Positions 1 to 64,000 of a DNA stretch of 64,000 nucleotides are shown here, piece after piece (the first letter of the stretch is position 1; each line of letters opens with the position of its first letter). Under the pieces are notes generated by a model. The model was not told the DNA's origin, made no database searches, and saw nothing but the letters and a program-made list of their open reading frames with translations. The DNA is taken from contig NZ_KK073874.1 in NCBI RefSeq assembly GCF_000585375.1, forward strand, positions 558,001-622,000, read 5' to 3'. The position numbers and the translations under genes were made by a program. This DNA comes from Cryptosporangium arvum DSM 44712. Lineage in GTDB: Bacteria; Actinomycetota; Actinomycetes; Mycobacteriales; Cryptosporangiaceae.

Positions 1-62
1 GACTGGTGGCCAGGCGTCGGCTGGAGGACGTGTTCCTGGAACTCGTGGGGGAGCAACGATGA
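1..62 (+). CDS. ABC transporter ATP-binding protein, C-terminal end only
   Basis: Only the last 19 codons lie in the window (reading frame starts at base 3, stop at 60-62). They encode ...RRLEDVFLELVGEQR, and the LEDVFLEL-type ending is typical of drug-export or ABC-2 ATPase subunits. The stop overlaps the start of the permease gene (ATGA at 59-62), so the two are translationally coupled halves of one exporter. The nucleotide-binding motifs lie upstream of the window, so the substrate cannot be judged. Confidence 0.8.
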   Translation, partial: LVARRRLEDVFLELVGEQR

Positions 63-904
63 CCGCGTCGATTCATCGGCCCGGACGGACGCTGCGGTTC
101 GGCGCCGAGTTCGCGCGCCAGCTCACCCGCCGGCGTACCCAGATCGCGCTGGGGTTCCTGATCGTGCTGCCGCTGATCCTGGTGGCGGCGTTCAAGATCG
201 GCGTCCCCGACGACCCCGACTCGGCGCAGGAAGGCAACAGCCTCGCCGACCTGGCCACCTCGAGCGGCGCGAACTTCACGCTGTTCTCGATCTTCGTGGC
301 GTCGAGCTTCCTGCTGCTGGTGGTGGTCGCGCTGTTCTGCGGCGACACGGTGGCCAGCGAAGCGAGCTGGGGGACGCTGCGCTACCTGCTGGCGTCGCCG
401 GTCCCGCGGGGCCGGCTGCTGCGTCAGAAGCTGACCGTCGGCCTGGCCTACAGCGGGTTCGCCCTCGCGTTGCTGCCGACCGTGGCGATGATCGCCGGGA
501 CGCTCGCGTTCGGCTGGGGACCGCTGCGTACTCAGCTCGGCGTCGACATCCCGGCGGTCGAAGCGCTCGGGCGCATCGTTCTCGCGGTCGTCTATATCGC
601 TATCACGTTGCTACCCGTGGCCGGGCTCGCGTTCTACCTCTCGGTACGAACCGATGCCCCATTGGGCGCGGTCGGCGGCGCGGTGATGCTGTGGATCATC
701 TCGAATATTCTGGAAGCGGTCACCGCGCTCGGAGATCTTCGCGCGCTGCTTCCGACCCGTTACGGAACGGCGTGGTTGTCGCTGCTTTCCTCCCCGATCG
801 AGGCCGAAGACATGGTGAAGGGCGCGGTTTCGGCCGTTGCCTACACAACCGTCTTTCTCGCCCTGGCATGGTGGCGCTTTCTCCGGAAAGACATCGTCAG
901 TTGA
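59..904 (+). CDS. ABC-2 type transporter permease
   Basis: A 281-residue polytopic membrane protein. The first helix is at residues ~30-48, followed by an extracellular stretch (~48-72) and at least five more hydrophobic segments. The segment after ~95 (FCGDTVASEASWGTLRYLLASPVPRGRLL) is the cytoplasmic coupling region typical of ABC-2 and NosY-like permeases: E..GTLRYLLASPV...LL..K. It would pair with the ATPase whose end overlaps its start (ATGA). The exported substrate is not evident. The ATG at 59 is fixed by the overlap with the upstream stop. Confidence 0.85.
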   Translation: MTASIHRPGRTLRFGAEFARQLTRRRTQIALGFLIVLPLILVAAFKIGVPDDPDSAQEGNSLADLATSSGANFTLFSIFVASSFLLLVVVALFCGDTVASEASWGTLRYLLASPVPRGRLLRQKLTVGLAYSGFALALLPTVAMIAGTLAFGWGPLRTQLGVDIPAVEALGRIVLAVVYIAITLLPVAGLAFYLSVRTDAPLGAVGGAVMLWIISNILEAVTALGDLRALLPTRYGTAWLSLLSSPIEAEDMVKGAVSAVAYTTVFLALAWWRFLRKDIVS

Positions 905-1002
905 GGGGTATCCGGTAGTCGCATCCCTGACGAGTCCGCCCCTTTGAAGGGCCCGGACTGCGACCATGCAGCAGACCACCCTCGCACCCAAAGGATCGTG
1001 TG

Positions 1003-1794
1003 ATGTTCAAAAAGCTCTCGGCGATGTTCGGCGGCGGCGCGTCCGTCGATACCGTGCTCGCCTCTCCGCACACCCGGCCGGGCGACGTGCTCCGCGGCGA
1101 GGTGCGGATCAGTGGCGGCAACGTCGAGATGGTCGTCGACCGGGTGGAACTCGAGCTGGTCGCCAAGGTCGAGGTGGAGGGTGAATCCGCCGGCGGGGAC
1201 GACTACGAGTACAACACGATGCTGCCGTTCCAGCGCCTGCACCTCGGACACCGGTTCAGCCTGCAGCCCGGTGCGCGCCACGCGGTCCCGTTCGAGCTCG
1301 CGGTGCCCTGGGAGACCCCGGTGACGACCGTCAACGGGCAACCGTTGCACGGCATGCGGCTCGGCGTCCGCACCGAGCTGGAGCTGGCCGGTTCGCTGGA
1401 CAAGGGCGACATGGACCCGATCCAGGTCAACCCGCTGCCGGCTCAGGCCCGCCTGCTCGACGCGTTCAGCCGGCTCGGTTTCCAGTTCAAGGGCGCCGAC
1501 CTGGAGCGGGGCACGCTCTACGGGTCGCGGCTGCCGTTCTACCAGGAGATCGAGTACTACCCGGCGCACCAGTACGCCGGCACGATCAACGAGCTCGAGG
1601 TCACCTTCATCTCCGGCCCGCAGTCGATGGACGTCCTGCTGGAGCTGGACAAGCGCGGCGGCTTCCTGACATCGGGCAGCGACGCCTACAACCGGTTCAC
1701 CGTGCAGTACGCGGGCGCCGAGCAGCTCAACTGGGAGCAGTGGCTCCACGAGCACCTGCAGATCCTGACCCAGCGGAGGGGCATGTTCCACTGA
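1003..1794 (+). CDS. Spo0M-family sporulation-control / arrestin-like protein
   Basis: 263 residues, beginning MFKKLSAMFGGGASVDTVL with the TRPGDVLRGEVRISGG segment characteristic of the Spo0M family. These proteins have two arrestin-like beta-sandwich halves. The N-terminal half (~20-130) contains the RFSLQPG...PFELAVPWETPVT segment and the C-terminal half (~135-250) contains FYQEIEYYPA. The family is linked to sporulation and cell-division control in Bacillus and Streptomyces; its biochemical role is unsettled. The ATG at 1003 is chosen over the GTG at 1000 because AAGGA at 991-995 lies 7 nt ahead. It appears monocistronic, with ~100 nt upstream and ~250 nt downstream before the thrC ATG. 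Confidence 0.85.
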   Translation: MFKKLSAMFGGGASVDTVLASPHTRPGDVLRGEVRISGGNVEMVVDRVELELVAKVEVEGESAGGDDYEYNTMLPFQRLHLGHRFSLQPGARHAVPFELAVPWETPVTTVNGQPLHGMRLGVRTELELAGSLDKGDMDPIQVNPLPAQARLLDAFSRLGFQFKGADLERGTLYGSRLPFYQEIEYYPAHQYAGTINELEVTFISGPQSMDVLLELDKRGGFLTSGSDAYNRFTVQYAGAEQLNWEQWLHEHLQILTQRRGMFH

Positions 1795-1911
1795 CGCTTC
1801 CTCAGTGTGAAGGCGCCCGCACAGTGAGCCAGGTAACTCCCAGCAGGTGTGCGGAATCGATTTGGCTCGCCGGGCGGGCGCCGTAAACTGGGCGACACAA
1901 CTTCATAGGAA

Positions 1912-2038
1912 CTCATCCAGAGGGGCAGAGGGATACGGCCCGGTGAAGCCCCGGCAACCATCGCATCCAGCGAATCTCGCACAGCGAGGCAGGTGCGACA
2001 GGTGCCAACTCCGTCCCGGTTGAACCGGGAGAGATGAG
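1912..2038 (+). promoter_or_regulatory. SAM-I (S-box) type riboswitch ahead of thrC
   Basis: The P1 helix is CTCATC (1912-1917) paired with GATGAG (2033-2038). Between them are the S-box core signatures: GAGGGGCAGAGGGA with the kink-turn side, GAAGCCCCGGCAACC (1944-1958), GGTGCCAACTCC (~2001-2012) and a GTCCCGG/CCGGGAGA helix. The 3' strand of P1 runs straight into the Shine-Dalgarno region (GAGGA, 2036-2040) of the gene starting at 2051. SAM binding should therefore hide the ribosome site, making translational rather than terminator-based control the likely mode (inference). No terminator hairpin with a U-run follows. Confidence 0.85.
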
Positions 2039-2050
2039 GATGGCCTCGCC

Positions 2051-3322
2051 ATGACGTCGCTGCTTGCTGCCCAGGACACCGCCAGCCCCGCTCGCGTGCT
2101 GCGCTGCCGTAACTGCGGTGCGGAGTTCCCGCTCATCGCGATCCACGCCTGTGCCGAGTGTTTCGGCCCGCTGGAGGTCGGTTACGACGCCGACGCGCTC
2201 GCGTCGGTGACCCGGGAACAGATCGAGGCCGGTCCGCAGAACATCTGGCGTTACGCGCCGCTCCTGCCCGTCGGTCAGGACCCCGACGACCGGGTTTCGC
2301 TCAATCCCGGTCTGACGCCGCTCGTCCGGGCCGACCGGCTGGCCGCCGCGATCGGCCTGAACGCTCCGCTCTGGGTCAAGGACGACTCCGCGAACCCGAC
2401 CCACTCGTTCAAGGACCGGGTCGTCTCGCTGGCTCTCACCGCCGCCAAGGGGCTCGGCTACCGCTCGGTGGCCTGCGCGTCCACCGGCAACCTGGCCAAC
2501 TCGGTGGCCGCGCACGCCGCCCGGGTCGGCTGGCAGGCCACCGTGTTCATCCCGGCCGACCTGGAGCCCAGCAAGATCCTCGCCTCCGCGGTCTACAACC
2601 CCCGCCTGGTCGCCGTCGACGGCAGCTACGACGACGTCAACCGGCTGACCAGCGAACTGCAGGAGGACGACGCGTTCGAGTCGACCGCGTTCGTCAACCA
2701 GAACGTGCGGCCGTACTACGCCGAGGGTTCCAAGACGCTCGGCTACGAGGTGGCCGAGCAGCTCGGATGGCGGCTCCCGGCGCAGGTCGTCGTGCCGATC
2801 GCCTCGGGCTCGCTGCTCACCAAGATCGACAAGGCGTTCGGCGAGCTGGTGAAGGCCGGGATCGTGTCCGACGCCGACTGGAAGGTCTTCGGCGCCCAGT
2901 CGGCCGGCTGCTCGCCGGTCTACACCGCGTTCGCCGAGGGACACGACGTCGTCCGCCCGGTGAAGCCGACCGGCATCGCGAAGTCGCTGAACATCGGCAA
3001 CCCGGCTGACGGGCCCTACGTGCTCGACGCGGTGCGCCGCACCGGGGGGTCGATCGCCGCGGTCGACGACGACGACATCCGGGACGGCATCCGGCTGCTC
3101 GCCGAGACGACCGGCATCTTCGGTGAGACCGCGGGTGGGGTCACGGTCGCGGTGCTGAAGAAGCTGGTCGAGTCGGGCGAGCTCGACCCGAACGCCGAGA
3201 CCGTCATCTTCAACACCGGCGAGGGCCTGAAGACCGCCGACGCGATCGAAGGTCGCGTCGGTCCCACCCACCGGATCGCGCCGTCGCTTCGCGGAGCACG
3301 GGAAGCCGGCCTGCTCGGCTGA
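2051..3322 (+). CDS. thrC: Threonine synthase (PLP-dependent, fold type II)
   Basis: 423 residues. It converts O-phosphohomoserine to threonine and phosphate. The N-terminus carries a zinc-ribbon-like pair, CRNCG (~19-23) and CAEC (~35-38), as in many actinobacterial and plant-like threonine synthases. The PLP lysine is in NPTHSFKDR (Lys121); the phosphate-binding loop is SGSLLTK, preceded by the substrate-loop motif STGNLANS (~141). Length and motif order are those of an intact enzyme. It stands alone, not with hom or thrB, directly behind a SAM riboswitch. Start ATG at 2051 has GAGGA ~10 nt upstream. A four-codon frame (2040-2054) overlaps the start. A relaxed or methionine-related substrate cannot be excluded. 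Confidence 0.9.
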   Translation: MTSLLAAQDTASPARVLRCRNCGAEFPLIAIHACAECFGPLEVGYDADALASVTREQIEAGPQNIWRYAPLLPVGQDPDDRVSLNPGLTPLVRADRLAAAIGLNAPLWVKDDSANPTHSFKDRVVSLALTAAKGLGYRSVACASTGNLANSVAAHAARVGWQATVFIPADLEPSKILASAVYNPRLVAVDGSYDDVNRLTSELQEDDAFESTAFVNQNVRPYYAEGSKTLGYEVAEQLGWRLPAQVVVPIASGSLLTKIDKAFGELVKAGIVSDADWKVFGAQSAGCSPVYTAFAEGHDVVRPVKPTGIAKSLNIGNPADGPYVLDAVRRTGGSIAAVDDDDIRDGIRLLAETTGIFGETAGGVTVAVLKKLVESGELDPNAETVIFNTGEGLKTADAIEGRVGPTHRIAPSLRGAREAGLLG

Positions 3323-3333
3323 TTCCGGACCCT

Positions 3334-3367
3334 CGAACGGCCCCGCACATCAGTGCGGGGTCGTTCG
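3334..3367 (+). terminator. Strong hairpin after thrC
   Basis: CGAACGGCCCCGCAC (3334-3348) pairs with GTGCGGGGTCGTTCG (3353-3367) through one G-T wobble around a 4-nt loop. It begins 11 nt after the thrC stop. There is no good U-run, as is common for high-GC terminators. Confidence 0.75.
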
Positions 3368-3781
3368 TCCGTCGGGAACTTGAGAGAGTGGTCTTCGTTC
3401 CTCGAAATAAGACCTGCGATTCGACCAACGCGGAATAAAATTGTATAAAGCGGTACGAATAACGCGGTAGGTAGTAGAGATGATTAGCAGGGCCTGAAAC
3501 GCTGAGCGGCATAACCGGGGATACCTCTTACTCAGACTAGTGAGGCTGGTGGTTCTCCTGGTTTTCACGCCGATTAGTGCGAGAGCGCAAAAAGTTGCTT
3601 CGTGCGACTGCCCTTTTCGGAGCGTCGCTTTCGCGCTGCCTAGAGGTCCGGTACCGTCCTGACCGGTCGTAGTTCTTGCCAGTGTTCGTGCGATCTGCAG
3701 TGCGGGGCTCTTGGACGAAGACCCGGAGCGCATGGTCAAGGAGTGCGTTTCGTGGGCACCAGTAAGTGAGGGAAGTGCACA
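3368..3781 (+). promoter_or_regulatory. AT-richer intergenic leader region upstream of the cold-shock gene
   Basis: 414 nt without a convincing ORF. The first part (~3390-3540) is clearly less GC-rich than its surroundings, with AATAAAATTGTATAAAG-type sequence, which fits a promoter zone. The rest precedes the csp start and could be a structured 5' UTR of the kind that cold-shock mRNAs carry; an RNA-thermometer role is only inferred. GAGGGA at 3768-3773 is the ribosome site for the GTG at 3782. Confidence 0.45.
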
Positions 3782-3988
3782 GTGGCGCAGGGCACTGTCA
3801 AGTGGTTCAACTCCGAGAAGGGGTATGGCTTCATCGCTGTCGACGGCGGCGCTGATGTCTTCGTCCATTACTCGGCGATCATGATGGACGGCTACAAGTC
3901 TCTCGAAGACGGCCAGCGAGTCGACTTCGAAGTGACTCAGGGTCCGAAGGGTCCGCAGGCAGAACGAGTCACGGTCGTCGCGTCCTAG
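3782..3988 (+). CDS. CspA-family cold-shock protein
   Basis: 68 residues, a single cold-shock domain (OB fold) that binds single-stranded RNA/DNA. RNP1 is KGYGFIAV (~16-23) and RNP2 is VFVHYSAI (~30-37); the N-terminus is [17 protein letters not shown]. Full length for the family (65-70 aa). GTG start at 3782 with GAGGGA 8 nt upstream. It is flanked by a ~410-nt leader and a strong terminator, so it is a single-gene unit. It probably acts as an RNA chaperone or antiterminator; whether it is cold-inducible cannot be seen. Family members often end their gene names in A-F, but the exact one cannot be assigned. Confidence 0.95.
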
Positions 3989-4002
3989 TTCCAAGACTTC
4001 AG

Positions 4003-4050
4003 CGAGGCCCGTTCCGGTGGGTGCGACCGGAACGGGCCTCGTCTGTTTTG
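4003..4050 (+). terminator. Intrinsic terminator of the cold-shock gene
   Basis: A perfect 16-bp stem: CGAGGCCCGTTCCGGT (4003-4018) and its complement (4026-4041), with a 7-nt loop, followed by TCTGTTTTGTT. This is the clearest rho-independent terminator in the window. Confidence 0.92.
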
Positions 4051-4197
4051 TTGGGCCGGTCGGTAAACCGGAGCGCTATTTCCCGGCGGCTATTCGTCGA
4101 TTCGAACGAACTCCCGGATTGCCGCGCGATCGCCGTCCGCCTCGCCGGGAGGGCCGCCGGAGCGAGGTCCGGACGCCTGTGGGACCCTCCCCGTTTG

Positions 4198-4224
4198 CTT
4201 GCACTCGCCTGGGTCGAGTGCTAA
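4198..4224 (+). promoter_or_regulatory. CIRCE element, copy 1 (HrcA operator)
   Basis: CTTGCACTC-N9-GAGTGCTAA, matching the CIRCE consensus TTAGCACTC-N9-GAGTGCTAA with two mismatches in the left arm. It lies about 180 nt ahead of groEL. HrcA repression, released by heat shock, is established for such sites. Confidence 0.9.
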
Positions 4225-4232
4225 ACAGGAGA

Positions 4233-4259
4233 TTGGCACTCGGTAGTCTTGAGTGCCAA
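4233..4259 (+). promoter_or_regulatory. CIRCE element, copy 2 (HrcA operator)
   Basis: TTGGCACTC-N9-GAGTGCCAA, a perfect inverted repeat 8 nt after copy 1. Tandem CIRCE boxes ahead of groEL-type genes are typical of actinobacteria. Confidence 0.9.
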
Positions 4260-4273
4260 GGTCGGGGAGGTGA

Positions 4274-6031
<1,758 letters not shown>

Positions 6032-6061
6032 GTCCCGCCTAGCTAGCTCGCACCACGTAAA

Positions 6062-6093
6062 GGGCGGGCCCGGATTCCCGGGCCCGCCCTTTC
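6062..6093 (+). terminator. Terminator of groEL
   Basis: A 12-bp GC stem, GGGCGGGCCCGG (6062-6073) with CCGGGCCCGCCC (6078-6089), loop ATTC, then TTTCG. Confidence 0.88.
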
Positions 6094-6142
6094 GTGCGCC
6101 CGGCTTTTTTTCCCCGCCGCGAGGTACCGGGGGCTGTGAGGA

Positions 6143-6310
6143 GCCTGCGGGGCTATGACGGGCTCGTGGGGTTACGACGGGCTCGCGGGGCTACGACGGG
6201 CTCGCGGGGCAACGAGGAACCTGCGGGGCTATGACGGGCTCGCGGGGCTATGACGGGCTCGTGGGGCTACGACGAGGCTCGCGGCCTTCGGCGAGTTCCC
6301 GGCGCTGCGG
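6143..6310 (+). repeat. 19-nt degenerate tandem array
   Basis: About eight head-to-tail units of the form CTCGCGGGGCTAYGACGGG, with C/T changes and a few indels, ending in diverged units (TTCCCGGCGCTGCGGCGAG). The 19-nt period is not a multiple of three, which argues against a coding repeat. Confidence 0.8.
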
Positions 6311-6383
6311 CGAGTTCCCGGGCCTAAAGCCGCGTGTTCGGCCCCGGGATCTCGTCGAGCGCCCGATTTCTCGTCGGCGCGCG
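6311..6383 (+). repeat. ~75-nt dispersed unit, copy 1
   Basis: Begins CGAGTTCCCGGGCCTAAAG and ends CGATTTCTCGTCGGCGCG. It shares the order TTCCCGGGCCTA - GTGTTYGGCC - CTYGTCGAG - CGATTTCTCGTCGGC with the four other copies. Confidence 0.7.
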
Positions 6384-6489
6384 GTCTGCGTGGTGCGCGT
6401 GGTGCGTATGGTGCACGTGATCTTTGGGCCGCAGACGCTGCGCCGGTAAGGCGAGAGTTACGGGTTATCGAAAGCTTCCGGCGGTAGGA

Positions 6490-6567
6490 CGAATTCTCGG
6501 GCCTAACGCCCTGTGTTTGCCCTCCGACAACTTGTCGAGTACCCGCTTTCTTGCCGGCATGCGTGGG
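6490..6567 (+). repeat. ~75-nt dispersed unit, copy 2
   Basis: CGAATTCTCGGGCCTAACG ... GACAACTTGTCGAGTACC ... TTGCCGGCATGCGTGGG. It is about two-thirds identical to copy 1 by eye and differs mainly by substitutions. Confidence 0.7.
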
Positions 6568-6647
6568 CCGTGGGCCGTGGGCCGAAGGGCGTGGGCTGCT
6601 GGGGGCCGTGCGGCGGGAGTGCGCGCGCCACGAGACCTTCCGGGCTA

Positions 6648-6723
6648 CGACGGGTTTCCGGCTCTACAGTCGTGCACTTGCCCCGACAACTCGCAGAGCA
6701 CTCGATTTCTCGTCAGCGTGCAC
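6648..6723 (+). repeat. ~75-nt dispersed unit, copy 3
   Basis: CGACGGGTTTCCGGCTCTA ... CCCCGACAACTCGCAGAGC ... CGATTTCTCGTCAGCGTG. The 5' flank (GGGCTACGACGGG) resembles the 19-nt array unit. Confidence 0.65.
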
Positions 6724-6998
6724 GAGCCGCGTGGGCATGGGGCCGCAGGGGTGAGGAACCGCGGACCGCTGGCGCCACGAGCTATAGGTGTCAGGAGTCT
6801 GCTGGGGGGCCAGGACTCTGCTGGGGGCCATGAGTCAGGAGTCTGTTGGGGATCAGGAGCCTGTTGGTTCGCGAGGGCTGCAGGGGAGCCGCGGGGCTGC
6901 AGTGCTTCAGGGGTCGGGGGCGGCAGCGGACCACCAGGCTGCAGGGTTGCAGGGGGCGGGGTGGGAGTTCGCCGGGTGCGAGAAGTTCTGGAGCTCCA

Positions 6999-7055
6999 AC
7001 GAATTCCGGGACTCGAGCCCCGTGTTTGGCCTCGGACAACCTGCCGGCATGGCCG
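6999..7055 (+). repeat. ~75-nt dispersed unit, copy 4 (shortened)
   Basis: ACGAATTCCGGGACTCGAG ... GTGTTTGGCCTCGGACAAC ... CTGCCGGCATGGCCGG. The stretch between the GACAAC and GCCGGCAT blocks is missing compared with the other copies. Confidence 0.6.
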
Positions 7056-7338
7056 GTCGCGTACGGCGGGCTCGACTTGGCTCCAGAGATTGCTGACGAC
7101 CGTGGGCTGCGCAGTACTTTCTGCCCCGCCTCAATCGCTTGGCCTGGACCTCGCCGGACCGCGCTGTTCGCCTCCCGCACGGGGGAATAGCGGCTGCGCT
7201 TCTTCCTGCCGATCGTGCGCAAGGAGGAGGTCTGGGTGCCTGCTCGTTCAGTGAACCGGGCGCCGGCAGAGAACCGGCCTCGCGCAAGCGTCCGACTTTC
7301 GCGCCGTACTCCCAGGACTACGACGGGTTCCTGGGGCT

Positions 7339-7412
7339 ACGACGAGCTTCCGGGCCCAGATCCGTGCGTTTGGCCCCGAGAGCTTGTCCATTTTCCCGTC
7401 GGCATGCGTGGG
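7339..7412 (+). repeat. ~75-nt dispersed unit, copy 5
   Basis: ACGACGAGCTTCCGGGCCC ... GTGCGTTTGGCCCCGAGAG ... CCCGTCGGCATGCGTGGGC. It is preceded by GGGGCTACGACGAG-type array units, as is copy 3. Confidence 0.65.
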
Positions 7413-7479
7413 CGCGGTGGCGGGGCGGCAGGAACCGCGTAGCTACGGCGGCGAGAGCTAAGGGGTGGGGCTGGCGGGC

Positions 7480-7646
7480 GGAAATTAACGGGTGACGCTA
7501 GCCCGCGGGAGTTAACGGGGCAGCGCTAGCGGGCGGGAGCAAACGGGCGGGGCGCCCGCGGGGGTTAGCGGGCGGGGTCAGCGGGCGGGAGTTGACGGGT
7601 GGGGTCAGCGGGTGGGAGATGACGGTGCGGGAGATGGTGGGGTGGG
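7480..7646 (+). repeat. G-rich degenerate repeat next to the subtilase 3' end
   Basis: Units around GCTAGCGGGCGGGAGTTAACGGG recur about six times with drift (AGCGGGCGGGAGCAAACGGG, AGCGGGCGGGAGTTGACGGG, AGCGGGTGGGAGATGACGG). The many GGG and GGGG runs could form G-quadruplexes on the + strand. The region abuts the stop of the leftward subtilase and may act in its 3' end formation. Confidence 0.65.
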
Positions 7647-10169
7647 TTAGCGGGGGCGGGTGGCTTCGCCTTGGCGGGCCAGGGTGACGGCCGCCGCGGC
7701 GTCTACGGTGCCGGCGCCGAGCACGTTGCGGGCGTTGCCGCCGCAGGACGGGGCGCTGCCCAGGGTCGCGTTCTGGGTGCTGGCGCGGAGCAGGGCGGCG
7801 GTGCGCACGATGTCGCCGCGCAGTGACGGCGCGGCCTGCCAGATCAGCGCCACGACCCCGGCGACCTGGGGGGTGGCCATCGACGTGCCGGACAGCCGCG
7901 AGTAACCGCCGCCCGGCCAGGCCGACAGGACGTCCACGCCGGGTGCCGTCAGATCGGGCTTGGACTCCGCGTCACCGGGCACCGGACCGCGGCTGGAGAA
8001 GCCCGCGACCACCTTCTTGTCGTCCACGGCCCCGACCGTGAACACCGAGTCGTACCGGCCGATCGGGTCGGTGATCGAGCGGCACCGCGGGCCCTCGTTA
8101 CCGGCCGCGGCCACCACGAAGACGCCCGCGTCGCGCAGGGCCTCGACCGCCGGTTCGAGCGTGCCGGCACCGCACCCTTCGACGTCGGGGCAGCCCCACG
8201 AGTTGCTGAGCACGTCGGCCGCGCGGGCCGGGTCACCGTCGGCGAACGGGTCGCCGCCGGCCCGGAACGGGGCCAGCATGAACTGCAGACAGTCCAGGTA
8301 GAGGCCGGGGTTGCCGAGCGGGCGGGCCAGGTTCGCGCACCCGATCCAGGTGGCGCCGGGCGCCACCCCGACCTTCTTACCGACCGCGCTGCCTGCGGTG
8401 TGGGTGCCGTGGCCGTTCGGGTCGGTGGGGACGGTGGTGCGGTTCCACGGGTCGTGCCAGCTGTCGGCGCCGCCGCGGTAGGTGTCACGCAGGGCCTCGT
8501 GACGGGCATCGACGCCGCTGTCGGAGAAGCCGACGACGATGCCGCGGCCGTCGGTGCCCTCGCGCCAGGCCTGCGGGGCCTTGATCGTCTCGAGGTTGGC
8601 CGGCGTGCCGGTGAGGGTGCGGGTGTCGGCCGAGCCGGCGGTGGCGGCCTCCGGGATCGGACGGAGCTCGGGGTTCGGCTGCACCGCGGCGACGTCGTCC
8701 CGGGCGGCGAGCACGGCCCGCACGAGCGGGGTGTCGTCGACCTCGACCGCGTTGACCAGGTAATACGACGTCGGATCGGCGCCGACCTTACGGAGCGCCG
8801 AGAGCAGCGACGCCTGGGTGCGGCGGGCGTGCTCCACCAGGAGGCGGTAGACGGCGGTGCGGCGGGCGGTGAGGTCGGTGGTGGAGTCACCCACCGCGGT
8901 GGTTTCGGCCTGGTTCTTCAGGACGACGAACAGCCGGTCGCCGTGGAAGCCGTCCTGACCCGGGCCCAGCCACAGCAGCCCGGACGAGACCACCAACACC
9001 CCGATCAACGCCCCCGACAACACTCGCCCGCGACCACCGACCGCCCTCCCCACAGGCCGGTCAGCTTCGGCCCCCGCCTCGGACATGCCCGCCTCGGACA
9101 TGCCCGCCTCGGACACGCCCGCAGTGAGCTCGGCCTGCGCCTCGCGTCCGGCGGCCTCGGGCGGTGCGATGGGCGGCGTGACCGGGGCGGCGCGTTTGGT
9201 GCGGCGGGCCGCGATGACCAGACCGAGCGCGACCACCGCACCCGCCACCAGCGCCAGCCAGGCCGAGATGCCGGTGCCGATCGCCGCCCACTGCGGCACG
9301 TCACCCGGCACCAGCAGGAGCGTGACCTCCTCGGCGTCGACGAACGCCAGCGGACCGAACGCCGCCAGCGCGACGAGCAGCGCACCCGACCACCGGCGGA
9401 CCGGATCGACGCACGCCAGCGCCACACAACCGGCCGGAAGGACGCCGAGCAGCAGGAGTTGGGTGCCGGGGGACCCGAACGCACCGGCCAGCAGCGCGAG
9501 CGGCACGGCGAGCACCAGCGCGTCGAGCACCAGCCCGGCGACCGGACCACCCACCGGCACTCGGAGCGGCCCGGTGCGCCGCAGGCGGGACATCAGCACG
9601 CCGAGCCCGGACGCGGCCAGCGCGGCGGCCACCACGTCGAGCGGGCCGCCGAGCGCCCCGACCCACCACCACGGCAGCAGGACGAGCAACCCGCACGCGA
9701 CCGCGACCGCGGTACCCACCCGGGGGCTTCGTGTCCCCGGTGCCTCCGCGTCGGACACCCAGCGCCGGAGCGCGAACGCGAGGACGAGCGCGACGACGCC
9801 CTCCAGCGCGTCGGCCACCGCGTCGCCGGCCGACCACGGCACCGCCCGCACGAGCCCGAGCAGCGCCGCGCAGACCGCGGCGAGCGTCCAGAGCCGGGCG
9901 ATCGCGCGGATCACCGGCCGCTTCACCAGGAGCCAGGCCAGCGCCGCGGGTGCGCCGGCGCCCAGCGCGGTGAGCACGGTCAGCCCCGGCCAGAACACGC
10001 CGGGCACCGGGTAACCACTGATGACCAAGATCTCGTGCGCGACCCAGACGAACGGCTGAACCACGGCCGTGACCCCGACGGCAGTCAACCCGGCCAGCGT
10101 GACCAGCGTGGGGGCCACCCAGCGGGGGACACCACCGGCCGGACGGGGAGCGGGCACGTTGGGCTGCAT
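7647..10169 (-). CDS. Membrane-embedded S8 (subtilisin-like) serine protease
   Basis: 840 residues, much longer than a secreted subtilase. Residues ~15-335 form about eight to ten hydrophobic helices. A ~50-residue linker with the near-repeat SEAGMSEAGMSEAGAEAD follows (~350-370), then another membrane helix (~395-412). After it come a propeptide/I9-like region (~420-520, beginning GDRLFVVLKNQ) and the peptidase domain. The catalytic triad is Asp550 (FSDSGVD), His587 (NGHGTHTAG) and Ser763 (SGTSMATP); Asn691 in AAAGNEGP is the oxyanion residue. All are intact, so it should be active outside the membrane. Five or more Cys in the catalytic domain suggest disulfides. It stands alone and diverges from glpD. 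The substrate is unknown. ATG 10169 follows no clear ribosome site. Confidence 0.85.
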   Translation of the reverse strand: MQPNVPAPRPAGGVPRWVAPTLVTLAGLTAVGVTAVVQPFVWVAHEILVISGYPVPGVFWPGLTVLTALGAGAPAALAWLLVKRPVIRAIARLWTLAAVCAALLGLVRAVPWSAGDAVADALEGVVALVLAFALRRWVSDAEAPGTRSPRVGTAVAVACGLLVLLPWWWVGALGGPLDVVAAALAASGLGVLMSRLRRTGPLRVPVGGPVAGLVLDALVLAVPLALLAGAFGSPGTQLLLLGVLPAGCVALACVDPVRRWSGALLVALAAFGPLAFVDAEEVTLLLVPGDVPQWAAIGTGISAWLALVAGAVVALGLVIAARRTKRAAPVTPPIAPPEAAGREAQAELTAGVSEAGMSEAGMSEAGAEADRPVGRAVGGRGRVLSGALIGVLVVSSGLLWLGPGQDGFHGDRLFVVLKNQAETTAVGDSTTDLTARRTAVYRLLVEHARRTQASLLSALRKVGADPTSYYLVNAVEVDDTPLVRAVLAARDDVAAVQPNPELRPIPEAATAGSADTRTLTGTPANLETIKAPQAWREGTDGRGIVVGFSDSGVDARHEALRDTYRGGADSWHDPWNRTTVPTDPNGHGTHTAGSAVGKKVGVAPGATWIGCANLARPLGNPGLYLDCLQFMLAPFRAGGDPFADGDPARAADVLSNSWGCPDVEGCGAGTLEPAVEALRDAGVFVVAAAGNEGPRCRSITDPIGRYDSVFTVGAVDDKKVVAGFSSRGPVPGDAESKPDLTAPGVDVLSAWPGGGYSRLSGTSMATPQVAGVVALIWQAAPSLRGDIVRTAALLRASTQNATLGSAPSCGGNARNVLGAGTVDAAAAVTLARQGEATRPR

Positions 10170-10246
10170 GCGCGCACCGTATCGGTAGGGGCCGACATGC
10201 CTGGTCCGAGCGGCGGCGAGCGACGATCGCGACGTACCGTGGACCG

Positions 10247-11989
10247 GTGAGTCGTGATCCGCAGGTGTCCCGTTTCGCCGCCAGTCAGCTCGGCCCGCAG
10301 CAGCGTGCCGACGCGCTCGCGCGGCTGCGCACCGAGACGTTCGACGTCGTCGTCATTGGCGGGGGAGTCACCGGTGCCGGTGCCGCGCTCGACGCGGCCA
10401 GCCGTGGCCTCTCGGTCGCGCTGGTCGAGGCGCGCGACTTCGCCTCCGGCACGTCCAGCCGGTCGAGCAAGCTCATTCACGGCGGCCTGCGCTACCTGGA
10501 GCAGCTGAACTTCAGCCTGGTGCGGGAGGCGCTCGAGGAGCGCGGCCGCCTGTTGACCACGCTCGCGCCGCACCTGGTTCGCCCGACGCCGTTCCTGCTG
10601 CCGCTCAACCACCACGGGTGGCAGCGGCTCTACTACGGCGCCGGGGTGGCCCTCTACGACACGCTGGGATCGATCCTCGGCACGGCCCGGGGGGTGCCGC
10701 GCCACCGGCACCTGAGCCGCGCCGGAGCCCGTCGGCTGTTCCCGAGCCTGCGTCGCGACGCGCTCGTCGGCGCCATCCGCTACTACGACGGCCACGTCGA
10801 CGACGCCCGGTTCGTGCTGGCGCTCGCGCGCACGGCGGCGTCCTACGGTGCCGTCACCGCGACCAGCACGCGCGTGGTGGACCTGCTGCGCAACGCCCGC
10901 GAGGTGGTCGGCGTCCGGGTGCGTGATCTGGAGTCCGACGACGAGTTCGAGATCCGCGCCCGGACGGTCGTCGCGGCCACCGGCGTCTGGAGCGACGACC
11001 TGTCGGAGATGCTCCACGAGCGTCCCGGCCTGCGCGTGCGCGCGAGCAAGGGCGTCCACCTCGTCGTGCCGCGCTCGGTGATCTCCGGCGACGTCGGGCT
11101 CATCCTGCGCACCGAGAAGTCGGTGCTGTTCGTCATCCCCTGGGGTGGGCACTGGATCATCGGCACCACCGACACCGACTGGGACCTCGACCGCGCCCAT
11201 CCGGCCGCGTCCAGCGTCGACATCGACTACATCCTCGAACACGTCAACGCGGTCCTCGAACGCCCGATCACCCACGACGACATCGAGGGCGTCTACGCGG
11301 GGCTGCGGCCGCTGCTGGCCGGTGAGGACGAGTCGTCGTCGAAGCTGTCCCGGGAGCACGCGGTCGTGGAGCCGATGCTCGGGCTGATGCTCGTCGCCGG
11401 CGGCAAGTACACGACGTACCGCGTGATGGCCGCCGACGTCATCGACAAAGCGGCGCACCGCCTGCGTGACGTGCCGCGGAGCCGCACCCAGGACATCCCG
11501 CTGATCGGCGCGGACGGTTTCACCGCGATGTGGGCCAACCGGGCCGACCTGGCCCGGCGGCACGGCGTGACCGTCGGGGCGGTGGAGCACCTGCTGGAGC
11601 GCTACGGCTCGCTCACCACCGAGCTGCTCGCGAGCATCGACGCGGATCCGCGGCTCGGGCAGCCGGTCGCCGGTGCGCCGGAATACCTGGCCGCCGAGAT
11701 CGCGTACGCCGCGTCACACGAGGGCGCGCTGCACCTGGAGGACGTGCTGACCCGGCGGACCCGGATCTCGATCGAGACCGCGCACCGCGGCCTCGACTCC
11801 GTCGAGGACGTGGCCGACGTACTGGCACCCGCGCTGGGGTGGGACGCCGCCACCCGGCGGCGCGAGGTGGAGCACTACCGCGCCCGGGTGCTCGCCGAGC
11901 GGGAGTCGCAGCGTATGCCGGACGATCTCACGGCCGACGCCGCCCGGCTGGGCGCGCCCGACGTCCGCAAACCGTCGGCGCGACCCTGA
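10247..11989 (+). CDS. glpD: FAD-dependent glycerol-3-phosphate dehydrogenase
   Basis: 580 residues. It oxidises sn-glycerol 3-phosphate to dihydroxyacetone phosphate and passes electrons to the membrane quinone pool. The FAD-binding Rossmann motif VVVIGGGVTGAGAALDAASRG is at ~33-53, followed by SSRSSKLIHGGLRYLEQ (~76-92), the GlpD signature around the active site. The C-terminal third (after ~400) is the DAO_C cap domain. Length and motif order are normal. It starts at a GTG with no obvious ribosome site, 77 nt from the divergent subtilase start. No glpF or glpK is adjacent. Confidence 0.95.
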   Translation: MSRDPQVSRFAASQLGPQQRADALARLRTETFDVVVIGGGVTGAGAALDAASRGLSVALVEARDFASGTSSRSSKLIHGGLRYLEQLNFSLVREALEERGRLLTTLAPHLVRPTPFLLPLNHHGWQRLYYGAGVALYDTLGSILGTARGVPRHRHLSRAGARRLFPSLRRDALVGAIRYYDGHVDDARFVLALARTAASYGAVTATSTRVVDLLRNAREVVGVRVRDLESDDEFEIRARTVVAATGVWSDDLSEMLHERPGLRVRASKGVHLVVPRSVISGDVGLILRTEKSVLFVIPWGGHWIIGTTDTDWDLDRAHPAASSVDIDYILEHVNAVLERPITHDDIEGVYAGLRPLLAGEDESSSKLSREHAVVEPMLGLMLVAGGKYTTYRVMAADVIDKAAHRLRDVPRSRTQDIPLIGADGFTAMWANRADLARRHGVTVGAVEHLLERYGSLTTELLASIDADPRLGQPVAGAPEYLAAEIAYAASHEGALHLEDVLTRRTRISIETAHRGLDSVEDVADVLAPALGWDAATRRREVEHYRARVLAERESQRMPDDLTADAARLGAPDVRKPSARP

Positions 11990-11996
11990 CGCGGTT

Positions 11997-12167
11997 CTAG
12001 GCCGAGTGCACCTCGTCGAAGAGCGAGTGCTCGGGCGTGCCCTCGTTGGCCGGCTCGAGGTCTTCCTCGTTCGAGTGCTTCCGCCCCCACATCGCCGCAC
12101 CCATGATGCCCGCGATAACCGCAACCGTCAGCGCGGTGAAGAGCGTCAAAACCAGAGGTGTGCTCAT
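11997..12167 (-). CDS. Small single-pass membrane protein
   Basis: 56 residues: MSTPLVLTLFTALTVAVIAG begins a membrane helix (~4-27, ending near WGRK), followed by an acidic tail (HSNEEDLEPANEGTPEHSLFDE). Helix plus charged tail suggests an inner-membrane microprotein with a cytoplasmic C-terminus. It is convergent with glpD (8-nt gap). An in-frame ATG ten codons upstream (12197) is possible; neither start has a strong ribosome site. I do not recognise a family. Confidence 0.6.
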   Translation of the reverse strand: MSTPLVLTLFTALTVAVIAGIMGAAMWGRKHSNEEDLEPANEGTPEHSLFDEVHSA

Positions 12168-12389
12168 AGTGCTCAGCGTCGGGTGTGAAAGCGCCATCGT
12201 CAAGCGCCCTGGTCCGTTCGGGTGATGTCTTCGGCCGGTCGTGGGAGCAGGCAACTCTCCGTCGCCGAAGCAATTAATCTGCGTCGGAATTCCGGTCAGT
12301 GAGCAGTTTTCGTCGTCAGTTTGAGGTCGGATCCACCGGGAATTCGGCTCGGGACGGCACGGGGTGACAAAGACGACGAAAGGCTGACG

Positions 12390-12926
12390 ATGGCTACGCA
12401 ATTGAACGGCGCCCGGATCGCGTTCCTCGCAACGGACGGCGTCGAGCAGGCGGAACTCGACCAGCCGTGGGCCGCGATCAGCGACTCCGGGGGACAACCG
12501 GAACTGATCTCGCTGTCCGGAGGGAAGATTCAGGCGTTCAATCATCTGGACCACGGCGACACTCGTTCGGTTGATCGTGATCTGGATGCTGCGAATCCGG
12601 ACGACTATGCCGCTTTGGTGCTTCCGGGTGGAGTAGCTAACGGCGATTTTGTTCGCGCGGACGAGCGGGCTGTGAGTTTTGTTAAGAGTTTCTTCACGTC
12701 GGGCAAGCCGGTCGGGGTCATCTGCCACGGCGGCTGGGTGCTGATCGAGGCCGGGGTGGTGGAAGGTCGGACGCTCACGTCCTGGCCCAGCCTGCAGACC
12801 GACTTCCGGAACGCCGGGGCGGAGTGGGTGGATCGGGAGGTCGTGGTCGACGGGAAGCTCGTGACCAGCCGGAAGCCGGACGATCTGCCGGCGTTCTCGG
12901 CGGCGGTGCTGGAGCAGCTCGCCTGA
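12390..12926 (+). CDS. DJ-1/PfpI family protein
   Basis: 178 residues with a flavodoxin-like DJ-1/PfpI fold. The nucleophile elbow is VICHGGW with Cys112 followed by His, and the acidic residue typical of the family lies near ADGVEQAELD (~16-25). Members include deglycases/glyoxalase III-like enzymes, chaperones and intracellular proteases; the form with C-H-G is close to YhbO/PfpI-type general-stress proteins. The ATG at 12390 is preferred over an in-frame codon at 12321 because GAAAGG at 12379-12384 lies a few nt ahead and conserved sequence begins there. It ends 4 nt from the convergent DUF3068 gene. A stress role is inferred from the family. Confidence 0.88.
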   Translation: MATQLNGARIAFLATDGVEQAELDQPWAAISDSGGQPELISLSGGKIQAFNHLDHGDTRSVDRDLDAANPDDYAALVLPGGVANGDFVRADERAVSFVKSFFTSGKPVGVICHGGWVLIEAGVVEGRTLTSWPSLQTDFRNAGAEWVDREVVVDGKLVTSRKPDDLPAFSAAVLEQLA

Positions 12927-12929
12927 GTT

Positions 12930-14237
12930 TCACCAGCCGTCGGGGTATCGATTCCGGGGCTCCCGCGGTTCCGGCGGGGCGACCGTGTGGTCGCTCTCGG
13001 GGCCGATGAGCGTGAGCCAGTCGGTGTCCGGGTCGAGCGGGTCCGGCGCGCGGTGGCTGCCGGTGGTGTCCGGTCGCCGGTGCGCGCCGGTGTCGCCGTC
13101 CAGGTAGGGCCGGATGTAGCGGCTGAGCGGTCGGTCGGCCACCGGCGCCGGCGCCACCGGCTGGCCCGGCCCGACCTCCCGCCAGAAACCGGCGCCTGAC
13201 CCCGGCCCGGCATTCCGCCGAGGTCCGACGTCCAGCCGCCGGGACGAAGCGTCCGGCCGGGAGGAAACGTCCGGCCGGGGGACAGCGGTGACCCGCTCCG
13301 GGTCGGCTACCGGAGGTAGACCCGGGCTCACCGGGACCGATCGGCGTCGGCGCCCGAGCAGGAGCACGATCCCGAACGTCGCCAGGAGCCCTCCGCCGCC
13401 CAACCCCCACACCGGCACCCGCCGCACCGTCTCGATCCGACGCTTGCTCTCCGCGACCAGCGCCAGCGTCTCCGGGTTCGGCTTCGCCCGGTCGCTGCGC
13501 AGCGTCGCCGCGAACACCGTCGCCTCGTCCTGCCCGCGGGAGTTGCGGAGCGTCGTCCGCGTCTGCACCTGCACGGCGAGCGGCGTACCGGTGACCGGCT
13601 CCACCCACATCGTCCGGACGCTCGAGTTCCATACCGGAGCGTCGTACGCCCGCGCCTCACCGACGAGCGCGCCGGTGTCCTCCCGGGTGCGGATCTGCCG
13701 CCCCGGAACCTCGGACACGTACCGGTAGACCAGGTGTCCCGCGATCGTCTCAGTCCCGACGAACTCGCCCGGGTTCGCCGACGCCGACGTTCCGTCCCAG
13801 AGCATCACGTCGCCGCGCGGAGCGTCGAACGGAAGCTTGAACAGGTACCCCTCGTGGCGGGTGGGCTTCTCGTCGACCGACTCCGCGCAGCAGTTGACCG
13901 CGGAGCCGGTGCGCCGGTCGATCGCGGCGCGTTCGACCGAGGCGCGGATGAACTGACCGTCGGCGGTGGAGATCACCTGCGAGAGGTCGACGACGAGCAC
14001 CCGGTCGGAGCTGGCGTCGACGTCGGCCCGAACCGTCTGGCGCGCGACGACACTGCCCGTCTTCTCCTCGAGCGTCGTCATGTCGAGATAGGTGGCTTTC
14101 CCGGTCAGGTCGACCGTGCCGTACAGGTCGACCGGGACCACGACGAGGCGGTCGTGAGCCCAATACCGGATGGCCCCACCCAGAACGGCCAGGAACAGGC
14201 CGACGCAGATGAGCGTGAAACCGATGCCGCGGCGCAT
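12930..14237 (-). CDS. DUF3068 (PorA-like) membrane-anchored protein
   Basis: 435 residues. An N-terminal signal-anchor (GFTLICVGLFLAVLGGAI, ~5-22) leads into a ~270-residue extracytoplasmic DUF3068 domain. A second membrane helix (~293-312, VWGLGGGGLLATFGIVLLLG) ends in GRRRR, followed by a ~115-residue disordered Pro/Arg/Asp-rich cytoplasmic tail. The domain contains PVDLYGTVDLTGKATYLD and WDGTSASANPGEF. This family is widespread in mycolate and non-mycolate actinobacteria with unknown function; the PorA name is historical. ATG 14237 has a GGGAGGGGAGCC ribosome site. Inverted repeats upstream suggest regulator binding. Confidence 0.82.
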   Translation of the reverse strand: MRRGIGFTLICVGLFLAVLGGAIRYWAHDRLVVVPVDLYGTVDLTGKATYLDMTTLEEKTGSVVARQTVRADVDASSDRVLVVDLSQVISTADGQFIRASVERAAIDRRTGSAVNCCAESVDEKPTRHEGYLFKLPFDAPRGDVMLWDGTSASANPGEFVGTETIAGHLVYRYVSEVPGRQIRTREDTGALVGEARAYDAPVWNSSVRTMWVEPVTGTPLAVQVQTRTTLRNSRGQDEATVFAATLRSDRAKPNPETLALVAESKRRIETVRRVPVWGLGGGGLLATFGIVLLLGRRRRSVPVSPGLPPVADPERVTAVPRPDVSSRPDASSRRLDVGPRRNAGPGSGAGFWREVGPGQPVAPAPVADRPLSRYIRPYLDGDTGAHRRPDTTGSHRAPDPLDPDTDWLTLIGPESDHTVAPPEPREPRNRYPDGW

Positions 14238-14269
14238 GGCTCCCCTCCCGACGGTGAAGCGAAGCGGAA

Positions 14270-14285
14270 GTTACCACGGAGTAAC
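14270..14285. promoter_or_regulatory. Inverted repeat GTTAC-N6-GTAAC upstream of the DUF3068 gene
   Basis: GTTACCACGGAGTAAC lies 33 nt before the DUF3068 start. A related repeat GTTAACCGCGATTAAC is at 14331-14346. The five-base arms with a 6-nt spacer resemble OmpR-type or GlnR-type half-site spacing; the regulator is not known. Confidence 0.4.
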
Positions 14286-14382
14286 ACCGCTCCGCGGAAG
14301 GCCGCTCACACTGCGTCATCGGGTGAAGATGTTAACCGCGATTAACGTTCGGCGATGACAAGCCACCGAGGTCGAACGAGGG

Positions 14383-15996
14383 CTAGGCGGTCGAGGGAAG
14401 GTGAAGCTTCGGGCGCGGGTCGTTGCCGAACGTCGGGGTCAAGCCGTTCACTTCCTCGACCGTCAGCTTGGGAAGATCGGGAGAATTAGGCAGGGAATGA
14501 ATTATCTGGGAAAGAATACGAACAAAATCCCGGTACGAGTGATCTCCTCCGAAGTCCGCTAGCGAGAGACCTCCGTACACCGAATCGAGAGCCTCCGTGG
14601 TGTGCATGACGTCTCTTACGCCGTCCGGCCAGTCGGCCTTCCCCATGTCGCCCCAGCGCAACGGCAGAATTCCGACCGTGTCCTCACCGGCCCGTCGAGC
14701 CCGCTCGTTGAAGACGGCCCACTCCAGGCCGCACCACGACCGCTCGAAGTAGTCGCGGGAGCAGAGCGCGATCAGGACGCGCGACGTCGTCGCCGCGTGG
14801 TAGAGCTTGCTCGGCCAGTGCGAGCCCAACTGCATGTTCTGGTCGATGTAGCCGTCGTACTCCTTGGGCGCTCGCCTGGCATGGGTCTGAGTTTGCTGTT
14901 TGAGCGCCCGCCAGAACTCCAGAACCCGATGCTGGTCGACGTCGCGTCGGGAGTAGCTCAGGAAGAAGCGGTACGACTGGCCGGGCGGGGTGCGAGCGGC
15001 CTCGTCGGCCAACTGCCGGAGAGCCGCCTCGATGCTCATCGTGGCCGGATCGTCGGGGGCGAACTCGTGGGTGGCCGCCGCGAGCCCGCGCAGTCCGTCG
15101 GAGCCGTGCGAATCGCTGATGCGCTCCACCAGTTCCTGCCAGTACCTCGCGACCGACAGAGCCGGGTCGATGTCGAAGTACAGACCGTGATTGGTTCGCA
15201 TGAGCGACGAGAAAGCCTGACGTCGCTCCGGCGTGTTGATCGCCGCCGCTCCCGACAGGAGATACACGACGTTCTCGAGCAGCCGTTGCGAGGGCTTCCT
15301 GGCCGGGGCGACGACCGCCGGCGTTGTGACCGGCTGCTCGCTCAGCGCCGAGAGAGCCGTGAGGCGGAGCAGGCGCAGGGCGACCTCCGCGTCCACCGCG
15401 CCGGCCAGAATCATCGCGTTGAGCTGAGCGATCCGGAACGGCTCGTCGCCCAGCAGGCTTCCCAGCGCGTCGGCGTCCTCCGGGTCCAGCAGGGGGTCGC
15501 TCTGCCCGAGCAGCACAGCCGACTCCGACCGCGCCAGCCGGCCGAGGCGAACGGCCGGGCCGCTCCAGGCCGCAGGCAACTCGGTGGCGACGCGCAGCGC
15601 GAGCGGGGCGTCGCCATTCAGAAGAGCGAGGAGCCCGTCGACCCTGGTGTCACCCTCGGGACAGTCGAACACGAAGAGTGAGCGCGGGCCGCCGATGCGC
15701 GTCGCCGCTTCCTCGCACTTCAGCTCACACTCCTTGAACGTGTTCCGCACGTCCGTGGAATCGAACCACCAGATGACGTCGTAATTCTGGGAGTAGCGGT
15801 AGCAGTATTCGATCGCCGCCTCCGTCTTCCCAGGTTTCGCCATCCCGGGGGTTCCGTGGAGGACGGCCTTTCGATGAACCTGTAAGCCCTCGTGCAGCTG
15901 GGCGAGTTCGTCGTCGCGACCGACGAAGGACAATCGCCGCGGTGGAACGTTGAAGACTCTCGGAGATCCCGAAGGTAGATCGAAGAGCGTGGTCAA
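14383..15996 (-). CDS. NB-ARC/STAND-like NTPase with C-terminal TIR domain
   Basis: 537 residues from a TTG start that overlaps the upstream gene's stop (TTGA, 15996-15993), so it is translationally coupled. A VFNVPPRRLSFVGRDDELAQ segment (~17-37) opens an NB-ARC-type region with Walker A GMAKPGKT (~50) and the YDVIWWFDS strand shared with FxsT. The NTPase core is short, then a helical stretch (~130-330). The C-terminal TIR domain (~339-470) starts YRFFLSYSRRD and keeps the WCGLEW motif with the Glu that is catalytic in TIR NADases. The domain order NB-ARC then TIR is the reverse of many plant-like proteins. The start is uncertain. A role in immunity or regulated cell damage is inference from the domains. 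Confidence 0.75.
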   Translation of the reverse strand: MTTLFDLPSGSPRVFNVPPRRLSFVGRDDELAQLHEGLQVHRKAVLHGTPGMAKPGKTEAAIEYCYRYSQNYDVIWWFDSTDVRNTFKECELKCEEAATRIGGPRSLFVFDCPEGDTRVDGLLALLNGDAPLALRVATELPAAWSGPAVRLGRLARSESAVLLGQSDPLLDPEDADALGSLLGDEPFRIAQLNAMILAGAVDAEVALRLLRLTALSALSEQPVTTPAVVAPARKPSQRLLENVVYLLSGAAAINTPERRQAFSSLMRTNHGLYFDIDPALSVARYWQELVERISDSHGSDGLRGLAAATHEFAPDDPATMSIEAALRQLADEAARTPPGQSYRFFLSYSRRDVDQHRVLEFWRALKQQTQTHARRAPKEYDGYIDQNMQLGSHWPSKLYHAATTSRVLIALCSRDYFERSWCGLEWAVFNERARRAGEDTVGILPLRWGDMGKADWPDGVRDVMHTTEALDSVYGGLSLADFGGDHSYRDFVRILSQIIHSLPNSPDLPKLTVEEVNGLTPTFGNDPRPKLHLPSTA

Positions 15997-17000
15997 CGAT
16001 TGCCGACCGGTGCCGACTCGACCGCGCGGACCAGCTCGTCGACCACTTCCGCCGTGGGTTGTTCCAGAGTGATCATCGAAGTGGTCCGCAGCTCGGCGGG
16101 GAGCGGGGTCGAGTCGAGCCGAACCCGGACGATCTTTTCGGGGTGGGCGGAGTCGACGAGAGCTGATTCCCAGTCCTGCGGCTGGCGAGAACGGTTGATC
16201 AAGTAATGGCGGGAAAGCAACACGACGACACGATCGGTTCGGCTCGCCGCGACGTCGAGTGAATCCTTCAGGCTGGTCTCGTGGTGAGCGTTCCACCGGA
16301 ACAGATCCACTTGATGGCCTTTTTCCCGGAAAACTCCGCGGAGCCAGTCGGCCCAGGGCTGATCGGCTCCGACATAGCTGATGGCGATCGATCTGACCGC
16401 GTTGTCGCGCACCACCGGAACCTCTGACTCGCGCGGCTCGCTGCGCGGCTCGGGGCCCGTGGAGGACGGATCAGCCGCGAGATCGATGTGCTTCGCTTCC
16501 AGGATCTGGCGCACCACGTCGGTCACGATCGCGTAATACTCTTTGGATTGACCCCGGTGCCGCATGAAATCCGCCAGGCCGGAGCCGTCGTCCGGGCCGT
16601 GGACCGGCGGCCACCACGCGCGGTTCAAGTACCGAGGCTCCACGCCCTCGGGACGCTGCGGGAGCGACCCTCGCCAGCGCACGGTGATCAGACACTTTTC
16701 CGCCGGCGCGCGTTCAGCCGTATGTTTTCGCACACGCCCGGCGAAGCGCACCCATTCTTCTCGGCAGTCCGGATCGGCGAAGTAGTCGCCCGAGCAGAGT
16801 GCGACCATGCTCGGAACCCAGTCCGCCCGGTCGGTGGTGGACCGTTCCCAGCCCGGCGCGAGCCCGTAGCGGTCAAGTATGCCGCCGACACCGAGACCCG
16901 CCTGCACCCAGAGCTGCCGCTCGAGGTCGTCGTGGAATCTCTTGACGGCCCCGCGCTCGTCCTCAGAGGACGAATGGCTGGTGAAGAAGTAATAGTCCAT
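15993..17000 (-). CDS. Tandem-TIR domain protein
   Basis: 335 residues. The first TIR-like domain (~1-165) begins MDYYFFTSHSSSEDERG and has SGDYFADPDCREEW (~70-80), retaining the Glu-Trp of the catalytic loop. An acidic/Pro linker (PSSTGPEPRSEPRESEV, ~178-194) joins it to a second TIR_2-like domain (~203-325) starting SIAISYVGADQPWADWL, which has DW instead of EW. The second domain resembles the middle domain of FxsT. The ATG at 17000 follows a ~147-nt leader from a good promoter (17154-17182). It is coupled to the downstream NB-ARC-TIR gene. TIR-TIR pairs can act as NAD-cleaving effectors or scaffolds; which applies is not visible. Confidence 0.78.
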   Translation of the reverse strand: MDYYFFTSHSSSEDERGAVKRFHDDLERQLWVQAGLGVGGILDRYGLAPGWERSTTDRADWVPSMVALCSGDYFADPDCREEWVRFAGRVRKHTAERAPAEKCLITVRWRGSLPQRPEGVEPRYLNRAWWPPVHGPDDGSGLADFMRHRGQSKEYYAIVTDVVRQILEAKHIDLAADPSSTGPEPRSEPRESEVPVVRDNAVRSIAISYVGADQPWADWLRGVFREKGHQVDLFRWNAHHETSLKDSLDVAASRTDRVVVLLSRHYLINRSRQPQDWESALVDSAHPEKIVRVRLDSTPLPAELRTTSMITLEQPTAEVVDELVRAVESAPVGNR

Positions 17001-17153
17001 CGCGCGCCGTCATCGCCGATCGAGCGGGTTCGCGCAGGCTCGACATATGCCGGACGAGGCCATATCCGTCGACCCCCTCATCGGCTGGCGACAACTTCTC
17101 GGGCGCTTCGCTCTCCGTATTCGAGGCGATGCGCACAGTGAGTTGCTCCGAGC

Positions 17154-17182
17154 AGTATAAATATCCCAAAGTGCCCGGTCAA
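17154..17182 (-). promoter_or_regulatory. Sigma-70-type promoter for the TIR module
   Basis: On the minus strand: TTGACC (17182-17177), a 17-nt spacer, TATACT (17159-17154). Both hexamers are close to consensus with ideal spacing, rare in this GC-rich DNA. Transcription would start near 17147 and give the tandem-TIR gene a ~147-nt leader. It separates the TIR module from the fxs genes upstream. Confidence 0.65.
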
Positions 17183-17192
17183 GTGCCCATAT

Positions 17193-18227
17193 TCATTCAT
17201 TCTGTCCTGCCGAGTCTTCACTGGAGCTTTCCGGAAGGCGGAGAGCGATCTGTTCCGAAAGTTCCTGAACACGTGCGTCCGCGTCCGCTACCCGGGATTT
17301 ATCGACGGTAACGCCGATTACGTACGACCCCGGGTAATGGGTCGAAATCTTGTTGTAGAACAGCGCGCCCTCTTCGACGTCGAGCACGAGTCTATTCAAT
17401 GCCCCGGCCGTCACCGGGTACATCGACTGCTCCAGGGAACGCACCATCGCGTCGAGTCTGCTGCCGATTTCGCGATAACGGATGCGACGATCTTTTCGGC
17501 TTATCTGATCGAAGAAGAGCTTGAGTTGCGGCGCGCTGAACACGTCGACCGCACCTTGGAACGCGCCGCCGTCATAATAGGCTGCGTAGTGAAGCCGCTG
17601 TGGGTCGACGGCTTCGCGGCTGAATTCCCGAACCAGCGACTGGGTCGTGCTCTCGTCGATGAAGCCCTCGACGTGCGGACTGTTGCCGAACTCGCTGAGA
17701 ATCCAGTCGCCCTCGCCCTGGGTCAGGTACCCGCCCGGATTCTGCGAGCCCAGCCGGTAGCGTGCCCTGACCTCGTTCGTGAGGTCGGCCATCAGCCTGT
17801 CGGCGGTCTGTAAGCCTGGGCTGTCGAACGCGTAGCCGACGAAGTACTGGCCGGTACGGATCTGATAATGATGGACCGACTGATTGTCGGCCTCCAGGAC
17901 CGTGCGGATGAGACGACCACTTCGAATGGTCTGGAGTTGGCGGTCCAGCCGGTCGGCGAGGAAGTTCATCTGCCGCCCGTGCCAGCGGCACCACTCCCGC
18001 TGGCGCTCGACGTCGCGCTCGGAGGGAAGAGCGCCCGCGACGTCAGCGAGTACGTCGATCGAGAAGTCGAAGAAGCCCCGGGTGAAGTGACCGACGTAAT
18101 GCAGCTTCCGTGCGCTGACGACCTCGCCGGTCAGTTGGATGAGCTCTTCGTTCTCCTCGGGCAGGTGACTCGCTCGGACGATGTTCGGCTCGACGGGTGA
18201 GGGCACGCTGTGTGCGTCTACGGACAT
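17193..18227 (-). CDS. Unrecognised protein encoded in the FxSxx island
   Basis: 344 residues, starting MSVDAHSVPSPVEPNIVRAS at the ATG at 18227 (GGGGAT ribosome-like site), 47 nt after fxsT. It is soluble, with no signal peptide or membrane helix. Two halves each carry a similar LHYVGHFTRGFFDFSIDVL / LHYAAYYDGGAFQGAVDVF phrase (~42-60 and ~215-233), suggesting an internal duplication. Other features are WCRWHGRQMNFL and LDRQLQTIRSGRLIR (~90-108), the latter repeated in looser form as LDAMVRSLEQSMYPV. No family is recognised. The same orientation and spacing as the fxs genes suggest it is co-transcribed with them. A longer in-frame extension to 18557 is rejected because it overlaps fxsT. Confidence 0.7.
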   Translation of the reverse strand: MSVDAHSVPSPVEPNIVRASHLPEENEELIQLTGEVVSARKLHYVGHFTRGFFDFSIDVLADVAGALPSERDVERQREWCRWHGRQMNFLADRLDRQLQTIRSGRLIRTVLEADNQSVHHYQIRTGQYFVGYAFDSPGLQTADRLMADLTNEVRARYRLGSQNPGGYLTQGEGDWILSEFGNSPHVEGFIDESTTQSLVREFSREAVDPQRLHYAAYYDGGAFQGAVDVFSAPQLKLFFDQISRKDRRIRYREIGSRLDAMVRSLEQSMYPVTAGALNRLVLDVEEGALFYNKISTHYPGSYVIGVTVDKSRVADADARVQELSEQIALRLPESSSEDSAGQNE

Positions 18228-18274
18228 GCGGTATCCCCTAGCGAACGTTCCGCGTACCTGGGTCGTCGGGCCAT

Positions 18275-21200
18275 TCAGAACGCCGGCACTTCGAGATCGA
18301 TCTCGCCGCGGTCGGAGGTGGGCCGGTCGATCGCGCCGCCTTCCTCGCGTTCCTGCGAGTCGAGGTGGTTGCGCAAAGCGATCTCGGAGTACGAGTGGCC
18401 GTTCCCGTACAAGCGCGTGAATGCGGAGCGGGCGTGGCTGTCGAGTTCTTTCGCGCGGGTGAAGTCGCCCAGGTCGACAAGGACGTTGGCGTAGTTGATC
18501 GACGCACCGGCCAAGATCGGGTGGCGGTCTCCCAGGCTCGCGTAGAGACCGTTCCACGATGCCTCGGCGTCGATGCCGCTACGAGCGAAGTCGCCGGTTG
18601 CCCGCCGGAACGTCGCGAGGGAACACTGGCAGATGAAAGTGAACGGATGATTGTCCCCGAACACCTCGCGGTACCCCTCAAGCACGTCTGCGCCCATAGC
18701 AACAGCGGCCTCATAGTCACCAAGAACGTGAAGATCTGTTGCGAGGTTCAAGCGGCACGACAGGGTGTCCGGATTGTTCAATCCGTAGCGCGCCGTGTAC
18801 CGACGAACCGTTGCTTGGCTGAGCGACCGAGCGAGTTCGGGGTCGCCGAGACGCCGCCAGCTGACCGCCAGGCTGCGACGGGCACGTAGCGTTTCCGGTG
18901 CGTCGTCGCCGAATCGCTTGCGGCACTCCTCCGCGGTGTCCCGGAGAGTCCGCATGGACTCGGCGACCCGGTCGAGCTCGCGATAGACCGTGCCGATGTT
19001 CCCGTACGAGAACCAGGTGTGGCGGTGCCCGTCTCCCAACACGCGTCGGCGTCGGTCGTAGGTATCGCGATCCTGCTGGAGGGACTCCTCGGCCGAACCG
19101 ATGAGCAACAACGCTTCGGCCAGGTTGTTCGCGGCGCTCAGCGTGTCGGGATGGTCCACGCCGAAGAGCTCGCGGAAGTAGGCGTACGTCGCTTGGTCGT
19201 CTTCCCAGCCCTCTCGGAAACGTCCGAGACCCCGGAGGTCCGCTCCGAAGCTCCGCAGTGTCATCAGCATCTGGGGATGCTGGGGACCGCCGAGCAGTCC
19301 CGATTGCACGGCCAGAATCTTCCGATCCAGCTCGTACGAGTCCCGGTACCGGCCTTCGGAGCGGTAAGCGTTCGCGACCTGGACGCCCATTCGCAGACGC
19401 AGCTTGGCGAGCTCCTGCTGGTTACCGTCGACACGCTCGTCGTCGGAGAGCGAGATCCATCGCTCGAAGCGGTTCTCGTGCCCGGCCGGTGCCGGCGGCG
19501 ACCAGGTGTCGAGAAGACGCTCGCCGAGCCCGCACGCCTCTTCCCAGCGGCCCGTACGCCACAGATAGCGGACCTGGTTGACCAACCAGCGGCGGATCTC
19601 CCATCGATCGCTCCGGAGTGCTCCCGACGGCGTGATGTGATCCTGCAGCTCGTCGTAGGTCGCGTCGTGGTGGACCTCTTCGGCTTCGGTGTCAGGGGGC
19701 GCGAAGCGTGCGAGCGCGTCCAGAATCGCGGCGCGTCGGTTTTCGCGTTCCTCGGCCGTTAGCCGGGATCGGGCGGCGGCCTGCATCAACGGGTGGATGA
19801 AGATCGTGCGGCGGGTGAAGTCCTGCCGGGCCAGCCCGTGCCCACGCAGAACGCGGAGTATCTTGCCGGTCCCGAAGTCACGCAGGCCCGGGTCGGCCGC
19901 CTCGAGCTCGGCGAGCACCTGGCCCCGTTCGAGTAGCGCGAGGGCGATCGCGTTCGGCGAGAGGAAGCTGCAGTACTCCAAGAACAGCGCTGCCGCGGGG
20001 TACTCGCTCGCCAGGTTCTCGATCGACAGCCGCCAGCTGACCGCGGCCGGCAGGAACTCGTCCGGCTGATCGGCGTCCGCGCGCATGCGATTACGCCACT
20101 CGGCGAGGAGCCGCAGGTAGTCGTTGACCGCCGACGGGGTGTCTCGGCGCGGGTTGAGCCAACGCGCGGCGTGTTCGATCGCGACCGGGAAATCGCCGAG
20201 CGCGTCCGCGACGCGATCAGCCTCCCGGTCGGTCGTCCACGGAGCGCGGAACTTCAACAACTGGACGCTCTCGGGGCGGGTGAAACGCTCGAGAGCGATC
20301 GTCGAAGCGTTGACGCTCGCCCAGGCGCCGGTGTCCTTCGACGTGACGATGCTGTGGACGGAGACGCGCTTGGGTAGCAGGTCGATTATCGCGTCCGGGG
20401 TGTCCGCGCTGTCGAAGATCAACAGGACGCGTCGCGGCGGGTGTTCGCCCGACTCGGCGGGGGTCGTCCCGTTGCTCGACGCGCTCTCCGGGACCGACTG
20501 CTCGGACTCGTTGGCGGCGGCCACCGCGGCGTCGAGATCACGCAGTGACGTCTCCACGCTGATCCGGCTGATCGCCGGGACCCACCAGATCACGTCGTAG
20601 TCGGCTTGGAACCGCAGCGCGAACTCCAGCGCGGTCTGGCTCTTCCCGGTGCCGGACAGGCCGACCAGCGCTACCGGGCCGTCGGGAGTCGTACCGGGCG
20701 CCAGTTTGTTACGCAGTTCCTCCAGCACGTCGTCGCGCCCGACGAAGCGATCCAGGTTGGGGGGCAGCTCGATCACGCTCGGGCGGGTGCGCGGATACCG
20801 GGCCGCACTGTCGTGCGGCAACCGATCGGCCGGCGAATGCCGATCGAGGTGCGCCAGCAGCGCTTTCCGCGCGTCGTCGGGCCCGAAGCCGATCAGGTTC
20901 AGCCCGGGGATCTCCGACCACGGCGGAAGAGTGGAGCCCTCGTCGATGCGGATCGCCAGGATCTTGCTCTCGGCGTGCTTCTCGGAGGCCCGGATGCTCA
21001 AGGCCCGGGCGTCCAGCGACGACTCCCAATGCGACGAGATCAGCGCGACGACCCGGTCGACGTCCGGGATGGGATCGCCCGGCTTCTGGCCGGCTCGGCG
21101 CTCGACGACGCGGATGCCGTTGAGGTAGAGCACGGTACGGATCCAGTCCGCCCACGCGCGATCGCGCGGCGCATAAGCGACGAAGGCCGTCTGCGGCGCG

Positions 21201-22192
21201 CCGATCGGCACCCTGGCGTATCGGCCCTGCAGGGCCTGCCGGGTCGACTCCTTCATCGGGTGCGCCTCGGTGACCTCGCCTTCGGTGATTATCGCCGCCA
21301 AACGCTGATACGGGACGAGCAGACCCTCGAGCTCACTGGCCGGCTCCTCGATCGGAGCGAGCAGTTCCTCGAAGGCATAGTTGGACTTGTAGGGGATCTG
21401 GGTCTCGGCCCAGTACCGCTCGGGGTCGTCGAGGTCGAGTCGATCGACGACCGATTGAAAGGCAGCGCGGGCAAAGGCCCGGCTCTGCTTCAGCCGAGCC
21501 TGTTCGACCGGGTCGACCCGCATTGCCACGGGTAGGACCTTGATTCGACGTCCGACCTCCCGTTCGGCCGACTCGACGATGTGCTGAGCCGCCCACGCCC
21601 CACCCTGGATCGCCTGGTCGTTCATCGCGTAGCCGACCACGACGATGTCGGGCAGCAGTAGCGTGCAGATGTCGGCGTTGTCGGAGAAACCCGTCCGGCT
21701 GTCGATGAGTACGTAGTCGTACTCGTCGGACTTGAAATTGCGCCGCAGTTCCTCGAAGAAACTCAGTCCTTCGGCGGAGTTGTAGAAAGCGTCCCAGTTG
21801 AAGGTGCCGACGGCCTGCGCGTACGCGCTGTTCTGCTTGCCGGCAGGCAGGAAGCGGAACAGATTCGGCGGATCGAACGGCGTGTCCCAGAGGGTCACCG
21901 AGTCTTCGGAGATGTCGGCGTATTTCGAGCGAAGCGGCTCGATGTCCGGCGCATTGCTGTCGATGGCTTCCAATGCGTAATTCCGGAAGATGTCGATGAC
22001 TCCGTCGGAGTTACGCAGCTCCTTGTCGAGGAGGAACGGTTCCAGGTATTTGTGCAGACCGGGAGATTCCAGATCCCAGTCGACCGCCAGAACCCGCTTT
22101 CCTCGGCTGGCCAGGATCCACGCGATGTTGGCCATGCACATTGTGCGGCCGACGCCGCCTTTGTATGAATAAAAGGTAACGACAGTACCCAT
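18275..22192 (-). CDS. fxsT: FxsT-like protein: ParA-type ATPase, TIR-like, NB-ARC and TPR domains
   Basis: 1305 residues. Domain order: MinD/ParA-type P-loop domain (1-~300) with deviant Walker A KGGVGRT (11-17) and LAVDWDLESPGLHKYLEP; a TIR-like domain (~328-450, TAFVAYAPRDRAWADWI) without the catalytic Glu; an NB-ARC NTPase (~475-800) beginning FVGRDDVLEELR, with Walker A GLSGTGKS (~510); and TPR repeats (~935-1290, for example DHPDTLSAANNLAEALLLIG and NNPDTLSCRLNLATDLHVLG). This matches the TPR protein of FxSxx-COOH systems. The start ATG (22192) follows the fxsC stop with a 3-nt gap. It is probably a cytosolic STAND-type sensor; what it senses is unknown. Confidence 0.85.
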   Translation of the reverse strand: MGTVVTFYSYKGGVGRTMCMANIAWILASRGKRVLAVDWDLESPGLHKYLEPFLLDKELRNSDGVIDIFRNYALEAIDSNAPDIEPLRSKYADISEDSVTLWDTPFDPPNLFRFLPAGKQNSAYAQAVGTFNWDAFYNSAEGLSFFEELRRNFKSDEYDYVLIDSRTGFSDNADICTLLLPDIVVVGYAMNDQAIQGGAWAAQHIVESAEREVGRRIKVLPVAMRVDPVEQARLKQSRAFARAAFQSVVDRLDLDDPERYWAETQIPYKSNYAFEELLAPIEEPASELEGLLVPYQRLAAIITEGEVTEAHPMKESTRQALQGRYARVPIGAPQTAFVAYAPRDRAWADWIRTVLYLNGIRVVERRAGQKPGDPIPDVDRVVALISSHWESSLDARALSIRASEKHAESKILAIRIDEGSTLPPWSEIPGLNLIGFGPDDARKALLAHLDRHSPADRLPHDSAARYPRTRPSVIELPPNLDRFVGRDDVLEELRNKLAPGTTPDGPVALVGLSGTGKSQTALEFALRFQADYDVIWWVPAISRISVETSLRDLDAAVAAANESEQSVPESASSNGTTPAESGEHPPRRVLLIFDSADTPDAIIDLLPKRVSVHSIVTSKDTGAWASVNASTIALERFTRPESVQLLKFRAPWTTDREADRVADALGDFPVAIEHAARWLNPRRDTPSAVNDYLRLLAEWRNRMRADADQPDEFLPAAVSWRLSIENLASEYPAAALFLEYCSFLSPNAIALALLERGQVLAELEAADPGLRDFGTGKILRVLRGHGLARQDFTRRTIFIHPLMQAAARSRLTAEERENRRAAILDALARFAPPDTEAEEVHHDATYDELQDHITPSGALRSDRWEIRRWLVNQVRYLWRTGRWEEACGLGERLLDTWSPPAPAGHENRFERWISLSDDERVDGNQQELAKLRLRMGVQVANAYRSEGRYRDSYELDRKILAVQSGLLGGPQHPQMLMTLRSFGADLRGLGRFREGWEDDQATYAYFRELFGVDHPDTLSAANNLAEALLLIGSAEESLQQDRDTYDRRRRVLGDGHRHTWFSYGNIGTVYRELDRVAESMRTLRDTAEECRKRFGDDAPETLRARRSLAVSWRRLGDPELARSLSQATVRRYTARYGLNNPDTLSCRLNLATDLHVLGDYEAAVAMGADVLEGYREVFGDNHPFTFICQCSLATFRRATGDFARSGIDAEASWNGLYASLGDRHPILAGASINYANVLVDLGDFTRAKELDSHARSAFTRLYGNGHSYSEIALRNHLDSQEREEGGAIDRPTSDRGEIDLEVPAF

Positions 22193-22195
22193 TTG

Positions 22196-23491
22196 CTATC
22201 GGCGCTCCATATCGTCGTCGACGGGGCGCCGGAGCCGCGGGCGCCAGGGATGGTCCGGGGTCGTGATCCAACTGGCGCGCTCGCGGGCCGCGACCGGACC
22301 GCTGTCGACGTCGGCCGGCAACCGACGGCGTCGTAGTAGTGCGTTCTGTGCGCCGACCACGGCCTCCGCGAGTCCCGCGTCCAGCTGTTGCGGAGTCGGC
22401 ACGGCGAAACGATCGACGCGCCCGGCGGCGGCCCGGCGACGGAGCGACAGGTGCTCGGTGATACCGGCCAGCAGTTCGGCTTCGTGGCGCGAGGTCTCGA
22501 CGTCCGTGGGGTTCACGACCAGTAGGCACGCCGCGACCGTCGAGTTCCGGAGGTCCTGCTGCCCGAGCCAGGTCAGCAGCTGCCGGTAGACGTCGATCCG
22601 CGAAACCCAGGGATCGACGACGACGAGCACGATCCGGTTGGTCTCCGCCGCGGCCCGGACCTGTTCGACGATTCCTTCGTCGAACGGGAACGCGACGACG
22701 TCGCCGATGTCGAGGTCGTAGATGCTGCGGTACGCCAACGCCAACGCGGTCGTCTCGACCCCGGGTAGGAACGGCTGCCAGCCGGCGGAGTCGGCTCCGT
22801 AGTACTGCCGGTCACGGCGCTGCGGCGGCTGTTCCTCCGCGGCCCCCGCCGCGACGACCAGGCCGACCCGGGTGGCGCCGGAGGCCCGGCCCGGCTTTTT
22901 CGGAGCCGAGGGCAGCAACTCCGGTGACGCGGCGGCGACCCACCGCGGAGTGAATTGGGCGGCGCTGTCCGGCGACATCGCCGGCACCAGCCGGTCGGGC
23001 GCGGCGGCCGTGACGATCTGGTCCACCAGCCCTCGGACGAGGCCGGGGTAAGGCTCCTGACCGCCGCTGTGCCGGATGGTGTCGCCGAGCGCAGAACCGA
23101 GATCCATCCGGACGACGGTCTGCTCGACTTCGGCCGGGACGGGGTCTATCGGGGCCCAGCGCAAGCCAAGCAGGGCGCTCCGCTTGTTGCCGGTGATCTG
23201 CTCATTCGTGAGTTGACGCTGCCAGAAGATCGACCATTCGCCGCACGCGTGCGGGCTGCGGAGGAACTCCGGCGTGTAGATGGCGATCAGCACGGGAGTG
23301 GCGAATACTTCCGGTGTGATCGTGGTGTCGGCTTCGGCAGGCACGCGTCGAGGGCCGCTCAGGACACCGACCGGCCCGTTGCGGGCGGCCAGACGGAGCC
23401 CGACCGCGTCCACCAAGTCTGCGAACAAGCGCCGGATGTAGTGGCCGTCGGTGCCCGTCGCCGCATGTGTCACGACGAAATATGGGCCCAC
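22196..23491 (-). CDS. fxsC: TIR-like protein FxsC
   Basis: 431 residues from a GTG at 23491, giving MGPYFVVTHAATGTDGHYIRR; an AGGGGGGAA ribosome site lies about 9 nt ahead. A TIR-like domain (~1-150) includes YTPEFLRSPHACGEW (~70-82), keeping the Glu-Trp. The C-terminal half (~290-420) has YYGADSAGWQPFLPG and IVLVVVDPWVSR, typical of the FxsC C-terminal region. In FxSxx-COOH loci FxsC sits next to the radical SAM enzyme, as here. Its function is unknown; the N-terminal fold suggests nucleotide or NAD binding. A further in-frame upstream stretch to 23656 is not supported. Confidence 0.85.
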   Translation of the reverse strand: MGPYFVVTHAATGTDGHYIRRLFADLVDAVGLRLAARNGPVGVLSGPRRVPAEADTTITPEVFATPVLIAIYTPEFLRSPHACGEWSIFWQRQLTNEQITGNKRSALLGLRWAPIDPVPAEVEQTVVRMDLGSALGDTIRHSGGQEPYPGLVRGLVDQIVTAAAPDRLVPAMSPDSAAQFTPRWVAAASPELLPSAPKKPGRASGATRVGLVVAAGAAEEQPPQRRDRQYYGADSAGWQPFLPGVETTALALAYRSIYDLDIGDVVAFPFDEGIVEQVRAAAETNRIVLVVVDPWVSRIDVYRQLLTWLGQQDLRNSTVAACLLVVNPTDVETSRHEAELLAGITEHLSLRRRAAAGRVDRFAVPTPQQLDAGLAEAVVGAQNALLRRRRLPADVDSGPVAARERASWITTPDHPWRPRLRRPVDDDMERR

Positions 23492-23671
23492 CGGTACCAC
23501 TTCCCCCCTGAGGCTGATTACCGGGAATTCGAAAGCGCCCGACGACGCGTGGCCTGACCATAACGCTGCGCACGCTACTGAGGACATCAGGGAGGCGAGG
23601 CGAATCGCCGATGTAGCCGGACGGCATAGCAACATTGCCGACCGAACGGGGGGCATGCGTACGGCGCCGAG

Positions 23672-24844
23672 TCAGTCACGGGACCCCCGGTGGGAGCCGG
23701 GCGCATCGCGGCCGAGGGGGAGCGAGGCCAGGGCGCGCTCGGCCCGGCCCTGCACGTGCTCGGCAAGTTTTGCGAGGCCATCGCAGTACACGGAGGGATT
23801 GGCGAAGCCGCTTCCCGAGCGATAGCGGTGTGCGGCCATGCCACCGCCGCAGAGGCGATAGACGGGGCACGCCAGGCACGTGTCGCAAGGAGGAACGCCA
23901 CCGTCGGACGAAGCAAAGAATCGGTGTTCAGCCGCCTGTTCGAACGAATTGGAAAAAATGTCGAGTCCGGTGCTGCAAGCGCCCTCGTAGGCGATTTTGA
24001 ATGAATCGGTGCGTTCGATCGTTCCGTCGGTTTCGACCACGATGGCGGGTGGCCGGGCCGGACCGAACAATTCGCTGTAGCCAACACCACCGAGCGCCAG
24101 TTCGAGCAGAGATGCGAACAGGCGGATCTCGACCTTCAGCCGAGGCTCGTCGAACCAGCGGTCGAATATCGGGATCAGGAACTCGGCGTACGCCGTCGAG
24201 CCTTCCTTCGGAGGTGCGTCCCAGGTCGCATGGGGGAGGAGAAAGTCGATCGTGGGAGGTTCGAGTTCGAGGAGCGACTCATAAACTTCGACCGGGTCGT
24301 TGCGCACGTCGATGACGGCCAGGATGCCGCCGTAGAGCGATCGGAACGGGGTGCTCCGCAATAACTCGGCGGCTCGCGTGGAGCCATCGAATGAGCTGGT
24401 TCCGGCCCGGGTCCGGCGGTGGCGACCGTGTGCCTCGGATCCACCGTCCATGCTCAGTCCGACGCTGATCTCGTGTCGAAGTAGTAACGACAGGACCGTC
24501 GAATCGAGAAGTAAGCCATTGGTCTGCACGGTCATCCGGGCGCGGCGACCCAGCGGTGCGAGCGCCTCGGTCAGGCTGGTTGCGAGGAAGTCGAGCCGGT
24601 CCGTGCCGATGAGCAAGGGCTCGCCACCATGGAGTACCACGTGTGGCCGGACATCAGGTCGATCGACCAGGTACTCACGCAGACGCCGGCCGAAGATCTC
24701 CATCGTCTGCCGCGGCATAACCGCTGGACGGTATTGCCAACTTTGATCCGGCCCGTTGTATACGTAGCAGTAATCGCAAGCGAGGTTGCATCGACTGTGG
24801 ACCTTCAGGATGAACTGGCTGAGCGTACCGGCCGCCTCCGCCAT
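23672..24844 (-). CDS. fxsB: FxsB-type radical SAM/SPASM peptide maturase
   Basis: 390 residues. The radical SAM cluster motif is CNLACDYC (Cys19, Cys23, Cys26), followed by HGGEPLL (~70), VQTNGLLLD (~103) and SVGLSMDGG. A SPASM-type Cys-rich region near the C-terminus reads CDTCLACPVYRLCGGG (~318-333) with a further Cys at SVYCDGL, for auxiliary Fe-S clusters. FxsB-family enzymes are known to make three-residue cyclophane cross-links in the FxSxx motif of the partner peptide. This is the short form without a C-terminal hydroxylase-like extension. The ATG (24844) directly follows the fxsA stop (TGAATG), so the two are tightly coupled. Confidence 0.92.
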   Translation of the reverse strand: MAEAAGTLSQFILKVHSRCNLACDYCYVYNGPDQSWQYRPAVMPRQTMEIFGRRLREYLVDRPDVRPHVVLHGGEPLLIGTDRLDFLATSLTEALAPLGRRARMTVQTNGLLLDSTVLSLLLRHEISVGLSMDGGSEAHGRHRRTRAGTSSFDGSTRAAELLRSTPFRSLYGGILAVIDVRNDPVEVYESLLELEPPTIDFLLPHATWDAPPKEGSTAYAEFLIPIFDRWFDEPRLKVEIRLFASLLELALGGVGYSELFGPARPPAIVVETDGTIERTDSFKIAYEGACSTGLDIFSNSFEQAAEHRFFASSDGGVPPCDTCLACPVYRLCGGGMAAHRYRSGSGFANPSVYCDGLAKLAEHVQGRAERALASLPLGRDAPGSHRGSRD

Positions 24845-25051
24845 TCAACTGCGCTCCGGCTGCGCGGCGACGACCGAGTTGAACGCCGAGTAACCCTCGT
24901 CCGGAGACTGTTCCATTGTCCGGAGCAACGCCGCGGTGAATGCAGTCCGTGGAAGTCGTGCCGCCAGGTCACCCAGAAGCGCCTTGCGCTCTGCGGGCGT
25001 CAGCTCCCGGATTGCTGCAGGAGTCAGCTCCGGAAAAGGTGCGTCTCCCAT
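24845..25051 (-). CDS. fxsA: FxSxx-type RiPP precursor FxsA with C-terminal tail
   Basis: 68 residues. A leader-like N-terminus (MGDAPFPELTPAAIRELTPAERKALLGDLAARL) is followed by EQSPDEGYSAFNSVV and a tail AAQPERS. The FxSxx motif is Phe57-Asn58-Ser59-Val60-Val61, seven residues from the end, whereas family members normally end at FxSxx-COOH. The gene ends directly at the fxsB start, which fixes its identity as the substrate. The product would be a cyclophane-bearing peptide. The ATG at 25051 lacks a strong ribosome site. About 175 nt upstream of it are free of genes and should hold the promoter. Confidence 0.8.
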   Translation of the reverse strand: MGDAPFPELTPAAIRELTPAERKALLGDLAARLPRTAFTAALLRTMEQSPDEGYSAFNSVVAAQPERS

Positions 25052-25228
25052 GCAAGTAGCACCGCCCGTTTCCCCACCCCACTGGCCCTACGCCCACCCC
25101 GAGCGCCGTATAGCGCAGCCTACCGGCCATTCTCCAACGTGGAACCGTTTTGCCGTTCAGCTCCGATGGAGTTGTGTTCCCGATCAATTACTCGTGGGGT
25201 TGCCGAGGCCAATGAGGCGAAAGTGACA

Positions 25229-26728
25229 TCAGACCACTGGGCGGAGGTTCGGTTCCCAGGGTCCGTGGCGCTCGAGTTCGGCCCAGGCGGCGGCGAAGCG
25301 GCGGACGACCTCGGTCAGGAACTCCGACGGGAAGCAGTACGGCAGCCGCAGGAACGAGTCGTGGCCGCCGGAGATGTCCATCGAGCGCCCCGGGATCGCC
25401 TCGACGCCGTGGCGCAGCGCCACCTGGCTGAACACCGCCGCGTCCACGCCTGGTAGCTCCACCCAGAGCGACGGCCCGCCGAGCGGTGTGCGCCAGCGCC
25501 ACTGGGGCAGGTGCTCGGCGAGCAGCGCCTCGATCGTCGCCAGCTGTTCCTGCCGTTCCGGCACGCGTCGCTCCACCAGCGACGAGAGCCCGGGCACGAT
25601 CCGCGCGGCCACCAACTGGTCGATGATCGGAGACCCGAGGTCGGCCAGTGCCTTCCGGCGGGCGAGTCGGCTGATCACGTCGGCGGAGGCGCGGGCCCAG
25701 CCGACGCGCAGGCCGCCCCAGACCGACTTCGACAGCGATCCCATCTGGATCAGCGTGACCGGCCGGTCCCCGGCCGCGGCGGCGAACGACGGGAGCGGCG
25801 GGGGCACGTCGTGCCCGAGGCTGACGCCGGAGAGCGTGTCGTCCGCGACCACGACGACGTCGTGCTGGGCCGCGAGCTCGACGATCCGGCGGCGCCGGGC
25901 GGCGGAGAGCAGCGCGCCGGTCGGGTTGTGGAACGTCGGCATCAGGTAGACGAGGTCGATCGGCGACTCGGCCAGCACCTTCGCCAACGCCTCCGGCCGG
26001 ACGCCGTCCTGGTCGATCGGCACCGGCACCAGCGTGGCTCCGGCCGCGCGGAACACGTCGTAGCAGGCCGGCCAGCCCGGAGCCTCGACCGCCACCCGCG
26101 AGCCGGGCCGCAGGTACAGCTGGGCGACCAGGTCGATCGCCTGGTGCGCACCGGTGGTCACCAGGATCTCGTTCGGCTTCGACGGAAGGCCGAGGTCGGT
26201 GAGGTACCCGGTGATCGCCTCCCGGAGGCGCGCGAGGCCGTGCGGCTGGTACCCGGGGTCGAGCATGGCCTCGGCCAGGTCGAGGTGGAGCACCTCCTCC
26301 AGCGCGGTGGGCACCACGACGTCGGCCATTCCGGCGGCGGACGCGAGCGAGAGCACGCTGCCCGGGCCGTCGATCAGGCGCTGGAACAGCTGCGCGGAGT
26401 GGCCACCGGGAACCCGACCGTCGCCGATCCGGCCGGACCGGGCCGTGCGGGCGATCCGGGTGCCGCTGCCGCGCCGGCTCTCCACCGCGCCTTCGCCGCG
26501 CAACTGGTCGTAGGCGGCCACGACGGTGGCCCGGCTGACCGCCAGCACGGCGGCGAGCCGACGTTCCGCGGGCAGGACGCTTCCGGCGGGGAGCGCGCCC
26601 TCCTCGATCCCGCGCCGGATCGCGGCCGCCAGCTGCTGGTAGAGCGGACCGCTTCCGACGGACCAATCGCTCAGGACGTGCAGCAAGCGGTCGTCGCCGG
26701 GAGAACTCCGGTCCACCTCAGCGGTCAT
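25229..26728 (-). CDS. MocR-type GntR regulator with aminotransferase-like domain
   Basis: 499 residues. An N-terminal winged helix of the GntR family (~22-92) contains PLYQQLAAAIRRGIEEGALPAGSVLPAERRLAAVLAVSRATVVAAYDQL. A class I aminotransferase-fold domain (~120-490) follows, with the PLP lysine in MGSLSKSVWGGLRVGW (~333) and HNPTGALL-type sequence (FHNPTGALLSAARRRR). MocR regulators sense PLP, amino acids or GABA-like ligands; the target here is not evident. It diverges from a 39-codon membrane-peptide gene, and a perfect palindrome (26772-26785) between them is the likely operator. Start ATG 26728. Confidence 0.88.
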   Translation of the reverse strand: MTAEVDRSSPGDDRLLHVLSDWSVGSGPLYQQLAAAIRRGIEEGALPAGSVLPAERRLAAVLAVSRATVVAAYDQLRGEGAVESRRGSGTRIARTARSGRIGDGRVPGGHSAQLFQRLIDGPGSVLSLASAAGMADVVVPTALEEVLHLDLAEAMLDPGYQPHGLARLREAITGYLTDLGLPSKPNEILVTTGAHQAIDLVAQLYLRPGSRVAVEAPGWPACYDVFRAAGATLVPVPIDQDGVRPEALAKVLAESPIDLVYLMPTFHNPTGALLSAARRRRIVELAAQHDVVVVADDTLSGVSLGHDVPPPLPSFAAAAGDRPVTLIQMGSLSKSVWGGLRVGWARASADVISRLARRKALADLGSPIIDQLVAARIVPGLSSLVERRVPERQEQLATIEALLAEHLPQWRWRTPLGGPSLWVELPGVDAAVFSQVALRHGVEAIPGRSMDISGGHDSFLRLPYCFPSEFLTEVVRRFAAAWAELERHGPWEPNLRPVV

Positions 26729-26771
26729 TGGCCATGTCCATTCCCTCGAAGTGGCCCCATCATTTCATGTA

Positions 26772-26785
26772 TTGGACCGGTCCAA
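26772..26785. promoter_or_regulatory. Perfect 14-bp palindrome, candidate MocR operator
   Basis: TTGGACCGGTCCAA in the 71-nt gap between the divergent MocR gene (start 26728) and the small membrane-peptide gene (start 26800). The position fits autoregulation plus control of the peptide; binding is inferred. Confidence 0.55.
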
Positions 26786-26799
26786 CAACGGAGGTAGTC

Positions 26800-26919
26800 A
26801 TGATGCTGGCAATTTTGGTCTTCGCCGTGGTGATCGCCCTGCTCGCGCAGCGCTTCGGCGTCGACAGCCGCGACGGAATGGACTGGCGCCCCTACGAAGA
26901 GGCGTCGCAGCGAAGGTGA
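26800..26919 (+). CDS. 39-residue membrane microprotein
   Basis: MMLAILVFAVVIALLAQRFGVDSRDGMDWRPYEEASQRR: one membrane helix (~2-16) and a charged tail. A GGAGG ribosome site (26790-26794) lies 5 nt before the first ATG and 8 nt before the second. It is divergently transcribed from the MocR regulator and followed by a strong hairpin. The strong ribosome site, tidy helix-plus-tail layout and own terminator support a real gene. No family is recognised; being under the MocR palindrome suggests it responds to the same signal. Confidence 0.6.
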   Translation: MMLAILVFAVVIALLAQRFGVDSRDGMDWRPYEEASQRR

Positions 26920-26924
26920 AGGTC

Positions 26925-26951
26925 GGGGTGCCGGCCCGTGGCCGGCACCCC
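26925..26951. terminator. Bidirectional hairpin between convergent genes
   Basis: A perfect 12-bp stem, GGGGTGCCGGCC (26925-26936) with GGCCGGCACCCC (26940-26951), loop CGT. It lies between the microprotein stop and the XPB helicase stop, so it can serve both. Confidence 0.8.
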
Positions 26952-26952
26952 G

Positions 26953-28614
26953 TCAGCCCACGTCGGGCAGGGGCGGACCGATCACGTCGTCGGCGTCGAC
27001 GATCGTGTACGCGTACCCCTGCTCGGCGAGGAAGCGCTGCCGGTGGGCGGCGTAGTCCGCGTCCAGGCTGTCGCGGCTGACCACCGTGTAGAAGTGGGCC
27101 TGCCGTCCGTCGGCCTTCGGGCGCAGCACCCGGCCCAGCCGCTGGGCCTCCTCCTGGCGCGACCCGAACGTGCCGGAGATCTGGATCGCGACCGTGGCCT
27201 CCGGGAGGTCGATCGAGAAGTTCGCGACCTTCGACACCACGAGCGTGTTGATCTCACCCTGCCGGAACGCGTCGAACAGGCGCTCGCGCTCCTTGTTCGT
27301 GGTCTTGCCCTCGATCACCGGCGCTTCGAGTTCGGCCGAGATCTCGTCCAGCTGGTCGAGGTACGCGCCGATCACCAGCACCTGGTCGCCCTGGTGCTTC
27401 TCCACCAGCTTGCGGATGACCGGCATCTTTGTCCGCGCGGTGGCGCAGACCCGGTAGCGCTCCTCCGGCTCGGCGACCGCGTACGTCATGCGCTCGGCGT
27501 CGGTCATCGTGACCCGGACCTCGACGCACTCGGCCGGCGCGATCCAACCCTGCGCCTCGATGTCCTTCCAGGGCGCGTCGTAGCGCTTCGGCCCGATCAG
27601 CGAGAAGACGTCACCCTCCCGGCCGTCCTCGCGCACCAGCGTGGCCGTCAGCCCCAGCCGGCGGCGCGACTGCAGGTCCGCGGTGAGGCGGAAGATCGGC
27701 GCGGGCAGCAGGTGCACCTCGTCGTAGACGATCAGGCCCCAGTCGCGGGCGCCGAACAGCTCCAGGTGGCGGTACTCGCCGTTCTTGCGCGAGGTCATCA
27801 CCTGGTACGTGGCGATCGTGACCGGGCGGATCTCCTTGCGCTCCCCGGAGTACTCGCCGATCTCGTCCTCGGTGAGCGAGGTGCGCGCGACCAGCTCGCG
27901 CTTCCACTGCCGCCCAGCGACGGTGTTCGTCACCAGGATCAGCGTGGTGGCCTTCGCCTCGGCCATCGCGGCCGCGCCGACGAGCGTCTTGCCGGCCCCG
28001 CAGGGCAGCACGACGACGCCGGAGCCACCGGCCCAGAAGTTGTCGACCGCTTCCTGCTGGTAGGACCGCAGCGTCCAGCCGTCCTCGGCGAGGTCGATCG
28101 GGTGGGCCTCACCGTCGACGTAGCCGGCCAGGTCCTCAGCGGGCCAGCCGACCTTCAGCAGCACCTGCTTGAGGCGCCCGCGCTCGGACGGGTGCACGGC
28201 GACGGTGTCGTCGTCGAACTTCTCCCCGAGCATCGGGGAGACCTTCTTGTTCCGGGTGATCTCCACCAGCACGGCGCGGTCCAGCGCGTGCAGCACCAGG
28301 CCGTGCACCGGCGAGTTCAGCAGCTGCAGGCGGCCGTAGCGGTCCATCGTGTCGGCGACGTCGACGAGTAGCGCGTGCGGCACCGGGTAGCGCGAGAAGC
28401 GCACGAGCGCGTCGACGACCGACTCGGCGTCGTGGCCGGCCGCGCGGGCGTTCCACAGCCCCAGCGGGGTCAGCCGATAGGTGTGGACGTGCTCGGGCGC
28501 CCGCTCGAGTTCGGCGAACGGCGCGATCGCCATCCGACACGCTGACGCATCCGGATGGTCGGTCTCGAGCAGTAGTGTTTTGTCCGACTGGACGATGAGC
28601 GGTCCGTTAGGCAC
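26953..28614 (-). CDS. XPB/Ssl2-type DNA repair helicase
   Basis: 553 residues, superfamily 2, the size of mycobacterial XPB. An N-terminal XPB-specific domain (~1-170) leads to WTLRSYQQEAVDNFWAGG with Walker A PCGAGKT (~208) and Walker B DEVH (~295), then LGLTATLVRED (motif III) and the C-terminal helicase motifs QRLGRVLRPK. It unwinds DNA 3' to 5' and is thought to act in nucleotide-excision or transcription-linked repair in actinobacteria. No nuclease such as Bax1 lies beside it. It diverges from the peptidoglycan-binding protein gene and ends at a shared terminator. Start ATG 28614. Confidence 0.93.
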   Translation of the reverse strand: MPNGPLIVQSDKTLLLETDHPDASACRMAIAPFAELERAPEHVHTYRLTPLGLWNARAAGHDAESVVDALVRFSRYPVPHALLVDVADTMDRYGRLQLLNSPVHGLVLHALDRAVLVEITRNKKVSPMLGEKFDDDTVAVHPSERGRLKQVLLKVGWPAEDLAGYVDGEAHPIDLAEDGWTLRSYQQEAVDNFWAGGSGVVVLPCGAGKTLVGAAAMAEAKATTLILVTNTVAGRQWKRELVARTSLTEDEIGEYSGERKEIRPVTIATYQVMTSRKNGEYRHLELFGARDWGLIVYDEVHLLPAPIFRLTADLQSRRRLGLTATLVREDGREGDVFSLIGPKRYDAPWKDIEAQGWIAPAECVEVRVTMTDAERMTYAVAEPEERYRVCATARTKMPVIRKLVEKHQGDQVLVIGAYLDQLDEISAELEAPVIEGKTTNKERERLFDAFRQGEINTLVVSKVANFSIDLPEATVAIQISGTFGSRQEEAQRLGRVLRPKADGRQAHFYTVVSRDSLDADYAAHRQRFLAEQGYAYTIVDADDVIGPPLPDVG

Positions 28615-28847
28615 GCATCAAGTGTCCCTCCTGTTCGCCGCACCCGCAGGTAGCCGGTCGGGCCGACCGGACTGGCCTCTCTGGAGGGATGAATCACGGG
28701 TTCAACCGCTCTGTGTTACCAGGCTCCTACGCAGAGCGTCGTGCGAACTCTCACAAACGTGATCTGACCAGCGAAGATACGTGTGCGACAGAACCGAATG
28801 CGTTGGGGACTCGGCATTTGGTGTGACGCACGCGTAACCTTCTGCTC

Positions 28848-29594
28848 GTGCCTGGACGACATTCATCCTCAGCGGAGACCACGGAACTCATCTACGTCGC
28901 TGAGGAAGCGCCACGCGGCAAGCACACGCGCAACCGGGGGCGTCGCCGCCGGGAGAACGCGGCCGGACGGGCCGCGAAGGTCGCGTTCGCCGGGGTCGCC
29001 GCGGCCGCGGTCGCGGGCAGCATCTCCTACGGCGCGGTCTCCATGGTCACCCGCACGTCCGACGCCGGTAGCCCGTCGGCGCTGGCCGCACCGGCCCGCG
29101 CCGGGGACGACCGGGCGTCCCGTTCCGGCGGCAACTGCGCCCGCACCGGCCCCGGCCAGGCCCGGGTCGAGCAGTACCTGTCCGGCCAGACGGCCCGCTT
29201 CGGCCCGATCACGATGGACGCGTCGCAGGACGCGAGCGACTGCGCCGCGATCAAGAAATTCCAGGCCGCGGTCGGCCTGACCACCGTCACCGGCTTCGCC
29301 GACGAGGCCACCGCGCAGATCGCGGACCGGCTCTACCAGTCCACGGCGGCCGCGTGCGGCGCCGACGTCGACGCGACGACCGTGTGCGTCGACCTCTCGC
29401 ACCAGACGCTGTGGGTCATGAAGAGCGGGTCGGTGGTCTTCGCCCCGGTCGTCGTCCGCGCCCAGGACGCCGCCGCCGGTGAATCGACGATCACCGCGGA
29501 CTTCCAGCAGCAGTTCCACGTCAACCTGCTCGACGACGATGCGCGGAAGGTCGCCGACCTGGCCCCCGCCGGCGCCACCGTCCACGTCTTCTAG
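28848..29594 (+). CDS. Peptidoglycan-binding protein with truncated L,D-transpeptidase-like domain
   Basis: 248 residues. A basic N-terminus (RGKHTRNRGRRRREN) precedes a membrane anchor (~45-65, VAFAGVAAAAVAGSISYGA). A putative PG_binding_1 domain (~105-155) follows: RVEQYLSGQTARFGPITMDASQDASDCAAIKKFQ. The last part begins like a YkuD domain (VCVDLSHQTLWVMKSGSVVFAPVVVR, ~183-208) but ends ~35 residues later. The catalytic HGT and SHGC region is absent, so it cannot be a functional L,D-transpeptidase. It is probably a cell-wall-associated anchored protein. It overlaps the convergent gene's stop by 4 nt. GTG start, weak ribosome site. Confidence 0.75.
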   Translation: MPGRHSSSAETTELIYVAEEAPRGKHTRNRGRRRRENAAGRAAKVAFAGVAAAAVAGSISYGAVSMVTRTSDAGSPSALAAPARAGDDRASRSGGNCARTGPGQARVEQYLSGQTARFGPITMDASQDASDCAAIKKFQAAVGLTTVTGFADEATAQIADRLYQSTAAACGADVDATTVCVDLSHQTLWVMKSGSVVFAPVVVRAQDAAAGESTITADFQQQFHVNLLDDDARKVADLAPAGATVHVF

Positions 29595-31954
29595 TCCGGC
29601 GTACGGATCGCGCTCACCACGCGGTGCAACGCGAACGTGTGTTCCGTCTCCGTGCGGTCGTCTTCGGCGCGTAGATAACCCGCCCCGACCGAGACCGGTC
29701 GGACGATGCGTGCGGTGACGCCGCCGTGGGCGTCGACGTAACTGAGCCAGACCCGCGCCCGGTCGCGCGCCGCCTGCTGCAGGATGCTCAGCGCCGCCCC
29801 GGGGTCGGCCTCTCCGGGCTGGGTGAGCACCGGAGCCCGCCGCGCCGCCCGCGCGGCCTCGTCGCCGCGCCGGACCGCCGCCGCCGCGCCGGCCAGGTAG
29901 TCCTGGTCGAGCGAGATCTCGTTCGCACCGCGCGGAGCACCGCGGGGCGGGCGGGCCGGAGCCCGGCGCGCCTCGGGCCAGCCCAGGACGAGCCCACCGC
30001 TGGCGTCCTCGGCCGCCGGTACGTAGCCGCAGGCGCGCAGCGTCTCGATCACCCGGTTGACCGCGGTCGAGCTCACCAGCACGGTGTCGGCGATCCGGCG
30101 CAGACCCAGGTCGGCGCAGCGCCGGTCGGCCAGCACGGTGGCGAGCAGCGTGGGGTCGTCGCTGCGGAGATACGCGGACGCCGCGCCGACCCGCAGCCCG
30201 CCGTGGCGCCGGGCCATGTCGTCGATCAGATACGTGAGGGACTGGGGAACCGGCGTCCGCGACCGGGCGCTGAAGAACGACTGGAGGTCGCTGCCGGAGC
30301 GCCCGGCGTCCAGTGCCCTCCGGACGCTCTCCGGCGTCACCCGGTAGACCGTCGCGCCGCCGGCGGACTCGACGTCGGCGACGAGCGCCATTTCGGCCGA
30401 GAGCGCGGGCTCCAGCGGCCCGGGCGCCACCACCGTGAGGTCGGCCTGCACCAGCACGTGGTCGACCGGATCGGGCAGCAGACCGGCCAGCGCCGGAATC
30501 GGGTCCCCGCCGGTGACCAGGGCTTTCCCGAACGTGGTGAGCGTCGTCTGGGCCAGCACGCCGAGCGTCGTCGCCTCGCCGAGTTGTTCGCTGACGACCT
30601 CGTCGCGGCGCCGTCCGCCGCGCCGCGGTGCCCGCCAGTCGAGGACGCCGACGATGTCGGCCTCGCTGAGCGGGCCCGGGTACTCGACCAGCACGTGCAG
30701 CGTCTGCGAGCGCAGTGTCGGGGCCGCCGATCGGGTGACCTCGGCCGACAGCGCGGCGACCGCCCGGTCCCGCTCGTCGCGGGTGCCGACGAGCGCAGGC
30801 ATCCGCGCCATCGACGACCAGGCGCCGGCCAGCTGGGCCCAGCGGCGTTCGGCCGGGGTGGCCTGCCAGACGTCGAACGAGGACGTCGGCAGCCAGGTCG
30901 GGTCGGCGTCGGAGGTGCGCGCGAGCAGCCCGGCCTCATGGGCGATCTCGAGCAGCAGCGCGGCGGTCGGCTCGTCGACCCCGGCGGCCCGGGCCAGCCG
31001 GCGCAGCTCACGGACGCCGAGCCCACCCGCTTTGAGGACGGGCGGCGGGTCGTCGGCGCACGCGTCGAGCAGCGACGCGGTCTGCCGGAGCACCTCGAGT
31101 GCCTGCCCGGCGCCGGCCCCGTCGATCCGGTCCTTCGCCACCGGAGTGGCCGCGGCCGGAGCGGGCTCGACCGGGTGCACCGGGCCGAGCGGCGCGTCCC
31201 CGCGGAGGGCCAGCCCGACCTCGCGGGGCAGCTCGACGGTCGAGGCGTCCAGCGGCACCAGCAGCCCGTGGACGAGCAGCCAGCGGCCGGGGGTGTCGGC
31301 GTCGTTCGGATCGGTCGGCCGCCGGACGTCGCGGAGCGCGCCCACCGGGTTGCCCCCGCCGGCCAGGCGCTCCAGCAGCGCGATCGCTTCGGGCGGGCAG
31401 GCGTCGAGCAGTGCGGTCAGCCGCACCGGATCGCCGAACGCGTCGCTGATCAGCGCGGTGGCCTCCGGTTGCGGCACCGACGGCAGGTGCAGCGCCGCGA
31501 GCACCGGGGTGAGGTCGTCGGTGCGCTCGTCCTGGATCAGCGCCGCGATCGGACGCCCGAGCCCCGCGGTGTAGCGGGACGCGACCTCGTCGAGCATCGA
31601 CGGCAGCCGCAGCGTGGTCTCGCCGTCCGGCCAGGCCAGCCCGAGCGTGACCAGGTGGTCGAGCACCCGCCGGACCGAGAAGTCGGGGGCGCTGCGCAGG
31701 AGGTCCATGGCCTCTTTGCGGTCGGCGCGGTGGTTGGGGCCGGCCACCAGGCGCAGGGCGTCGAGCACCTCGAGGTGGAACCGGTCGAGGTGATCGAGCG
31801 CGCGGGCCACCGACATCCGGGAGTGCGCACGTTGCGCCAATACGGAGAAGTCGGACGGTACCGGCACGGCCAGATCCGGGCGCGCGGCGAACAGCCGTTC
31901 CAGCTGTTCGTCGGTAAGCGCGCGGTAGTGATCTGCCAGGCTCGCCGTACTCAC
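29591..31954 (-). CDS. Helicase-associated-domain protein (Helicase_C_3 / WYL-containing type)
   Basis: 787 residues, a conserved actinobacterial protein with winged-helix-like repeats in its N-terminal part (HYRALTDEQLERLFAARPDLAVP... ~8-30; FHLEVLDALRLV ~58-69), the XPB/Ssl2-like helicase-associated region in the middle (VLVQADLTVVAPGPLEPALSAEMALVADVES, ~500-530) and a C-terminal WYL-like strand set (ARVWLSYVDAHGGVTARIVRPVSV, ~735-760). It lacks helicase motifs, so it is not a helicase. It lies near, but not in an operon with, the XPB gene. A DNA-binding regulatory role in repair is plausible. ATG 31954. Confidence 0.75.
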   Translation of the reverse strand: MSTASLADHYRALTDEQLERLFAARPDLAVPVPSDFSVLAQRAHSRMSVARALDHLDRFHLEVLDALRLVAGPNHRADRKEAMDLLRSAPDFSVRRVLDHLVTLGLAWPDGETTLRLPSMLDEVASRYTAGLGRPIAALIQDERTDDLTPVLAALHLPSVPQPEATALISDAFGDPVRLTALLDACPPEAIALLERLAGGGNPVGALRDVRRPTDPNDADTPGRWLLVHGLLVPLDASTVELPREVGLALRGDAPLGPVHPVEPAPAAATPVAKDRIDGAGAGQALEVLRQTASLLDACADDPPPVLKAGGLGVRELRRLARAAGVDEPTAALLLEIAHEAGLLARTSDADPTWLPTSSFDVWQATPAERRWAQLAGAWSSMARMPALVGTRDERDRAVAALSAEVTRSAAPTLRSQTLHVLVEYPGPLSEADIVGVLDWRAPRRGGRRRDEVVSEQLGEATTLGVLAQTTLTTFGKALVTGGDPIPALAGLLPDPVDHVLVQADLTVVAPGPLEPALSAEMALVADVESAGGATVYRVTPESVRRALDAGRSGSDLQSFFSARSRTPVPQSLTYLIDDMARRHGGLRVGAASAYLRSDDPTLLATVLADRRCADLGLRRIADTVLVSSTAVNRVIETLRACGYVPAAEDASGGLVLGWPEARRAPARPPRGAPRGANEISLDQDYLAGAAAAVRRGDEAARAARRAPVLTQPGEADPGAALSILQQAARDRARVWLSYVDAHGGVTARIVRPVSVGAGYLRAEDDRTETEHTFALHRVVSAIRTPD

Positions 31955-32042
31955 CGAATAGACGCTAACCGGTTTCCGGCGCCAACGGTCCGCATGCCGA
32001 CACGGACGGGCCTCACCTGCCGGTTTATGTCACTCTGCGGCC

Positions 32043-32507
32043 GTGGCGAAGAGTGAAGCCGGTTGGGTGTTGTTGGCGGGGTGGCGGCGCTGGCGCGAGA
32101 GACGTCGGCGCCACAAGCGGCATCACCACGGACGACGGGCGAACGCGCTCGACGGATGCAACTGCGACGGCTGCGACAGCTGTGATGGCTGCGACGGTTG
32201 CGACTGCAACTTCAACCTGTTCAGCCTGGGGACGCTTCTCCTGCTGGTGCCGTTCCTGCGCGCGACCCCTGACCTGCGGCCCCGGACGACCGCGGCCGGT
32301 CGGGGCGGAGTGGTGCTCATCCGCGGCTACCAGCGCCTGCTCAGCAAGCACCTGCCGACGCAGTGCCGGTACACCCCGTCGTGCAGCGAGTACGGCGCCC
32401 AGGCCGTGCGACGGTACGGCCTGCTCAACGGATCGCGATTGATCGCCACCCGGATCAAGCGGTGCACGAGGGGAGTCCCGCTGGGTACCCCCGACCCGCT
32501 CCGGTGA
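32043..32507 (+). CDS. yidD: Membrane protein insertion efficiency factor YidD with N-terminal Cys/Asp-rich extension
   Basis: 154 residues, about twice a usual YidD. The C-terminal YidD domain (~90-150) has LIRGYQRLLSKHLPTQCRYTPSCSEYGAQAVRRYGLLNGSRL with the conserved CRYTPSCSEY signature. The first ~35 residues are Arg/His-rich and the next ~20 read DGCNCDGCDSCDGCDGCDCN, followed by a hydrophobic helix (LFSLGTLLLLVPFL, ~57-70). YidD normally helps YidC-dependent insertion; the usual rpmH-rnpA-yidD-yidC context is absent here. The CDGC repeat could bind metal. GTG start with no good ribosome site. Confidence 0.8.
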   Translation: MAKSEAGWVLLAGWRRWRERRRRHKRHHHGRRANALDGCNCDGCDSCDGCDGCDCNFNLFSLGTLLLLVPFLRATPDLRPRTTAAGRGGVVLIRGYQRLLSKHLPTQCRYTPSCSEYGAQAVRRYGLLNGSRLIATRIKRCTRGVPLGTPDPLR

Positions 32508-32570
32508 GAAACTTGTAAGTGGTCAGCTGATGGGTCATCGTGTGCTCGTCAGCGTAAGCGAGGAGGAACG

Positions 32571-32756
32571 ATGGCGTCCGAGGCCAAGCACACCAGCAAG
32601 AACACGTCTGTGAAGGACGGGCACTTGGCGGTCAGCGAGTTCCTCGGCGAGCACCAGGGGCCGTCCAGCCCGTTCGGGGACATCCCGCTGCCCCTGCCCG
32701 CCGACCGCATCGACTACGTGCACCCGGACAGCGGCGACGGCGCCACCCACCACTGA
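32571..32756 (+). CDS. Small hypothetical protein
   Basis: 61 residues: MASEAKHTSKNTSVKDGHLAVSEFLGEHQGPSSPFGDIPLPLPADRIDYVHPDSGDGATHH. Hydrophilic, Pro/Gly/Asp/His-rich, probably disordered. A strong GAGGAGGAACG ribosome site is 4-5 nt ahead of the ATG. It is convergent with the following leftward pair (6-nt gap). No family is recognised; the strong site supports expression. Confidence 0.6.
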   Translation: MASEAKHTSKNTSVKDGHLAVSEFLGEHQGPSSPFGDIPLPLPADRIDYVHPDSGDGATHH

Positions 32757-32762
32757 ATTCGG

Positions 32763-33038
32763 CTACCGCCCCAGCGACCTCTCGACGTTCTGCCAGATCG
32801 GGCACGGCCACTGGACGCGTGCCCACGTGCCCGAGCACTCCGGGCACCACGGGGAGCCGTCGCGCGGCTCGTGGAGCCGCAGGAACTCGGTGAGCGCGAG
32901 CGAGAGGTCGGCGAGGTCGTCACGCGCGTACGCGAGCAGCGTGAGGTCGTCGGCCTCGCGTGCGCGCGTCCGCGCCTCCCGTAGACGCTGCCAGACCGAG
33001 TAGTGGCGGCTGAGTCGCTCGGCGTCCTGCCCGATCAC
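32763..33038 (-). CDS. Small protein with C-x2-C...C Cys motif
   Basis: 91 residues starting at GTG 33038 behind AGGAGG. Arg/Glu/Leu-rich helix first (RLSRHYSVWQRLREARTRAREADDLTLLAYARDDLADLSLALTEFLRL), then DGSPWCPECSGTWARVQWPCPIW, where three Cys and flanking Trp could hold a metal. The GTGA overlap (33035-33038) couples it to the upstream 63-residue gene. No function is assigned. Confidence 0.65.
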   Translation of the reverse strand: MIGQDAERLSRHYSVWQRLREARTRAREADDLTLLAYARDDLADLSLALTEFLRLHEPRDGSPWCPECSGTWARVQWPCPIWQNVERSLGR

Positions 33039-33226
33039 GGGTGCCTCCTGGGCGTTTCGCTGGTCGCGGGTCGGGCTCCTCCGCAGCGGCGGTTCTTCGT
33101 CGCGCTGCTGCGGCGGCCGGGGTACGGACGGTGGGCGGCGGTGCTGGTGCGCTCGGATTCCGCGCTGAAGGAGCCGCTCTCGTCCCAGAAATAGACGGTG
33201 GCGTACTCCAGATAGTCGTTGCTCAT
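33035..33226 (-). CDS. 63-residue hypothetical protein, first gene of a coupled pair
   Basis: MSNDYLEYATVYFWDESGSFSAESERTSTAAHRPYPGRRSSATKNRRCGGARPATSETPRRHP. Ordered start and Arg/Pro/Ser-rich end. The ATG at 33226 is preceded by AGGAGGACC (~5 nt), and the stop overlaps the next gene's GTG. The paired small-gene layout is like some mobile or toxin-antitoxin cassettes, but no signature was recognised. Confidence 0.6.
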   Translation of the reverse strand: MSNDYLEYATVYFWDESGSFSAESERTSTAAHRPYPGRRSSATKNRRCGGARPATSETPRRHP

Positions 33227-33386
33227 CGGTCCTCCTGCACGGGTCCCAAGCCGGGAGTTGCAAGAGAACTGTGACCCACGATCCGGCCGGATGTGATTAC
33301 CGGTCGGATTTTCGCGATACCTGTGGGTATCCGGTGCCGATCTCACCTGAGCGCAGTGGTCAGGTCGTGACCACACATGAGACCTA

Positions 33387-33403
33387 TGCTACATTTCGTA
33401 GCA
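33387..33403. promoter_or_regulatory. Inverted repeat TGCTAC-N5-GTAGCA
   Basis: TGCTACATTTCGTAGCA in a 403-nt gap between the divergent 63-residue gene and the HAD gene. Dyad of this size and AT centre is typical of an operator (BlaI- or GntR-like); the regulator is unknown. Confidence 0.4.
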
Positions 33404-33563
33404 AATGCCCGTTTCTTGGGTAGGGTCCCGGTCTTCGCCCAGCTCAGGACGGTCGTTCCGGCTCCTCGGGTAGCGGCAGACAAGTGGGTCGTGGCTACTC
33501 GGGACGGCGGCGTCGCCTGGTCCGCAACGTGGCGGACCTCGGAGGGGCGTGCGGCGTCGCAGA

Positions 33564-33611
33564 GGAGGCGCGGCAGGCGGGCGCAGCTGACCGCCTCCCT
33601 GCCGCGCCTCC
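33564..33611 (+). other. Long perfect hairpin ahead of the HAD hydrolase gene
   Basis: GGAGGCGCGGCAGG (33564-33577) pairs perfectly with CCTGCCGCGCCTCC (33598-33611) around a 20-nt loop. It ends 10-18 nt before the candidate starts of the HAD gene and could either end an upstream transcript or mask the start. The rest of the 403-nt gap (33227-33629) holds no gene I can support. Confidence 0.55.
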
Positions 33612-33629
33612 GACGATACGTTGGGAAAC

Positions 33630-34244
33630 GTGGCACTCCCTGCGCCGGTGATCGGCTTCGACCTCGACATGACCCTGATCGACAGTCGCCCGGGTATCGG
33701 CGCGGTGTACGAGGCGCTGTCCGCCGAGACGGGGGTGCACGTCGACACCGCGCTCGTCACGTCGCGGCTGGGGCCACCGCTGCCGGTCGAGCTCGCGAAC
33801 TGGTTCCCCGCGGACCAGGTGCCGGCGATGGTCGACCGCTACCGGGCGCTCTACCCCGCGCTGGCCGTCACGCCGACGATCGCGCTCCCCGGCGCCCTGG
33901 ACGCGCTGCGCGCGGTGCACGCGCTCGGCGGCAGCACGGTCGTCGTCACGAGCAAGTTCGCGCCGAACGCGCAGCTGCACGTCGAGCACCTCGGGCTTCC
34001 GGTCGACGACATCGTCGGGAACGTGTACGCGGCCGGCAAGGGCCCCGCGCTGGCCGAGCGGGGAGCCGTCGTCTACGTCGGGGACCACACCGCGGACATC
34101 GCCGCGGCCAGGGCCGGGGGAGCGGTGGCCGTGGCGGTCGCGTCCGGCCCGTTCGATGCCGACGCCCTGCGCGCGGGCGGCGCGGACGTGGTGCTCGAGA
34201 GCCTCACCGAGTTCCCGGACTGGCTGAAAGCTAGTCGCGGGTAG
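33630..34244 (+). CDS. HAD-superfamily phosphatase
   Basis: 204 residues from GTG 33630 (TTG 33621 also possible). The nucleophile motif I is GFDLDMTLID (Asp11 nucleophile, Asp13), motif III Lys is in VVVTSKFAPN, and motif IV is VGDHTADIAAARAGG. It is of the phosphoglycolate phosphatase-like subgroup with a helical cap (~17-80). It hydrolyses a small phosphorylated metabolite; the substrate is not evident. It overlaps the convergent small membrane-protein gene's end by 14 nt. Confidence 0.85.
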   Translation: MALPAPVIGFDLDMTLIDSRPGIGAVYEALSAETGVHVDTALVTSRLGPPLPVELANWFPADQVPAMVDRYRALYPALAVTPTIALPGALDALRAVHALGGSTVVVTSKFAPNAQLHVEHLGLPVDDIVGNVYAAGKGPALAERGAVVYVGDHTADIAAARAGGAVAVAVASGPFDADALRAGGADVVLESLTEFPDWLKASRG

Positions 34245-34497
34245 CGCGCAGGGCCTCGCGGGCGGCGCGGTTGTTGGCCCGGGCCTGGCGGGTGATGCCC
34301 ACGAGCACGAGCACGAAGCCGAGCGGGCCGAGCATCGTGCCGACCGCGGCGAGCGCCGGCTGCGCCGAGGAACCGGCGAAAAAGGGCAGAAAAACGATGC
34401 CGACGAACACCAGACCGGCGACGAAGCAGGCGGCCCCCACGCGCAGGAACCAGCGCCCGGGCCGCCGCGAGAGCGCGGAAATATCGGTACTCGCCAC
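34231..34497 (-). CDS. Small two-helix membrane protein
   Basis: 88 residues from GTG 34497 (MASTDISALSRRPGRWFLRVG). Two membrane helices (~20-38 and ~52-72) and a basic tail (RQARANNRAAREALRATRD). No family is recognised. The hydrophobic segments and positive-inside pattern support a real inner-membrane protein. The end overlaps the HAD gene by 14 nt. Confidence 0.55.
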   Translation of the reverse strand: MASTDISALSRRPGRWFLRVGAACFVAGLVFVGIVFLPFFAGSSAQPALAAVGTMLGPLGFVLVLVGITRQARANNRAAREALRATRD

Positions 34498-34654
34498 GCG
34501 TACAGCGTACGAGCCGAAACCGCTCCCGAACGGCACCGGGTGACCGGTCCAACTCCGTTGGTTGTGCAGGGCTCGGGTCGCTAGCCTTATCCCGGGGGCA
34601 GGCGGCGCACCGCGGCCCCCGTTTATCGCCACGAGACGAAAACGGGGTCAGGAC

Positions 34655-35041
34655 GTGCCGACCGGCAAGGTGAAGTGGTTCGACCCGGAGCGTGGCTTCG
34701 GATTCCTGGCCCGGGACGAGGGCGGCGACGTGTTCGTCCACAAGGGTGCGTTACCCCAGGGCGTCACCGAGCTGAAGCCCGGTACCCGGGTGGAGTTCGG
34801 CGTCGCGGCCGGTCGCAAGGGCGATCAGGCGCTGTCCGTGCGCGTCGTCGACCCGCTGCCCTCGCTGGTGTCGCAGACCCGGCGCCCGGCCGACGAACTG
34901 CACGGCATGGTCGAAGACATGATCAAGGTGCTCGAAGCCCGAGTGCAGCCCGATCTGCGCCGCGGCCGCTACCCCGACCGCAAGGCGTCCCGCAAGATCG
35001 CCGAACTCGTCCACGCGGTAGCCCGCGAACTAGAAGTCTGA
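34655..35041 (+). CDS. Cold-shock-domain protein with C-terminal extension
   Basis: 128 residues. The N-terminal cold-shock domain (~1-68) has [29 protein letters not shown] with RNP1 (GFGFLA) and RNP2 (VFVHKGAL). A ~60-residue helical, basic extension follows ([50 protein letters not shown]), seen in a distinct actinobacterial group. It probably binds RNA or DNA; the extension may mediate partner contacts. GTG start (34655) with AGGA close upstream. The single-gene unit ends at a hairpin at 35056. Confidence 0.9.
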
Positions 35042-35055
35042 GGGCGGCCCGCGCG

Positions 35056-35073
35056 AAGCGCTCAGCGCTTTTT
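35056..35073 (+). terminator. Hairpin with U-run after the second cold-shock gene
   Basis: AAGCGC-TCA-GCGCTT followed by TTT, nested inside GGGCGGC...GCCGCCC. It overlaps the stop of the convergent membrane-protein gene. Confidence 0.55.
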
Positions 35074-37053
35074 GCCGCCCGGCGGGGGCGGTAGTGCCGG
35101 CGGCGTCGGGATCTGGGCAGCGGGGAGCACGACCACCTCGATCTTCAGGTCCGGGCGCCGTTTCGCGAGCGCGCGCAGGCCGGTGACCAGGTCGTCCCGG
35201 GAGACGACGAACCGCACCGGCCGCGGGCTCACCTCGGCGACGTGCTCGAGCGTCGCCATCTCCTTCGAGCCGTTGATGCCGCTGACCGGCCGCGCCGCCT
35301 CGCCGCCCTGGCGTCGGAAGCCGGCCAGGTACAGCGACGGCGTGTAGAGCCGGTAGGCGCTGATCACGAGCGTCACCCGGCCGTCGTCGCCGTTCGGGAA
35401 CCGCCGGTACGCGTTCACCGCCGACTTGCCGTCGTTCGGCCGCCAGAGCTTGTCGCCGTGGAACGCGCGCCCCCGGCTGGTGCCGGCGTCCGGCTCGGTG
35501 ACCCCACCCCGTTCGGACGTGCGGGTCATCAGCATCCGATCGGGCATCAGCAGCCCGTAGGCGAACGCCGCGACCACCACCGACGCGCCGGCCGGGAGCG
35601 CGAAGGCGGCCAGCCGGCGCAGCGCCGCCGCGGCACCGCCCTGCCCGGCCCCCCAGCTGAACGGGTCGCGGGGCAGCAGCAGCGCGATCGCGCCGAACCC
35701 GACGAAGCACGCGATGAGCACCCCGTGGATGGCCTTCTCGAAGTAGTACGAGACGCCACCGGTGTTGGCGAGCTGGTAGCCGCCGATCGCGAACACCATC
35801 AGCCCGCTCAGCACCACCTGCGCGCTCACCGACCGCCAGATCGGGATCCGCCGCCCGGTGCGGGTGAGCGACCCGAGCAGCACGAGCGCGACGAGCGCGA
35901 CGACGAGCCGCTGATCGACCTCCGGGATACCGACGTCGGGAATCAGCGCCTGGGTGGGCGAGACGCCCGAGCGCAGCGACAACACCGGCCAGACGAGCAC
36001 GAGCGGCACGGCCGGTACCGCGATCGCCAGCGGGCCGAGCCGCCACGGCCCCCGCGTCCGGGAGCGGGCGTAGACGAGCGCCCAGACCAGCACCGCGGCC
36101 CCGGCGACGGGCAGGAAGAAGTAGTACGTGAAGCTGACGCCGACCAGGCCGGCCGCCAGTAGCAGCATCTGCTCCCGCGCGCCCCGCACCGGCCGTGCCG
36201 AGAGCGCGAACACCACCGCCAGCAGCGCCAGCCCGAGCGCCTCGCTCGGGTAACCCCGGTCGAACAGCGAGACCAGGTACCCGCCGCCGGTGCACCCCAC
36301 CACCACGGCGACCGCGGCGACCAGCCGCCAGCCGCGCAGCGCCGGGCCTGCGACCCAGCGCAACGCCCAGACCAGCGTGAACGCGAGAATGCCGTAGCCG
36401 ACGAGGTTCCAGGCCAGGTAGTGGTCGAACGCGACGAGCCCGTTCCCGAGATCGGTGGACGACCGCGCGAAGTTGTCCATCAGCGCGCTGACCAGGTGCG
36501 AGGACTGCGGGTAGTCGACGACCCCGGGAATCACCTGGCGGGCGACCTCGTCGCGGTGGAACGGCAGGTACCCGCCGACCGACCGGATCGTGTCGAAGAT
36601 CGTGAAGTGACGGGCCAGGTCCTCGGCCCCGATCATCATCGCCAGCCGCTCGGCGGCCGGCTTGCCCCAGAACGAGGACCAGAGGAACACCGCAGGCGCG
36701 ACGCCGCCCAGCACCAGCAGCGCGTCGCTCCAGGTGATCTTCAGCGGGAGCCGTGGCACCCGCCGGCTGATCAGCGCGGCGGCGATCAGGCCCAGGAACC
36801 CGGCCCGGGCCACCGCGACCGGGTCGAGACCCCACGGCCAGACCGAGAACACCAGCCCGGCCGCGCTGACCAGCCCCAGGAACAGGAACAACGCCAGCGC
36901 GACGCGGTCGAGCAGCGTCGTCCCGACGCGCAGCAGCGACGCGATGCCCAGCACGAGCAGGACCGGCAGGACGGCGTCGACCCGCAGTGCGTGGGTGGCC
37001 CAGGGCAGAAGCCAGGCGACCGGGATCGCGAGAACCGGTGCTGCTCTCTTCAC
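35062..37053 (-). CDS. Large polytopic membrane protein, glycosyltransferase-C-like
   Basis: 663 residues with about twelve to fourteen hydrophobic helices (from ~5 to ~500) and a ~150-residue hydrophilic C-terminal part ending PPALPPPPGGKKR. The layout and conserved AARHFTIFDTIRSVGGYLPFHRDE segment (~145-168) in the first large loop resemble GT-C or DUF2142-type membrane glycosyltransferases, but no catalytic motif is certain. The last gene of the leftward set with mqnD, mqnB, the DUF2771 lipoprotein and an MFS carrier, 51 nt downstream of mqnD. Function unknown. Confidence 0.7.
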   Translation of the reverse strand: MKRAAPVLAIPVAWLLPWATHALRVDAVLPVLLVLGIASLLRVGTTLLDRVALALFLFLGLVSAAGLVFSVWPWGLDPVAVARAGFLGLIAAALISRRVPRLPLKITWSDALLVLGGVAPAVFLWSSFWGKPAAERLAMMIGAEDLARHFTIFDTIRSVGGYLPFHRDEVARQVIPGVVDYPQSSHLVSALMDNFARSSTDLGNGLVAFDHYLAWNLVGYGILAFTLVWALRWVAGPALRGWRLVAAVAVVVGCTGGGYLVSLFDRGYPSEALGLALLAVVFALSARPVRGAREQMLLLAAGLVGVSFTYYFFLPVAGAAVLVWALVYARSRTRGPWRLGPLAIAVPAVPLVLVWPVLSLRSGVSPTQALIPDVGIPEVDQRLVVALVALVLLGSLTRTGRRIPIWRSVSAQVVLSGLMVFAIGGYQLANTGGVSYYFEKAIHGVLIACFVGFGAIALLLPRDPFSWGAGQGGAAAALRRLAAFALPAGASVVVAAFAYGLLMPDRMLMTRTSERGGVTEPDAGTSRGRAFHGDKLWRPNDGKSAVNAYRRFPNGDDGRVTLVISAYRLYTPSLYLAGFRRQGGEAARPVSGINGSKEMATLEHVAEVSPRPVRFVVSRDDLVTGLRALAKRRPDLKIEVVVLPAAQIPTPPALPPPPGGKKR

Positions 37054-37104
37054 TGCTACTCCGCGATCGTCGGTCAGGATGCGTAGGCAGGTAACACCGT
37101 GTAG

Positions 37105-37935
37105 CTAAACAGCGGTCAACCGAGGGATGGCCACCGGGGGAACCAATCCGGCCCCGGCGGCTCGACCGAGCAGCGCGTCCACCGCCGCGTAGCCATCGGT
37201 ACCCAGATCGCGGGTGAACTCGTTCACGTACAGCCCGATGTGCTGGTCGACGACGTCGTCCTCCATCTCCTGCGCGTGTTCGAGCACGTAGCCGCGGCTC
37301 GCGCCCGGATCGGCCCACGCGGCCTCCACCGAGGCGCGGACGAGCTTGGCCGCGGCCGCGGGTGTGATGCCGGTGCGGGCCTCGAGGTCCTTGCGGGCCA
37401 GGATCGCGCCCAGCGGGATCGGCAGGCCGGTGGTGGACTCCCACCAGTCGCCGAGGTCGGCCGCGGCGTGCAGCCCGTACCGCTGGTAGGTGAACCGGGC
37501 CTCGTGGATCACCAGCCCGGCGTCGACCTCGCCGGCCGCGACGGCCGGCATGATCTCGTGGAACGGCCGGACGACGACCCGGGCCGGCGGGCGCTCCGCC
37601 GACCAGAACCGGAACAGCAGGTAGGCCGTCGTGCGGTCGCCGGGGACGGCGACGGTCTTGCCCTCGACGGAGTCCGAGCCGGTGGTGAGCACCAGCGGGC
37701 CGCAGCCGCGACCGAGCGCCCCGCCGCAGGGCAGCAGCGTGTACTTGTCCAGCAGCCACGGCAGCGCCGCGTAGGACACCTTCACCAGGTCGTACTCGCC
37801 GCGCTCGGCGGCGCCGTTCGTCACGTCGACGTCGGCGAAGTCGACGGTGACCGGCGGCGCTCCCGGCACCAGGCCGTGCACCAGCGCGTGGAAGACGAAC
37901 GTGTCGTTGGGGCAGGGGGAGAACGCCATCCGCAT
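37105..37935 (-). CDS. mqnD: 1,4-dihydroxy-6-naphthoate synthase MqnD
   Basis: 276 residues, intact. It converts cyclic dehypoxanthinylfutalosine to 1,4-dihydroxy-6-naphthoate in the futalosine route to menaquinone. The N-terminus MRMAFSPCPNDTFVFHALVHG carries the family signature SPCPNDTF, and the fold is periplasmic-binding-like, with KVSYAALPW (~52-60) and VIHEARFTYQRYGL (~133-146). It sits 23 nt after mqnB, as expected for the pathway. ATG 37935. Confidence 0.93.
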   Translation of the reverse strand: MRMAFSPCPNDTFVFHALVHGLVPGAPPVTVDFADVDVTNGAAERGEYDLVKVSYAALPWLLDKYTLLPCGGALGRGCGPLVLTTGSDSVEGKTVAVPGDRTTAYLLFRFWSAERPPARVVVRPFHEIMPAVAAGEVDAGLVIHEARFTYQRYGLHAAADLGDWWESTTGLPIPLGAILARKDLEARTGITPAAAAKLVRASVEAAWADPGASRGYVLEHAQEMEDDVVDQHIGLYVNEFTRDLGTDGYAAVDALLGRAAGAGLVPPVAIPRLTAV

Positions 37936-37958
37936 GGCGCCAACGGTAGCCGTCGGCG

Positions 37959-38561
37959 CTAGGTGAGCGCCGTCACCGCTGTCCGCAGGGCTTCGAACGC
38001 AGCCGGGATGTCCCAGGCGCTGCGGTCGCGGCGGCCGATCACGTTGCTCACCGCGCGCACCTCCGCCCAGCGGACACCGGCGGCCCGGGCCGCCCAGGCC
38101 ACGCCGTACCCCTCCATCGCCTCCGCGACCGCGGACGGGTGCACGGCGGCCAGCTCGTCGCCGCGCCGATCGGTGCCGGTCATCGTCGACAACGTCAGGA
38201 TCTCGCCGGTGAGCGCGGGGACGCCGGCGGCTCCGAGGGTGTCGGTGACCCAGCGACCGCCGGTCGAGGCCAGCGCGTCGCCGCCGGCCAGGCCCAGCCC
38301 GGACAGGTCGAGGAACCCCTCGTCGGTCGCGGCGCCCAGGTCGGCCCAGCGCACCGTGCTGGCGACGACGACCGAGCCGATCGGTGCCCGGCCGCTGAAC
38401 CCACCGGCGAGTCCGGCCGACACGACCAGGTCGTACTCATTGGCGGCGAGGGCCATGGCGGTGCTCACCGCGGCGGCGACCGGGCCCACCCCGCCGACCA
38501 GGCCGGTGACGCCGGCCGCGTCCAGTTCGGCCCGGACCGCGGTGACGACCAGGACGCGCAT
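37959..38561 (-). CDS. mqnB: Futalosine hydrolase MqnB
   Basis: 200 residues. It cleaves futalosine to dehypoxanthine futalosine and hypoxanthine, upstream of MqnD in menaquinone synthesis. It belongs to the nucleoside phosphorylase/MTAN fold: VVSAGLAGGFSGRAPIGSVVVAS (~48-68) and EAMEGYGVAWAARAAGVRWAEVRAVSNVIGRRDR (~145-178), which includes the ribose-binding ME.EG and catalytic Asp regions. The start ATG overlaps the lipoprotein stop (ATGA at 38561), so they are co-translated. Confidence 0.92.
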   Translation of the reverse strand: MRVLVVTAVRAELDAAGVTGLVGGVGPVAAAVSTAMALAANEYDLVVSAGLAGGFSGRAPIGSVVVASTVRWADLGAATDEGFLDLSGLGLAGGDALASTGGRWVTDTLGAAGVPALTGEILTLSTMTGTDRRGDELAAVHPSAVAEAMEGYGVAWAARAAGVRWAEVRAVSNVIGRRDRSAWDIPAAFEALRTAVTALT

Positions 38562-39028
38562 CAGTCGACGTCGAGCACGAACCGCCAGAGCCCGCGCGCC
38601 TTCTCCGCGTTCTCACCCGGGTGCAGCGCGAGCAGTTCGAGCACGTAGGTGCTGCCGCCGGAGGCGTCGGTGGGCACCGTGAAGCGGATCCAGCTGGTGC
38701 CCTTGCGGACGAACGACACCGGCGCGAGGTTGCCGTCGGAGCTGGCCAACGCGGCCGTCCAGCCGTCCTCGCCGACCGTGGGGGGCACGTCCACCTGCAC
38801 GGTGGCGCCCGGCCGGACGTCGATGCGGCCCGCGTTCGACGGACCGGCCTTGCAGTCGTCGCCGGGGGCGGACCCGTTGAACGTGCCGTTCTCGAAGCAC
38901 CAGGCCGTGGCCTCGCCGCCGGCGGAGTCGCCGCCGCTGGCCACGGTGGCGTAGGGCGCCGGCTTGTCGCAGGCCGCGACGAGTCCGATCGAGGCCGCGG
39001 CCAGGGCAAGGGCGAAGGCACGCTTCAT
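38561..39028 (-). CDS. DUF2771-type lipoprotein
   Basis: 155 residues from ATG 39028 (GTG 39037 is also possible). A signal peptide and lipobox LVAACDK (Cys19-20 after SIGLVAAC) mark a membrane-attached lipoprotein. The mature part carries paired Cys (WCFENG, DDCKAG) and a sandwich-like C-terminal half (TYVLELLALHPGENAEKARGLWRFVLDVD). Function unknown; its overlap with mqnB is the notable context. Confidence 0.82.
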   Translation of the reverse strand: MKRAFALALAAASIGLVAACDKPAPYATVASGGDSAGGEATAWCFENGTFNGSAPGDDCKAGPSNAGRIDVRPGATVQVDVPPTVGEDGWTAALASSDGNLAPVSFVRKGTSWIRFTVPTDASGGSTYVLELLALHPGENAEKARGLWRFVLDVD

Positions 39029-39049
39029 GGAAAGCACAGTAACCGGAGG

Positions 39050-40396
39050 TCAGCGTGCGCCCGACGTCGCCGTCCACTCATTGGCCGGCGCAGTGGCGGG
39101 CGCCACCGAGGCCCGGTGCGCGGCCCACGCCCAGGCGCTCACCCGCAACGTCACCGCCGCGACCACGAGCGCCACCAGGAACAGCCCCCACTGCCCGCTC
39201 ACCGGGATCAGCCCGGCCGCGCCTCCACTCACCCAGGCCAGCTGCTGCATGGTCTCCGAGTGTGCGAACGCGCTGGCCCGGGACTCGTCGGGGAGCCGCT
39301 CCTGGATCACCGCGTCCACCGCGAGCTTCGCCAACCCGCTGGCCAACGCGGTGGCGAACGCCAGCAGCACCAGCGCGGGCAGCGAGTAGAACACCGCGGC
39401 GACCATCGCGCCGAACGCGACCCCGCCCACCGCGATCGCGTCGAGAAGCAGGGGCCTCCGCAGTTTGAGGCGGGTGCCGATGAGCGTCGCGACGAACGCG
39501 CCGCAGGCCAGCGCGGCCACCACCGTGCCCAGCGCGGCCAGCGGCGCGAGCAGCAGGTCGTCGGTGCGGACCCGGAACGCCATGAACAGCGCGAGGAAGC
39601 CATACACCGCCCGGAGCGTGCCGCCCGCGGTGATCGCGGCCCATACCGGCAGGTTCCAGAGCCGGAGTGCCTCTTTGTGCGCGAGCAGCGCGAACACCCG
39701 GGGGAGCACCTCGGGCTTGTCCGAGTCGACGCCGGCCGGCAAGCGCAGCGAGAGCACCATTCCGACGAGGAACACGACCGTGGCCAGGCGCAGCGACCAG
39801 CCGGCCCCGAACTGCGCGAGCGCGGCCCCGATTCCGCCGGCCAGCGCGCCGAAGACCGTTCCGGCCAGCGATCCGCGTGCGTTCGCCTCCACCAGCGTGA
39901 TGCGTGGTGGCAGCAGCCGGGGTACCGCGGCCGAGCGGGCCACACCGTACGACTTCGACATCACCAGCACGCCGAACGCCGCCGGATAGAGCACCCAGCT
40001 GTCGAGTTGGTCGGCGATCGCGTACGCCAGGAATCCGCGGGCCAGCATCGTCGTGGCCAGCGCGTACCGCCGCCCGTGCCGGAACCGGTCGAGTACCGGC
40101 CCGACCAGCGGAGCCAGCAGCGCGAACGGCGCCATCGTGACGAGCAGGTAGAGCGCGACCCGCACCCGGGCCTCACCCACCGGGACGCTGAAGAAGATCG
40201 TGCCGGCCAGCCCGACCGCGACCAGGGCGTCGCCGGCACACGACAACGCGTGCAGGTCGAACATCCGGTGCAGACCGGTCTCGTCGGCGCCGTCGGCGTT
40301 GCGGGCCCTCTTCACACGGGACCACGCGGTCACAAAGGGGCGCCGTGAGCCCTTCCGCGCCTCGCTGTCCGCTACCACGCATCCATCGTTACCCAC
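39050..40396 (-). CDS. MFS transporter
   Basis: 448 residues with twelve predicted helices. The A-loop region reads PVLDRFRHGRRYALA (~104-118, a degenerate GDRxGRR). A ~40-residue hydrophilic N-terminal extension precedes the first helix. GTG start at 40396 with AGGGG about 6 nt ahead. It heads the leftward mqn set, 21 nt from the lipoprotein start, so it may serve an as-yet unassigned solute or be only co-transcribed. An inverted repeat lies upstream (40406-40425). Confidence 0.85.
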   Translation of the reverse strand: MGNDGCVVADSEARKGSRRPFVTAWSRVKRARNADGADETGLHRMFDLHALSCAGDALVAVGLAGTIFFSVPVGEARVRVALYLLVTMAPFALLAPLVGPVLDRFRHGRRYALATTMLARGFLAYAIADQLDSWVLYPAAFGVLVMSKSYGVARSAAVPRLLPPRITLVEANARGSLAGTVFGALAGGIGAALAQFGAGWSLRLATVVFLVGMVLSLRLPAGVDSDKPEVLPRVFALLAHKEALRLWNLPVWAAITAGGTLRAVYGFLALFMAFRVRTDDLLLAPLAALGTVVAALACGAFVATLIGTRLKLRRPLLLDAIAVGGVAFGAMVAAVFYSLPALVLLAFATALASGLAKLAVDAVIQERLPDESRASAFAHSETMQQLAWVSGGAAGLIPVSGQWGLFLVALVVAAVTLRVSAWAWAAHRASVAPATAPANEWTATSGAR

Positions 40397-40405
40397 CCGA
40401 GGCCC

Positions 40406-40425
40406 CTGCAGTCACCTCACTGCAG
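40406..40425. promoter_or_regulatory. Inverted repeat CTGCAGT-N6-ACTGCAG
   Basis: 7-bp arms in the 137-nt divergent gap, starting just upstream of the ribosome site of the leftward MFS gene. It could be an operator for the mqn set or for the DUF3027 operon. Confidence 0.4.
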
Positions 40426-40533
40426 AGGGTTCATCCGTCCGGACGATCTTTCGGAGATTGAGTTCAAGCGCGAAACTGCACTACACGCCGATACGGCACC
40501 GTGGTTCTCGCCTTCCGGGGCGCGTGAGGAAGA

Positions 40534-41439
40534 ATGAGTAATGTGACGACCCGCACGGTGAACCGTCCAGGTGCCGTACCCCCACTGGAGTCTGTGGTGA
40601 CCGGGAACCCAGAGGCCACTGACCAACCTCGGCCTGCGCGCCGGGCATCTCGTGCTGTCAAACTCGACGCTGTCTGTGCCCAGGCGACCGACTTGGCCCT
40701 CGACGCGGCCCGGGAGGTCGGCCACGAGATGGTCGGCGAGCCGGTCGGCGTCAGCGCCGACGGCGAGCGGCTGGTCACCCATCGGTTCGCGGCCCTGCAG
40801 CCGGGTTACTCCGGCTGGTACTGGACGGTCACGCTCGCGCGCGCCCCGCGTTCGAAGCACGTGACGATCAGCGAGGTCGCGCTGCTGCCGGGTTCCGACG
40901 CTCTGCTCGCGCCGGAGTGGGTGCCGTGGAGCGAGCGGCTGCGCCCGGGTGACCTCGGCGTCGGTGACCTGCTGCCGACCGCGCCCGACGACGACCGGCT
41001 GGTGCCGGGGTACGTGCTCTCCGACGACCCCGAGCTCATGGAGGTCGAGTACGAGATCGGCTTCGGCCGCCCGCGGGTGATGGGCCGGCTCGGTCGCGAA
41101 GAGACCGCCGAGCGCTGGCACACCAGCCGCTCCGGCCCGGAGAGCGACATCGCGAAAGCCGCTCCGGCCCGCTGCGGCACGTGCGGCTTCTACCTGCAGC
41201 TGGCCGGTTCGCTCGGTGCGGTGTTCGGGGCGTGCGGCAACCTGTTTGCGCCCGACGACGGCCGGGTCGTCTCGGCCGACCACGGCTGCGGCGCCCACTC
41301 CGAGGCCCTGGTCGAGCCGGCTCCGCCGGTGCCGCCGGCGCCGATGGCGCTCGACGACGATCTCGAGGTCATCCGCACCGTGCACACGCCGGGCTCGGTG
41401 GAGGACTCCGCCGACGCGGAGCCGCTCGGGCACGGGTGA
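40534..41439 (+). CDS. DUF3027 protein
   Basis: 301 residues. The conserved DUF3027 core (~45-245) contains AGHEMVGEPVGV-like sequence (EVGHEMVGEPVGVSADGERLVTHRF), GYSGWYWTVTLARAPRSKHVTISEV and a Cys pair RCGTCGFYL (~215-225) plus ACGNLFAP, suggesting metal binding. Widespread in actinobacteria with unknown function. The stop overlaps the next gene's start (TGATG, 41437-41441), and it opens a three-gene operon with an Hsp90-like ATPase and a membrane beta-propeller protein. Confidence 0.88.
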   Translation: MSNVTTRTVNRPGAVPPLESVVTGNPEATDQPRPARRASRAVKLDAVCAQATDLALDAAREVGHEMVGEPVGVSADGERLVTHRFAALQPGYSGWYWTVTLARAPRSKHVTISEVALLPGSDALLAPEWVPWSERLRPGDLGVGDLLPTAPDDDRLVPGYVLSDDPELMEVEYEIGFGRPRVMGRLGREETAERWHTSRSGPESDIAKAAPARCGTCGFYLQLAGSLGAVFGACGNLFAPDDGRVVSADHGCGAHSEALVEPAPPVPPAPMALDDDLEVIRTVHTPGSVEDSADAEPLGHG

Positions 41440-44411
41440 TGCCGGACCCGTTCGGCCTTTCCGAGCGCCGGGCGGCTGTTCTCGCCTCGTGGGCCGGTGT
41501 CGCGACCCGGTTCCGCGAGGACGCGAACGCCGAGGAGGAACTCGTCCGCGGCGGGCTCGGTGGGTACGCCGACCGGCTCGTGGTGGAGCTCGCCCAGAAC
41601 GCGTCGGACGCCGCGGCGCGGGCCGGGGTGCCGGGTGCGGTGCGCTTCACGTACGCCGACGGCGTCCTGTCGGTCGCCAACACCGGAGCGCCGCTGGACT
41701 CGTCCGGCGTGGACGGGCTCACGTCGCTGCGCGCCTCCGCCAAGACCGCCTCGGGCGGAGCCCGACGAACCAGCACGGTGGCCGACGCCGAGCGCCCGGC
41801 CGCCGGTCCGCGCACGGTGGGCCGGTTCGGGGTGGGGTTCGCGGCCGTACTGGCGGTGAGCGACGAGCCGTCGGTGCATTCGCGCGACGGGGGCGTCCGG
41901 TTCTCGGCCGAGCAGACCCGGGCCGAGGTGGCCGCGCTCGGCGGGGCCGCCGCCGAGGAGCTGGCGCGGCGGGGCGGCGCGGTGCCGGTGCTGCGGCTCG
42001 CGTGGCCGGTCGATTCGCCGCCGCCGGCCGGGTTCGAGACCGAGGTCCGGCTGCCGGTGCGGCCGGACGCGGTCGAGCACGTCCGCGCGCTGCTCGCCGA
42101 CGTCGAGCCGACGCTGCTGTTCGCGTTCCCGGGGCTGACCCGGGTGGAGATCGTGCTCGACGGCGTCGAGCGGGTGATCGAGCGGGTCGGGGCGGCCGAG
42201 CACACGGTGTCGCTGGCGTCGGACGGTGCGGTCACGACGTGGCTGGTCGCCACGGCCGACGGCGAGGTTCCGCCGGAGTTGCTGGCCGAGCGTCCGCTCG
42301 AGGAGCGGGCCGCGCTGGCCCACTACTCCACGCTCGCGGCCGTTCCGCTCGACCGGGGCGCGTGGGTCGGGGAGACCGTGCTGCACGCGCCGTCGCCTAC
42401 CGACGAGCCGCTCTCGTTGCCGGTGCACCTGGCCGCGACGTTCCCGCTCGAGGTGTCCCGGCGCCGGGTGGCCCCGGGTGCGCTCACCGACTGGCTGGCC
42501 GCTCGGGCCGCCGATACCGTGGTCGCGCTGCTCGTCGCGGCGCCGCCGAGCGTGGAGGCCCTGGCGTTGGTGCCGCGGCCGGGTCTCGGCCGGGCCCCGG
42601 TGGACGCCGCGATCTGTTCGCTGGTGTTGTCCGGCCTCCGCGAGACCCCGTTCCTCCCGCTCGAGAACGTCCCGGACGAATCCTCGGTCTCCGGCCTGCC
42701 GTGGACCGACGACGACCTCGGTTTACTGGCCGACACCTTCGCCGCGGCCTTCGGCACGGCGCAGCCGCCCGCGGCCGCCGCGAGTACCTCCGACGCGAGT
42801 ACCTCCGACGCGGGGAGCGCAGGCGGTGCGTCCTGGGAGCGGGTGACGCCCGCGCGTGCCGTCACGCTCGTCCCCGAGCTGGCCGGGTCCGCGAGCGAGT
42901 TGGTGGCGGCGCTGGCCGGCGTCGTGCCGGGGTTGCTGCCCGCCGACTGGGCCGGCCGCGCGGCCGCACCGGCGCTCGACGCGCTCGGCGTGCGCCGGCT
43001 CGGCGTGGCCGACGTCGTCGAGGCCGTGGCCGGTCTCGACCGCCCGGCGGCCTGGTGGGGCGACCTGTACCACGCCTTGGAGCCGTCGAGCCGCGACCTG
43101 GACGCGCTCTCCGCGCTGCCGGTGCCGCTCACCGACGGACGAACCGTCACCGGTGTGCGCGGCACCCTGCTGCCCGGCCCCGACCTGGCCGCGCTGGCCC
43201 CCGCCACGCTCGAGCCCCTCGGCCTGCGCGTCGTCCACCCCGACGCGGTCGGCAGCGACCTGCTGATCCGTCTGGGCGCGCGCCCGGCCACCGTCGCCAC
43301 GATCCTCGCCGACGAGCGCGTCCGGGCCGCCGTCGCCGACTCGATCGAGGCCGACGATCCGGAGCCCCTCGCGAACGCGATCCTCACGCTCGTCACCGCG
43401 GCCGGCGTCCGCCCCGGCGAGGAGCCGTGGCTGGCCGAGCTCGCGCTCCCGGCCGACGACGACTGGTACCCGGCCGGCGAACTCGTGGTGCCCGGCTCCG
43501 CGCTGGTTCGCGTTCTGGCCGGCATGGACACCGACGACGCCCCGTTCGGCGTCGTCGACGAGGACTTCGCGAACGACGTGCTCGCCGCCCACGGCCCCGA
43601 CGCCCTGCCCGCGATCGGCTGTCTGACCACGTTCACCGTCCTCGAGGCCGACGACCTCGACCTCGTCGACCTCATGGACCTGGACGCCGACGACGCCGAC
43701 CTCGACCTCGACGGCCTGGCCGAGTGGGTCGACGCCGCGGTGGACACGATCGACCCGACCGGCACGGTCGGCGCACCGCCCGGCACCCGCGTCGAGCGGT
43801 TCCGGGCGATCCGCGACCTCGACCTGGTCGACGCCGACCAGTGGCCGGCCGCGCTCGAACTGCTGGCCTCCGGGCCGCCGCGCGAGGTGCTCGACGCCCC
43901 GGCGTACGCGGTCACCCCCGACGGCACCCGGATCGAGATCCAGAGTTACAGCCGCTGGTGGCTCGCGCGCGAACCCGTGCTGGACGGGCGTGCACCGGGT
44001 GAGCTCCGCACGCCGGACGCGGTCGATCTGGACGGGCTCTACGACGTCGCCCCGGACGACGTCGACACCGCGTTGCTCCCGCTGCTGGGGTGCCGCACCG
44101 GCCTGCTCGACGCGATCGCGGCCGACCCGGGTGACCTGCTGCACCGGTTGGCCGACGCCGATCGCACGGCGGCGCCGTGGATCGTGCCGCTGGTCTACGC
44201 GCGGATCGCCGAGGCGCTGGCCGGGGCGCGTGTTCCGGCTCCGGCCCGCGTGCGGGTGGCCCCGGACGCCGTGGCCGACACCGACCAGGTCGCGATCCTC
44301 GACCAGCCCTGGCGCGTCGACGCGCTCGACGGCCGGGCACCGATCCTCGGTGGCGACGACCCGGTCTCGGTCGCCGAGCTGCTCGACGTTCCACTGGTGT
44401 CGGAGTTGTGA
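41439..44411 (+). CDS. Sacsin/Hsp90-like GHKL-ATPase domain protein
   Basis: 990 residues. The N-terminal ~280 residues form a GHKL (Hsp90/sacsin type) ATP site: N-box ELAQNASDAAARAG (~51-64), VANTGAPLD (~82-90) and glycine loop GRFGVGFAAVLAV (~128-140). The remaining ~700 residues are Ala/Val/Asp-rich and contain alternating helical segments with no clear family; an Asp-rich stretch lies near 730-760. Large actinobacterial 'Hsp90-like' proteins of this type have unknown partners. Coupled on both sides: TGATG with DUF3027 and GTGA with the following gene. It probably acts as an ATP-dependent chaperone-like factor with its operon mates. Confidence 0.82.
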   Translation: MPDPFGLSERRAAVLASWAGVATRFREDANAEEELVRGGLGGYADRLVVELAQNASDAAARAGVPGAVRFTYADGVLSVANTGAPLDSSGVDGLTSLRASAKTASGGARRTSTVADAERPAAGPRTVGRFGVGFAAVLAVSDEPSVHSRDGGVRFSAEQTRAEVAALGGAAAEELARRGGAVPVLRLAWPVDSPPPAGFETEVRLPVRPDAVEHVRALLADVEPTLLFAFPGLTRVEIVLDGVERVIERVGAAEHTVSLASDGAVTTWLVATADGEVPPELLAERPLEERAALAHYSTLAAVPLDRGAWVGETVLHAPSPTDEPLSLPVHLAATFPLEVSRRRVAPGALTDWLAARAADTVVALLVAAPPSVEALALVPRPGLGRAPVDAAICSLVLSGLRETPFLPLENVPDESSVSGLPWTDDDLGLLADTFAAAFGTAQPPAAAASTSDASTSDAGSAGGASWERVTPARAVTLVPELAGSASELVAALAGVVPGLLPADWAGRAAAPALDALGVRRLGVADVVEAVAGLDRPAAWWGDLYHALEPSSRDLDALSALPVPLTDGRTVTGVRGTLLPGPDLAALAPATLEPLGLRVVHPDAVGSDLLIRLGARPATVATILADERVRAAVADSIEADDPEPLANAILTLVTAAGVRPGEEPWLAELALPADDDWYPAGELVVPGSALVRVLAGMDTDDAPFGVVDEDFANDVLAAHGPDALPAIGCLTTFTVLEADDLDLVDLMDLDADDADLDLDGLAEWVDAAVDTIDPTGTVGAPPGTRVERFRAIRDLDLVDADQWPAALELLASGPPREVLDAPAYAVTPDGTRIEIQSYSRWWLAREPVLDGRAPGELRTPDAVDLDGLYDVAPDDVDTALLPLLGCRTGLLDAIAADPGDLLHRLADADRTAAPWIVPLVYARIAEALAGARVPAPARVRVAPDAVADTDQVAILDQPWRVDALDGRAPILGGDDPVSVAELLDVPLVSEL

Positions 44412-45727
44412 GGTTCTTACGCACGCTGGTGGCGTTGGCCGTCACCGTGTGCGTGGCGCTGCTGGCGGTCGCGATCGCCGGCTACGGCAGCAGCCAGAAC
44501 ATGGACGGCGACGCGAAGGCCCCGGCCGAGGTGTTCGAGCCCTTCGGCTGGCAGGCGAGCGTCCCCAAGTCCGCCCCGGGACCGGCGACGGTTCTGGTCA
44601 GCGGCGACGGGTGGGGCCTGCAGGGGCCGGTGTACGACAAGGTCGCGGTCGTCGCCGAGTCGGGCGTCTACCGGGTGCTGCGGTACAAGGTCGACGTCGA
44701 AGCGGGCGAGAACGTCCTGCTCTCCCCGGACGGCAGCATGGTCGCCGACGCCGAACCCCACCAGATCGTCGGTCCCTCCGGTTCCCCCACGACCCCGCCG
44801 AAGAGCAGCGAACCGGAGGTCTGGGTCACCGACCTCACGACCGGGAGGTCGACCCGGTCGACCGTGCCCGGCAACGGCACCGCGCGCCCGATCGCCTGGT
44901 CGCCGGACGGGCGGAAACTGCTCGTCCAGGTGGGGTCGGCGCCGGAGCACGGACCGTGGGTGGGCGGTGACCTGAACCTGCTCGACCTGGAGAGCGGCGA
45001 CGTCCGCCGCCTGGCCGGCCTCGGCTCCCGGCTCGTGCACCGGGCGCACCTGGCGGCGTTCTCGCCGGACGGGCGGAAGGTCGCGGCCCAGGTCGGGGAC
45101 GACTTGCAGGTGATCGACCTGGTCAACCGCACCACCCGGACGCTGACGCGGCTCGGTACGGACCGCCGGTTGGCCGGTATCGGCGCGTGGAACCCTGGCG
45201 GTGACCGGATCGCGGTGCTGACGCTCTCCGGCTGCACGAGGCTCTGCACACGAGCCGCGCTCGGCGACCGGACCTGGCAGATCGACGAGATCGACGCGAA
45301 CTCGGGCTCCTCGTCCGGCGGCGGGTTCGACCGGCTCACCGGGTCCGCGGTGCGTGTGCTCGGCCGGACCGACGACGGTGAACTCGCGGTCGTGCGCTAC
45401 CGCCCCTCCGACGACCTGAGCAGCGACACCAACGGCGTGCTCAGCGTCGACGGCGACGAGGTGGACGAGACCGACTACGCGGCCGTCGAGGACGTCGAAC
45501 TGCTCGGCCTCGACGCGTCCGGCGACCGTCGGACGCTCATCGACCTCCCGCCCGGTTCGCGCCACGTCGACGTCGCCGCGGACCTGGTGGCCGCGGACCG
45601 CTTCGACGGCCGGTCCTCGCGCCCGATGCCGTTCCCGGCGCCGTTCTGGGTCACCGCGCTCGTGATCCTGCTGCTGGTACTGGTGCTCTGGTTCGCGCTG
45701 AAGGTCCGGCGCCGGGCCCGGGCCTAA
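44408..45727 (+). CDS. Membrane-anchored TolB/WD40-like beta-propeller protein
   Basis: 439 residues from GTG 44408, overlapping the upstream stop (GTGA). An N-terminal helix (~4-24) and a C-terminal helix (~410-430, FWVTALVILLLVLVLWFAL) enclose an extracytoplasmic propeller with repeated AWSPDGRKL / AFSPDGRKV / AWNPGGDRI motifs (~163, 219, 260). It resembles TolB-like propellers without a specific name. Its place at the end of the DUF3027/Hsp90-like operon suggests the three act at the membrane. Convergent with the next gene (4-nt overlap). Confidence 0.78.
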   Translation: MRFLRTLVALAVTVCVALLAVAIAGYGSSQNMDGDAKAPAEVFEPFGWQASVPKSAPGPATVLVSGDGWGLQGPVYDKVAVVAESGVYRVLRYKVDVEAGENVLLSPDGSMVADAEPHQIVGPSGSPTTPPKSSEPEVWVTDLTTGRSTRSTVPGNGTARPIAWSPDGRKLLVQVGSAPEHGPWVGGDLNLLDLESGDVRRLAGLGSRLVHRAHLAAFSPDGRKVAAQVGDDLQVIDLVNRTTRTLTRLGTDRRLAGIGAWNPGGDRIAVLTLSGCTRLCTRAALGDRTWQIDEIDANSGSSSGGGFDRLTGSAVRVLGRTDDGELAVVRYRPSDDLSSDTNGVLSVDGDEVDETDYAAVEDVELLGLDASGDRRTLIDLPPGSRHVDVAADLVAADRFDGRSSRPMPFPAPFWVTALVILLLVLVLWFALKVRRRARA

Positions 45728-46044
45728 GCCGAGACCGGTGTGTCGGAAGCGGGTTCGTACAGCAGCACGCGGACGTGCATCGTCGTGCGCTGCTGCAGTG
45801 CGGCGCGCAGTGCCCGGTGCAGGCCGTCCTCCAGGTAGAGGGCGCCGTCGAACTCGACCACGTGCGGGAACAGATCGCCGTAGAACGTCGAGTCCTCGGC
45901 GAGCAACTTGTCCAGCGCCAGTTCGCGCTTGGTCGTCACCAGTTGGTCGAGGCGTACCTGCCGGGGCGGGATCCGCGCCCACTCGCGTAGTGACAGACCG
46001 TGCTCGGGGTACGGTTTCCCGTCCCGGACCGCCTTGAAGATCAC
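45724..46044 (-). CDS. Conserved actinobacterial ParB-box-like protein
   Basis: 106 residues from GTG 46044, GAAAGGAG about 10 nt ahead. MIFKAVRDGKPYPEHGLSLREWARIPPRQVRLDQLVTTKRELALDKLLAEDSTFYGDLFPHVVEFDG leads to YLEDGLHRALRAALQQRTTMHVRVL. The DGLHRALRA segment recalls the ParB/sulfiredoxin GxxHR-type nucleotide motif. The protein is common in actinobacteria; its role is unknown. Confidence 0.7.
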   Translation of the reverse strand: MIFKAVRDGKPYPEHGLSLREWARIPPRQVRLDQLVTTKRELALDKLLAEDSTFYGDLFPHVVEFDGALYLEDGLHRALRAALQQRTTMHVRVLLYEPASDTPVSA

Positions 46045-46166
46045 GGTCCTTACGCTCCTTTCGTCCCCGGCCACTGTCGGTTCAGCCTAGCGAGCAGCGC
46101 ACGCCCCGGGGTGCCTACCGGGCGCAGGCGACCTCAACCGTCCGGACAGTTCTCGTCGAATATGGC

Positions 46167-46181
46167 TTCTCGTGACGAGAA
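46167..46181. promoter_or_regulatory. Palindrome upstream of the photolyase gene
   Basis: TTCTCGT-G-ACGAGAA, perfect 7-bp arms, about 60 nt before the phr ATG. A half-site GTTCTCGTCG lies just upstream (46159-46168). A light- or damage-responsive operator is an inference. Confidence 0.5.
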
Positions 46182-46242
46182 TGTAACCTTCAGTAGTCGT
46201 CTCGGGTCGCGCAATCAGGTCACTCGGGTGAGGATCGGGCGC

Positions 46243-47604
46243 ATGCCGAACACCGTCTTCTGGTTCCGCCGTGACCTGCGCCTCATCGACAATCCGGCGC
46301 TGCTCGAAGCCGTCAGCGCGGCCGGCGACGACGGGGTGCGCGCCCTGTTCGTGCTGGATCCGGTGCCGTTCCGGGCGTCGGGTGGCCCTCGGACGAGCCA
46401 CTTGGCACGCTCGCTGCGCGCGTTGGACGATGCGCTCGGCGGAGCGCTGCTGATCCGGCACGGCGACCCGGTGACCGAGGTTCCCCGAGCGGCGGCCGAG
46501 ATCGACGCCGACGAGGTCTACATCGCTGCCGACTACGGTCCGTACGGTTCCCGGCGGGACCAGCGGGTGGAGAAAGCGTTGCTCGACGCCGGTGCGACGC
46601 TGCACCGCACGGGCTCGCCGTACGCGGTCGCGCCGGGGCGGGTCCGCAAGCCCGACGGCACCCCGTACCGGGTCTTCACGCCGTTCTCCAAGGCGTGGCG
46701 GACGCACGGCTGGCGTGGCCCGGTGGACGCGCCGAAGAAGGTCTCCTGGCTCCCGGCGAAGGACGGCGACGGGTTCCCCGACGTACCCGACCTGCCGGAC
46801 GTCGAGTTGCCCGAGGCCGGTGAGGACGCCGCCCGCGAGCGTCTCGCCGCGTTTCTCGACGAGAAGGTGCGCCACTACAAGTCCGATCGCAACCGCCCGG
46901 ACCACGACGGCACATCCCGGCTGTCGGTGCACCTGAAGTACGGGGAGCTGCATCCGCGGACGATCCTCGCCGAGCTGGCGAAGCACCGGGGAGAGGGCGC
47001 GGACACGTTCCGCAACGAGATCTGCTGGCGCGACTTCTACGCCGACGTGATGTTCCACCGCCCGGAGAGCGTCTGGGAATCGCTCGACCAGCGGGTCGGC
47101 AGCATCGAGACCGACTCCGGCAAACAGGCCGACGAGCGCTTCGAGGCGTGGGCGGCCGGACGCACCGGCTTCCCGATCGTCGACGCCGGGATGCGTCAGC
47201 TGCTCAGCGTCGGCTGGATGCACAACCGGGTGCGGATGATCACCGCGTCGTTCCTGGTGAAGGACCTGCACCTGCCCTGGCAACGGGGCGCGGCGCACTT
47301 CCTCGACCTGCTCGTCGACGGCGACTACGCCAGCAACAACCACGGCTGGCAGTGGGTCGCGGGCACCGGCACCGACGCCGCTCCCTACATCCGGGTGTTC
47401 AACCCGGTGACGCAGGGCAAGAAGTTCGATCCCGACGGCGGGTACGTCCGCCGGTGGGTACCGGAGCTGGCCGAGGTGTCCGGTGCGGCCGTCCACGAAC
47501 CGTGGACGCTGGAGACGCAGCCCGAGGGCTACCCCGAGCCGATCGTCGACCACGCGGCCGAGCGCAAGGAGACGCTCGACCGCTTCGAGCGCGTCCGGCG
47601 TTGA
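46243..47604 (+). CDS. phr: Deoxyribodipyrimidine photolyase
   Basis: 453 residues. It repairs UV-induced cyclobutane pyrimidine dimers using blue light. The antenna domain (~1-130) starts MPNTVFWFRRDLRLIDNPALLEA and the FAD-binding catalytic domain (~200-450) has WRDFYADVMFH, GRTGFPIVDAGMRQLLSVGWMHNRVRMITASFLVKDL and NNHGWQWVAGTGTDAAPYIRVFNP, the hallmarks of class I CPD photolyases. All conserved stretches are present. ATG 46243 with GTGAGGA 8 nt upstream; an upstream in-frame extension has no ribosome site. Single-gene unit bounded by a palindrome and a terminator. Confidence 0.94.
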   Translation: MPNTVFWFRRDLRLIDNPALLEAVSAAGDDGVRALFVLDPVPFRASGGPRTSHLARSLRALDDALGGALLIRHGDPVTEVPRAAAEIDADEVYIAADYGPYGSRRDQRVEKALLDAGATLHRTGSPYAVAPGRVRKPDGTPYRVFTPFSKAWRTHGWRGPVDAPKKVSWLPAKDGDGFPDVPDLPDVELPEAGEDAARERLAAFLDEKVRHYKSDRNRPDHDGTSRLSVHLKYGELHPRTILAELAKHRGEGADTFRNEICWRDFYADVMFHRPESVWESLDQRVGSIETDSGKQADERFEAWAAGRTGFPIVDAGMRQLLSVGWMHNRVRMITASFLVKDLHLPWQRGAAHFLDLLVDGDYASNNHGWQWVAGTGTDAAPYIRVFNPVTQGKKFDPDGGYVRRWVPELAEVSGAAVHEPWTLETQPEGYPEPIVDHAAERKETLDRFERVRR

Positions 47605-47635
47605 ACGGTGCGCGCCCGGAAGGGCGCACACCGTT
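47604..47635. terminator. Bidirectional hairpin between phr and the aldose epimerase gene
   Basis: AACGGTGCGCGCCC (47604-47617) with GGGCGCACACCGTT (47622-47635), 13 of 14 bp paired, loop GGAA, between convergent genes. Confidence 0.75.
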
Positions 47636-47646
47636 CGACGCGTCGA

Positions 47647-48567
47647 TCAGACCGGCCGGACGCCCCAGGCGCCGGTCCAGCGCTCACCCGGCTGGAGGGT
47701 GATCAGGCCCTCGCCGGAGTTGAACGCGTCCGGGGGACAGGTCATCGGTTCGACGGCGACGGCGCGGTTGGCCTCGCCGCCGGGCCCGATGCCGTTGTAG
47801 GCCTGCACCCAGCCGAACGACGAGTCCTGCCAGAGCTGCCCGCCGCGCCCGTCGGCGTCGACGAGTTCGCTGACCGCGATGCCGTCCGAGCCCCGCTCGG
47901 TGACGACGAACGGCGTGTCCAGCGACGCCGAGCCGATCTTGCGGCCCTCCCGGTAGTCCCATTCGGTGCCGTCCACGTCGGCCAGCTCCCCGGTGGGCAG
48001 CAGCCGGTCGTCGACCAGGATCCGCTTCCCGGCCGGCAACGTCAGCGTCGCCGTGTCGAGCGCGTCGCCGCCGAGCGTCAGGAACGGGTGGACGCCGAGG
48101 CCGAACGGCGCCGCCGTCGGTCCGACGTTTATCGCCTGGTGCTCGACCTTCAGCCCGTCCTTGCCCAGCGAGTACGTCACACGCAGCACGAGCGCGAACG
48201 GGTAGCCCGGTCGCGGCTGGACGGTCCGAGCCAGCGTCACCGCGGTCGGCGTGTGGTCCAGCCGGTCCCACAGCTCCCAGCGGACCAGGCCGTGGATCGC
48301 GGTCCGCTTGTCGGTCTCGTCCCAGCCGAGCTTGTGCTCCTGGCCGTCGAACGTGTACTTGCCGTCTCTGATCCGGTTCGGCCACGGCGCCAGGATCTGC
48401 CCGACGCCCTTCGACGCCATCGCGTCAGCCGGGTAACTCGCCAGGACGTCTCGTCCGTTCACCGTGTACTCGCGGAGCCCGCCACCGACTTCGACGAGCG
48501 TCACGCGCTGGGTGCCCGCTTCGATCGTCCACTGATGGCCGGACGGGGTGTTCCACCGCGCCGTCAT
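47647..48567 (-). CDS. Aldose 1-epimerase (galactose mutarotase-like)
   Basis: 306 residues from ATG 48567 with GGAGG 6 nt upstream. Beta-sandwich mutarotase fold: APWPNRIRDGKYTFDG (~79-94, with the Asn-Arg of the sugar site), AIHGLVRWELWD (~104-115, catalytic His), GLGVHPFLT (~174, second His) and EPMTCPPDAFNSGEG (~282-296, catalytic Glu). It interconverts anomers of a hexose; the specific sugar is unknown. It diverges from udgX with a 19-bp palindrome between the two starts. Confidence 0.9.
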   Translation of the reverse strand: MTARWNTPSGHQWTIEAGTQRVTLVEVGGGLREYTVNGRDVLASYPADAMASKGVGQILAPWPNRIRDGKYTFDGQEHKLGWDETDKRTAIHGLVRWELWDRLDHTPTAVTLARTVQPRPGYPFALVLRVTYSLGKDGLKVEHQAINVGPTAAPFGLGVHPFLTLGGDALDTATLTLPAGKRILVDDRLLPTGELADVDGTEWDYREGRKIGSASLDTPFVVTERGSDGIAVSELVDADGRGGQLWQDSSFGWVQAYNGIGPGGEANRAVAVEPMTCPPDAFNSGEGLITLQPGERWTGAWGVRPV

Positions 48568-48610
48568 CGCGCCTCCACATCGTCGGGGGATCCGGACCTT
48601 CATTCCTCCA

Positions 48611-48629
48611 GGAGTGCGTAACGCACTCC
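48611..48629. promoter_or_regulatory. Palindrome between aldose epimerase and udgX
   Basis: GGAGTGCGT-A-ACGCACTCC, perfect 9-bp arms. It lies 23 nt before the udgX start and 44 nt before the divergent epimerase start, so it could be a shared operator. Confidence 0.5.
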
Positions 48630-48651
48630 ATCCGGGGCACGATATCGGTCG

Positions 48652-49278
48652 ATGGACGCCAGCACTCTCATCCCCGCCCAAGCCGACCTTCCGGCGCTCA
48701 AGTCGGCCGCGGCCCGATGCACGGCCTGCGAGCTGTTCGAGCCGGCCACCCAGACCGTGTTCGGCAGCGGCAATCCGCAGGCGAAAGTGCTGCTCGTCGG
48801 GGAACAACCAGGTGATGTGGAGGACCAGCGCGGGGTGCCGTTCGTCGGCCCGGCGGGCAAGCTACTCCAGCGCGCGGTGGCGGAGGCCGGATTCGGTCCG
48901 GGTGCGGTGTACGTCACGAACGCGGTGAAGCATTTCCGGTTCGAGCTCCGCGGCAAGCGGCGGATCCACCAGACGCCCCAGCCCGAGCACATCCGCGCCT
49001 GCAACCCGTGGGTGGCGGCGGAGATCGCGGCCGTGCGCCCGCGGATCGTCGTCTGCCTCGGCGCGACCGCGGTGAAGGCGCTCCTCGGGTCGACGTACCG
49101 CGTCACGAAGGACCGGGGAGCGCTGATGCCCTACACCGGTCCGGGCGCGGAGCCGGAGACGAGAGCGCTGATCACGATTCACCCGTCGGCGATCCTGCGG
49201 ATGCCCGACGACGCCAGGGAGCAGGGGTACGCGGACCTCGTCGCCGACCTGGCCGTGGTGGCCGCGGCTGTGGCGTAA
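48652..49278 (+). CDS. udgX: UdgX-type uracil-DNA glycosylase
   Basis: 208 residues with Fe-S-type Cys residues (CTACELF, ~23-29; others further on). The uracil-binding motif is GEQPGDVEDQRGVPFVGPAGKLL (~50-72). The R-loop reads KRRIHQTP with Lys102-Arg-Arg-Ile-His106, the histidine-bearing insertion that defines UdgX, in which that His traps the abasic sugar covalently. The second motif is HPSAILR (~180). UdgX-family enzymes remain bound to the DNA they act on, unlike classical UNG. It is a single gene divergent from the epimerase; the damage signal is not evident. Confidence 0.88.
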   Translation: MDASTLIPAQADLPALKSAAARCTACELFEPATQTVFGSGNPQAKVLLVGEQPGDVEDQRGVPFVGPAGKLLQRAVAEAGFGPGAVYVTNAVKHFRFELRGKRRIHQTPQPEHIRACNPWVAAEIAAVRPRIVVCLGATAVKALLGSTYRVTKDRGALMPYTGPGAEPETRALITIHPSAILRMPDDAREQGYADLVADLAVVAAAVA

Positions 49279-49324
49279 ATCTAATTACCCTGCTGTTGAT
49301 AGGAAACGAATTTACGCTGGTCAG

Positions 49325-50227
49325 GTGTCCGATTACGCGATTCGATTAGGCGCCACCGGCGGCCCGGAGGTCTTGCGGGCCGAAGCGGTCGAGCTGCCGC
49401 CGCCCGGCCCCGACGAGGTCCGGATCCGGCAGACCGCGATCGACCTGAGCCACGACGACGTCCTGGTCCGCACCGGCTCGGTACCGGCCGAGCTGCCCAC
49501 CGGCCTCGGCAGCTCCGCGGTCGGCGTCGTCGAGGCCGCCGGGAGCCGGGCCGACGTCGCCGTCGGGGAGCGGGTCGCGTACGCGACCGTGCCGTTCGGG
49601 GCCTACGCGACGGTCCGCAACGTGCCGGCCGAAGCGCTGGTGCCGCTCCCGGACACGATCGGCGACGAGGACGCCGCTGCGGTGCTCGCACGAGGCCTGC
49701 TGGTCTGGGCGCTGATCCGCCGGGTGCACCGCGTCGAGGCCGGGGAGACCGTGGTGTTCCACGCCGCGGCCGACGGCGTGGGGCTGATCGCGGGGCAGTG
49801 GCTGAGCCATCTGGGCGCGCGGCCGATCGGCACCGTCGGCGCCGCCGACGAGGTGCGGCTCGCGATCGAGAACGGGTACGACGAGATCGTTCTCGACCGC
49901 TTCGACGACCTGGCCGCGCGGGCCCGTGAGCTCACGGATGGGGTCGGGGTGCCGGTCGTCTACGACCCGCTCGGCGTCTCGACGGTCGCGAGCTCGACCG
50001 CGGCGCTGGGTCCGCACGGCCTGCTGGTGTCGTCCGGTCCGCGGCTCACCACCCATCTTCCGGACGCCACGGCGCTGCGCGCGGCGTCGGCGGAGGTGCT
50101 CGACCTGGTCGTCCGCGGGGTGGTCCGGCCGAATCTGCGGCAGCGGTTCGACCTCGCCGACGCCGGGAAGGCCCAGGAAGCACTGGAGTCGCGCGCCCTG
50201 GTCGGCGCTACGGTTCTTCTACCCTGA
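49325..50227 (+). CDS. Quinone oxidoreductase-like protein, copy 1 (diverged)
   Basis: 300 residues of the zinc-free MDR/QOR family (GroES-like N-terminus, Rossmann domain). Compared with copy 2, about 22 residues in the C-terminal half are missing, and the active-site stretch reads DLSHDDVLVRTGSVP instead of NFRDTYERTGLYP, so substrate handling has changed. Cofactor motif HAAADGVGLIAGQWL (~148-162) is intact (NADPH-type). The GTG at 49325 lacks a strong ribosome site. It is followed by copy 2 with a 14-nt gap, probably one operon created by tandem duplication. Confidence 0.82.
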   Translation: MSDYAIRLGATGGPEVLRAEAVELPPPGPDEVRIRQTAIDLSHDDVLVRTGSVPAELPTGLGSSAVGVVEAAGSRADVAVGERVAYATVPFGAYATVRNVPAEALVPLPDTIGDEDAAAVLARGLLVWALIRRVHRVEAGETVVFHAAADGVGLIAGQWLSHLGARPIGTVGAADEVRLAIENGYDEIVLDRFDDLAARARELTDGVGVPVVYDPLGVSTVASSTAALGPHGLLVSSGPRLTTHLPDATALRAASAEVLDLVVRGVVRPNLRQRFDLADAGKAQEALESRALVGATVLLP

Positions 50228-50241
50228 CGAGGAGGCGCCGC

Positions 50242-51210
50242 ATGGCTGACTACGGGATCCGATTCGCCGAGACCGGTGGGCCCGAGGTTCTCCGGTACGA
50301 GGAGATCGAGCTGCCGCCGCCCGGGCCGGGCGAGGTGCGGGTCCGGATCACCGCGATCGGCCTGAACTTCCGCGACACCTACGAGCGCACCGGGCTCTAC
50401 CCGGTGAAGCTGCCCTCCGGGCTCGGCAGCGAGGCCGCGGGTGTCGTCACCGAGATCGGCGAGGGCGTCACCGGGTTGGCGCCGGGCGACCGGGTGGCCC
50501 GCGCGACCGGTCCGCTGGGCGCGTACGCCACCGCCGAGAACGTCCCGGCCGGGCACCTGGTGCCGATCCCCGACGGCGTGACCGACGAGGCCGCGGCCGC
50601 GGTGCTGCTCAAGGGCCTGACGGTCTGGTACCTGCTGCGGCGCACGTACCCGGTGCGGTCGGGGGAGACCGTGGTGTTCCACGCCGCGGCCGGCGCCGTC
50701 GGCCTGATCGCCGGGCAGTGGCTGCGCCACCTCGGCGTCCGGGCGATCGGCACGGCGGGTAGCGCCGAGAAGGCGAAGGTGGCGTTGGAGAACGGCTACC
50801 GCGAGGTCGTGCTGTACCGGTCGGAGGACGTGGCGGCACGGGTGCGTGAGCTGACCGACGGCGCCGGGGTTCCGGTCGTCTACGACTCGGTCGGTGCGGA
50901 CACGTTCGAGAACTCGCTCGACTGTCTGCGGCCGCGCGGGCTGATGGTGTCGTTCGGCAACTCGTCCGGCCCGGTCACCGGTGTGAACCTGGGTGTGCTG
51001 GCCTCGAAGGGGTCGCTGTTCGTGACCCGCCCGACGCTCGTGCACTACATGGGGGAGCTCACGACCGCCGCCGACGAGCTGTTCGAGCTGGTGGCGTCCG
51101 GGGCGATCGACCCGAACATCGCCCAGCGCGTCCCGCTCGCCGACGCCGCCGAAGCGCACCGTGCGCTCGAGTCGCGGTCCACGACCGGGGCGACGGTGCT
51201 GCTCCCCTAG
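50242..51210 (+). CDS. NADPH:quinone oxidoreductase, copy 2
   Basis: 322 residues, full QOR length. It has the family's LNFRDTYERTGLYPVKLPSGLGSEAAG (~36-62, with the Tyr of the active site), HAAAGAVGLIAGQWLRHLG (~148-166, nucleotide-binding) and MVSFGNSSGPVTG. It reduces quinones in one-electron steps using NADPH. Start ATG 50242 with GAGGAGG 8 nt upstream. It overlaps the convergent MFS gene's stop by 4 nt. Confidence 0.88.
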   Translation: MADYGIRFAETGGPEVLRYEEIELPPPGPGEVRVRITAIGLNFRDTYERTGLYPVKLPSGLGSEAAGVVTEIGEGVTGLAPGDRVARATGPLGAYATAENVPAGHLVPIPDGVTDEAAAAVLLKGLTVWYLLRRTYPVRSGETVVFHAAAGAVGLIAGQWLRHLGVRAIGTAGSAEKAKVALENGYREVVLYRSEDVAARVRELTDGAGVPVVYDSVGADTFENSLDCLRPRGLMVSFGNSSGPVTGVNLGVLASKGSLFVTRPTLVHYMGELTTAADELFELVASGAIDPNIAQRVPLADAAEAHRALESRSTTGATVLLP

Positions 51211-52532
51211 GACCTCGGGTTGCCGTCGTAGCGGAGGAATTTCGGCACGGCCAGGGCCACCAGTGCGACGAGCACGACGCACACCAGGCCGCCGCCGACC
51301 CAGGACACGGTCGGCCCGAACCACGACTCGGTGACACCGGCGCGCAGGTCACCGAGGCGTGGCCCACCGGCCACGACGACGGTGAACACCCCCTGCATCC
51401 GGCCGCGCATCTCGTCGGGTGCGTAGACCTGCAGGATCGTCTGCCGGTAGACCGCCGACACCAGGTCGGCGGCGCCGGCGACGGCCAGCAGCGCGACCGC
51501 GAGCCAGAGGCTCCGGGCCAGGCCGGCGGCGGCCACCGCGAGGCCCCAGCCCATCACCGCGACGGTGAGCGCCAGCCCTTGACGCTTGACCCGGCCGATC
51601 CAGCCCGACGACAGCCCGGCCAGCACGGACCCGATCGCGATCGCCGCGAACAGCCACCCGACGGCCTCCCCACCGCCGTACCAGTCGTTCGCGACCTGCG
51701 GAAACAGTGCGCGTGGCATGGCGAAGACCATCGCGATGATGTCGACCGCGAACGACATCAGCAGCACGGGCTTGAGCGCGATGAACGCCAGGCCCTGCCC
51801 GACCGCGCGCAGCCCCGGGCTGACCCGCTCGCCGATCGGTTCGAGGTGCGGCAACCGGGCCGCCGCGTAGAGCGCGAACGTGAACAGCACCGCGTCGACG
51901 CCGTACGCGACCGCGTACGACCACTGGGCGAGGATCAGGCCGGCCAGCAGCGGGCCGACGACCGTGCCGAAGTTGCTCGCGGTGAAGTTCAGCGTGTTCG
52001 CCGACGGCACCTGCTCGATCGGCACCAACCGGGGGATGATCGCGCTCCGGGTGGGGCCGCTGATCGCGAACGCGGCCGACTGCAGCGCGGTCAGCGCGAG
52101 CAGGAGCCACGGGCTGTCGACGCCGAACAGCGACTGCACGACGAGCGCACCGGTCGCCACCCACAGCACCACCGACGAGATGAGCAACAGCGTCCGCCGG
52201 TCGACCGCGTCGGCGACCGCGCCGCCCCAGAGGCCGAACAGGATCAGCGGTACGAGCCCGGCGACGCCGAGCATGCCGACCCAGAACGACGAGTCGGTGA
52301 TCGCGTACATCTGCACGGGAACCGCGACCGCGGTCAGCTGGTACCCGATGAACGCGACGCTCTGACCGAGGAAGAGCCGGCGGTAGGCGACGTTGCGCAG
52401 CGGCGTGGTGTCGACCAGCACCCGCCGCCAGCGCGGGAGTTCTTTCGGTGGGGCGGTGGCCGGTGGGGCCGCGCCCGCCGACTCGCGGGCGTTCTCAGCG
52501 GTCTGAGCGGTCTCGTCGGGTGCGCCGCTCAC
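51207..52532 (-). CDS. MFS transporter (macrolide-efflux/EntS-like)
   Basis: 441 residues, twelve helices, beginning with a ~35-residue hydrophilic N-terminus. The motif A region is WGGAVADAVDRRTLLLISS (~100-118). It belongs to the 'MFS_3' (EntS) branch: VPSANTLNFTASNFGTVVGPLLAGL (~193-217) is the characteristic stretch. Its substrate is not known. It is coupled to pdxH (GTGA overlap at 52529-52532). Confidence 0.85.
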   Translation of the reverse strand: MSGAPDETAQTAENARESAGAAPPATAPPKELPRWRRVLVDTTPLRNVAYRRLFLGQSVAFIGYQLTAVAVPVQMYAITDSSFWVGMLGVAGLVPLILFGLWGGAVADAVDRRTLLLISSVVLWVATGALVVQSLFGVDSPWLLLALTALQSAAFAISGPTRSAIIPRLVPIEQVPSANTLNFTASNFGTVVGPLLAGLILAQWSYAVAYGVDAVLFTFALYAAARLPHLEPIGERVSPGLRAVGQGLAFIALKPVLLMSFAVDIIAMVFAMPRALFPQVANDWYGGGEAVGWLFAAIAIGSVLAGLSSGWIGRVKRQGLALTVAVMGWGLAVAAAGLARSLWLAVALLAVAGAADLVSAVYRQTILQVYAPDEMRGRMQGVFTVVVAGGPRLGDLRAGVTESWFGPTVSWVGGGLVCVVLVALVALAVPKFLRYDGNPRS

Positions 52533-53188
52533 GGACCGAGCCGCTCGACGACCCAGAGCTCGCCGTCCCGGCGGTACCGCAGGCGGTCGTGCAGGCGGTC
52601 GGGGCGCCCCTGCCAGAACTCGACCGTGTGCGGCACGACCCGGAAGCCACCCCAGGTCTCCGGGCGGGGAACCGCGTCGGGGTACCGCTCGGCGAGCGTC
52701 TTCTCGGCGTCTTCCAGGGCGGCGCGGTCCGGTACGACGCGGGACTGCGGGCTCGCCGCCGACCCCAGCTGGGAACCGTGCGGCCGGCTGTTCCAGTAGG
52801 CGTCGGACTCGGCCGGATCGACCCGGTGGACGGTGCCCGCGACGTTCACCTGGCGTTGCAGCGGATGCCAGGGGAAGAGCAGCGTCGCGCGGGGGTTCTC
52901 GGTGAGTTCCCGGCCCTTGCGTGACGTGTAGTGCGTGTAGAAGGTCAGGCCCCGCTCGTCGGCGTCCTTGAGCAGGACGGTGCGGGCGCTCGGCGTCCCG
53001 TTCGCCGCGGCGGTGGCCACGATCATCGCGTTCGGCTCGGCGATCTCGTCCGCCGCGGCGGCCTCGTCGAACCACCGGGTGAACTGGTCGAACCAGTTGT
53101 CGGCGAGGGTGCTTTCGGTGAGCGTCCCCCGTTCGTACCCGACCCGCATGCCTCCGACCTGCGAGACGACTCCGTACTCCCGCTCCAC
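52529..53188 (-). CDS. pdxH: Pyridoxamine/pyridoxine 5'-phosphate oxidase
   Basis: 219 residues from GTG 53188 with GAGGAGG ~6 nt ahead. It oxidises PNP or PMP to PLP using FMN and O2. Motifs: PNAMIVATAAANGTPSARTVLLKDADERGLTFYTHYTSRKGRELTENPRATLLFPWHPLQRQVNVAGTV (~52-120), WNSRPHGSQLGSAASPQS and WGGFRVVPHTVEFWQGRPDRLHDRLRY (~180-208), with the conserved Arg/His residues that hold PLP. Intact length. It is coupled to the MFS gene by overlap, which suggests co-expression but no known function link. Confidence 0.95.
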   Translation of the reverse strand: MEREYGVVSQVGGMRVGYERGTLTESTLADNWFDQFTRWFDEAAAADEIAEPNAMIVATAAANGTPSARTVLLKDADERGLTFYTHYTSRKGRELTENPRATLLFPWHPLQRQVNVAGTVHRVDPAESDAYWNSRPHGSQLGSAASPQSRVVPDRAALEDAEKTLAERYPDAVPRPETWGGFRVVPHTVEFWQGRPDRLHDRLRYRRDGELWVVERLGP

Positions 53189-53471
53189 CGGTCCTCCTCG
53201 ATTGCGTGCTCGATGCAACCTTATGCCGGTCTCCGGACCGCCTTCGAAGGGTGTGACCCCTGCGTGACGCCGATATGTCCCCGACGTGTCGTGCGTGGAT
53301 GTGGGCTGCGACACGATCACAATGGGCTTGGTCCGGACTGACCTCGCGGACCTAGCGGGAACGGTAGGAAGATGTCAGAAAACGTTCCCGACTGGTGGAG
53401 GGCTACCGCCTGCCGCCGGTCGAGCCGGCCGGGGCGTACCGCCACCGAAGACCACTGGGAGCTGAGCCAGC

Positions 53472-54575
53472 ATGTCGGACTTCAAACCGGGGCTCGAAGG
53501 CGTCGTCGCCTTCCACACTGAGATCGCGGAACCCGACCGGGACGGCGGCGCGCTGCGTTACCGCGGCGTCAACATCGAGGACCTGGTCGGGCAGGTTTCG
53601 TTCGGGAACGTCTGGGCGCTGCTGGTCGACGGCAAGTTCGGCCCGGGCCTGCCGCCCGCGGAGCCGTTCCCGGTTCCGGTGCACTCCGGTGACATCCGCG
53701 TCGACGTCCAGGCCGCGATCGCCATGCTCGCGCCCTACTGGGGTCTCAAGCAGCTGATCGACATCGGCCCCGAGCAGGCCCGCGAGGACCTGGCCCGGAT
53801 CTCGGTCACCGCGCTCTCGTTCGTCGCCCAGTCCGCCCGCGGAATCGGCCTGCCCGCCGTCCCGCAGCGCGAGATCGACAAGGCGAACACGATCGTCGAG
53901 CGGTTCATGATCCGCTGGCGCGGCGAGCCCGACCCCAAGCACGTCCAGGCCGTCGACGCCTACTTCATCTCCGCCGCCGAGCACGGCCTGAACGCCTCGA
54001 CGTTCACCGCGCGCGTGGCCGCCGGTACCGGTGCCGACTGCGCCGCCTGCATCTCGTCCGCGATCGGTTCGATGTCCGGGCCGCTGCACGGCGGTGCCCC
54101 GTCCCGTGTCCTGAAGATGCTCGACGAGGTCGAGAAGTCGGGCGACGCCGAGGCCTGGGTCAAGGCGGCGCTCGACAAGGGCGAGCGGCTGATGGGCTTC
54201 GGGCACCGCGTCTACCGGGCCGAGGACCCGCGGGCGGCGGTGCTGCGTCGGACCGCCCGCGAGCTCGGCAGCACCCGCTTCGAGGTGGCCGAGGCGTTGG
54301 AGAAGGCCGCGCTGGCCGAGCTCCACGCGCGCCGCCCCGACCGGGTGCTCGCCACGAACGTCGAGTTCTGGTCGGCCGTGGTCCTGGACTTCGCCGAGGT
54401 TCCGGCGCACATGTTCACGTCGATGTTCAGCTGCGCGCGCACGGCCGGCTGGTCCGCGCACGTCGTCGAGCAGAAGAACCTCAACAAGCTGGTGCGTCCG
54501 TCCGCGCTCTACACCGGCCCGGGCCCGCGCAAGCCCGACGAGGTCGAAGGCTGGGACACGATCAAGCGCAGCTGA
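53472..54575 (+). CDS. citA: Citrate synthase 2 (type I, short form)
   Basis: 367 residues. It condenses acetyl-CoA with oxaloacetate to citrate. Key segments: ARGIGLPAV, EHGLNASTFTARV (~173-185), GSMSGPLHGGAPSRVL (~198-213, catalytic His in GPLHGG), GFGHRVYRAEDPRA (~241-254, second His) and NVEFWSAVVLDFAEVPAHMFTSMF (~298-321, catalytic Asp region). This is the GltA-like 'citrate synthase 2' of actinobacteria, which also often serves propionate-type metabolism; the 2-methylcitrate role cannot be excluded. No divergent regulator. ATG 53472, followed by a terminator. Confidence 0.92.
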   Translation: MSDFKPGLEGVVAFHTEIAEPDRDGGALRYRGVNIEDLVGQVSFGNVWALLVDGKFGPGLPPAEPFPVPVHSGDIRVDVQAAIAMLAPYWGLKQLIDIGPEQAREDLARISVTALSFVAQSARGIGLPAVPQREIDKANTIVERFMIRWRGEPDPKHVQAVDAYFISAAEHGLNASTFTARVAAGTGADCAACISSAIGSMSGPLHGGAPSRVLKMLDEVEKSGDAEAWVKAALDKGERLMGFGHRVYRAEDPRAAVLRRTARELGSTRFEVAEALEKAALAELHARRPDRVLATNVEFWSAVVLDFAEVPAHMFTSMFSCARTAGWSAHVVEQKNLNKLVRPSALYTGPGPRKPDEVEGWDTIKRS

Positions 54576-54585
54576 TCCGTTCCGG

Positions 54586-54616
54586 AGGCGGGCCACCTGA
54601 ACTGGGTGGCCCGCCT
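54586..54616 (+). terminator. Terminator of the citrate synthase gene
   Basis: AGGCGGGCCACC (54586-54597) with GGTGGCCCGCCT (54605-54616), 12 perfect bp, 7-nt loop, then TCGTCGTGTCT. Confidence 0.85.
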
Positions 54617-54660
54617 TCGTCGTGTCTCAACTCGTTAGCCACAGGTGGGAGGATCTTCGC

Positions 54661-55770
54661 GTGACCATCACCATCCCCGCAGAGTTGTTGCCCGCTGACG
54701 GTCGGTTCGGTTCCGGCCCGTCGAAGGTCCGCCCCGACTCGATCGACGCCCTCGTCGCGACGGGCCGCAGCTTCCTCGGGACGTCGCACCGGCAGGCGAC
54801 CGTGCGGAACGAGGTGGCGCGCCTTCGAGCCGGTCTCGCCACGCTCTTCGCGCTTCCCGACGGTTACGAGGTGATCCTCGGTGTCGGCGGCACCACCGCG
54901 TTCTGGGAGGCCGCGGTGTTCGGGCTGATCCGCGATCGCGCCCAGTTCCTCTCGTTCGGCGAGTTCGGCGCCAAGTTCGCCAAGGCCGCCAAGGTCGCGC
55001 CGTTCCTGGGGGACCCGACGATCGTCGAGTCGGCTCCCGGCGACGCCCCGGTGTTCGAGTTCGAGGACGGTGTGGACGTTTACGCCACCCCGCACAACGA
55101 GACCTCCACCGGAGTCGCGATCCCGGTGCGCCGGGTGCCCGGCGACCACCTGATGCTGCACGACGGCACGTCGGCCGCCGCAGGGCTCGCGGTGGACGTC
55201 TCGGAGACCGATGTGTACTACTTCGCGCCGCAGAAGGGGCTCGGCAGCGAGGGCGGGTTGTGGCTGGCGATCATGTCGCCGGCCGCGCTGGAGCGGGTCG
55301 AGCGGATCAGCGCGTCCGGGCGGTACATCCCGGCGTTCCTGGACCTGGTCACCGCGATCGACAACTCGCGCAAAGACCAGACCTACAACACCCCGGCGCT
55401 GACGACGATCTTCCTCGCCGCCGAGCAGGTGGACTGGTTCAACGCCCAGGGCGGTCTGGCGTGGACGACGCAGCGCACCACCGAGTCGGCCCGGACGCTC
55501 TACGAGTGGGCCGAGAGCTCGTCGTTCGCCACGCCGTACGTCAAGGACCCGGAGAAGCGTTCGCACGTCGTCGGCACGATCGACTTCGCGGAGTCGGTCG
55601 ACGCGGCCGCGGTGGCGAAGGTGTTGCGGGCGAACGGAATCGTCGACACCGAGCCGTACCGGAAGCTCGGTCGCAACCAGCTGCGCATCGCGATGTTCCC
55701 GGGCATCGACCCGACCGACGTGGCGAAGCTGACCGCCTCGATCGACTACACAGTGGCCGCTCTGGGGTGA
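54661..55770 (+). CDS. serC: Phosphoserine aminotransferase
   Basis: 369 residues of the actinobacterial SerC type from GTG 54661 with GGGAGGA 8 nt ahead. It forms 3-phosphoserine from 3-phosphohydroxypyruvate using PLP and glutamate. RFGSGPSKVRPDSI (~14-27) is the N-terminal signature, the PLP lysine is in YYFAPQKGLGSEGG (~185-198), and the phosphate-binding Arg-His region is RSFLGTSHRQATVRNEV (~37-54). The length is right for the family. Upstream extension to 54622 lacks a ribosome site. It precedes sepH with a 151-nt gap. Confidence 0.93.
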   Translation: MTITIPAELLPADGRFGSGPSKVRPDSIDALVATGRSFLGTSHRQATVRNEVARLRAGLATLFALPDGYEVILGVGGTTAFWEAAVFGLIRDRAQFLSFGEFGAKFAKAAKVAPFLGDPTIVESAPGDAPVFEFEDGVDVYATPHNETSTGVAIPVRRVPGDHLMLHDGTSAAAGLAVDVSETDVYYFAPQKGLGSEGGLWLAIMSPAALERVERISASGRYIPAFLDLVTAIDNSRKDQTYNTPALTTIFLAAEQVDWFNAQGGLAWTTQRTTESARTLYEWAESSSFATPYVKDPEKRSHVVGTIDFAESVDAAAVAKVLRANGIVDTEPYRKLGRNQLRIAMFPGIDPTDVAKLTASIDYTVAALG

Positions 55771-55921
55771 TCCGCGCGTCGGGACAGACAAATAAGACGT
55801 TTGGTGCGTAACGTAGGTCTGGCCGGAGAACGGCGCGCCCATTCGGCGTGGTATGCGGGGCACACGAGCCCTGCCGTCGTATGGTGAGCACGCTCGCCGG
55901 TGTCTGGAGAGGGAGGTCGCA

Positions 55922-57529
55922 ATGCGACCGTTGCGGTTCGTCGCGCTCTCCGCTGACGGGCAGGCCATGATTCTGACCGACGAGGTCGGGCGGATGCTTT
56001 CGCTCGCCATCGACGACCAGGTGATCGCCGCCGTCCAGCGGGAGCGGACCGGTACCCCCGGTCAGCTATCGATGGATGTGGAGGCGACGTTGACGCCGCG
56101 TGACATTCAGTCCCGGATCCGTTCCGGTGAGTCGGCGGAACACGTCGCTCGACTCGCGAACGTTCCGATGGAGAAGGTCCTACGCTTCGCCGGTCCCGTG
56201 CTGCAGGAGCGCGCCGCGATGGCCCAGCTGGCGCGGCGCACGCGTCTGCGCGGCGCCGAGAGCGGACAGACGCTCGCGGACGTCGTCGACGCGCGTCTTC
56301 GTGCGCACGGCATCGACGTGGAGACCGTCGCGTGGGACAGCTACCGCCGGGAAGACGGCGGTTGGCGTACCACGGCGACGTGGCCGTCGGGCAAGGCGAC
56401 CGCGCACGCGATCTGGGACCTCGACCGCGCCCGTTCGATGGTGTCGCCGGTCGACGAGATGGCGAACTTCCTCTCCAGCGAGAAGCAGGAAGACCTGCTG
56501 GTCGGGCCGGACGAGCAGATGCTCGCCTTCGGCGTGCAGCCCGGGAAGTTGCCGGAGGACGCCGACCCCAAGGAGGGCCCGGTCGTACCGGCGCTCTCGA
56601 TGCTGCGGCGGCGCGACGAGCGTCGGCGGGAAGAGCCAGTGGCAGTCGCTTCGGCGGAGGCCGTGGCCGCTCCGGCGCGCGAGGTTCCGCGGGAGCTGCC
56701 CCGGGAGGGGCGTGGCGACCTTCGGCAGGCCGCTCGGGACAGCGGTCGCGGTCGGGCGCTCGACCCGCGTTTCGACGACTTCCGCCGGTCCGAGCCCTCG
56801 CGTGAACACGCCCCCACGCCGAACCCGGAGCCGCCGGCCGCGGACGCCGGATCCGGTCCTGCGGCGGCGGCCACGGCCCCGACCATCGGCGGCACCGCTC
56901 CCGGCCTCGGCGGCGGCGCTGTTCAGCCGGGCGCGCCCGGGCACGGCGCACCTGGGCACGGCGGTGCACCCGGCCCCGGCGGTACGCCCGGACAGGGCGG
57001 CACGCCTGGTCACGGCGCACCGGGGCATGCTCCCGGGCTCGGCGGGCGTGACGGCCTCGGCGGACGTGACGGGCTCGGCGGACGCACCGGCCTGGGTGGT
57101 CGTGGAGGCCTCGGAGGGCGTGACGGTCTCGGTGGAGACGGGCGCGGCGCTGTCGCTTCCCCGGGCTCGGCCGACGGGCCGATCAGCGGCGGACGGTCCG
57201 CCGGGTGGCTCGACGAGCCCCGCCCGGCCGGAGGCGCGCGCCCGGACGAGGTGCGCCGCCCCGACCCGTGGGGCGACGACCCGCGACGCCCGGCCGGTCG
57301 CCGCGGCGACGTGAGCACCGGTGACGCCACGCCGACCTCCGGCGGTGGATTCGCCGGGCGGAACGACTGGCGCGAGCGCCTCGACCCCACCGGCGTCGGA
57401 ACGCCCCCCACCGCGAGCCCGGCCCGCCCCGAGCCCCAGCCGCCCAAGGCCGGCAGCGGCCGCGGACGCAAAGCCGAACTCCCCAGCTGGGACGACATCC
57501 TCTTCGGCTCCGGCGCCCGTAGGCCGTAG
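55922..57529 (+). CDS. sepH: Septation protein SepH
   Basis: 535 residues. The conserved N-terminal DUF3071 domain (~1-170) carries MRPLRFVALSADGQAMILTDEVGR and a helix-turn-helix-like AEHVARLANVPMEKVLRFAGPVLQERAAM (~66-94). This domain in SepH binds FtsZ and promotes its assembly at division septa. The ~330-residue C-terminal part is disordered: Pro/Ala-rich, then a Gly-rich array of GxxGGRDGLGGRDGLGG-type units (~340-420). ATG 55922 with GGGAGG ribosome site (~55910). The gene ends at a 110-nt palindromic element. Confidence 0.9.
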   Translation: MRPLRFVALSADGQAMILTDEVGRMLSLAIDDQVIAAVQRERTGTPGQLSMDVEATLTPRDIQSRIRSGESAEHVARLANVPMEKVLRFAGPVLQERAAMAQLARRTRLRGAESGQTLADVVDARLRAHGIDVETVAWDSYRREDGGWRTTATWPSGKATAHAIWDLDRARSMVSPVDEMANFLSSEKQEDLLVGPDEQMLAFGVQPGKLPEDADPKEGPVVPALSMLRRRDERRREEPVAVASAEAVAAPAREVPRELPREGRGDLRQAARDSGRGRALDPRFDDFRRSEPSREHAPTPNPEPPAADAGSGPAAAATAPTIGGTAPGLGGGAVQPGAPGHGAPGHGGAPGPGGTPGQGGTPGHGAPGHAPGLGGRDGLGGRDGLGGRTGLGGRGGLGGRDGLGGDGRGAVASPGSADGPISGGRSAGWLDEPRPAGGARPDEVRRPDPWGDDPRRPAGRRGDVSTGDATPTSGGGFAGRNDWRERLDPTGVGTPPTASPARPEPQPPKAGSGRGRKAELPSWDDILFGSGARRP

Positions 57530-57530
57530 G

Positions 57531-57640
57531 CGGCCCGCTCAGGACGACGCCGGCAGGCGAGCGCGAACCCTTGAGTATCAGCTATACGCGGCGGATTCGC
57601 GCTCGACTGCCGGCGCCGCCCTGAGCGGGCTCCAGGTTCA
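57531..57640. ncRNA. 110-nt hairpin element, copy A
   Basis: Begins 1 nt after the sepH stop and ends 14 nt before the thioesterase stop, in a convergent gap. Outer stem 57533-57543 with 57620-57630 (11 bp); middle stem 57548-57556 with 57607-57615 (9 bp); inner stem 57558-57567 with 57596-57605 (10 bp); internal loop ACGA/CCGC and a G-A mismatch; loop beginning TTGAGTATCAGCTATACGCG, itself with a GTAT/ATAC mini-stem. It is followed by CTCCAGGTTCA outside the stem. Copy B aligns gaplessly with nine compensating pair changes. The type ncRNA is used for convenience: which strand is expressed, or whether it works as DNA, is not known. Confidence 0.75.
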
Positions 57641-57654
57641 GACCAAAAGCCAGC

Positions 57655-58467
57655 TCAGTTCTCGGTGGGGCTGGGGGTGGGGACTCGGGGGATGCGGGCT
57701 ATCTGGCGGGACTGGGCCACCAGGCGGCCGGCGGAGTCGCGGATCGTGCAGTCCTCGTCGAACCAGCCGTTCGCGAGCACGCGCCCGCGGAGCTCGCACC
57801 GCAGCCACCCCGGCGCCGGCAGCACCCGCAGGTACGTCGTCAGCTGCACGGTGGGCGCCCAGCCGTAGCGCCCGATGGTGAACGTCACCGGCGGGAACGC
57901 GTCGGCCGCGAGCAGGCACACCAGCGGGTCGGGATCGCGCCCGTCCACCATCCGCACCCATCCACGCAGGGCCATGCTGCCGTCCGGCCGGCCCCGCACC
58001 ACGTTCGCGAACTCCGGGGCGAGCCGGACGTCGACGTGGTCCATCAACGCGAGGTTCGTGCCCGGCATGACGTCCGACCGGATCCGCGTGCACTGGTCGG
58101 GCGACGGCAACTCGATCGGCGGCGCCAGGTCGACGTCGGGGGCGTTCGAATCCAGCGTGCTAGTGACCACCGAAGACACCAGGCAGGGCTGGCCGTCCTG
58201 GATCAGCGTGGCCCGGCTGGTACCGATCGTCTTGCCGGTGCGCAGCCGCTCCACCACGATCTCGGCTTCACCGGCGTGCGGAGCCTGGAGGTAGTCGGTG
58301 GTGACGGCCACCGGGTGCGGATGGCCCTCGGCTGCGAGCACCGCTCTCACGACCGGCAGCTGAAGATAGCCTCCGTTGAGCGACGAACCGATCGCCCAAC
58401 CGCCGTCGATGAGCGTCGCGTACCGATCTGGACCGGTCTCCCGAATCTCGGTATGGATCTCCAGCAC
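57655..58467 (-). CDS. Acyl-CoA thioesterase-like (TesB/hotdog) protein
   Basis: About 270 residues from a GTG at 58467 (GTGs at 58476 and 58494 also possible). Tandem hotdog-type thioesterase family: GGWAIGSSLNGGYLQLPVVRAVL (~20-42) with the glycine/Asn stretch typical of TesB-like N-domains, DYLQAPHAGEAEIVVERLRTGKT (~57-79) and the second half GYAPTVQLTTYLRVLPAPGWLRCELRGRVLANGWFDEDCTIRDSAGRLVAQSRQIARI (~195-252). It hydrolyses an acyl-CoA; chain specificity is unknown. Divergent from the aldo/keto reductase. Confidence 0.82.
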   Translation of the reverse strand: MLEIHTEIRETGPDRYATLIDGGWAIGSSLNGGYLQLPVVRAVLAAEGHPHPVAVTTDYLQAPHAGEAEIVVERLRTGKTIGTSRATLIQDGQPCLVSSVVTSTLDSNAPDVDLAPPIELPSPDQCTRIRSDVMPGTNLALMDHVDVRLAPEFANVVRGRPDGSMALRGWVRMVDGRDPDPLVCLLAADAFPPVTFTIGRYGWAPTVQLTTYLRVLPAPGWLRCELRGRVLANGWFDEDCTIRDSAGRLVAQSRQIARIPRVPTPSPTEN

Positions 58468-58546
58468 GTCCCCCACCCTGCCAGATCGCCGCACGGCTGG
58501 ATCGCCGTTGTCGGCCTAGGCTTCGGGAGAGCACAGGAGGTGCAGC

Positions 58547-59539
58547 ATGGAGTACGTCCGGCTGGGGCGGTCAGGGCTCCGGGTCAGCAGGCTCTGCCTG
58601 GGGACGATGAACTTCGGCCCGGAAACCTCGGAGCCGGACAGCCACCGGATCATGGACACCGCCCATGACCAGGGAATCAACTTCTTCGACACGGCGAACG
58701 TCTACGGCCGGAAAACCGGAGAGGGCGTCACCGAGCAGATCATCGGTAACTGGTTCGCCTCCGGTGGCGGACGCCGTGAGCGCACTGTTCTCGCCACGAA
58801 GGTCTACGGCGGAATGGGTGATTGGCCCAACCAGTCGAAGCTTTCCGCGCTGCACATCCGGCGCGCCTGTGACGAATCCCTCAAACGTCTTAAAACTGAC
58901 TACATCGACCTCTACCAGATGCATCACGTCGACCGGGACACCCCGTGGGACGAGATCTGGGAAGCGATGGAGGTCCTGCGCCAGCAGGGCAAGATCCTGT
59001 ACGTCGGGTCGAGCAACTTCGCCGGGTGGCATCTCGCCCAGGCCCAGGAGGCGGCCAAGGCTCGGCACTTCCTTGGGCTGGTGAGCGAGCAGTCGTACTA
59101 CAACCTGCTCAACCGGTGGATCGAGCTGGAGGTGCTGCCGGCCGCCCGGCAGTACGGCATCGGAGTCATCCCGTGGTCGCCGCTGGACGGCGGCCTGCTC
59201 TCGGGGGCGATCCGCAAGCAGCGTGAGGGCAACGGTTCGCGGAGCAGCTCCGAGCGCGCCGCGGCCGGCCTGGAGAAGCACCGGACGACGCTCGAGGCGT
59301 ACGAGAAGCTCTGCGCCGACCTCGGGCACGACCCCGCCGAGGTCGGGCTCGCCTGGCTGCTGGCGCAGGACGGCGTCACCGCGCCGATCGTCGGGCCGCG
59401 TACCGGTGAGCAGCTCGACAGCGGCCTGCGCGCGGCGGAGCTGGCGCTCGACGCTGACACTCTGGGCAAGCTCGACGAGCTGTTCCCGGCTCCCTTCCCG
59501 AACCCCGGCAAACCCGCCCCCGAGGCCTACGCCTGGTAG
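58547..59539 (+). CDS. Aldo/keto reductase
   Basis: 330 residues, (beta/alpha)8 barrel, NADP-dependent reduction of aldehydes or ketones. MEYVRLGRSGLRVSRLCLGTMNFG (1-24), FFDTANVYGRKTGEGVTEQIIG (Asp47/Tyr52 of the active site), VLATKVYGGMGD (catalytic Lys), YQMHHVDRDTPWDEIW (catalytic His) and SPLDGGLLSGAIR (~208) are all present. The end is the family's usual PFPNPGKPAPEAYAW. AGGAGG about 6-8 nt before the ATG. It ends at the second hairpin element. Confidence 0.93.
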   Translation: MEYVRLGRSGLRVSRLCLGTMNFGPETSEPDSHRIMDTAHDQGINFFDTANVYGRKTGEGVTEQIIGNWFASGGGRRERTVLATKVYGGMGDWPNQSKLSALHIRRACDESLKRLKTDYIDLYQMHHVDRDTPWDEIWEAMEVLRQQGKILYVGSSNFAGWHLAQAQEAAKARHFLGLVSEQSYYNLLNRWIELEVLPAARQYGIGVIPWSPLDGGLLSGAIRKQREGNGSRSSSERAAAGLEKHRTTLEAYEKLCADLGHDPAEVGLAWLLAQDGVTAPIVGPRTGEQLDSGLRAAELALDADTLGKLDELFPAPFPNPGKPAPEAYAW

Positions 59540-59544
59540 GTGGG

Positions 59545-59654
59545 CGGCCCGCCCAGAACGACGCTGCCGAGCGGGCGGGAGGACTTGAGTATCAGCTATA
59601 CGCGGCGTCCTCCCGCCCGATCGGCAGCGTCGCCCTGGGCGGGCTCCAGGTTCA
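59545..59654. ncRNA. 110-nt hairpin element, copy B
   Basis: Starts 5 nt after the aldo/keto reductase stop. Outer stem 59547-59556 with 59635-59644 (10 bp), middle stem 59562-59570 with 59621-59629 (9 bp), inner stem 59572-59583 with 59608-59619 (12 bp), the same internal loop and G-A mismatch, the same 23-nt loop and the same trailing CTCCAGGTTCA as copy A. Of 22 substitutions against copy A, 18 form nine base-pair-preserving double changes. Confidence 0.75.
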
Positions 59655-59929
59655 AGCAGGGGCCTTGTGGTGGTACGGGCCAGTCCGCCAGTGAGTCGTA
59701 GGCGTTCGCGGTGCTGCGCATCAGGTGGATTTTGTCGGCGGCGCACTCCGCGACCCGATCGCGAACCATCTCCGGATCGGTGACCTCGCCGAGGAACGCG
59801 AGCGTGAGGTGCCACATGTCCGAGCGCACGACGCCGGCGTCCGCCCGGGTCACGTGCAGCGTCTCGACGGTGCTCCGGAGATGGTCCACGGCGAACGGGG
59901 GGCGGTAGCACCGCGACGAACAGACGCAT
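59655..59929 (-). pseudogene. thpR: 2'-5' RNA ligase (thpR) remnant, frameshifted and internally deleted
   Basis: A start MRLFVAVLPPP (ATG 59929) is followed, after a one-base shift in a run of six C, by FAVDHLRSTVETLHVTRADAGVVRSDMWHLTLAFLGEV, the ThpR/LigT N-terminal half with its first HxT motif (HLT). The frame then jumps to ADKIHLMRSTANAYDSLADWPV, recognisable as the family's C-terminal end. About 80 residues with the second HxT motif are missing between them. Removing one C restores the frame up to the deletion. The sequence runs on into hairpin element B. It is a non-functional remnant. Confidence 0.7.
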
Positions 59930-59973
59930 GTCACCTGAATATCACTGGCGGAATGCGGAGTTCCGAGAGATCG

Positions 59974-59986
59974 TTACCTGAGGTAA
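59974..59986. promoter_or_regulatory. Palindrome overlapping the MarR gene's ribosome site
   Basis: TTACCTGAGGTAA, 13 nt, perfect. Its right half supplies GAGG, 9 nt before the GTG at 59993. A MarR-family protein binding there would block translation and transcription of its own operon. Confidence 0.6.
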
Positions 59987-59992
59987 TGAGTT

Positions 59993-60451
59993 GTGCGAAA
60001 CAACGAGAAGGTGACAGTCACGGATCCGCACGAGAACGACGAGTTGGCGGTCCGGCTGCGGTCGGCCACCGGGCGGTTCTTCCGCCGGCTCCGGGCCGAG
60101 CGCCCGGCGCACGGTCTGACGATGACCCAGATCTCGGCGCTGTTCAGCATCTCCAAGGGCGGTGGTGAGCTCACGCCGCGCGGGCTGGCCGAGATCGAGC
60201 GGGTGCAGCCACCGGCCGCCACCCGCACGGTGGCGGTGCTGGAGGAGCGTGGCCTGGTCCGCCGGGCTCCGCACCCGACCGACGGGCGGCAGATCGTGCT
60301 CTCGATGACGCCGGACGGCGACACGCTGATCGCGGCCGACCGGCAGGCGCGGGAGGCCTGGCTCGCGGCCCGGATCGCCGAGCTCGACCCCTCCGACCGG
60401 GAGACGCTCCGCGCGGCGGCCACCATCCTGGAACGGCTGGCCCGCGCATGA
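59993..60451 (+). CDS. MarR-family transcriptional regulator
   Basis: 152 residues with the winged helix at ~40-115: LTMTQISALFSISKGGGELTPRGLAEIERVQPPAATRTVAVLEERGLVRRAPHPTDGRQIVLSMTPDG (wing DGRQI). Dimer helices lie at both ends. It most likely represses the overlapping MFS gene (ATGA at 60448) and itself through the palindrome at 59974. GTG 59993; an in-frame GTG at 60011 is the alternative. Its ligand is unknown. Confidence 0.88.
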   Translation: MRNNEKVTVTDPHENDELAVRLRSATGRFFRRLRAERPAHGLTMTQISALFSISKGGGELTPRGLAEIERVQPPAATRTVAVLEERGLVRRAPHPTDGRQIVLSMTPDGDTLIAADRQAREAWLAARIAELDPSDRETLRAAATILERLARA

Positions 60452-61716
60452 GCCCCGCACTACGAACCATGTTCTCCTCGTTGAGCGTCCGGAACTACCG
60501 GCTGTTCGCGGGCGGCCAGATCGTCTCGCTCACCGGCACCTGGGCCCAGATGACCGCGCAGGACTGGCTGGTGCTGGACCTGTCGCACAACTCCGGCACC
60601 GCGCTCGGCGTCGTGACCGCTCTGCAGTTCACCCCGGTGCTGCTGCTGACGCTCTGGGCCGGCGCGCTGGCCGACCGGCTGGACAAGCGCAAGGTGCTGA
60701 TCGCCACCCAGGCGGCATCGATGCTGCTCGCGTTGGGGATGGGCGCACTCGTGGTCACCGGCTCGGCGCAGCTGTGGAACGTGTACGTGTTCGCGCTCCT
60801 GCTCGGCACCGTGAACGCGTTCGACACCCCGACCCGGCAGTCGTTCATCTCCGAGATGGTCGGCCCCGACCGCCTGCCCAACGCGGTGTCGCTCAACTCC
60901 GCGACGTTCAACTCCGCGCGTCTGCTCGGCCCGGCCGTCGGCGGTCTGGTCATCGCGACGTTCGGCACCGGCCCCGCGTTCCTGCTCAACGGGGCCAGCT
61001 ACGTGGCGGTGCTGATCGGCCTGTTCGCGATGCGCCCCGGCGACCTGCTCACCGGTAAGCGGGTGGAGCGGGGCAGGGGCCAGGTCGCCGAGGGCCTGCG
61101 TTTCGTCTGGGGCCGGAAGGACCTGCTGCTGGTCATCGCGATGATGTCGGTGCTCGGCACGCTCGGCATGAACTTCAACCTGACGCTGCCGCTGCTGGCC
61201 AAGGTGGAGTTCGACGTCGGTCCGGCGTCGTTCGGTCTGCTCTCGGCCGCGTTCGCCGGTGGGGCGTTGATCGGTGCGTTGATCGGAGCCCGGCGCACCA
61301 CGCGGCCCTCGGCCCGCTGGGTGTTGAGCTGCGCGGTGGTGTTCGGCGTACTGGAGTGCGCGGTGGCGTTCACTCCGAACTTCGGGATCGCGGCGCTCGT
61401 GTTGTTGTTCGTGGGTCTGGCCTTCATCGCGCACAACAACGCGGCGAACGCGCGCGTGCAGCTCGGTACGCCCGCACACCTGCGTGGCCGCGTGATGTCG
61501 CTGTACATGTTGGTCTTCCTCGGTGGTACTCCGCTGGGCTCACTGATCGTCGGTCCGATCTCGGAGCGCTACGGCCCCCGGGCCGGCCTGCTGCTGGGGG
61601 GCGCCGCGGTGCTGATCGCCGCGCTCACGCTCGCCGCCGCCCGCATGAGGGCACGAAATCGGGAGACGGCGTCAGAGCGACAGAAGCTAACTTCTGTGGC
61701 GGCAGTGAGCAATTAG
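60448..61716 (+). CDS. MFS transporter controlled by MarR
   Basis: 422 residues, twelve helices, EntS/MFS_3 branch as in the 51-kb MFS: SSLSVRNYRLFAGGQIVSLTGTWAQMTAQDWLVLDL (~9-44), LADRLDKRKVLIATQ (~73-87, motif A) and DTPTRQSFISEMVGPDRLPNAVSLNSATFNSARLLGPAVGG (~129-169). The MarR-MFS pair is typical of drug-efflux operons. The ATG overlaps the marR stop. Substrate unknown. Confidence 0.88.
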   Translation: MSPALRTMFSSLSVRNYRLFAGGQIVSLTGTWAQMTAQDWLVLDLSHNSGTALGVVTALQFTPVLLLTLWAGALADRLDKRKVLIATQAASMLLALGMGALVVTGSAQLWNVYVFALLLGTVNAFDTPTRQSFISEMVGPDRLPNAVSLNSATFNSARLLGPAVGGLVIATFGTGPAFLLNGASYVAVLIGLFAMRPGDLLTGKRVERGRGQVAEGLRFVWGRKDLLLVIAMMSVLGTLGMNFNLTLPLLAKVEFDVGPASFGLLSAAFAGGALIGALIGARRTTRPSARWVLSCAVVFGVLECAVAFTPNFGIAALVLLFVGLAFIAHNNAANARVQLGTPAHLRGRVMSLYMLVFLGGTPLGSLIVGPISERYGPRAGLLLGGAAVLIAALTLAAARMRARNRETASERQKLTSVAAVSN

Positions 61717-61738
61717 CGAAGACGGGGAAGGAAGCACG

Positions 61739-62125
61739 ATGGCTCGACTCGTTCCGAGGTTTGTCGGCGCCGCACTGGCGACCGCGGCGTTAGCCGGCAC
61801 GATGGGCTGCTCGCTCATCGGCGCCGACAACACCGAGGCGTGCGAAAACATCCAGACGGTGGTGAAGGAGTTCACCTCGTCGTCGGTGAAGAACGTCGAC
61901 GACCCGGCGGCGCTGGGGGAGTCGTACCACAAGCTCGCGGACGACATCCGCACCGAAGGTGCGAAGGGTGACGGCGACCTCGAGGACGCCACCAAGGACC
62001 TCGGTGCGGCGTACGACAAGCTCGGTGACAAGGTCAGCAACCTGGCCAACGACCCCAACCCGTCGATCCCGGATTCGGGCGAAGTCACCGCGGCCGGAGT
62101 GAAGTTCAAGCAAGCCTGCGAGTAA
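61739..62125 (+). CDS. Small secreted lipoprotein
   Basis: 128 residues. Signal peptide with GAALATAALAGTMGC (lipobox-like, Cys24), then a mostly helical mature part (CENIQTVVKEFTSSSVKNVDDPAALGESYHKLADDIRTEGAKGDGDLEDATKDLGAAYDKLGDKVSNLAN) and one C-terminal Cys (FKQACE). No family is recognised. GGAAGGAAGC lies ~6 nt ahead of the ATG. Confidence 0.7.
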   Translation: MARLVPRFVGAALATAALAGTMGCSLIGADNTEACENIQTVVKEFTSSSVKNVDDPAALGESYHKLADDIRTEGAKGDGDLEDATKDLGAAYDKLGDKVSNLANDPNPSIPDSGEVTAAGVKFKQACE

Positions 62126-62187
62126 CGGCGAGGTTCGGTGCGGCCCCTCTCCGCCGCGCCGGACCACTCCCGCGTTACGCTGCCGAT

Positions 62188-62505
62188 ATGGCTCGCCGTC
62201 CGACACGTCCGACGCCGGAGCCCCTGGATGTCGACGCGGTGAGCGTCGTCACGGCAGGCACCGTGCTCTGGGGAGTCGGCGCCCTCGTGCTGGCGACCTT
62301 CGGCCGCGGCTGGCTCTCCGACCACGACGACGAGTGGTGGATCTGGACCTGCGTCGCCGGGTTCGTGCTCGGCCTGGTCGGTATCGCGTTCGTGCGCCGC
62401 CGCCGTAGCAAGCTCGGACGGGTGGCGGCGGCCCGCGCCGAGCAGCCCGTCGCGCCCGCGGTGCCGGCCGAGACCGAGCCCGCGCAGCGCACGGAAAAGG
62501 CCTGA
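62188..62505 (+). CDS. DUF2530 family membrane protein
   Basis: 105 residues: a Pro-rich start, two membrane helices (~22-42 VVTAGTVLWGVGALVLATFG; ~54-72 IWTCVAGFVLGLVGIAFV) separated by WLSDHDDEWWI, and a basic/Ala-rich tail. Matches DUF2530, a two-helix actinobacterial family with no known role. ATG 62188 without a strong ribosome site; a 71-nt gap separates it from the ABC gene. Confidence 0.82.
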   Translation: MARRPTRPTPEPLDVDAVSVVTAGTVLWGVGALVLATFGRGWLSDHDDEWWIWTCVAGFVLGLVGIAFVRRRRSKLGRVAAARAEQPVAPAVPAETEPAQRTEKA

Positions 62506-62576
62506 CAGCGAGATGTGCGAGGCCTGACAGCGCGAGCGCGCACCGTGGAGTCATCCCGCTGACAGGAGACTCCGCG

Positions 62577-63524
62577 ATGTCCTACGCGATCGAGGCCGAG
62601 GGCCTCGTGAAGCGGTTCGGGTCGACGACCGCGCTCAACGGCGTCGACCTCGCCGTCCCGACCGGCACGATCCTCGGCGTGCTCGGCCCCAACGGGGCCG
62701 GGAAGACCACCGCGGTCCGCGTGCTGGCCACCCTGATCAAGCCCGACGCCGGCCGGGCCCGCGTCGGCGGCTTCGACGTTCTCACCCAGGCGCAGTCGGT
62801 GCGGGCCCGGATCGCGGTGACCGGGCAGTACGCGTCGATCGACGAGGACCTGACCGGCACCGAGAACCTGACGATGATCGGCCGGCTGCTCGAGCTGTCC
62901 CGCCGGGACGCCAAGGCCCGCGCCCGTGAACTGCTCGAACGCTTCGAGCTCACCGAGGCGGCCGGCCGCTCGGCGAAGACGTACTCCGGCGGCATGCGGC
63001 GCCGGCTCGACCTGGCCGCGAGCCTCGTCGGCCACCCCGACGTCATCTATCTCGACGAGCCGACGACCGGCCTCGACCCGCGCAGCCGCGGCGAGGTCTG
63101 GTCCACGATCCGCGCGCTCGTCGCCGACGGCGTGACCGTGTTGCTGACCACCCAGTACCTCGACGAGGCCGACCAGCTGGCCGATTCGATCGCGGTGATC
63201 GACCGCGGCGAGCTGATCGCCACCGGCACCCCCGACCAGCTCAAAGCGCAGGTCGGCGACCAGACGATCGAGGTGCACCCGCTCGATGAGGCCGACCTCG
63301 CCGACGTCGAGGCGATCGTGGCCGCGGTCACCCGGGTGCGACCCACCCGGAACCAGGCCCGAGGGCTGGTGACCGCTCCGGTCGCGGAACCCACGCTGCT
63401 CGCCGACGTCGTCCGCCGGTTGGACGACGCCGGGATCGCGGTCGGCGAGCTGGGCCTGCGCCGGGCCAGCCTCGACGAGGTGTTCCTCACGCTCACCGGC
63501 CACCCGGCCGAGGACGCCGCATGA
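62577..63524 (+). CDS. DrrA-type ABC exporter ATP-binding protein
   Basis: 315 residues. Walker A GPNGAGKTT (~38-46), signature SGGMRRR (~138-144), Walker B VIYLDEPTTGLD (~155-166) and H-loop-type LTTQYLDEADQLADSI (~186-201). The C-terminal ~80-residue extension (QTIEVHPLDEADLADVEAIV...) is the DrrA-type accessory region. The ending ASLDEVFLTLTGHPAEDAA matches the ATPase ending at the window's left edge. It is overlapped by the permease start (ATGA, 63521). It powers export of a drug-like or lipid substrate. Confidence 0.92.
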   Translation: MSYAIEAEGLVKRFGSTTALNGVDLAVPTGTILGVLGPNGAGKTTAVRVLATLIKPDAGRARVGGFDVLTQAQSVRARIAVTGQYASIDEDLTGTENLTMIGRLLELSRRDAKARARELLERFELTEAAGRSAKTYSGGMRRRLDLAASLVGHPDVIYLDEPTTGLDPRSRGEVWSTIRALVADGVTVLLTTQYLDEADQLADSIAVIDRGELIATGTPDQLKAQVGDQTIEVHPLDEADLADVEAIVAAVTRVRPTRNQARGLVTAPVAEPTLLADVVRRLDDAGIAVGELGLRRASLDEVFLTLTGHPAEDAA

Positions 63525-64000
63525 CCGCGACCCTGGTGGCCACGACGCCCTCGTCGCCGGTGGACGAAGCTCCGGTCCGGTTCGGGCCGGTACGGACGCT
63601 CCGGCATTCGCTGACGCTCACCTGGCGCAGCCTGATCAAGATCAAGCACTCGCCGGAGCAGCTGCTCGACCTCACGCTGCAGCCGATCATCTTCGTGCTG
63701 CTGTTCGTCTACCTGTTCGGCGGCGCGGTGACCGGCGACCGGCACGTCTACCTCCAGTTCGTGCTGCCCGGCATCCTCGTGCAGAGCGTCGCGTTCGCCA
63801 GCCTCGGCGTCGGCCAGAGCCTCGCCGGGGACCTGCAGACGGGGGTGTTCGACCGCTTCCGCACGATGCCGATCGCCCGGTCGGCCCCGCTGATCGGCGC
63901 GGTGCTCGGCGACGTGGTGCGCTACCTGGTGACGATCGCGGTCGTGCTGGGCTTCGGTGCGGTGATCGGATTCCGGATCGAGACCGATCCCTTCTCCACG
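63521..64000 (+). CDS. DrrB-type ABC-2 permease, N-terminal part
   Basis: The first 160 residues are visible before the window ends. It starts MTATLVATTPSSPVDEAPVR, with membrane helices from ~50 (LLDLTLQPIIFVLLFVYLFGGAVTGDRHVYLQFVLPGILVQSVAFASLGVGQSLAGDLQTGVFDRFRTMPIARSAPLIGAVLGD). The QPIIFVLLFVYLFGGA and FDRFRTMPIARSAPL motifs identify the daunorubicin-resistance DrrB family of ABC-2 permeases. The start overlaps the ATPase stop (ATGA). Confidence 0.92.
   Translation, partial: MTATLVATTPSSPVDEAPVRFGPVRTLRHSLTLTWRSLIKIKHSPEQLLDLTLQPIIFVLLFVYLFGGAVTGDRHVYLQFVLPGILVQSVAFASLGVGQSLAGDLQTGVFDRFRTMPIARSAPLIGAVLGDVVRYLVTIAVVLGFGAVIGFRIETDPFST

Follow-up and report, generated by a model that had tools for sequence, protein, structure and literature searches.

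A probable FxsA-type precursor with a short C-terminal follower next to fxsB in Cryptosporangium arvum

FxSxx-COOH peptides are named for a motif at their C-terminal end. In a stretch of 64,000 nucleotides from Cryptosporangium arvum DSM 44712 (contig NZ_KK073874.1, positions 558,001 to 622,000), called the window here, a short open reading frame directly 5' of an fxsB gene encodes such a motif, followed by seven further residues. This raises the question whether the frame encodes a precursor of this kind, and if so, what its tail means for the rule in the name. The reading preferred here is that the frame, fxsA, probably encodes a triceptide precursor of the FxsA type that ends in a short follower. 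The features involved are these:

24845..25051, minus strand: fxsA, 68 aa, with a leader at about residues 1-56, the motif FNSVV at 57-61 and the tail AAQPERS at 62-68; assigned as an open reading frame with a weak FxsA match.
24869..24883, minus strand: codons of the FNSVV motif, from the translation; a cross-link is predicted between Phe57 and Ser59.
24848..24868, minus strand: codons of the tail AAQPERS, containing GGAG, the likely fxsB ribosome-binding site.
23672..24844, minus strand: fxsB, a 390-aa radical SAM/SPASM maturase (TIGR04269, 411.2 bits, cut-off 370).
22196..23656, minus strand: fxsC, a 486-aa TIR-like protein (TIGR04276, 78.6 bits, cut-off 55).
18275..22192, minus strand: fxsT, 1305 aa, with a KGGVGR ATPase, TIR, a further ATPase and TPR (NF040586, 699 bits, cut-off 300).

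The gene order is fxsA-fxsB-fxsC-fxsT, with fxsA at the head, and all four frames are open. The fxsA gene starts with ATG and stops with TGA. Its full product is MGDAPFPELTPAAIRELTPAERKALLGDLAARLPRTAFTAALLRTMEQSPDEGYSAFNSVVAAQPERS, the C-terminal part of which is ...YSAFNSVVAAQPERS. A preliminary description of this DNA had reported an internal FxSxx with an AAQPERS tail, a stop codon abutting the fxsB ATG and an island that holds no protease. The translation of the 68-aa frame bears out the first of these. The second is also correct: TGA is directly followed by the ATG at 24844, and both genes share one frame. Pfam agrees with the third for the products of 14383-25051.

Beyond the matches listed above, FxsT also matches NF047398 (136.2 bits, cut-off 90), and in Pfam its TIR_2 and TPR domains score above their cut-offs, with AAA_16 just below its own. 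FxsC scores 46.3 bits against NF040588, the model of the FxsC N-terminus, which is under the cut-off of 130, and Pfam gave no match for it. The fxs genes are followed by two more open reading frames with TIR domains (14383-17000, minus strand). By eye, the product of 14383-16296 also has a stretch resembling the ATPase part of FxsT. At 17193-18227 (minus strand, in the frame 17193-18557) a 344-aa protein without a Pfam match is encoded, relatives of which (~30%) occur at 3 of the 98 FxsB loci searched (L040, L043 and L119).

Third-position G+C (GC3) is 0.67-0.84 in the seven frames measured within 14383-25051. Of the seven flanking frames measured, six have a GC3 of 0.90-0.95, and the seventh (11997-12728) has 0.72. 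The drop across 14383-25051 looks as it would in an acquired island. In PADLOC, FxsB matches viperin models (best E 2.1e-8) and FxsT matches a candidate-defence model.

The FxsB of the window scores above the TIGR04269 cut-off and has the radical SAM/SPASM cysteines that go with membership of that family: C19, C23, C26, C323, C326, C332 and C354, which are kept in 128 or more of the 136 FxsB rows. At three near-invariant positions of the same alignment it has other residues (H58Y, W222F and D356G), and in a FastTree tree of 136 FxsB it sits on a long branch. Because of this branch and these departures, the activity of the enzyme is not assured. The nearest solved structure is the radical SAM domain of ChlB (PDB 9gm3/9gmc; 221.1 bits, residues 8-369). 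We take IPR026335 to be the FxsB family.

What such an enzyme might do can be gauged from known systems. The available text of PMC11002830 reports that MscB (IPR026335) joins Phe C4 to Ser Cbeta in a three-residue ring. The MscB triceptide pathway is like the window locus in its enzyme family and in having Phe and Ser two residues apart. It is unlike it in that the MscB link is reported whereas the cross-link in the window is predicted; the comparison covers the enzyme and the spacing of Phe and Ser. ChlB is called a 'multiple cyclophane synthase' in the title of a paper in the reference list of PMC12636437. The available part of that source places ChlB among radical SAM proteins fused to an HExxH hydroxylase domain; the 390-aa FxsB of the window, in contrast, has no such domain.

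The available text of Kaur et al. 2020 (PMC7159879) describes standalone FxSxx peptide-processing systems that share with the window a peptide and a radical SAM/SPASM enzyme, as well as an AP-ATPase-type TPR protein with an N-terminal MinD/ParA-like domain. It proposes such peptides as a toxin or signal beside AP-ATPase proteins. Unlike the window locus, these systems have a metallopeptidase-like gene, which would correspond to the HExxH family TIGR04267 that the window locus lacks.

According to the preliminary description, an FxsB that accepts an internal motif would broaden the rule for this enzyme class. To see what is usual, FxsB loci were gathered from a contig scan (20 loci), 61 genomes (the organism's own and relatives), 394 genomes from the same class and 5 from the same family, and 78 further stretches were added. 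After de-duplication, with tblastn E up to 1e-50, this made a set of 136 loci, the window's included. A precursor was assigned by hand in 77 of these, and the remaining 59 are left out of the counts. The motif (FxS or FxN) is at the end or one residue from it in 54 of the 77. Another 16, including the window's, have a longer tail, with two of these assignments (L112 and L161) being uncertain, and 7 have multiple motifs. Tails of precursor candidates beside related FxsB have 3 to 28 residues. Examples are FNSFS with 16 residues after it (L058), FDSNM with 12 (L061), FNSSI with 16 (L077) and FQSGM with 5 (L081). Repeated motifs are found at L036, L039 and L008.

As a guard against a biased hand count, a leader model was made from 22 untailed precursors with their motifs removed, which covers one leader type. 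With E up to 0.05 it delivers a best open reading frame in 52 loci, 40 with FxS/FxN near the end and 12 without. Of these 40, 27 stop with the motif or one residue past it, and another 13 run on for at least three residues after the last motif. All 22 training sequences are among the 27; the 18 on which the model was not trained are split into 5 that end at the motif and 13 that do not.

The NCBIfam model for FxSxx-COOH precursors, TIGR04268 (cut-off 28 bits), itself accepts two of the three tailed precursors tested, L058 (51.2 bits) and L061 (49.9 bits); that of the window is the third. It also accepts two of six untailed FxsA, with the other four below the cut-off, and gave no match for the two-motif L007. 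On the FastTree tree, at least 14 changes between ended and extended precursors are needed, 8 of which are forced by starred branches.

As far as these sequences go, an FxSxx motif that is not C-terminal is ordinary in the FxsB family, and the tail is unusual only by the name of that family. The expected broadening of the rule does not hold: tails and multiple motifs are frequent beside related FxsB, two tailed precursors pass TIGR04268, the related ChlB goes by the title of a multiple cyclophane synthase, and departures from a C-terminal motif are frequent in the family. In literature titles and abstract openings no mention of tailed FxsA was found; the tails are not claimed as unreported.

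The survey also turned up some different architectures. In Yinghuangia soli (L039), a precursor candidate 5' of fxsB has many tandem units like FSSYTEAPSG. At L139, L144, L154, L156 and L159, and also at L153, L158 and L163, other shared motifs (GAYVHNSGP and YYED.P, for example) replace FxSxx in the candidates. In L003 and L006 (same genus), a single fxsB is preceded by a series of at least two short FxsA candidates (~43 aa).

It has to be asked what becomes of such a tail. One answer is that a dedicated protease must remove it in trans, after which the mature peptide ends at FxSxx. The 27 of 40 motif-bearing precursors of the leader-model type that end at the motif or one on are in line with this, as is the lack of a tail in the precursors of the most similar FxsB for which one could be assigned. 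There is even a subtilase gene in the neighbourhood, at 7647-10169, but this is on the far side of a FAD oxidoreductase gene on the opposite strand, the product of which has a C-terminal domain of the glycerophosphate-oxidase type, and the GC3 of the subtilase gene is like that of the flanks. Within the island, Pfam found no protease domain in the products from 14383 to 25051, with nothing in Pfam matching FxsC or the 17193-18557 frame. Furthermore, no sequence common to the tails of relatives, and hence no shared cleavage site, is apparent by eye. Finally, the HExxH partner found at many related loci belongs to a family of which a radical-SAM-fused member is described as a hydroxylase (PMC12636437), which also counts against a dedicated protease. 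All told, this explanation is unlikely. Two members of that family, PflC and PosC, can also cleave a peptide backbone (PMC12636437), and an HExxH-type enzyme may for that reason trim the tail in trans.

The subtilase gene itself (minus strand, outside the island) encodes a protein of 840 aa that is hydrophobic in its N-terminal part and has the subtilase domain at its C-terminal end.

An HExxH gene is missing from the window locus, and in the same genome is found only at another locus. It is present at 70 of 98 longer related loci. Split by precursor, these are 21 of the 27 untailed loci, 8 of the 9 with a tail, 3 of the 4 with multiple motifs, 34 of the 52 to which no precursor is assigned and 4 of the 6 unlabelled ones. 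A link between tail and HExxH gene was considered and rejected, given the similar presence at untailed and tailed loci among these 98.

Another possibility is that the tail stems from a recent stop-loss, in a locus that is drifting or dead. No FxsB more than 50% identical to that of the window was found, the best being 50% among the candidates scored in 397 genomes of the order. The best identities elsewhere are 48% in the contig scan, 49% in 394 genomes of the class, 46% in 5 of the family and 47% in 396 of the phylum (own match aside in the last two), and 45% in plasmids, with none in viral contigs. The contig scan relies on six exact peptide patterns and the large genome searches mostly scored four candidates per genome, so a relative may have been missed. 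The long branch also makes the tree neighbours of the window unsure. Among 14 further loci that include the nearest, 9 have precursors that stop with the motif, 2 (L186 and L193) have tailed or repeated ones and 3 have no assigned precursor; L186, L192 and L193 duplicate loci already in the set.

The long FxsB branch and its three departures at near-invariant sites would suit a stop-loss. So would the precursor candidates of two other fxsB genes in the same genome, which are untailed: FNSSI at L052, and FSASL, with Ala at the Ser position, at L009. Against this, the codon after FNSVV is GCC, which differs from every stop codon at all three bases and thus excludes a one-base stop-loss right after the motif. 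The tail may instead have come about by an indel or by several changes. In addition, the four fxs frames are open and the conserved FxsB cysteines are intact. A recent stop-loss in a decaying locus is therefore very unlikely.

A third fxsB of this genome, that of L052 (G000:C1:754779-755534), has a family match limited to positions 1-252 of 363; the SPASM part appears to be divergent or missing.

This leaves the more basic doubt that the open reading frame is no precursor at all, with FNSVV a chance match and the true substrate elsewhere. The motif in itself is little proof, since an FxSxx no more than seven residues from the stop is present in 6 of the 267 window open reading frames of 40-120 aa (both strands, a size range that includes fxsA). 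Neither does TIGR04268 help, as it gave no match to the window fxsA with E up to 10. Like the precursors of that family, the window's is short, lies directly 5' of fxsB, has F-x-S near its C-terminus and has a leader that may be weakly similar. Unlike them, it has seven residues past the motif and is not recognised by the model.

The weight for a putative FxsA identity is in the position directly 5' of fxsB and in the leader. An HMM was built from 37 other FxsA candidates, leaving out the window's own, with 2 of the 37 seeds (L094 and L097) anchored on the wrong F. It gives fxsA a weak score of 11.6 bits (E 0.013 among 1148 upstream open reading frames). The alignment covers residues 31-60, and F57 and S59 fall on the motif columns. 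Of 5000 full and 5000 leader-only shuffles made, 4873 and 4944 were scored, and this score was reached by 3 and 6 of them, respectively, or some 1 in 1000. A leader-only HMM, trained on the 22 untailed precursors, missed it at E 0.05. No second same-strand frame (up to 300 aa, FxS/N near the end) is present within 1500 bases 5' of fxsB. The weak leader match and the position are the reasons for taking the frame as the precursor, and a mere chance match is hard to believe.

Given a precursor, the DNA between motif and fxsB suggests where the tail comes from. This interval measures 24 nt, made up of seven tail codons and the stop, and it has GGAG at -13 to -10, 9 bases from the fxsB ATG. The best anti-SD duplex has -5.8 kcal/mol, and this GGAG is the likely ribosome-binding site of fxsB. 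A comparison was made with 12 relatives that had been chosen for their short gaps and whose fxsB starts are assumed. Nine untailed relatives have 6-20 nt in the corresponding interval, counting the stop, given the nearest plausible start; of the other three, L035 overlaps, L002 has no near start and L114 is tailed. A strong site, at -9.4 to -10.8 kcal/mol, precedes fxsB in 3 of the 12 (L060, L062 and L072), and the remaining 9 have nothing better than -3.2 kcal/mol. Since a strong site is found in only 3 of 12 relatives, with assumed starts, the coupling described below is a reading of the window locus alone. There, the tail would be fxsB leader spacer that is read as protein.

It is barely conceivable that an FxsB lineage without an HExxH partner needs residues after the motif, making AAQPERS a recognition element that is kept in the product and sensed by FxsC/FxsT, with read-through at TGA-ATG also able to yield an FxsA-FxsB fusion that has substrate and enzyme in one chain.

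The likely reading is that of a tailed precursor. The leader would bring FxsA to FxsB, which would link Phe57, through a ring carbon, to the beta carbon of Ser59, and so make a three-residue cyclophane with the tail in place. FxsB would tolerate the residues after the motif, as the enzymes of many relatives would have to. The tail itself would result from an fxsA frame that continues through the spacer, where fxsB has its likely ribosome-binding site, and ends at the start codon of fxsB, and the TGA-ATG junction would couple translation of the two genes. The tail may then stay on the peptide, or a general peptidase may trim it. The product is probably a signal or effector for the TIR/STAND-like FxsC and FxsT.

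Members of the family often break the rule that the name FxSxx-COOH implies. Among the 136 FxsB loci, residues or further motifs beyond an FxS motif are present in 23 of the 77 precursors assigned by hand and in 13 of the 40 that the leader model picked. These, that of the window among them, would be missed if a C-terminal motif were required in a search. With its compact locus and no hydroxylase gene, the window provides a simple test case for FxSxx peptides beside TIR/STAND-like proteins.
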